Shown piece by piece: positions 1 through 20,619 of a stretch of 20,619 nucleotides of DNA; positions within the stretch are counted from its first letter, which is position 1, and each line of letters starts with the position of its first letter. Position numbers and translations under genes: made by a program. The notes under the pieces are model-generated. The model saw only the letters and a program-made list of their open reading frames with translations, was not told the DNA's origin and did not search any database. This DNA comes from a virus. The DNA lies in the IMG/VR virus record IMGVR_UViG_3300035156_000276, positions 1-20,619 of that record; one strand, written 5' to 3'.

Positions 1-317
1 CCGTGATGGGCATTGCCTGCCTGGGCTTGAACGGCGGCCCCACGTTTTCACACAGCGAAGCGTTTTCCTTCCAGGTCGCCACCGACGACCAGGCTGAAAC
101 CGACCGTCTGTGGGACGCCATCGTTGGCAATGGCGGACAGGAGAGCCAGTGCGGCTGGTGCAAGGACAAATGGGGGCTGTCGTGGCAAATCATCCCGCGC
201 GCGCTGACCAATGCCATCACCGATCCTGATCCGGCGGCGGCCAAGCGGGCGTTCACAGCGATGATGGGGATGCGCAAAATCGATGTGGCAGGGATCGAGG
301 CGGCGCGCCGAAGCTAG
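1..317 (+). CDS. VOC family (PhnB-like) protein, 3' part
   Basis: The reading frame is open from the left edge of the window to a TAG at 315-317, so only the C-terminal ~104 residues are present and the start lies outside. The pattern LNGGP...EAFSFQV...D..WDAI..NGG.ESQCGW.KD.WGLSWQI.PRAL, followed by DPDP..AKRAF.AMM.MRKID, is characteristic of PhnB/3-demethylubiquinone methyltransferase-like members of the glyoxalase/VOC fold. These are small cytoplasmic proteins of mostly unknown substrate. The family assignment is recognised from sequence; a specific activity cannot be given. A hairpin at 413-434 could terminate it. Confidence 0.88.
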   Translation, partial: VMGIACLGLNGGPTFSHSEAFSFQVATDDQAETDRLWDAIVGNGGQESQCGWCKDKWGLSWQIIPRALTNAITDPDPAAAKRAFTAMMGMRKIDVAGIEAARRS

Positions 318-412
318 GGCGGATTCCGCGTAGCAGGGTCCGGCCTTGGTGCGCAACGTCGAGCAGCTTTTCACCTGCGCTATTTGCTCGGTTTAGCAGG
401 CCGATAAAAGCA

Positions 413-434
413 AAAGGCACCCGAGGGTGCCTTT
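413..434. terminator. Bidirectional terminator-like hairpin
   Basis: AAAGGCACCC-GA-GGGTGCCTTT is a perfect inverted repeat between two convergent genes (VOC protein on +, PEP-CTERM protein on -). The A-tract on one side and T-tract on the other would let it work in both directions. Confidence 0.7.
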
Positions 435-451
435 GTATTGTGCTGACTGGC

Positions 452-967
452 TTAGGCTTTGAAGCGCTTTCTCGACGCTGCCAACAGGCCCAGACCGGCG
501 ATCAGCATGGCGGCGGTCGCTGGTTCTGGCACGGTGCCTGGTGGCGTGGCATCCAGGTCGGTCACGGTGAGCACGTAAGTGCCGCTGCCATTCAAATCTG
601 TGAGATTGAAGGTTCCCAGAAGGAAGGTCGGATTGTTTTCTGATCCCGAATACAGTTGCGGACCCTCGGTCATCAGGAGATCGAGTTGGGCGGAAAAATC
701 AGAGATCTCCAGGCCGCCAAGCTGTTCGCCGTTGTAGAAGTACAAGTCGGCAAGATTCTGCGCGGAGCCGGGGAAATTCCCTTTAACATCATACAAGCCG
801 AAATACGTGTCGGCCATGTTGACATTGGGCTTGGTGGCGGAGTTCAGCTGCCAACTGGCAGTATAGTCACCCGTCAACTGATACTGGTATACAGCAGAGT
901 GGGCTACGCCTGCCGAGAACAGGAGGGCGGCGATTGCCACATTTTTCAAACTTTTAACCAAATTCAT
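452..967 (-). CDS. PEP-CTERM sorting domain protein
   Basis: A 171-residue secreted protein. An N-terminal signal peptide is visible (K near the start, then VAIAALLFSAGVAHSA, cleavage probably after residue ~25). The C-terminus from about residue 146 has the tripartite PEP-CTERM signal: VPEP, a hydrophobic helix (AAMLIAGLGLLAA) and a basic tail SRKRFKA. In known systems exosortase EpsH/XrtA recognises this signal, and substrates are linked to exopolysaccharide and biofilm. The central domain (YTASWQLN, YFGLYDVKG, and repeated D/N-rich beta-like stretches) is not assigned to a known function. It probably is monocistronic, with a long AT-rich upstream region and a terminator-like hairpin just downstream. 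Confidence 0.93.
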   Translation of the reverse strand: MNLVKSLKNVAIAALLFSAGVAHSAVYQYQLTGDYTASWQLNSATKPNVNMADTYFGLYDVKGNFPGSAQNLADLYFYNGEQLGGLEISDFSAQLDLLMTEGPQLYSGSENNPTFLLGTFNLTDLNGSGTYVLTVTDLDATPPGTVPEPATAAMLIAGLGLLAASRKRFKA

Positions 968-1392
968 TTACTCGTCCCTGGCTGATTGTTAACTTCCGAC
1001 ACTAATGCAAACGCCGTCTGACTTTTGCTTGGAAGTTATGCTTATGCACAAATCATGCCAGGAAACGAGTGTCAATAATATCAATAGCTTAGGTCTCTTA
1101 TGCAATGTTAAATAGAATTTGTGTAAGATTTTCCGACATTTTTAATATCGAAAATGACGCTTTTGGATTCGATATAGCTGATGTTCTGCCCCGCTACCCT
1201 GCAACTTAATTAATCGGTCGTAGATCATCACCGCGGTCAGCTTTCGTGTTCGGCACTTCACGCAGGCCGGTCGGCGGGCGCGTCCGGGACATGCCGCGCA
1301 TAAAGATAAGCCCATTTGTGTTCGTGGACGCCGACCCCGTTGGGTTCGGCGTCCTCGGACACGCGCGACGGACAGGTGATGCCATCCGGGAA
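968..1392. other. Intergenic region between two PEP-CTERM genes
   Basis: No gene seen. About 968-1210 is AT-rich and should hold the promoter of the leftward PEP-CTERM gene. About 1245-1390 is a diverged copy of the dispersed repeat found at 3.2-3.5 kb and 5.8 kb: it has CATAAAGATAAGCCCATTTGTG at 1299-1320 and the CCCCGTTGGG core. The core sits in a strong hairpin, GGACGCCGA (1326-1334) against TCGGCGTCC (1346-1354). The hairpin lies just after the end of the next leftward PEP-CTERM gene and may act as its transcript end, although no T-run follows. Confidence 0.6.
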
Positions 1393-2040
1393 TCAGGTCG
1401 ATGATTTACGGCGCAAGCCTGCAAGGCCCAGCAGACCAAGTGCTAATACGCTGATGGTGGTTGGTTCAGGCACATTCGCAAATTCGCTCGGTGGGCGGAT
1501 GCGAATTCCGAGCGTAATTGTGTCGAGTGCGGCACGCGGGTCAAAGCTGAAACTGCCTAAACGTTGCGAATCGTCGACTCCAAGAACTGCGCTGTCGAAG
1601 AAGCAGTACTGACCAGTGTAAGCAGTGCAGAAGGGGGACGTCGTATCTGGGAAGAAGAAGGAATCAATGCTTTTTCCAGTCTCATCGGCAACGTAGACGT
1701 AGAAGTCATTTTGACCCGGATTGATTGGTGATCCGCCGGCGGTATACGGGGCTTGAAGAGTGCTGAAGTTGAGGGATACGCCAAGCTCGACACCACCCGC
1801 AATGACGACCCTTGTCACGCCGGTCAGATAGCTCAATCCGTTTTTATAGTGCACGACACCTCCAACAAACGTCACCCCATAGTCGCCGCCTCGATTGCCG
1901 AAGCTATCCGTGCCGCCGTTATAAAAGTTCTCGATCAGTGCGCCTTCATGCGACCGGTCGAAGTTGAGAGTCGGGCCGGCGAACGCGCTGGTTGCCGCAA
2001 CGGTTAAAAGGGCAGTTGCGACAATTTTGGAGATGGACAT
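1393..2040 (-). CDS. PEP-CTERM sorting domain protein
   Basis: 215 residues. The N-terminus MSISKIVATALLTVAATSAFA is a clear Sec signal peptide. The C-terminus from about residue 190 carries VPEP, a hydrophobic segment (ISVLALGLLGLAGL) and the basic tail RRKSST, i.e. a PEP-CTERM exosortase signal. The body has features common in PEP-CTERM proteins with beta-sandwich folds: LNFD near the mature N-terminus, GVTF.GG, NDFYVYVADETGKSIDSFFF and two cysteines in a short C-x6-C stretch. No enzymatic motif is seen. It is expected to be exported and held at the cell envelope or released to the matrix. It is separate from the first PEP-CTERM gene; the middle domains are not obviously related. Confidence 0.93.
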   Translation of the reverse strand: MSISKIVATALLTVAATSAFAGPTLNFDRSHEGALIENFYNGGTDSFGNRGGDYGVTFVGGVVHYKNGLSYLTGVTRVVIAGGVELGVSLNFSTLQAPYTAGGSPINPGQNDFYVYVADETGKSIDSFFFPDTTSPFCTAYTGQYCFFDSAVLGVDDSQRLGSFSFDPRAALDTITLGIRIRPPSEFANVPEPTTISVLALGLLGLAGLRRKSST

Positions 2041-2305
2041 GTGTAGACATTCAGGAAATGGAAGAATTATCTATTAAGCAACAAGCGTGCCCGGAAGCTG
2101 TTGCCATACGTATCAATGACTTGGCAGCGTGTCAGCGGAAAAATGGTTATTTTTGTAAAGTTTTTCGACAGTAACTACTACGTCACGTTTTCGACTTGAT
2201 GCAGCTGGAAGGGGCGTAAGGTGGCCGGAAAGGCATTGGTAGCAGACACTGCATACCGACGAAATACGAGGGCGAAATTGAGGCTGTGGTGGCGGGTGCT
2301 GCTGA

Positions 2306-2686
2306 TTATTTGCACTCCGCCTTGACGGTGACCTCGTCGCCGCGGCGGCGCTGCTGCAAGGTACACGTCGTCGCCTTATCATTGATCGCCGTCCACATGG
2401 TGATGCTTGACTCTCCATACTCGCAAACGAACCATTTCTTCGTCGTGGCAGGAAGCCCATACGTGACGTCGATCGCGTCCTTAGTGGATCTGCGATCGCC
2501 GTGCATTTCGCCGTCGCTGCCGAGGTCGCCAAAGTAGACCCCGCCGCGGTTCAACCTGGACGGAGTAGCGAAAGTATAAGCATCCCCGACCAAAGCGTGC
2601 GTCGCCTGTGGATACAGCGCCGGGCAATGGAATACCTGCGCCTGCGCGCTGGCGCAAATCAATAGGCTGACTATAATCGCCTTCAA
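2306..2686 (-). CDS. STY0301-family-like secreted protein
   Basis: 126 residues with a short signal peptide (MKAIIVSLLICASAQA) and a mature start FHCPA. The HCPA start, the GDAYTF.. stretch, and the C-terminal Y..P......WFVCEYG followed by a CTL..R segment resemble the STY0301 family of small periplasmic proteins. Its ATG overlaps the stop of the upstream BPSL0067-like gene by 4 bases (ATGA at 2683-2686), so the two are translationally coupled. A periplasmic partner made with a putative cell-wall hydrolase would fit an immunity protein; this role is inference, not shown by the sequence. Cysteines at the mature start, in the FVCEYG motif, in CTL and near the C-terminus could form disulfides. 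Confidence 0.75.
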   Translation of the reverse strand: MKAIIVSLLICASAQAQVFHCPALYPQATHALVGDAYTFATPSRLNRGGVYFGDLGSDGEMHGDRRSTKDAIDVTYGLPATTKKWFVCEYGESSITMWTAINDKATTCTLQQRRRGDEVTVKAECK

Positions 2687-3108
2687 GACATCACCACATA
2701 AAATTCATTGGCGTTATCCGATGGATAGACGCGGCGTTTCCTTGCCTGCTCTTCCGTATAGGCGATGATGGTTCTCGGCAATACCATGCGACCGCTCCAT
2801 TGATCAATGACCACAATCCCAAGCGGCTCGCCGGTCGACATCGACTTGGGCGCGAACTCCACAAAAAGCGAGGCGTGGTAGCCGTGTTCGTTAGGAAACC
2901 GCCTCAAAAATCCCGGCATGAATTTAAAATTGGCGATCACGGTTCCGGGCTGAAGGTAGACCAAATCCATCACCCGTAGGCCAGGGCGCCATTTGCTTGT
3001 GTGCCCGACGTTCGTCAGCGCTTGCGGCATCGCGGCGCATTCACCATCACCGAACGGATTGTGCTTCTTCAAATCCATGAAATTGCCATCGTAAATTGCT
3101 GATCCCAT
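2683..3108 (-). CDS. BPSL0067-family protein, predicted NlpC/P60-like amidase
   Basis: 141 residues without signal peptide. The pattern is that of the BPSL0067 family: GDGECAAMPQA (Cys24 the likely nucleophile), then TSKWRPG, LQPGTVIA.F, FPNEHGYHASLFV (His78 the likely second catalytic residue) and VVIDQWSG (Asp102). Family members are related to NlpC/P60 or CHAP-type peptidoglycan amidases, and several such small enzymes are type VI secretion effectors. It is first in a two-gene operon with the secreted STY0301-like protein, overlapping it by 4 bases. No secretion genes are present in the window, so use as a toxin is inferred from family and pairing only. Confidence 0.8.
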   Translation of the reverse strand: MGSAIYDGNFMDLKKHNPFGDGECAAMPQALTNVGHTSKWRPGLRVMDLVYLQPGTVIANFKFMPGFLRRFPNEHGYHASLFVEFAPKSMSTGEPLGIVVIDQWSGRMVLPRTIIAYTEEQARKRRVYPSDNANEFYVVMS

Positions 3109-3203
3109 GATTGCTTCCGAAGGGAGGTTTATTCTCGTTCGGAAACAAAATTTTCGGTTTGCAGATGGTCAATCGTATGGGCGCCAGTCGGGGTCAGTGC
3201 CTA

Positions 3204-3375
3204 CATTCCAACACGGACTAAGCCGTAGACCGCGTGCGCGCGGCGCATGTTTCGTCTAAAGATGAGCCCGTGTGTGATTGACAGTGGGACATTCGAACAC
3301 GGACTAAGCCACAAACCGCGTGCGCCGGGTGCATGCTTCGTCTAAAGATGAGCCCGTTTGTGAATGTGGGCACTG
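3204..3375. repeat. Two tandem ~86-bp repeats of a dispersed family
   Basis: Copy one begins at 3204 (CATTCCAACACGGACTAAGCC) and copy two at 3290 (CATTCGAACACGGACTAAGCC). Both continue through ACCGCGTGCG and GCATG to an identical TTCGTCTAAAGATGAGCCCG (3251-3270 and 3337-3356). The same core recurs at 5793-5811, in diverged form at 1294-1313, and inverted at 3442-3459. Its sequence does not resemble a coding region. Confidence 0.8.
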
Positions 3376-3459
3376 ACCCCGTTGGGCAGACTCACTGACC
3401 CCGTTGGGCAGAACTCACCCCGTTGGGCAGAACCACCCACAGGCTCATCTTTAGACGAA
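3337..3459. repeat. Inverted repeat arms enclosing short tandem repeats
   Basis: TTCGTCTAAAGATGAGCC at 3337-3354 is perfectly complementary to GGCTCATCTTTAGACGAA at 3442-3459 (18-bp arms). Between them lie three tandem units at 3371-3392, 3393-3415 and 3416-3435, each with CACCCCGTTGGGCAGA or CACTGACCCCGTTGGGCAGA. This is a BIME/REP-like arrangement that may come from a small non-autonomous mobile element. Confidence 0.8.
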
Positions 3460-3593
3460 TTGGGCGCCAATGCGCACGGTGTACAGCTGAGTTCGTGTTG
3501 GAATTGGAGCCCCGACACCGACAGGGGCCTATTTTTGCCGTCACTTGCATTCACACTGCAGGGTGCTATTTTTCGCGCGGTCGGTATAGTCAA

Positions 3594-4382
3594 TCAAAAG
3601 TGCGAGATGGAGGGGTGTTTCTTAAACTTTAGAAAAGTTTTATAAAACATTTTTACGACTGTAGATACGCGCCAATCCGAATCTTCGGCAACAATTCTTT
3701 CTAAAAATTTATCAGCCAAGCTATGCATTAGTTTCCAGTGAACGCCGATCAAATCTGTCTTTGCCGATGTTCGTGCCGTTTTAAACTCCGTGCCAACGCG
3801 TACACCGTTAACTTGTGCAGTACTTGTCATTATTGCAGTGATATCGCCATCGGAGTACGCGGGTAAATTTATGTAGCCATAAATAAATATTATCTGGAAC
3901 TTTGAAAAATTTACCGCATACACTGTGGAAAATGGATTTTCAAGAACGGCGTAGTCGAACCCTGATCTCGCCACGAACAATGAGTACATTAGCATCGCTT
4001 GGTTCTGATCAAGAGTGCCTATATTTACAATCGATTCCTTCGACTTGGGTGGTTTTAAAGCCCTATCGTCACCCTCAAAAGCGTTCAATCGTCGTGCATG
4101 AATTGGCCAGAACAAATGCTCGTTGACGTCTTCGATTAGTGCGGCGACGGATATACTTGTGCCGTCCACTAGCTCTGTCTTTTGTGTGATCATGGTAGTA
4201 AGTTCATTTGAAAAATGCACAGAGTAGTGCTGATTTTTAAACGGCCTCATATCATTTGTTGCGAATTCAAATAATTTTGGTGTTTTTGACACCAACATCA
4301 CATCTGTGCCCTTCCATTCCCGAAGCGAAAACAGTTCGCGCTCTATGCTATTTACGGTCACGGTAAACCTAAATTTGTTCAT
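3594..4382 (-). CDS. Hypothetical protein, AT-rich orphan gene
   Basis: I do not recognise this protein. The likely start is ATG at 4382 (MNKFRFTVTVNS), preceded by GGGA about 8 bases upstream; ATG at 4415 in the same frame is possible. It has about 262 residues and no clear signal peptide or transmembrane helix, though one hydrophobic stretch (FQIIFIYGYINLPAY) sits near the middle. The N-terminus looks like alternating beta strands. Base composition is much more AT-rich than in neighbouring genes, and it sits between a repeat cluster and an IS element, which points to horizontal acquisition. No partner gene overlaps it. Confidence 0.6.
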   Translation of the reverse strand: MNKFRFTVTVNSIERELFSLREWKGTDVMLVSKTPKLFEFATNDMRPFKNQHYSVHFSNELTTMITQKTELVDGTSISVAALIEDVNEHLFWPIHARRLNAFEGDDRALKPPKSKESIVNIGTLDQNQAMLMYSLFVARSGFDYAVLENPFSTVYAVNFSKFQIIFIYGYINLPAYSDGDITAIMTSTAQVNGVRVGTEFKTARTSAKTDLIGVHWKLMHSLADKFLERIVAEDSDWRVSTVVKMFYKTFLKFKKHPSISHF

Positions 4383-4634
4383 ACCATTTCCCACAGTTAT
4401 CGCGGCCATCTGCATCAATCAAGTCTTCGGGCTATATCTTTGGCGGAATCGTTATAATATATTTCTAGCGGTGTAAGATCACGATATTCTACCATTCGAG
4501 CCAAGGCGAATATCTAAAGTCTTTTGGCTAGCCGCGCAATTGCTAAGGAAGCACTGATTTATTCAAGCACAACCCGTTCAGGCCGCAGCCAGACCTGAGA
4601 CAATATCGGTACTTTCACTGCACTGTAATCGATC

Positions 4635-5618
4635 ATGCAAAAGAGCTTTTCAGACCTTGAGTACGCCGCCAAGAAGAAGCTGACGCGCCGCGACCGCTTC
4701 CTCGCTGAGATTGATGTCGCGACGCCATGGGGCAACCTGCATAAGCTGATCGAACCGCACTACCCGAAGGTGAGCGGTCCTGGGCGTCCGCCAATCGGCC
4801 TGGCGCGCATGCTGCGCATGTACGTGGCCCAACAGTGTTTTGGCCTGTCCGATGAGGGCATTGAAGATGCTATTTACGATAGCCAGGCAATCCGGGCATT
4901 TGTCGGCATCGACCTCAATCGCGAGAGCGCACCGGACGCGACGACGCTGCTCAAGTTCCGCCACTTGCTCGAAGCGAAGGGGCTGACGCAGAAGATTTTT
5001 GAAGCGATCAACGCGCATCTGGCGGCTAAGGGATTGATGATGCGCGAAGGGACCATCGTTGACGCGACCTTGATTGCCGCGCCACCGTCGACCAAGAACA
5101 AGGACGGTGAGCGCGACCCGGAAATGCACCAATCGAAGAAGGGCAACGACTGGCACTTTGGGATGAAAGCCCATATCGGCGTGGACGCCGCGTCGGGCCT
5201 GGTGCATACCGTCGTGGGCACCGCTGGCAATGTCTCGGACGTGACGCAAGCACACGCGCTGCTGCACGGGGAGGAAGTGGCAGCGTTTGGCGACGCCGGT
5301 TATCAGGGTGTCGAAAAGCGCGCCGCGAACATCGGCAAATCGGTGACCTGGCACGTGGCCATGAAGCGCGCCAAACGCAAGGCGCTGCCGAAGAACAAGC
5401 TCGGCCGAATGACCGAAAAGCTTGAACATCTCAAAGCAAGCGTGCGTGCAAAAGTCGAGCATCCATTTCATGTCATCAAGAACCTGTTCCGCCATCGGAA
5501 GACTCGATATCGCGGGTTGGCAAAGAACACCGCCCAGTTGTTCACCCTGTTCGGCTTCGCCAATCTGGTGCTGGCCGGCAGGCGTTTTAAGATCACTGAA
5601 ACCCGAAGAGCGTCCTGA
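4635..5618 (+). CDS. IS5-family DDE transposase
   Basis: 327 residues, full length. An N-terminal DUF772-like region (PRIGLARML-type stretch around residues 50-62, then QCFGLSDEGIEDAIYDS) is followed by the DDE catalytic core: Asp143 in IVDATLIAAP, Asp220 in AFGDAGYQG, and Glu275 in VEHPFHVIKNLF, followed by the RKTRYRGLAKN signature. All three acidic residues are present with no frameshift, so the element may still be active. It is the only gene between the inverted repeats and reads left to right. Confidence 0.96.
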   Translation: MQKSFSDLEYAAKKKLTRRDRFLAEIDVATPWGNLHKLIEPHYPKVSGPGRPPIGLARMLRMYVAQQCFGLSDEGIEDAIYDSQAIRAFVGIDLNRESAPDATTLLKFRHLLEAKGLTQKIFEAINAHLAAKGLMMREGTIVDATLIAAPPSTKNKDGERDPEMHQSKKGNDWHFGMKAHIGVDAASGLVHTVVGTAGNVSDVTQAHALLHGEEVAAFGDAGYQGVEKRAANIGKSVTWHVAMKRAKRKALPKNKLGRMTEKLEHLKASVRAKVEHPFHVIKNLFRHRKTRYRGLAKNTAQLFTLFGFANLVLAGRRFKITETRRAS

Positions 5619-5675
5619 GCGCCGAAAGGCGCAAGGAATACTGCAAATTTGCTTCGAAAACGGCTGAAACGGCCA

Positions 5676-5698
5676 GAAAAAACGCATCTCGTTTTTTC
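5676..5698. terminator. Terminator-like hairpin inside the IS right end
   Basis: GAAAAAACG-CATCT-CGTTTTTTC is a perfect 9-bp stem whose A- and T-runs would serve as a terminator on either strand. It lies 58 bases after the transposase stop. Confidence 0.7.
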
Positions 5699-5764
5699 GG
5701 TGATGCCGCTTCTGCCAAAATTCCGGATACTGCTGAAATCGTCAATTGTTCAGTGCTTCCTTAG

Positions 5765-5845
5765 CCGCGGACCGCGTGAGCCCGGCGCATGCCTCGCCTA
5801 AAGATGAGCCCATGTGTGATTGGGCACTGACGTCGTTGGGCTGCT
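5765..5845. repeat. Partial copy of the dispersed repeat next to the IS
   Basis: GACCGCGTGAG, GGCGCATG, CTCGCCTAAAGATGAGCCC (5793-5811) and GGGCACTGAC.TCGTTGGGC repeat the family seen at 3.2-3.5 kb. The front half of the unit is missing at the IS boundary. The IS therefore abuts the repeat close to the internal CTAAGCC of intact copies. Confidence 0.75.
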
Positions 5846-6285
5846 TGGCGCTGGCCGCCTTCCGCCGCAATGGTATGGGCTATTGGTGAAAGCGCCACAG
5901 TAGCAAAGTACGCGGCCGCCTTCGCGAACTCCAACGGACTGCCGATCGCCACGTTTCGCAACGACCCGCGTGATCAAAATGCCGGGGCCGTTGAATTTTG
6001 CGAACGACGCCGCCGCCGCTACCGGGGGCATTCCCGTAGCCGGGTGTGGGAAGTGAGGCGTCTTGCCCGTTTGTGCTGCCTACTGACCAGCTACAGCAAG
6101 TGCTCGGAAGCATGGGCATCGCGCAAGGCATGGTGCTCGATGGCTTGCCCTTAGCGGTCGAAGGCCAACCTTGTTTCGCTGAATTTCCGAGGCTTAAATA
6201 ATGGATTTGCGGAACTCGGCCAGAATTGCGGAACTCTGGCAGGGCAGTTTGTAGGGCGCAAACTGCTTTAACTCATTGATTCTTG
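5846..6285. pseudogene. Intergenic stretch with probable gene remnants
   Basis: No intact gene. The + strand contains coding-like fragments in different frames. One includes VAKYAAAFANSNGLPIATF (from about 5890). Another runs from 6040 to a TAA at 6199-6201 and reads SCPFVLPTDQLQQVLGSMG then MVLDGLPLAVEGQPCFAEF. Stops and frame changes separate them, so this looks like a decayed gene of unknown function. A hairpin GCAGTTTG (6244-6251) / CAAACTGC (6259-6266) lies near the right end. Confidence 0.4.
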
Positions 6286-6308
6286 TGGTGCCCGGAACCG
6301 GAATCGAA
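6286..6308 (-). other. tRNA 3'-end fragment, probable prophage attachment site
   Basis: Read on the - strand this is TTCGATTCCGG then TTCCGGGCACCA: the T-loop, the 3' side of the T-stem, the 3' acceptor strand (TCCGGGC), discriminator A and CCA of a tRNA that would begin GCCCGGA (tRNA-Phe-like). The 5' side of the T-stem is absent, so the tRNA is cut in the T-loop. Such fragments are typical of attL/attR left by tyrosine-integrase prophages. Phage-type genes begin just to its right. The matching full tRNA should lie outside the window. Confidence 0.65.
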
Positions 6309-6445
6309 TAGCAAAGCGAAGAACCGCGAAAAATCGGAGTTATGGACGCACCCATGGACGCAAAAATTTATCCGTCAGATCGCCCGTTTCGGCAGGCGAA
6401 AAAAGTCCGCGCGAGGCTCGCCTCTAACGGAACTTAAGCAAGACA

Positions 6446-6925
6446 TTACTTTGGCGGAGCAGGGGCGCCAGGCGACACCCCCTTCGGTGGATCTGGCACC
6501 GCGCCCCCAGGCAACGTGATGATGATCGGCGCAGGCGCTGCAGCGACAGACGTGTTCGCCTTATCGCCTTTGGTGTAGTTGATCATAGTCGCAAGGATCG
6601 TGACCGCGATTGAAATCATTGCAAAAACCGCGGTAACGACCCACTTTTGCGACTCGTTGCTCTGTTTAGATGCAGCTGCTCGGTCGTTGGCCATCTCTGT
6701 GCGCACTTGCGCAAATTCAGTTCGCAAGTCCGCAAAGCCTGACTTGATGTCTAGCTCAAATCTTGCCGTGCGCGCTTCGCCCTTCGCTTCGGATGCGGCG
6801 AGCAGATCTGTCACTTGTTGGCGGGTTAGGTCAGTCATTTGAGGATCATGTGGCGTTTCAGTCGATTCGTCAACGTTAGTTTCGGTCGGCCTGGATCGCC
6901 CAGGCGGGAGGCGGTGTAAGCTCAT
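6446..6925 (-). CDS. Hypothetical coiled-coil membrane protein of prophage
   Basis: 159 residues. It has a hydrophilic N-terminus, a helical stretch likely to form a coiled coil (about residues 45-85: ASEAKGEART.., FADLRTEFAQVRTEM), one transmembrane segment (VVTAVFAMISIAVTILATMI, about residues 94-115), and a proline/alanine-rich tail ending PGAPAPPK. Similar small phage proteins exist with no known role. The ATG overlaps the stop of the upstream gene by 3-4 bases and a GGGGAG ribosome site stands about 6 bases before it. An internal ATG (MTDLTRQQ) is a possible alternative start. It is the last gene of the leftward operon, next to the attachment site. Confidence 0.72.
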   Translation of the reverse strand: MSLHRLPPGRSRPTETNVDESTETPHDPQMTDLTRQQVTDLLAASEAKGEARTARFELDIKSGFADLRTEFAQVRTEMANDRAAASKQSNESQKWVVTAVFAMISIAVTILATMINYTKGDKANTSVAAAPAPIIITLPGGAVPDPPKGVSPGAPAPPK

Positions 6926-7143
6926 GCACGCTCCCCTAGGCGGTTAAGTTGCGAATAAGTGTCGTCAAAAAACTCAGTGTATCCGCAACGGCTACAGAGG
7001 AACAAGTTTCCGGTAAAGCTCCAGCCCCGGCCAGCAGCATCGTTATATGCCCATCTCACTGGATCGGGCCCAGCGGCTAGTTCAAGAGCGCCATGGCCAT
7101 ATTTACACGTGGGCATGACTGCAATTTTTTTATCGTCGTCCAT
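6922..7143 (-). CDS. Small zinc-ribbon-like protein
   Basis: 73 residues, preceded by a GGAG ribosome site. The pair CKYGHG near residue 13 and CSRCGYTEFFDD near residue 51 suggest a zinc-binding ribbon in which one ligand may be His. Function unknown. It overlaps the next leftward gene and is separated by 54 bases from the helix-turn-helix gene upstream. Confidence 0.65.
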   Translation of the reverse strand: MDDDKKIAVMPTCKYGHGALELAAGPDPVRWAYNDAAGRGWSFTGNLFLCSRCGYTEFFDDTYSQLNRLGERA

Positions 7144-7197
7144 TTCATCTCCGTTCTACTGCCTGCGTGGAGGACAGCCTATCATTATTGAGCAACA

Positions 7198-7497
7198 TCA
7201 TCGCATCAGCTTCGGCTTCAACCTCGGTTTCACTTTGACCCCCAAGCGCTCGAAGCAATTCAGCGGATTCGATACGGTCACTTTCACCGGCGTCCGCGAA
7301 AGCTTCATGCTGAACTTCGGCGCCGCCTGCGACTGCGTACACGCCACGATGTGCGCCTGGACGTCAGCAACCTTGAACCGAATTAAGCGACGGCCCAGCC
7401 TCACACATGGGATCGGACCTTTCGGCGCGGCCAAGTCGTACACGGCGCCGCGGCTGATGCCCAGCATCTCGGCGACTTCTTCCGCGGTAATCATCAT
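7198..7497 (-). CDS. Helix-turn-helix DNA-binding protein (HTH_17/excisionase-type)
   Basis: 99 residues starting at MMITAEEVAEMLGISRGAV. The motif ITAEEVAEMLGIS...VYDL.....IPCVRLGRRLIRFKVADVQAHI is the standard single-domain winged HTH_17 fold used by small phage excisionases and AlpA-type regulators. The start is fixed by the ATGA overlap with the upstream gene's stop; the longer open frame upstream reads through that gene in another phase and is unlikely. The C-terminal ~45 residues are basic (KVKPRLKPKLMR) and not recognised. It likely binds DNA near the attachment site or an early promoter. Confidence 0.8.
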   Translation of the reverse strand: MMITAEEVAEMLGISRGAVYDLAAPKGPIPCVRLGRRLIRFKVADVQAHIVACTQSQAAPKFSMKLSRTPVKVTVSNPLNCFERLGVKVKPRLKPKLMR

Positions 7498-7859
7498 CTT
7501 TGTTCCTGATAACTCGCCGCCCATTCGACTATCTCCCCGGCCCTGTAAAGCAGCTTCCCCCGTCCTCCTCCGCGACCTGGCAGCGATATCGCAGCCGGAA
7601 AATCTGGCCGGCACGCCATCGATTCGCGCACTGTCACCACGTGGCGTCGAAAATAGTGAGCGATTTCAGTGAGGGTCCACAGCTGATCCGCCAATGGCAC
7701 CGCGGCCGTTTCGAGCTTCGCCAATATCAGATCCAGTCTCGCTATAACCTCCGCGTTTCCTAATATTGGCAGGCCGTCAGCCTGTCGCGTCGCGGCTATT
7801 AATTCGCCGGCGATCTGGAGGTGCAGTTCGATGGCGGCGGCAATTGGACCGCTCGTCAC
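7494..7859 (-). CDS. Helix-turn-helix domain protein, AlpA/MerR-like
   Basis: 121 residues. The N-terminal half is helical (LDLILAKLETA); the C-terminal half, LWTLTEIAHYFRRHVVTVRES...DFPAAISLPG...KLLYRAGEIVEWAA, is a winged helix-turn-helix of the AlpA type. The same arrangement (LA/LP..LWTL..I..Y.., then DFP/GFP and LY...E...WA) recurs in the rightward gene at 10094-10417, so the two are likely distant paralogues. It overlaps both neighbours by 4 bases in the leftward operon. Probably a prophage transcription or excision regulator. Confidence 0.72.
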   Translation of the reverse strand: MTSGPIAAAIELHLQIAGELIAATRQADGLPILGNAEVIARLDLILAKLETAAVPLADQLWTLTEIAHYFRRHVVTVRESMACRPDFPAAISLPGRGGGRGKLLYRAGEIVEWAASYQEQR

Positions 7860-8191
7860 GTCGATTTCGATGCTTTACGCGCAGATGCGAGCGTTGCCAG
7901 GGAGGGCGAGCTAGCATCCCATTTTTCGATCCATTCTTCGACAGCCGGCAGATTGATCCACAGCCGACCGTCCACAATTTTACATTGCAAGCCATCGATC
8001 CATTTGCCTACGCGGCGCCGGGACTGCACCGCGTCGACAGAATCGCCGGACAGTTCCACGTACCTATCCAGCTTCACCCAGGTAAGCGGGTGCGTCTTCG
8101 CTGCTGCCTTCGCCGCCGCGGCACGCGCATTCTTCTCGATCGTCGCGACCAGTGTCGCCACCATGTCGACGTCGGCCACGGTCATATTCAC
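7856..8191 (-). CDS. Excisionase (Xis)-like protein
   Basis: 111 residues. After an alanine-rich helical N-terminus, the region from about residue 37 reads WVKLDRYVELSG....AVQSRR..GKWIDGLQ.KIVDGRLWINLPAVEEWI. This is the layout of phage excisionase-family proteins, in which a small winged helix binds and bends DNA at the attachment site. Members usually stand next to the integrase gene, but none is found here. It lies in the leftward operon with 4-base overlaps on both sides. The excisionase role is inferred from family resemblance. Confidence 0.75.
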   Translation of the reverse strand: MNMTVADVDMVATLVATIEKNARAAAAKAAAKTHPLTWVKLDRYVELSGDSVDAVQSRRRVGKWIDGLQCKIVDGRLWINLPAVEEWIEKWDASSPSLATLASARKASKST

Positions 8192-8475
8192 GGTGACGCC
8201 TTTTTCCTTTTCGATTTCGGCGCCGCCGGAACTGGCGCTGCGGCCGACGTCACGTTGATCTGGACAGCCGCGCCCATGCGATCCGCCACCGCCTTGAGTA
8301 GCGCCTCGACTGGGACCCCGGTCAAGCCTGACGTTCCATCCGTTGCCGCATCCAAGGCTGCCACAATTTCAGCGTTCGTACTTCGGCCGTTTGCCTTCGC
8401 AAGCTGTTCAACTCGCGTTCGCAGCTCTTCGGGCATCCGGAGAGGGAAGGGTGTCGGCTGTGGAATCTTTGTCAT
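8188..8475 (-). CDS. Arc-family ribbon-helix-helix regulator
   Basis: 95 residues if the ATG at 8475 is used (MTKIPQPTPFPLRMPEEL). This start matches the beginning of the divergent paralogue; a TTG at 8496 would add seven residues. The motif FPLRMPEELRTRVEQLAKANGRSTNAEIVAALD is an Arc/Mnt-type ribbon-helix-helix fold, in which the beta strand FPLRMP enters the major groove. A tail of about 45 residues ends in a basic stretch (KSKRKKASP). It is the first gene of the leftward prophage operon and probably controls the divergent promoter region at 8476-8578. Confidence 0.85.
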   Translation of the reverse strand: MTKIPQPTPFPLRMPEELRTRVEQLAKANGRSTNAEIVAALDAATDGTSGLTGVPVEALLKAVADRMGAAVQINVTSAAAPVPAAPKSKRKKASP

Positions 8476-8519
8476 CTGACGATTCTGCACTACCAAAGAT
8501 CGCCGGGCAAAGAGTCTGC

Positions 8520-8548
8520 TTGACTCAGAGTCACAATGATTCTATATT
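8520..8548 (+). promoter_or_regulatory. Sigma70-type promoter with palindromic operator
   Basis: TTGACT (8520-8525), a 17-base spacer and TATATT (8543-8548) form a near-consensus promoter reading right, 31 bases before the ATG of the small Arc-like gene. A perfect 13-base palindrome TGACTC-A-GAGTCA (8521-8533) covers the -35 box and part of the spacer, where a ribbon-helix-helix dimer could block RNA polymerase. Confidence 0.72.
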
Positions 8549-8578
8549 GAGGTCAAACAACTGATGAGCTAAAACGTC

Positions 8579-8746
8579 ATGACTGCACAAATTCCAGCCT
8601 TCCCACTACGTATGCCGCAGGATCTTCGCGACTGGCTGGAGGCGGCCGCAGTTGATAACGGGAGGTCGTTGAACAGCGAGATTGTTCAGCAGCTGAAAGA
8701 GTTTCGTGCACGCGCGATCGCCGCACACCATACGAGGGAGGCATAG
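8579..8746 (+). CDS. Small Arc-like ribbon-helix-helix protein
   Basis: 55 residues beginning MTAQIPAFPLRMPQDLRDWL and ending REA. The core IPAFPLRMPQDLRDWLEAAA.DNGRSLNSEIVQQLKEF is a complete Arc-type ribbon-helix-helix domain, and the length fits the family (Arc itself is 53). It is divergent from, and clearly similar to, the ribbon-helix-helix gene at 8188-8475. The pair may form a switch at the shared promoter region, as Arc/Mnt do in phage P22; this functional parallel is inference. Confidence 0.85.
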   Translation: MTAQIPAFPLRMPQDLRDWLEAAAVDNGRSLNSEIVQQLKEFRARAIAAHHTREA

Positions 8747-8783
8747 CCAGACAACGAATGAATAAAGGAACCTGACGTAGCAA

Positions 8784-8805
8784 GGGGCAGCTGGCAGGCT
8801 GCCCC
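8784..8805 (+). other. Stem-loop after the Arc-like gene
   Basis: GGGGCAGC-TGGCAG-GCTGCCCC, a perfect 8-bp stem with a 6-base loop in the 166-base gap before the next gene. No T-run follows, so it is not a standard terminator; it could be an RNA-processing or antitermination-related structure. Confidence 0.5.
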
Positions 8806-8898
8806 TCGGCGTCAGCATCAACCGGCCTGGCGGAACCAGGGGTTGTGGCCACAGGAATGGTGAAGACATTCCGGGCCGCTTGGATCACTGCATTTAAA

Positions 8899-8914
8899 AT
8901 TTGAGGTCTCAAAT
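8899..8914. promoter_or_regulatory. Palindrome overlapping a ribosome binding site
   Basis: ATTTGAG-GT-CTCAAAT is a perfect inverted repeat with a 2-base centre. It covers the GAGG ribosome site and the first bases of the ATG at 8913. The tiny centre makes an RNA hairpin unlikely and a protein binding site more likely. Confidence 0.45.
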
Positions 8915-9212
8915 GAGTAAGCACGAAGATAGCATCACCGCTGCGGCGCGTCAACAAAATATTACCGTTTCAACACCGTACGGCACGTTACATCTCAACG
9001 ATGTAACGGCCGCACAAGATCATGCGAGCATGAAAGCCAAAGAGTTGGAGGCCTTCTTTGTGATGGCCAGTGGCGAAGGGCAATCTCGATTCGCCGATCT
9101 TAATGGCGGGCTGCAAAATAGCCTCCTCTGGATGGCGCAACAGTCGGCGTCCGAGCTGCTCCAATTGATTGATCAGGTCCGCTTCGCAGCGGTATCGGGA
9201 GCGTCGAAATGA
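8913..9212 (+). CDS. Hypothetical phage protein
   Basis: 99 residues from MSKHEDSITAAARQQN; GAGG stands 6-7 bases before this ATG, which decides it over an in-frame TTG at 8901. Sequence: VSTPYGTLHLNDVTAAQDHASMKAK, then a helical region ELEAFFVMASGEGQSRFADL and a C-terminal helix SELLQLIDQV. Not recognised. First of three overlapping genes (4-base ATGA overlap with the next) in the early rightward region. Confidence 0.65.
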   Translation: MSKHEDSITAAARQQNITVSTPYGTLHLNDVTAAQDHASMKAKELEAFFVMASGEGQSRFADLNGGLQNSLLWMAQQSASELLQLIDQVRFAAVSGASK

Positions 9213-9598
9213 GCGCCGGTGTGCGCCCGGCGCGGACTCAGGACTTCGAAGAATTCTCATGGCTTTCTGACGATTTGCTTGGGGATGCAGGTGCTAGATT
9301 CGCAGCCCGTATGAAAGATTTAGGGTACGGCGTGCAGACCTGCCTGAAATTGATCGAGGCCAGTGAGCTTGAGCAAGAGCACTGCCGTAACCAGGACCCC
9401 GTGAAAGAGGGCGCCGTGCCAGACGTGCCAATGTTGAATGCCTTTTATACTGGCACTTTGATGCGCTTAGCGATCACCGTTTCGGGAATCATTGGTGCGG
9501 AAGCAGAAGAGTTTTTGGACGTAGCGCAGGCCCGATTCGATGATGCGGCAACACGAGGCGAACGGGCTAAGTTAGACGCTGGAGTCGGCCATGAGTAA
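9209..9598 (+). CDS. Hypothetical phage protein
   Basis: 129 residues, mostly helical and acidic, with no recognised domain. The stretch MLNAFYTGTLMRLAITVSGIIG is fairly hydrophobic but ends in an acidic helix (AEAEEFLDVAQARFDD) and need not be a membrane segment. It overlaps the upstream gene by 4 bases and the downstream gene by 8, so it is co-translated with them. Confidence 0.65.
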   Translation: MSAGVRPARTQDFEEFSWLSDDLLGDAGARFAARMKDLGYGVQTCLKLIEASELEQEHCRNQDPVKEGAVPDVPMLNAFYTGTLMRLAITVSGIIGAEAEEFLDVAQARFDDAATRGERAKLDAGVGHE

Positions 9599-9992
9599 TC
9601 GCAACGATGCCATCGCAGTGTCGGGTTATCTCAAGATCGACCGCCTACTCGACCTGGCTTTCTTCCCTGGCCGGGCGCCACGCAGCGTCGAATATCGCGA
9701 GGGCTGCGCGGCTGCGCTCGAGTATCGCATCCTTGGCGCGCCGATTCACTGTCGCCACGCGGCGGGGAGCACTGCGGCCGACGCCTGGTACGCGGGCGTG
9801 GAGGAGGGGCACAGCATATGGAGGGCCAAGGCAGCGGCGCCGGCGCCCGACCTCTCCACGCCAGAGTCAGCATTGCTGCGGGCGTGGCACGCCATGGATG
9901 ATCGAGCTCGCGATCTGATCCTCAGGCATTCGATTACGAAGTCACAGTCGAATCCGCGGCGGGAATCGCCGGCGCTACGGATTGTGAGCTGA
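9591..9992 (+). CDS. Hypothetical phage protein
   Basis: 133 residues, function not recognised. It contains an RS.EYREGCAAALEYRILG...CRH..GS..ADAWYAGVEEGHSIWR motif. Together with the near-neutral composition, this pattern (x-EYR-GC-x-AL-x9-Y then AD-A-xx-G-EEG) is common in small phage proteins of the early region. It ends the three-gene set begun at 8913. Confidence 0.65.
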   Translation: MSNRNDAIAVSGYLKIDRLLDLAFFPGRAPRSVEYREGCAAALEYRILGAPIHCRHAAGSTAADAWYAGVEEGHSIWRAKAAAPAPDLSTPESALLRAWHAMDDRARDLILRHSITKSQSNPRRESPALRIVS

Positions 9993-10093
9993 CAGGCCGG
10001 CAATCTTAGCAATTTCGCGGCGCCCTAGTGGATCGGTTTGGTGCGTCGTGCTATGATTTTGTGTAGTGTTAGCAAAAAGATAATGAGGGCATT

Positions 10094-10417
10094 ATGGATA
10101 TGAAAAACGGTCGTGAGGAAATAGCAGCAGTTGAGATGGTCGCGCTGCTGGCGCGTGTCGCCGACGCGTTGGAAGGCCGCGGCGACGAAGACGATTTACC
10201 AGTTGGGGAGCGCCTGTGGACGCTCAAACACGTCGGCCAGTATTTGCAGAAGAAAAAAGACGCGGTGGCACGGGTTACGAAGATTGATGGCTTCCCTAGG
10301 CCCATTCAATGGACATTCCCCGACGGGACGCAGAGTCAAGCTCTTTACGAGCCAAGCGAGGTGAGGAAATGGGCCTTGGATACCTGCCGAAAATCACAGT
10401 CAAGTGCGATACTTTGA
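10094..10417 (+). CDS. AlpA-like helix-turn-helix protein
   Basis: 107 residues, GAGGG ribosome site before the ATG. An acidic helical N-terminus (MVALLARVADALEGR) precedes LPVGERLWTLKHVGQYLQKKKDAVARV...GFPRPIQW.FPDG...ALYEPSEVRKWAL, a winged helix-turn-helix of the AlpA type. Its layout parallels the leftward gene at 7494-7859, including the LWTL entry and the W near the end. Probably a regulator of early phage transcription. It is followed by a 398-base non-coding region. Confidence 0.72.
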   Translation: MDMKNGREEIAAVEMVALLARVADALEGRGDEDDLPVGERLWTLKHVGQYLQKKKDAVARVTKIDGFPRPIQWTFPDGTQSQALYEPSEVRKWALDTCRKSQSSAIL

Positions 10418-10815
10418 CGCTGTTACAAAAAATTTTTCAGCGGAAAGCGCCGATTTTTGACGATTTAGACCGGTTTTTTCCGATGACTGCTGAGCCCGAC
10501 ATAACCAGTCTTTCCAACACCCGGTTTTGACGGTAAATCTCAGGATATAATCTAGCCAACCCAAACCAAACAAGGGCTTACGCGATTATCTTAAGGTAAC
10601 TCGCAACAGTTTTTCGATGGTGTGGGGGGGCGCAGTCCAGGGTTCCCGCCCTGGACCGCTATTCAAATTAACTAGAAGCTAACTCGAACGTCTTCGTGCA
10701 GAGGACCGGGCGAGTATAGCGCACCTTTTAGATCATCGCATAGCATTTGATAAATCGTTGCTGTGCGTTATCGAGCGTATTGGTGCGCTTAGGCTTCTCC
10801 AACTTGGAGTTGCAT
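10418..10815. promoter_or_regulatory. 398-base non-coding control region
   Basis: No gene seen. A T-rich stretch (10425-10535) has recurring blocks of CCGGTTTT or CCGATTTT with TTGACG. A TATAAT at 10546-10551 follows a TTGACG at 10527-10532 with only 13 bases between, so it would need an activator or another -35. Downstream, TAACTCGCAAC and CTAACTCGAAC flank a strong hairpin, GTCCAGGG-TTCCCG-CCCTGGAC, near 10638-10659. The region may drive the replication operon and could hold a small RNA. Confidence 0.5.
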
Positions 10816-11076
10816 ATGTCTCACGTTCAAAGAATTACATCGCCCATACTTCATAAGCCGGCTGTCAGAGCCGCGATGGGCATTTCCAATTCCACGCAGT
10901 ACCTTCATATCAAAGCAGGCTTGCTGACCACGGGCGTGCGCTTGAGCGCGCGCAGTGTCGGATGGCCCGAGCATGAGGTAAAAGCTATCGTCGCGGCCCG
11001 CATCGCAGGTAATTCGGAGGCCGACATTAAGGCTCTGGTGGCGCGCTTGATGGCTGCGCGCAAGATCGTTTCTTAA
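10816..11076 (+). CDS. AlpA-family phage regulatory protein
   Basis: 86 residues starting MSHVQRITSPILHKPAV, with GGAG eight bases upstream. The sequence VRAAMGISNSTQYLHIKAGLLTTGVRLSARSVGWPEHEVKAIVAARIAG is the AlpA signature: a helix-turn-helix with the G(L/P)....LS.R.VGWP..EV..(I/V).ARIAG wing. AlpA-type proteins activate excision or early genes in cryptic prophages such as CP4-57. It stands just before the replication operon, which it may control. Confidence 0.88.
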   Translation: MSHVQRITSPILHKPAVRAAMGISNSTQYLHIKAGLLTTGVRLSARSVGWPEHEVKAIVAARIAGNSEADIKALVARLMAARKIVS

Positions 11077-11088
11077 CCGGGGCGCTCC

Positions 11089-11445
11089 ATGGAACTTACC
11101 AATCACGCCGCTGGGCATCCAGTCGGCGCGGGACGGTCACGTCTCGTCATTCATCCGGACGATCTGCAAGAGGTGGCTGAGGGCATGTTCCAAGCCGCGG
11201 CGCTGGTGTCCATCACTCACCCCGAGCCAGGCAATCTGCCGCTGTTCGACTACCTCGCTTCCATAGCTCGCGCGAAGGGATTTCAGCACGGCGACCTGAT
11301 TCTGTCATTGATCCAGCGCCCGGACCAGGCGGCTTGCGACAAAGTGCTGGCGCTGGTTCGTGATGCGATTACTTGCATGGGCGGGCCCGGCGAGATGTTT
11401 GATTGCGTTGACTTGATTAGCGCTCCAGAGGGAGTGCCGCAATGA
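11089..11445 (+). CDS. Hypothetical phage protein
   Basis: 118 residues, not recognised. The region LVIHPDDLQEVAEGMFQAAALVSI and a second helical part FDYLASIARAKGFQHGDLILSLIQ suggest an all-helical protein. It begins the chain of genes that overlap by 4 bases (ATGA) and lead to the replication initiator and helicase, so it is probably expressed with replication. Confidence 0.62.
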   Translation: MELTNHAAGHPVGAGRSRLVIHPDDLQEVAEGMFQAAALVSITHPEPGNLPLFDYLASIARAKGFQHGDLILSLIQRPDQAACDKVLALVRDAITCMGGPGEMFDCVDLISAPEGVPQ

Positions 11446-11810
11446 AGACCGTCACATCAAAGAAGCCGAACGATGCGGAAGTCCCACGCGTCTCCGCCTC
11501 ACAGATCGCGCTGCTGATCGAGATTGCCGTCCTTGCCGTTCAGGACTTCAAGGCCCAAGAAGCGGTCACCGAGACGCATGGAATCTACATCAGCGCCTTG
11601 AACCGTGCGGAGGCAAAGCTCGGGCCGCTCGATGGTCGACTGGATCCGCGCGATCCGGATCACGCCGGCGTCATCGCCGCGACAAAGCCCGAGTATGAAG
11701 CGCGCCAGCGAGCAAGAAAGACGGCTTATAACGTGCGCCGACGCCTTCAAACAGTCTGCCGTAAGGCGGTCCGAGTTAATGCCGCCAGCAATGGAGACTT
11801 CATCCAATGA
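11442..11810 (+). CDS. Hypothetical phage protein, helical
   Basis: 122 residues, not recognised. It has an amphipathic helix SQIALLIEIAVLAVQDFKAQ and a very basic C-terminal helix (EARQRARKTAYNVRRRLQTV) that could contact nucleic acid. It is joined to both neighbours by 4-base overlaps. Confidence 0.62.
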   Translation: MKTVTSKKPNDAEVPRVSASQIALLIEIAVLAVQDFKAQEAVTETHGIYISALNRAEAKLGPLDGRLDPRDPDHAGVIAATKPEYEARQRARKTAYNVRRRLQTVCRKAVRVNAASNGDFIQ

Positions 11811-12064
11811 GTGATCTTGTCCCGATGAAGTTCTCAGCTGTCAGTGCGGGTATAGGCGATCAAAACCGCAAGATAAAGCGCGTGAAAAAGTTCATGCGCA
11901 ACAATGGATTTAGCTTCAAGATTACGAACGCGGGATTCGAAATTCAAGGTGCCGGGTTCGACAATATCCTTGCTTCGATTGAGGAGGTCGAGGGTTGGTG
12001 TATCGGCTACGTGGCTGCCTTCGCCGAACAAGGGAAATATTTCAAGGAGGAGCCGTCATGCTGA
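11807..12064 (+). CDS. Hypothetical phage protein
   Basis: 85 residues, not recognised. A basic N-terminal part (QNRKIKRVKKFMRNNG) precedes a small alpha/beta-looking region ending in EPSC. It overlaps the next gene by 7 bases; its last codons hold that gene's AAGGAGG ribosome site. Confidence 0.6.
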   Translation: MSDLVPMKFSAVSAGIGDQNRKIKRVKKFMRNNGFSFKITNAGFEIQGAGFDNILASIEEVEGWCIGYVAAFAEQGKYFKEEPSC

Positions 12065-12294
12065 GCCATCAGGTGAGCGGCCCGACGGCCGCAGGACGCT
12101 TCCTGGTCACATATCCGACCCCAGGCCTTAGTGTACCCACCGTGGCCTGCGATTGCAGCACGCGCGGGCAGGCCCACGGCGAGGCTGAACGCCTCAACCG
12201 CGCGCAGCAGCTGCGCGAGCAGGCCATTCGCAATGATCGTCAACTGCGTGGGCTTGGCGGCGTGTATCACGGGCTGGGCCCGCTTGGTCGATGA
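12058..12294 (+). CDS. Hypothetical phage protein
   Basis: 78 residues starting MLSHQVSGPTAAGRFLV. A textbook AAGGAGG lies 7 bases before this ATG, which decides it over upstream in-frame starts. The protein contains two close cysteines (ACDC) and an arginine/glutamine-rich helix (EAERLNRAQQLREQA). This resembles small phage proteins that sit directly before the replication gene; the role is unknown. Confidence 0.62.
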   Translation: MLSHQVSGPTAAGRFLVTYPTPGLSVPTVACDCSTRGQAHGEAERLNRAQQLREQAIRNDRQLRGLGGVYHGLGPLGR

Positions 12295-13358
12295 GTGCTG
12301 GCCCGCAGCTCGAGGATGGATTCGTCCGCATTGCCAATGAGTTGTTGGAGGCGATCCTGCGCTTCGACCTCTCACACCGCGAACAATCGGTGGTGCTGAC
12401 GATCATCCGGAAGACCTACGGCTACGGCAAGAAGGAAGACGACATCTCTGCGACGCAGATCGGCGAGCTGTGCGGTATCGCAAGGCCGCACGTCACCGCG
12501 GCATTGAATCAGCTCGCGCTGCGCAACGTGATCACAAAGCGCGCGGGTCGCTTCGGTTCGATTATCGGCATTCAAAAAAATTACCGCAAATGGGTTGGGC
12601 TCGATCAGATGAAAAGCACGATTGATAGTACCGATTCGGTACAGGGGTGTACCGATTTAGTACATGTACCGATTCAGTACACGGGTAGTACCGAATCGGT
12701 ACAGGTCGATAGTACCGATTCGGTACACACAAAAGACAACCTTCCAAAAGACAACCACCAAAAGAAAACATCTTGCGCTCCGCTTGGAGAGCCTGGTTCG
12801 GAAATCGCAATCCCAGCAGGCCGACCAGGCCGGGCTACGACGGATGCGAAAGCCGAACTGCAAAACCGTTTCGAGCGGTTCTACGCCGTCTATCCCCGCA
12901 AGCGTTCCCGGCAGGCTGCCGAAAAAGCGTTCGCCAAGATCAACCCCGACGAGCAGCTCCTGACGGCGATCCTTGCCGGCATCGAGCGGGCCATGACATC
13001 GGGCGAGTGGACGGATAGCAAATTTATTCCGCACCCGGCCACCTGGCTCAACGCTGCAGGCTGGCAGGACGAAATCCAGACCGCGTACACCGACGCTGAG
13101 CTGCTGGTGATCGGAAGGTTCAACGACGCGCTGGGTGACCGCCTGGGCCATGTGCAGACCGTCCCATTCCTGGCAGAGCGTGCGGACGCCATCAAGGCAT
13201 TCACCACGTTCTCCGAAAAGCCCGGCTTCATCGACCGCTTCTTCGCATGGGCCGGCGCCAACGTCGACTTTCCGCCGAGCGTGGGCTTCGACTGGCTCAT
13301 CAGCCGCAAGGGCTACACGAATGCCACCAGTGGCCAGCACAGCAAAAGGGCACCATGA
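12291..13358 (+). CDS. Phage replication initiator (O-like)
   Basis: 355 residues. Residues ~5-100 (LEDGFVRIANELLEAILRF.LSHREQSVVLTIIRKTYGYGKK.D.IS..QIGELCGI.RPHVTAALNQLALRNVI) are the winged-helix DNA-binding domain of phage replication protein O. Residues ~113-145 are low-complexity because the DNA there is the iteron array. The C-terminal part (FERFYAVYPRKRSRQAAEKAFAK, then FIPHPATWLNAAGW) is the segment usually found in initiators that recruit the helicase. The initiator most likely binds the iterons inside its own gene, as lambda O does. It overlaps the dnaB-like gene by 4 bases. Confidence 0.9.
   Translation: MSAGPQLEDGFVRIANELLEAILRFDLSHREQSVVLTIIRKTYGYGKKEDDISATQIGELCGIARPHVTAALNQLALRNVITKRAGRFGSIIGIQKNYRKWVGLDQMKSTIDSTDSVQGCTDLVHVPIQYTGSTESVQVDSTDSVHTKDNLPKDNHQKKTSCAPLGEPGSEIAIPAGRPGRATTDAKAELQNRFERFYAVYPRKRSRQAAEKAFAKINPDEQLLTAILAGIERAMTSGEWTDSKFIPHPATWLNAAGWQDEIQTAYTDAELLVIGRFNDALGDRLGHVQTVPFLAERADAIKAFTTFSEKPGFIDRFFAWAGANVDFPPSVGFDWLISRKGYTNATSGQHSKRAP
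12628..12726. other. Probable phage replication origin: five palindromic iterons
   Basis: Five 15-bp palindromic sites, consensus GTACCGATTCGGTAC, start at 12628, 12649, 12666, 12688 and 12712. Two are exact copies, one is GTACCGAATCGGTAC, and two have one or two changes in the right half. They lie inside the initiator gene and are followed by an A-rich, C/A-skewed stretch (about 12727-12775) that could melt easily. Iterons within the O gene plus an adjacent AT-rich segment is the lambda-type origin plan. Confidence 0.82.
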
Positions 13359-14731
13359 GCAATATCGATAACTACGGCGCGGCGCTCTACTCGAACGAGG
13401 CGGAGCAGTCGGTCCTAGGCGCGCTGATGCGATTCCCTGAATCTTTCGACCAAGTCGGCGACCTCATGGCGAAGCATTTCTTCCGCGCTGAGCATACGGA
13501 GATTTTCAGCACCATCACAAAACTGGCGCGCGAGGGCAAGTCGCACGATCTGATCTCGGTTCTGGCTGGCATACAGGCCGCCGGCGGGCCATACGTCGAG
13601 GGGATGGCGCCGTACCTCAACGACATGGTGCAAAGCGTCCCTAGCTCCGCTCACGTCAGCCGTCACGGCGCTCTCGTCATCGAGCACGCGCTGCTGCGGG
13701 CAATCCTGCACGTTGGTGGCTGCGTGGTGGACATGGTTCAAGACCGCAAGGGCAAGGGCGCCGATGAGATCCTCGACAAGACACAGTCGATGGTCAATTC
13801 GCTGGCCGAGCGTCGTGTCCGCAACGAGCCGCGGATGATTCGCGACGTGATGTCCGATTTCATCGAGTCGGTTGCGCAGCGCGCCGGCGGCCTGCAGTCG
13901 GCCATCTCGACCGGCATTGAAGGTATCGATCGACTGCTCAACGGCGGCGTGCGCCCTGGCCATCTGGTAATCGTTGCCGGCCGCCCGTCGATGGGGAAAA
14001 CCGCACTGACCACCGACATGGGCCTAAACATGTCATCCACAGTGAGCGTGCTGAACTTCAGCATGGAGATGGAAAGTCAGGAAATCGCCGCGCGCGCCCT
14101 GGCCAACCGCGGCCGCGTCAACTTGGCGCAGCTCATGGGGCAGATCAACGAAAACGACACCGATACCTGGAATCGAGTTACCCACGGCACCATCGTGCTC
14201 AGCGATTTGTCGTTCGCCATCGATGACACCGCCGCCATTTCGCTGCTGGAGCTGCGCCTAAAAGCGAAGGCATGGAAGCGGCGCCATGGGCTCGACGTCA
14301 TCATCGTGGACTACCTGGGCCTGATGACCGGTGGCGACGGCGATAAGCGGCACGAGCAGATCGGCTCATATTCGCGCGGCCTGAAGGCTCTGGCGAAGGA
14401 ACTTGGCGTGGTGGTGATCGCGCTGGCCCAACTCAATCGCAAGGTCGAGGACCGCCCCGACCGCCGCCCGATGCTGTCGGACCTGCGCGACTCCGGCGAG
14501 ATCGAGCAGGATGCCGACATTGTGATGCTGGTGCACCGTCCGGAGATGTACGAGCCCGAGAACGGTGAGCTACGCGGCTTCGCCGAGGTGTTGGTGCGGA
14601 AGCACCGCAGCGGCTCCCTGGGCGATATCCCGCTCAACTTCGATGGCCCGACGTGTCGGTTTTCCAGTTGGACCGGCGCCACGCCGAACGCGCCCGTCGT
14701 CAAAAGTCGCAACAGCCGATTCCCCGGCTAA
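13355..14731 (+). CDS. dnaB: Replicative DNA helicase, DnaB family
   Basis: 458 residues starting MSNIDNYGAALYSNEAEQSV; the ATG overlaps the initiator stop. The N-terminal helical DnaB domain (EAEQSVLGALM..PESFDQV) is followed by the RecA-like core: Walker A GRPSMGKT (209-216), FSMEM.S.E (236-243), Walker B VIIVDYLGLM (315-324), AQLNR.VEDR..R.P..SDLRDSGEIEQDAD and the C-terminal HRSG arginine-finger region. All motifs are intact and length is normal. It would unwind DNA at the phage origin after loading by the O-like protein. Phages such as P22 use the same O-like plus own-DnaB pairing instead of a helicase loader. Confidence 0.97.
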   Translation: MSNIDNYGAALYSNEAEQSVLGALMRFPESFDQVGDLMAKHFFRAEHTEIFSTITKLAREGKSHDLISVLAGIQAAGGPYVEGMAPYLNDMVQSVPSSAHVSRHGALVIEHALLRAILHVGGCVVDMVQDRKGKGADEILDKTQSMVNSLAERRVRNEPRMIRDVMSDFIESVAQRAGGLQSAISTGIEGIDRLLNGGVRPGHLVIVAGRPSMGKTALTTDMGLNMSSTVSVLNFSMEMESQEIAARALANRGRVNLAQLMGQINENDTDTWNRVTHGTIVLSDLSFAIDDTAAISLLELRLKAKAWKRRHGLDVIIVDYLGLMTGGDGDKRHEQIGSYSRGLKALAKELGVVVIALAQLNRKVEDRPDRRPMLSDLRDSGEIEQDADIVMLVHRPEMYEPENGELRGFAEVLVRKHRSGSLGDIPLNFDGPTCRFSSWTGATPNAPVVKSRNSRFPG

Positions 14732-14753
14732 TTTCTAACCAAGGATTTTAACC

Positions 14754-15386
14754 ATGAGCAAAATCATTTCAATCTCGACTGTCGACACCGCAAAGATGAT
14801 TCGCAAGGCCTTGAAGGAGTCGTTCCCTGACATTAAATTCGCCGTCCGATGTGATCAGTACGCAAACGGGTCATCTATCCACGTTGCTTGGCCGGACGGG
14901 CCTGGCGCGGAAATGGTCGAATCGATCGTCGGCCGATTCCGCGAGAGCTTTTTCGATGTGCAATCGGATTATCGGGACAATCTGTATCACCGGCTTGACG
15001 GTGCCTTAGCGCGCTTCGGTCCCGATCATGTCTTCTGCCATCGGCGTTTCTCGGACGCGGCCGTAATTGGGGCGATTGACGCTATCTACGAAGCGAATCG
15101 CGACATCCTGGCGGCGCAGGGAGTAAGCAAGCCAGTCGCGGCGACCTTCCGCATTGGCGACCTGTGCAATGTATACATCGGACCCACGCCAGCGCAAGTT
15201 CCAATGCACGAGATGTTCGATCCAATTACCGAGCCGCGTTCTCGGTCGATGTACGAAACGATTACGGATTGGCTGCGCGCGACCAATGATCGTGTCATGC
15301 CGGCGGAGAGCGTCACAGCCAGCCGCGTGACGATTGCCGCGGCGGATAACGTCAGCGGCGCGGTGCCAGAGATCCATGTTCACTGA
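14754..15386 (+). CDS. LPD29-domain-like phage protein
   Basis: 210 residues. The N-terminal ~70 residues, ISTVDTAKMIRKALKESFPDIKFAVR..QYA.GSSI.V.W.DGP....VE.IV..F, match the LPD29 domain (large polyvalent-protein associated domain 29), found in phage and plasmid proteins probably injected with or acting on DNA. The remainder (DHVFCHRRFSDAAV..AIDAIYEANRD) is not recognised. A 22-base gap separates it from dnaB, and the spacer contains AAGGA before the ATG. Likely part of the same transcript. Confidence 0.72.
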   Translation: MSKIISISTVDTAKMIRKALKESFPDIKFAVRCDQYANGSSIHVAWPDGPGAEMVESIVGRFRESFFDVQSDYRDNLYHRLDGALARFGPDHVFCHRRFSDAAVIGAIDAIYEANRDILAAQGVSKPVAATFRIGDLCNVYIGPTPAQVPMHEMFDPITEPRSRSMYETITDWLRATNDRVMPAESVTASRVTIAAADNVSGAVPEIHVH

Positions 15387-15404
15387 CAACGGAGAACCCC
15401 GATT

Positions 15405-15432
15405 CGGGGGTGTTGACGATTCCATCGACACC
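15405..15432 (+). other. Stem-loop between the LPD29-like gene and the next gene
   Basis: GGTGTTGA and TCGACACC pair with one wobble around an 8-base loop; CCCCGATTCGGGG lies directly upstream. No T-run follows, so this is a structured spacer rather than a clear terminator. Confidence 0.4.
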
Positions 15433-15483
15433 CTGACTAGCAGCCACATCGATGGAACTTAACAAACCTGGAGCATTGCACGC

Positions 15484-15915
15484 ATGAGCAACTATTCGAA
15501 ACAAGAACTGGCCGCAATGGCGGCCGCCCGCCCGCGCCGCGTGATCCCCGTCGCCGAGCGCGTCACGCTGACTGGCACCGACGAATGTCTCGCCTGCTGG
15601 AAGGAGTGGATGGGCCGCAACGATACCGACTTGGGCGTCAAGTCGCAGTCGACATTGAAGGCCGATAGCGATGGATACGGCAGTGGCGATACCTCGCAAA
15701 TGCGACGCGACAACGAGATCGCCGAGGCCACTGACGCGATGATCCGCAGCCTGCAGCGGTCCGACCAGTGGGCCATCCGGATTCAACTCGGCGTCGCCAG
15801 CATGAAGGTGTGGAATTTCGCGCGGCTCGACTACATCGAGGAGGCGCAACGGGCGCGCGTCGCGCTCGAAGCCCTGCTGAAAAAGAATGTTGCCACGCGT
15901 CTTTTGTTCGGGTAA
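15484..15915 (+). CDS. Hypothetical phage protein, possible late regulator
   Basis: 143 residues, GGAG about 10 bases before the ATG. The sequence has an N-terminal basic part (AAARPRRVIPVAERV), a C..CWKEWMGR region, a helical part EIAEATDAMIRSLQRSDQWAI and an aromatic stretch MKVWNFARLDYIEEAQRARVAL. I do not recognise a family with confidence. Its position, last protein gene before the RNA genes and the packaging genes, is where lambdoid phages encode Q-type antiterminators or other late activators, so such a role is possible but unproven. Confidence 0.62.
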   Translation: MSNYSKQELAAMAAARPRRVIPVAERVTLTGTDECLACWKEWMGRNDTDLGVKSQSTLKADSDGYGSGDTSQMRRDNEIAEATDAMIRSLQRSDQWAIRIQLGVASMKVWNFARLDYIEEAQRARVALEALLKKNVATRLLFG

Positions 15916-15957
15916 AGTGTCGTCACTGGCTGGTCTCGCTATGGCGAAACCGACCTT

Positions 15958-16040
15958 AAGGGTGTGGTGAAATTGGTAGACACAGCGGTCTTGAAAACCG
16001 TCGCGAAAGCACTGGGGGTTCGAGTCCCTCCGCCCCCACA
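15958..16040 (+). tRNA. tRNA-like gene: leucine-type body with UGA anticodon
   Basis: A class II cloverleaf can be drawn. The D-arm GTG-AAATTGGTAGA-CAC is of tRNA-Leu type. The anticodon stem GCGGT/ACCGT has loop CTTGAAA (anticodon UGA, reading serine UCA). The variable arm holds a GC-GAAA-GC hairpin, and the T-arm is GGGGG-TTCGAGT-CCCTC. The acceptor stem pairs at positions 3-7 (GGGTG/CGCCC), but positions 1-2 (AA against CC) do not. The discriminator is A and the encoded end is ACAG, not ACCA. It is therefore either a degenerate tRNA or one needing unusual maturation. Leucine-type D-arm and A73 with a serine anticodon leave its charging uncertain. Confidence 0.7.
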
Positions 16041-16120
16041 GAATATTTGGGCTACAAGCAGCTGCGGTGGCTCACCCGATCTCTGCGCAAACAGATGACA
16101 ACTGGGAAAGACCAGTACTA

Positions 16121-16151
16121 AGCCCGCTCCGAAAGGTCTGCGGGCTTTTTT
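16121..16151 (+). terminator. Rho-independent terminator
   Basis: AGCCCGC and GCGGGCT pair around a 12-base loop, followed by TTTTTT. It lies 80 bases after the tRNA-like gene and before the small membrane protein gene, where it would end or limit the early transcript; a late antiterminator could read through it. Confidence 0.85.
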
Positions 16152-16167
16152 ACGTCCAAGGCCCGCC

Positions 16168-16473
16168 ATGCACGAAACCCCGCCAGCACACATCGTTGCG
16201 ATCCTGGCGTGCGCCATCGCGGGCCTTGCGTGCATCTACCTGGTCATCATGCGCCTTGCCGATTGCGCCCTCGATGCGCTCAAGGATATCAGCCACGACA
16301 GCCCGTACCAGTCGCGATGCAGCACTGCTCCCGGCGTCAGTGGTCGCCAAGCGCTCGCCATTGTCGGTGCCGTCCTGTTGCTGGGAGCTGTCGCTGTGCT
16401 GGCTGGTACATGGTTAGGGCAAGAGTGCATCGAATATCTGGCGCGCGTGTTATGGGCGGCGCGACCGAATTAA
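16168..16473 (+). CDS. Small two-helix membrane protein of phage
   Basis: 101 residues with AAGG upstream of the ATG. Two hydrophobic segments are clear: residues ~9-30 (IVAILACAIAGLACIYLVIM) and ~63-86 (ALAIVGAVLLLGAVAVLAGTW), with a polar cysteine-containing loop between. Small two-helix proteins in this size range include class II-type holins, but no endolysin is adjacent and it lies outside an evident lysis cassette, so holin is only one possibility. It is flanked by a terminator upstream and RNA genes downstream. Confidence 0.6.
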   Translation: MHETPPAHIVAILACAIAGLACIYLVIMRLADCALDALKDISHDSPYQSRCSTAPGVSGRQALAIVGAVLLLGAVAVLAGTWLGQECIEYLARVLWAARPN

Positions 16474-16658
16474 TTGCAAAGACTCGCCAACGGATGGCGA
16501 CCGGACATAGCCTAGGCCGGGACGAAGAAGCCATCCAGCATCGCCGAGCGGGGAATAGAAAACACAGTCGGGCGCAGCAATGCACGCCGAACGACGCCGG
16601 ACGCTGTAACCGGCACGCCTCACTGGCGCAACCAGTGACCACACAGAGCGGCCCGTGA
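16452..16658 (+). CDS. Doubtful small basic ORF
   Basis: An ATG overlapping the end of the membrane-protein gene opens a 68-codon frame (MGGATELIAKTRQRMATG...) rich in Arg, His and Gln. No clear ribosome site or known domain; the last ~7 codons run into the closing helix of the structured RNA at 16639. It may be a real small phage protein or chance reading of a non-coding stretch. Confidence 0.28.
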   Translation: MGGATELIAKTRQRMATGHSLGRDEEAIQHRRAGNRKHSRAQQCTPNDAGRCNRHASLAQPVTTQSGP

Positions 16659-16764
16659 ATGTCGGCCGACGCTTGAAAGCTGTCGCGACAGCCGTAGGGT
16701 AAATCTCAGGAAATGGTAGGAGCGTTCGATTCGCTCCCCTGTAATCCCGGGTCGCTCTGTGTGG
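16639..16764 (+). ncRNA. Candidate structured RNA closed by a 17-bp helix
   Basis: CCACACAGAGCGGCCCG (16639-16655) pairs along its full length with CGGGTCGCTCTGTGTGG (16748-16764), with one G-U pair. Inside are a 10-base palindrome GTCGGCCGAC (16661-16670) and a 14-base palindrome GCTGTCGCGACAGC (16679-16692). There is also a T-arm-like hairpin GGAGCG-TTCGATT-CGCTCC (16719-16737), extended by CAGG (16707-16710) pairing CCTG (16738-16741). It lies among tRNA and tmRNA genes with no coding signal inside. It is not a standard cloverleaf and I do not recognise a known family. Confidence 0.5.
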
Positions 16765-16928
16765 TTAAGCGCGTGTCGTAGCGTAGGGTTGGGGGTTCCC
16801 GGCCGCCACAAAGTGCAGGCGAGGTTTGGCGTAGACAAGCCGTGGGGCCGCGAAAGCGGTGGACCAGTACGGGCTCCTCGTGAAGAAGAAATGCCAATGG
16901 CAGCCGGGAAATAGCGGCAACCAGTTTC
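16765..16928. other. Non-coding spacer before tRNA-Gly
   Basis: No gene or canonical tRNA found. It contains a small GNRA-capped hairpin, CCGC-GAAA-GCGG near 16851, and several G-rich tracts. Reverse-strand open frames across this segment also run through the tRNA and tmRNA genes and are not credible. Confidence 0.5.
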
Positions 16929-17000
16929 GCAGGTAACGCCAAGGTGGCGCCTCACCCTTCCAAGGTGATCGATGCGGTTCGATTCCGCAAACCTGCTCCA
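16929..17000 (+). tRNA. tRNA-Gly (anticodon UCC)
   Basis: 72-base cloverleaf ending in an encoded CCA. Acceptor GCAGGT pairs ACCTGC (6 of 7 pairs, the last being A-A). The D-arm is GCC-AAGGT-GGC with an unusually short loop. The anticodon stem TCACC/GGTGA encloses CTTCCAA (anticodon TCC), and the T-arm is TGCGG-TTCGATT-CCGCA; discriminator T as in bacterial tRNA-Gly. The tmRNA acceptor piece begins within about 10 bases of its 3' end, suggesting co-transcription and processing from one precursor. Phage copies of tRNA-Gly(UCC) would supply GGA codons. Confidence 0.85.
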
Positions 17001-17007
17001 GAATTGT

Positions 17008-17366
17008 CGTAATCCCATCCAAGTGATGGCGTGTTGGACGAGGGTTCGATTCCCTCCAGGTCCACCAAAAGCAGTTATTCGAAAAATTCGAGCAACTTCT
17101 TTTGATGGGCCTGACCTGGTTTCGACAGCGCGCAGCAGCAGACGATGGCGGCACGGTAGGCGATGACCGTTAATCAAGCACCCGCAGAAATGCAAACGAC
17201 GCAGAATTCAAGGTCGCGGCTTACGCCTAAGACCTTGTGAGGAACGGGCCGCGCCTTATCACCGAATGGCGGCCCACCGAATATTGCAGTCCGAGCGCGG
17301 AAGGCCGCGCAAGCCGGAACGGAAACCGGCACCAGTCTCCCGCGCCGATTACCAAATCGTCGCGTT
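17008..17366 (+). ncRNA. ssrA: Circularly permuted (two-piece) tmRNA
   Basis: The acceptor piece comes first: T-arm GAGGG-TTCGATT-CCCTC (17040-17056), then CAGGTCC-A-CCA (17057-17067). After a 39-base intervening segment the coding piece starts GGGCCTG (17107-17113), which pairs all 7 positions with CAGGTCC. GGTTTCGAC (17118-17126) is the conserved D-loop region. AGCGCGC (17127-17133) pairs with GCGTGTT (17029-17035), rebuilding helix P2 across the two pieces. A PK1-like element (ACGGT/ACCGT) leads to the tag frame at 17192-17230, A-N-D-A-E-F-K-V-A-A-Y-A-stop. CAAGGTC/GACCTTG (17209-17215/17231-17237) forms the stem around the stop codon. tmRNA with SmpB rescues stalled ribosomes. The outer ends are approximate. 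Confidence 0.9.
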
Positions 17367-17390
17367 CCGCCAACCTCTGGCGGCTTTTTA
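17367..17390 (+). terminator. Rho-independent terminator of the tmRNA
   Basis: CCGCCA-ACCTC-TGGCGG followed by CTTTTTA. It directly follows the hairpin-rich 3' part of the tmRNA coding piece and precedes the next protein gene by 15 bases. Confidence 0.88.
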
Positions 17391-17404
17391 TTCGAAGGTG
17401 CTGC

Positions 17405-17656
17405 ATGCTCAACTACCTCTACATCACGGCCGCCGCCGCGCGCGATGCTGGCCTGACGCATGAGGGCAAGCTGTTTGGCGTGCCAGCCTGGTTCGATGGT
17501 GACGACGAGGGCGAGATCGCGATGGCGACGCCAAAGGTCCCGCTGCTGCACGTGTGGTGCATGCTGGCCGATTCGCTTTATGAGATGGCGAGCCGCTTCA
17601 TGGCGGCCGATGCCGTGCTTGTGTCGCCAATCACGATCACAGGGCCGATCAGGTGA
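17405..17656 (+). CDS. Hypothetical phage protein
   Basis: 83 residues from MLNYLYITAAAARDAG, with GAAGG about 8 bases upstream. A longer open frame upstream runs through the tmRNA and is not used. The layout (GKLFGVPAWFDGDDEGEIAMATPKVPLLHVW..LAD) suggests a small alpha/beta protein. Family not recognised. It is first in a chain of very short genes joined by 4-base overlaps. Confidence 0.62.
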   Translation: MLNYLYITAAAARDAGLTHEGKLFGVPAWFDGDDEGEIAMATPKVPLLHVWCMLADSLYEMASRFMAADAVLVSPITITGPIR

Positions 17657-17763
17657 ATGCTACGGCCACCGCCCGCTGGGCGCACATCTTCCATCAACTG
17701 GTGAATCTGCAGCACCTGATCCGCCTCGACAAGCAGCACTTCGTAGGCCGAGCCAAGCAGTGA
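17653..17763 (+). CDS. Very small phage ORF, 36 aa
   Basis: GTG start overlapping the previous stop (GTGA). The product is a short amphipathic peptide (ARWAHIFHQLVNLQHLIRL then KQHFVGRAKQ). Small size and non-ATG start limit confidence, but both ends are tied to neighbouring genes by 4-base overlaps, which supports translation. Confidence 0.5.
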   Translation: MNATATARWAHIFHQLVNLQHLIRLDKQHFVGRAKQ

Positions 17764-17957
17764 GGGCGCATGCCTGGCGCGACATGCTGGTCAACGCAGT
17801 CGTGCACAACGACACCGCGCAGCTTGATGCGATCGCCGCCCGCCTGGCTGCCGACGAGCGCCTGGCCATCGCACCACAGGCGCACGGACATCTGCTGAAC
17901 GGCCAGCCCATCGACGTGGTGGTGTGCCGCGCGCTGAATATGGAAGTGGAAGAATGA
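17760..17957 (+). CDS. Hypothetical phage protein, 65 aa
   Basis: GTG start overlapping the previous stop (GTGA). Sequence MRAHAWRDMLVNAVVHNDT, AARLAADERLAIA, then LLNGQPIDVVVCRAL. Not recognised. It overlaps the following gene by 4 bases. Confidence 0.55.
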   Translation: MRAHAWRDMLVNAVVHNDTAQLDAIAARLAADERLAIAPQAHGHLLNGQPIDVVVCRALNMEVEE

Positions 17958-18049
17958 AACTCAAACTCATCACCCTGAACGTCCAGCACGCGTGCGCAAT
18001 CATCGGCATGGAGTGGGCCGTTCAGCGCGGCGCTCTGACCGCATCATGA
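17954..18049 (+). CDS. Very small phage ORF, 31 aa
   Basis: ATG overlapping the previous stop and TGA overlapping the next ATG. The product MKLKLITLNVQHACAIIG... then MEWAVQRGALTAS is too short to classify. The overlap at both ends is the main support. Confidence 0.5.
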   Translation: MKLKLITLNVQHACAIIGMEWAVQRGALTAS

Positions 18050-18447
18050 ACTGGGCACGCCTCGTCTGCTCGATCATCGGCCACGATAGGGGCTGGCTTG
18101 AATCGCCGCCCGGCGTCATGGGTGGATATGGTGCGCCCTGGCGCTGCCGCCGTTGTGGCGCCGAGTCTGCCGGCATGAAGTACCCGCCCATGCGGCCACG
18201 CCCCAAGCGCTCAGCGCCCGAGCCTACCGCCGAGCGCGCCCAGATCATCACCGCCAAGGCAGGCGATACCATCGCTGTAATGAGCGACGCCTACATGAGT
18301 GCCAACGAGCGCATGCTGCTGATCGCCCTGTTCCAGGCCAAGCTGCCCGAGGGCGTCAAGGTGATGGTGCTCGACCGCGGCATGAAGCTGGCGCACGTCG
18401 AGGCGCCGCACATTCCACAGCCAACACCCGAACGGAGAGCACCATGA
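18046..18447 (+). CDS. Phage protein with N-terminal zinc-finger-like motif
   Basis: 133 residues. The start MNWARLVCSIIGHDRGW and the following WRCRRCGAES form the C...H...CxxC pattern of the small phage zinc proteins grouped as DUF1660 (one Cys and one His in the first helix, CxxC in a later strand). The C-terminal half, after a proline/arginine-rich linker, includes GDTIAVMSDAYMSANERMLLIALFQAKLP.GVKVMVLDRGMKL and looks like a separate small domain. This suggests a fusion of the zinc motif with a second domain of unknown role. Confidence 0.68.
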   Translation: MNWARLVCSIIGHDRGWLESPPGVMGGYGAPWRCRRCGAESAGMKYPPMRPRPKRSAPEPTAERAQIITAKAGDTIAVMSDAYMSANERMLLIALFQAKLPEGVKVMVLDRGMKLAHVEAPHIPQPTPERRAP

Positions 18448-18719
18448 CCTACCACTTCACCGCCCAAGGCGCCAACAAGGACGCAGCCAAGCAGGCTGTC
18501 GCCGAGCAGTTCGACCTGATGATGGGCGCGCAGCCCGTGCACTCGAAGGACCGCGCTGCTGCCATCGCGAATGCTTCCGCTGTGATCGACCTGCTGGCTG
18601 ACGACGAGACCAAGGGCGTGCAGGTATCGCTCAACGGCTATGTGTCGTGGCAGGCGACTGGCCTGAATGCCGCGTCTGTGTCGGCGACTGCCAATCACAT
18701 CGTGCTGCCGGTCGCGTAA
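18444..18719 (+). CDS. Hypothetical phage protein, 91 aa
   Basis: Starts MTYHFTAQGANKDAAKQAVA, overlapping the upstream stop by 4 bases. Helical N-terminal part and a beta-like C-terminal part (VQVSLNGYVSWQ, then SATANHIVLPVA). The VSLNGYVSW segment with preceding helices is common in small phage proteins of unknown role. An overlapping long frame in another phase is a shadow. Confidence 0.65.
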   Translation: MTYHFTAQGANKDAAKQAVAEQFDLMMGAQPVHSKDRAAAIANASAVIDLLADDETKGVQVSLNGYVSWQATGLNAASVSATANHIVLPVA

Positions 18720-18724
18720 TGACC

Positions 18725-18811
18725 ATGCGATTGTTCGGCCCGCAGAGTAATATGGCAGGGAAAAATGAAAATATCCTCGATGCCGCGATGAACAATGTTC
18801 GGTTTGAGTGA
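18725..18811 (+). CDS. Possible 28-aa leader ORF before HNH gene
   Basis: ATG to TGA frame encoding MRLFGPQSNMAGKNENI.. and ending VRFE. The TGA overlaps the ATG of the HNH gene (TGATG), which would couple the two. No strong ribosome site. Confidence 0.4.
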   Translation: MRLFGPQSNMAGKNENILDAAMNNVRFE

Positions 18812-19200
18812 TGGTCGCGAGGCCTAAATCCATCTGCCGAAAGGTAGCCTGTGGCGCATTAATCGATTCGCCAGGGTATTGCGCCAAGCACGCGCAGTTG
18901 AAGGTCGGCTGGGCGGCATCACACAATGGCAAGACGGCGGCGCAGCGCGGGCTTGATTACGCATGGCAGCAGCTGCGCAAGCGGATATTGAGCAGGGATG
19001 GTGGCCTCTGCCGCATCAAGGGCAATGCCTGCGAGTACGTCGCGCGTGAAGTTGATCACATTATAGGCAGAGCGAAGGCGGCTTCGATGGGGTGGACCAG
19101 GGCGCAGATGGATGTTGAATCGAACCTACAAAGTGTATGCAAACCGTGTCACAAGGCCAAATCAGATGCCGAAGCAGCCGCCGCAAGGGGGAGGGTATAG
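18811..19200 (+). CDS. HNH endonuclease
   Basis: 129 residues from MVARPKSICR; a GTG three bases earlier is possible. An N-terminal zinc knuckle-like set (Cys9, Cys14, Cys24, His27) is followed by the HNH domain: LRKRIL.RDGGLC (Cys67), Cys74, the VDHII catalytic motif (His83), N105 and the C..CH closing pair (Cys110, Cys113, His114). HNH proteins directly before the terminase genes are typical of HK97-type phages, where they nick DNA and assist packaging with the large terminase. The position here matches. Confidence 0.93.
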   Translation: MVARPKSICRKVACGALIDSPGYCAKHAQLKVGWAASHNGKTAAQRGLDYAWQQLRKRILSRDGGLCRIKGNACEYVAREVDHIIGRAKAASMGWTRAQMDVESNLQSVCKPCHKAKSDAEAAAARGRV

Positions 19201-19280
19201 GCATTGTTCGGGTCATTCACAACCCAGACCGTCTGTCCAGCTTTATTTTTACGTCCACAAATCAAACTTTGGAGTTCTGA

Positions 19281-19679
19281 ATGCCAAAACCTCGCACGCC
19301 TTCGGCAGTTCTTGAAGCGCGGGGAGCGTTCGCCCAAAATCCGGATCGCAAACGTGAGGACTTTCAGTCTGGTGAATTCGATCCAGTCGCGCCTGAATAT
19401 TTCACAGCCGCGCAAACGGCTGTATGGGATGAGCTGGTGCGGCTTTTGCCTGCATCGGTTTTGCAGGCCACGGATCGAATGGCGGTGGAATTGGTAGCGC
19501 GGCTGGTCGCCCGGTTCCGCTTGATCGACGATGCCGACGTGACCATGGCCCAGGTTGCACAAATCCGAACGGCGCTCGCGACCCTTGGTATGACGCCTGC
19601 GGATCGTTCTCGCGTCAGCGCCAAGAAGGTGGTCGCTGCCAATCCATTCTTGGCTCTGGTGGCGAAGACCAGGGCTTGA
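19281..19679 (+). CDS. terS: Terminase small subunit, P27 family
   Basis: 132 residues. The N-terminus MPKPRTPSAVLEARGAF..NP.R and the body PEYFTAAQTAVWDELVRLLPASVLQATDRMAVELVARLVARFR, then TLGMTPADRSRVSAKK, match the P27 family of phage small terminases. The protein recognises the packaging site and activates the large subunit. It lies 1 base before the large subunit start. An 80-base gap separates it from the HNH gene. Confidence 0.93.
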   Translation: MPKPRTPSAVLEARGAFAQNPDRKREDFQSGEFDPVAPEYFTAAQTAVWDELVRLLPASVLQATDRMAVELVARLVARFRLIDDADVTMAQVAQIRTALATLGMTPADRSRVSAKKVVAANPFLALVAKTRA

Positions 19680-19680
19680 C

Positions 19681-20619
19681 GTGTCCGCCGATTTTGTCGG
19701 CATTGCGCTCGAATATGCGCAGGCTGTGGCCGGTCGAAAGATCGTCGCATGCAAATGGGTAAGGCTGGCCTGCAAGCGACATCTGGACGATCTAAAGGCG
19801 GCCAAGAAACGGAAAGCAAAATACTATTTCGATGAGGCGGCGGCAAATAAAGTTTGCGAGTTTCTGTCGCTGATGCCGCATACCAAAGGCAAATGGGCGC
19901 GCAAACGCGAACTCATTGTCCTGCAGCCGTGGCAGTGCTTTGCGTTCTGCACACTCTTTGGTTGGAAGCAGACGAAGGACGATCGGCGCCGGTACCGCAA
20001 AGCCTACTTCGCTGTGCCGCGGAAGAACGGCAAGTCGATCATCGGCTCCGGTATCGGTCTGTACATGTTCGCTGCTGACGGTGAATTCGGCGCCGAGGTG
20101 TACGCCGGAGCCGGCACCGAAAAGCAGGCATGGGAAGTTTTCCGCCCCGCCAAACAGATGCTCGAGCGCACGCCTGAACTGCGCGAGGCCCTAGGCGCGG
20201 AGGTGATGGCGAAGTCGTTATTCAATCCTGACGACGGCTCGCGGTTTGAACCAGTAATCGGCAAGCCTGGTGATGGGTCAAGCCCTTCATGCGCGATCGT
20301 CGATGAGTACCACGAGCACGATACCAGCGATCTTGTCGATACGATGGAAACCGGCATGGGGTCTCGTGAGCAGCCTTTGATGCTGATGATCACGACGGCC
20401 GGGTTCAACATCGCCGGGCCATGCTACGACCAGGAGACTGAGGCCAAAAAGGTGCTTGACGGCGTCCTCGAAAACGATGAGCTGTTCTCCCTGATCTACA
20501 CGATCGACGACAACGATAAGTGGAACGACCCGAAAGCGCTGTACAAGGCGAACCCGAACATGGGCGTGTCGGTCGACGAAGACTTTCTGCTGAGCCAGCA
20601 GCGACAGGCGGTGCAAAGC
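19681..20619 (+). CDS. terL: Terminase large subunit, 5' part
   Basis: The frame opens with GTG at 19681 and remains open to the window edge (313 codons), so the C-terminal nuclease domain is outside. The ATPase domain shows Walker A PRKNGKS (113-119), the adaptor-like Y.GAGTEKQA segment, Walker B AIVDEYHE (205-212) and the coupling motif TTAG (399-type motif seen as MITTAGFN). This is a Terminase_1-type, HK97-like packaging motor that drives DNA into the procapsid. Start chosen because GTG follows the small subunit stop by one base and no earlier start exists. Confidence 0.96.
   Translation, partial: MSADFVGIALEYAQAVAGRKIVACKWVRLACKRHLDDLKAAKKRKAKYYFDEAAANKVCEFLSLMPHTKGKWARKRELIVLQPWQCFAFCTLFGWKQTKDDRRRYRKAYFAVPRKNGKSIIGSGIGLYMFAADGEFGAEVYAGAGTEKQAWEVFRPAKQMLERTPELREALGAEVMAKSLFNPDDGSRFEPVIGKPGDGSSPSCAIVDEYHEHDTSDLVDTMETGMGSREQPLMLMITTAGFNIAGPCYDQETEAKKVLDGVLENDELFSLIYTIDDNDKWNDPKALYKANPNMGVSVDEDFLLSQQRQAVQS

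Follow-up and report, generated by a model that had tools for sequence, protein, structure and literature searches.

A circularly permuted tmRNA gene that lies among phage genes raises the question of whether it encodes a working RNA, whether it belongs to the phage or to the bacterium around it, and what would become of the proteins that it tags. The gene analysed here is part of a 20,619-base IMG/VR virus record, referred to below in its full length as the window, in which the left part is bacterial and the phage extends from ~7.2 kb onward. An initial annotation had described the locus as a prophage-borne, permuted tmRNA gene, suggested phage capture and a possible takeover of ribosome rescue, and passed without comment over what our analysis shows to be its odd part, the tag ANDAEFKVAAYA.

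Identity and structure of the gene

A complete circularly permuted (two-piece) tmRNA gene occupies the window from 17002 to ~17345. When the whole window was scanned with cmscan, the Rfam model beta_tmRNA (RF01850) matched 16955-17288 with 127.2 bits (cut-off 84, E=7e-39) and the model tmRNA_permuted (RF04321) matched 17005-17224 with 121.2 bits (cut-off 47, E=1e-23), and ARAGORN, which is independent of Rfam, called a permuted tmRNA (tmRNA*) with the tag ANDAEFKVAAYA. Since both models match above their gathering scores with these E-values and ARAGORN independently agrees, the match is not due to chance, and the two-piece gene claimed by the initial annotation is confirmed.

The CCA-bearing piece lies upstream of the tag piece, and the acceptor stem is formed across the intervening segment (Table 1). 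The alanine identity set is present (G3-U70, A discriminator and CCA), and the resume codon and the stop of the tag frame are both at the conserved place according to the Rfam models and ARAGORN. The acceptor stem, P2, GGTTTCGAC, tag frame, stop-codon stem and terminator that had been described are all there, with coordinates accurate to a few bases, and the intervening segment has exactly the length that was given for it. The extent of the gene (17008-17390) stood in part: a gene is present in that interval, but the RNA starts at ~17002, directly after tRNA-Gly, and the piece conserved in a relative reaches to ~17340. Processing of tRNA-Gly at its 3' end would generate the 5' terminus of the tmRNA.

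Table 1. Position and basis of the phage genes and tmRNA elements in the window
Feature	Position	Strand	Basis and remarks
Excisionase-like and Arc-like regulator genes, temperate-phage control region	7198-8496	-	PHROGs
Phage replication module: O-like initiator (12291-13358), DnaB-type helicase (13247-14731)	12291-14731	+	PHROGs, Pfam
Phage tRNA-Gly (TCC)	16929-17000	+	ARAGORN; immediately 5' of tmRNA
Acceptor (CCA-bearing) piece	17002-17067	+	Rfam models, pairing; compensatory changes in P1, P2 and T-arm
T-arm	17040-17056		5/5 pairs
Discriminator A and CCA	17064-17067		Directly after acceptor 3' strand
Intervening segment, 39 nt	17068-17106	+	Exact length counted; expected to be cut out
Coding (mRNA-like) piece	17107-17345, 3' end approximate	+	Rfam, ARAGORN; G049 prophage copy alike to ~17340
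Acceptor stem, GGGCCUG/CAGGUCC	17107-17113 with 17057-17063		7/7 paired, third pair G-U
GGUUUCGAC in coding piece	17118-17126	+	Between acceptor 5' strand (17107-17113) and P2 5' strand (17127-17133)
P2	17127-17133 (5' strand) with 17029-17035 (3' strand)		7 pairs including two G-U
Tag reading frame ANDAEFKVAAYA and stop UAA (17228-17230)	17192-17230	+	ARAGORN; identical in G049
Stop-codon stem AAGGUC/GACCUU around the stop codon	17210-17236	+	Covaries in L429
Helix GGGCCGC/GCGGCCC 3' of tag	17246-17275	+	Compensatory G-C to C-G change in relatives
Hairpin GCGCGG-AAGG-CCGCGC	17295-17310	+	Four compensatory pairs in relatives
Intrinsic-terminator-like hairpin (17367-17383) and T run	17367-17390	+	Similar sites not rarer in shuffles; alone weak evidence
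HNH endonuclease, terminase small subunit (19281), large subunit (19681, runs off record)	18808-20619	+	Protein-family matches

Phage setting

The ARAGORN calls of tRNA-Ser, tRNA-Gly and tmRNA all fall between the DnaB and terminase genes, and the tmRNA gene lies inside the phage gene block, where it belongs to an accessory RNA locus with the replication genes on one side and the packaging genes on the other. Its description as prophage-borne, adjoining a phage tRNA-Gly and upstream of terminase agrees with the character of the record, which is of the prophage type with a bacterial left flank; this flank encodes two proteins of the PEP-CTERM type and holds an IS element with a DDE transposase. 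The window proteins scanned included no SmpB-like one, no integrase was identified in the window, and no riboswitch was found with the window tmRNA.

On the minus strand, a tRNA-3'-end-like sequence at 6286-6308 (ATTCGATTCCGGTTCCGGGCACCA) may be the attachment site. The O-like replication gene contains five 20-nt direct repeats at 12624-12727 (GATAGTACCGATTCGGTACA), which are likely origin iterons. Just 5' of tRNA-Gly, at 16638-16765, lies a strongly folded segment with a 20-bp terminal stem (z -5.7). Its 5' flank is kept in related phages, with a tRNA-Pro at that place in L013, and the segment looks like a site for RNA-gene cassettes.

Relatives and selection on the RNA

A permuted match was obtained in 19 of the 393 genomes scanned from the family Burkholderiaceae. 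The prophage copy in G049 has the tag ANDAEFKVAAYA and adjoins genes homologous to the early genes of the window phage, with a phage helicase and primase beside it; G049 carries a standard tmRNA as well, and four further species of the genus lack the permuted copy. The viral contig L429 can be aligned over the full length of the RNA, has DnaB, tmRNA and terminase in the same order as the window, and encodes the tag ANDAQFLVAANA. A 292-kb viral contig, L596, has the tag ANDSQFKVAAYA (KVAAYA ending), with synonymous codon changes.

Covariation was counted over the window, the G049 prophage and the L429 phage, with 7 helices (42 pairs) written out and 96.8% of the helix cells paired. Both sides had changed in 13 of the 42 pairs, a number that over three sequences counts differences and not independent events. 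Shuffling gave a mean of 4.6 and reached this number in 0/500 runs, and controls with slid partners gave 0-3. Compensatory changes were found in the acceptor stem, P2, the T-arm, the stop-codon stem and two downstream helices, and G3-U70 and CCA are invariant in all three sequences. The intervening segment is twice as long in G049 (78 nt) as in the window (39 nt), the two show no obvious resemblance, and a blastn search with that of the window gave no match among the collected loci. The acceptor stem is preserved across a segment that itself diverges freely, and such divergence is expected if the segment is discarded. The window tmRNA is therefore under selection as an RNA, in the pattern predicted for a working two-piece molecule, and the gene is maintained by selection in several phages.

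Probable host and origin of the gene

The best terminase relatives belong to Massilia aquatica, Herbaspirillum sp. SJZ107, Duganella and Rugamonas (73-87%), with IMG/VR relatives reaching 90%, and these relatives together with the bacterial flank point to Oxalobacteraceae of the Massilia type as the likely hosts. A standard one-piece tmRNA scored above the cut-off in seven Oxalobacteraceae genomes of the terminase relatives, and its tag in the host-like genomes is ANDNSYALAA where ARAGORN reads the tag fully. Genome G107, which gave the best match (88%) to the protein of the bacterial flank, likewise carries the one-piece form. When the genus of the closest Massilia-type relative was searched, none of 17 genomes had a permuted tmRNA, and a flanking PEP-CTERM protein had no match. 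The L196 call of G107 does not represent a permuted tmRNA, nor do a few short, atypical viral calls.

The phage loci of the terminase relatives (73-90% identical terminase) lack a tmRNA, and on this ground the gene was rejected as a conserved gene of the phage lineage. Since the host-like genomes have the one-piece form and the nearest prophages with the same terminase are devoid of tmRNA, the window gene is an accessory phage gene, of a form foreign to the probable host, and not the host ssrA. The initial annotation would have been refuted by covariance models without a hit, or by a locus that proved to be the host's only ssrA; both models matched, and the locus is not the only ssrA, since host-like genomes carry a standard one-piece tmRNA. 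The proposal of phage capture, when understood as capture from the present host, is not supported: host-like chromosomes carry the one-piece form, and the window gene is nearest other viral permuted tmRNAs in a weakly supported tree of 160 columns, in which forks are mostly weak and which describes clustering only. Recent capture from the host is thus disfavoured, and other phages are the more likely source of the gene.

A tag without terminal Ala-Ala

tmRNA tags normally end in Ala-Ala, which is the ClpXP degron. The window tag keeps the AND start and ends in AAYA, with the AA two residues in from the end and no C-terminal Ala-Ala (LAA-like) of the ssrA degron. The ending VAA[YN]A recurs in the tags of the G049, L429 and L596 relatives, where it is written GTC GCG GCT TAC GCC, GTA GCG GCT TAC GCC or GTA GCA GCT AAC GCT. 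The tag nucleotides of the window and G049 are identical, so that comparing only these two cannot reveal peptide-level selection; across the four phages, C-terminal tag codons differ synonymously (AAG/AAA, GTC/GTA, GCG/GCA) and VAA[YN]A is kept. The same or a similar tag in independent records led us to reject a sequencing error or a single-phage quirk. A degenerate tag-DNA pattern without Q/N alternatives gave no match in IMG/VR viral contigs.

The frequency of such endings was estimated from 339 IMG/VR viral loci chosen by DNA patterns lying outside the tag; L596 was excluded because it was retrieved by a pattern requiring VAA[YN]A. AA endings account for 260 of the 279 ARAGORN calls in this sample. 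Among the permuted calls, 16/215 have a non-AA ending, of which a few seem to be false calls, leaving ~6% by our own count; the endings include LVA, MVA, KVA, ALAV, TANA and AANA. Individual viral permuted tmRNAs with other non-AA tags have the endings ALAV (L535, L569, L472), LKVA (L387, L434), RMVA (L466, L519), RLVA (L435) and MTANA (L328). At least 13 changes of tag state were counted on the tree, and non-AA endings probably arose several times. For VAA[YN]A, an older tag ending in ...VAA may have had its stop UAA changed to UAC or AAC, with the next in-frame stop taken into use and the new ending then kept.

The last two alanines matter most for recognition by ClpX, and -YA should weaken recognition by ClpXP. 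In E. coli, tags of the LVA and AAV type nevertheless remain targets of degradation, and Tsp/Prc, a periplasmic protease, tolerates C-terminal ends that are small and apolar. An end in -YA has this character too and could be accepted by Tsp/Prc or ClpXP, and degradation may persist.

Proposed function and alternative explanations

In our view the window probably encodes a functional phage-borne two-piece tmRNA that uses host SmpB and has an altered degron, with an altered fate of the tagged proteins as the expected consequence. The RNA would be transcribed together with the phage tRNAs, late or in lytic growth. RNase P and the tRNA 3'-end processing machinery would then remove the 39-nt segment and leave the two pieces paired. 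The joined pieces would be charged with alanine by host AlaRS and bound by host SmpB, and would free stalled ribosomes during phage growth alongside the one-piece tmRNA of the host. ClpXP would probably receive products tagged with ANDAEFKVAAYA less efficiently, or a different protease would take them, in which case ribosome rescue would be kept and product disposal altered.

A possible but less favoured explanation is an ordinary accessory tmRNA, which would supply extra trans-translation capacity during lysis and whose YA extension would be neutral and tolerated by host proteases. Most viral permuted tmRNAs do have AA endings and are presumably conventional, and LVA, KVA and ALAV endings recur in phages, LVA and AAV being known to remain degrons. 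A neutral extension should drift, yet the conservation of VAA[YN]A in four phages, over synonymous changes of its C-terminal codons, is not what drift would leave. It is improbable that the RNA serves chiefly as a decoy, titrating SmpB and inhibiting host tmRNA, a role that has been proposed for the tag-less one of mycobacteriophage DS6A: a decoy would have no need of the coding piece, tag frame, stop-codon stem and downstream helices, yet all of these are conserved by covariation. The lack of any SmpB-like gene found in the window would suit such a role, as does the report that an RNA with a tRNA-like domain only inhibits tmRNA (PMC4131195). Prophages often integrate in ssrA and may contain ssrA fragments (PMC9004378), and the locus could in principle be a relic, a piece of host ssrA carried off by imprecise excision or with an attachment site. 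This is already contradicted and scarcely credible, for the gene is complete, permuted unlike the host form, placed mid-phage between replication and packaging genes, and marked by compensatory evolution, and the tRNA-3'-end-like sequence at 6286-6308 is a better attachment-site candidate. A pseudogene or att fragment is likewise rejected by the completeness and covariation of the gene.

Under the preferred reading of a functional tmRNA with an altered degron, the case would separate the two jobs of tmRNA, since freeing the ribosome is conserved whereas the degron, which condemns the protein, has changed repeatedly. With a one-piece host tmRNA present alongside, size and, in mass spectrometry, the tag would tell the products of the phage from those of the host.

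A second permuted tmRNA in a Burkholderiaceae genus

In one Burkholderiaceae genus, 10 of 34 species have an extra permuted tmRNA beside the standard one (loci L182-L188 and L190-L192; genomes G237, G189, G220, G295, G315, G290, G310, G261, G211 and G249). All ten extra copies have a tag ending in A[YFV]GT, to which one copy adds YS, and their Gly and Thr codons vary synonymously; the ARAGORN tags of L190-L192 are mispredictions, and by hand they read ANDQQFLAYGT, ANESQFIAYGT and ANDSQFLAYGTYS. No description of an A[YFV]GT-tagged second permuted tmRNA was found among the open-licence papers searched. Like the window gene, these copies are permuted, extra to a standard tmRNA, and have a tag without terminal AA. 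They differ in being apparently chromosomal, with chromosomal-looking neighbours that vary between species, in their ...A[YFV]GT tags, and in forming a group separate from the window's lineage in the tree (mostly weak forks). These predicted genes show that phages are not alone in having an extra permuted tmRNA with a conserved non-AA tag. Tentatively, phage and second-copy permuted tmRNAs might form a class in which SmpB-dependent rescue is combined with conserved non-degron tags (VAA[YN]A, A[YFV]GT) and tagged proteins are spared or redirected. Related extra permuted tmRNAs beside a standard tmRNA occur at L189 and L193-L195 (G006, G101, G219 and G210), with tags that are ANDANYLVQVYG or ~28-31 residues long (e.g. 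VNNVYAKVGHVGGKYAGFMTNDGDRYSLAA).

Comparison with known systems

The two-piece tmRNAs of RF01850 and RF04321 share with the window gene the presence of all tRNA-domain helices, but the tags of the sole-copy chromosomal members scanned nearly all end in LAA, IAA, VAA or MAA (L595: VA), unlike the AAYA ending of the window. Permuted phage tmRNAs are also found in Xanthomonas phage XacN1, Pseudomonas phages SM1/PaMx31 and Stenotrophomonas phage QDWS359, whose host bacteria have a one-piece tmRNA of their own. Unlike the window phage, these are isolate gammaproteobacterial phages, with tags ending in ALAA, RLAA and AIAA and longer intervening segments. The mycobacteriophage tmRNAs of Bxz1 and Wildcat are one-piece, and that of DS6A differs from the window gene in consisting of the tRNA-like domain only, tag-less and of the type that inhibits host tmRNA. 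The Wildcat tmRNA is very highly expressed (PMC7474061).

A phage-borne two-piece tmRNA as such is not new, since that of Melnitz is already published (PMC9004378). A survey reported 402 phages encoding 133 unique tmRNA structures, with 53 two-piece ones suggested by ARAGORN (PMC9004378), and the current tmRNA database, of 11,946 sequences, holds 79 phage tmRNAs (PMC11915505). The Melnitz-type phage tmRNA (ssrA) is, like that of the window, permuted, phage-borne and foreign to the host lineage. Melnitz-type phages are mostly marine or aquatic and lytic, with alphaproteobacterial affinity and a glutamine riboswitch, whereas the window contains a temperate-type Oxalobacteraceae phage whose tmRNA fits the beta-type model, has no riboswitch found with it and ends its tag without terminal AA. 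As far as could be tested, what is new is the two-piece form in a betaproteobacterial temperate phage of one-piece hosts, with a conserved tag that lacks terminal AA.

The permuted tmRNA genes are unannotated in the isolate records of XacN1 (L003), SM1 (L004) and QDWS359 (L005), and in QDWS359 a CDS on the opposite strand is annotated over the permuted tmRNA.
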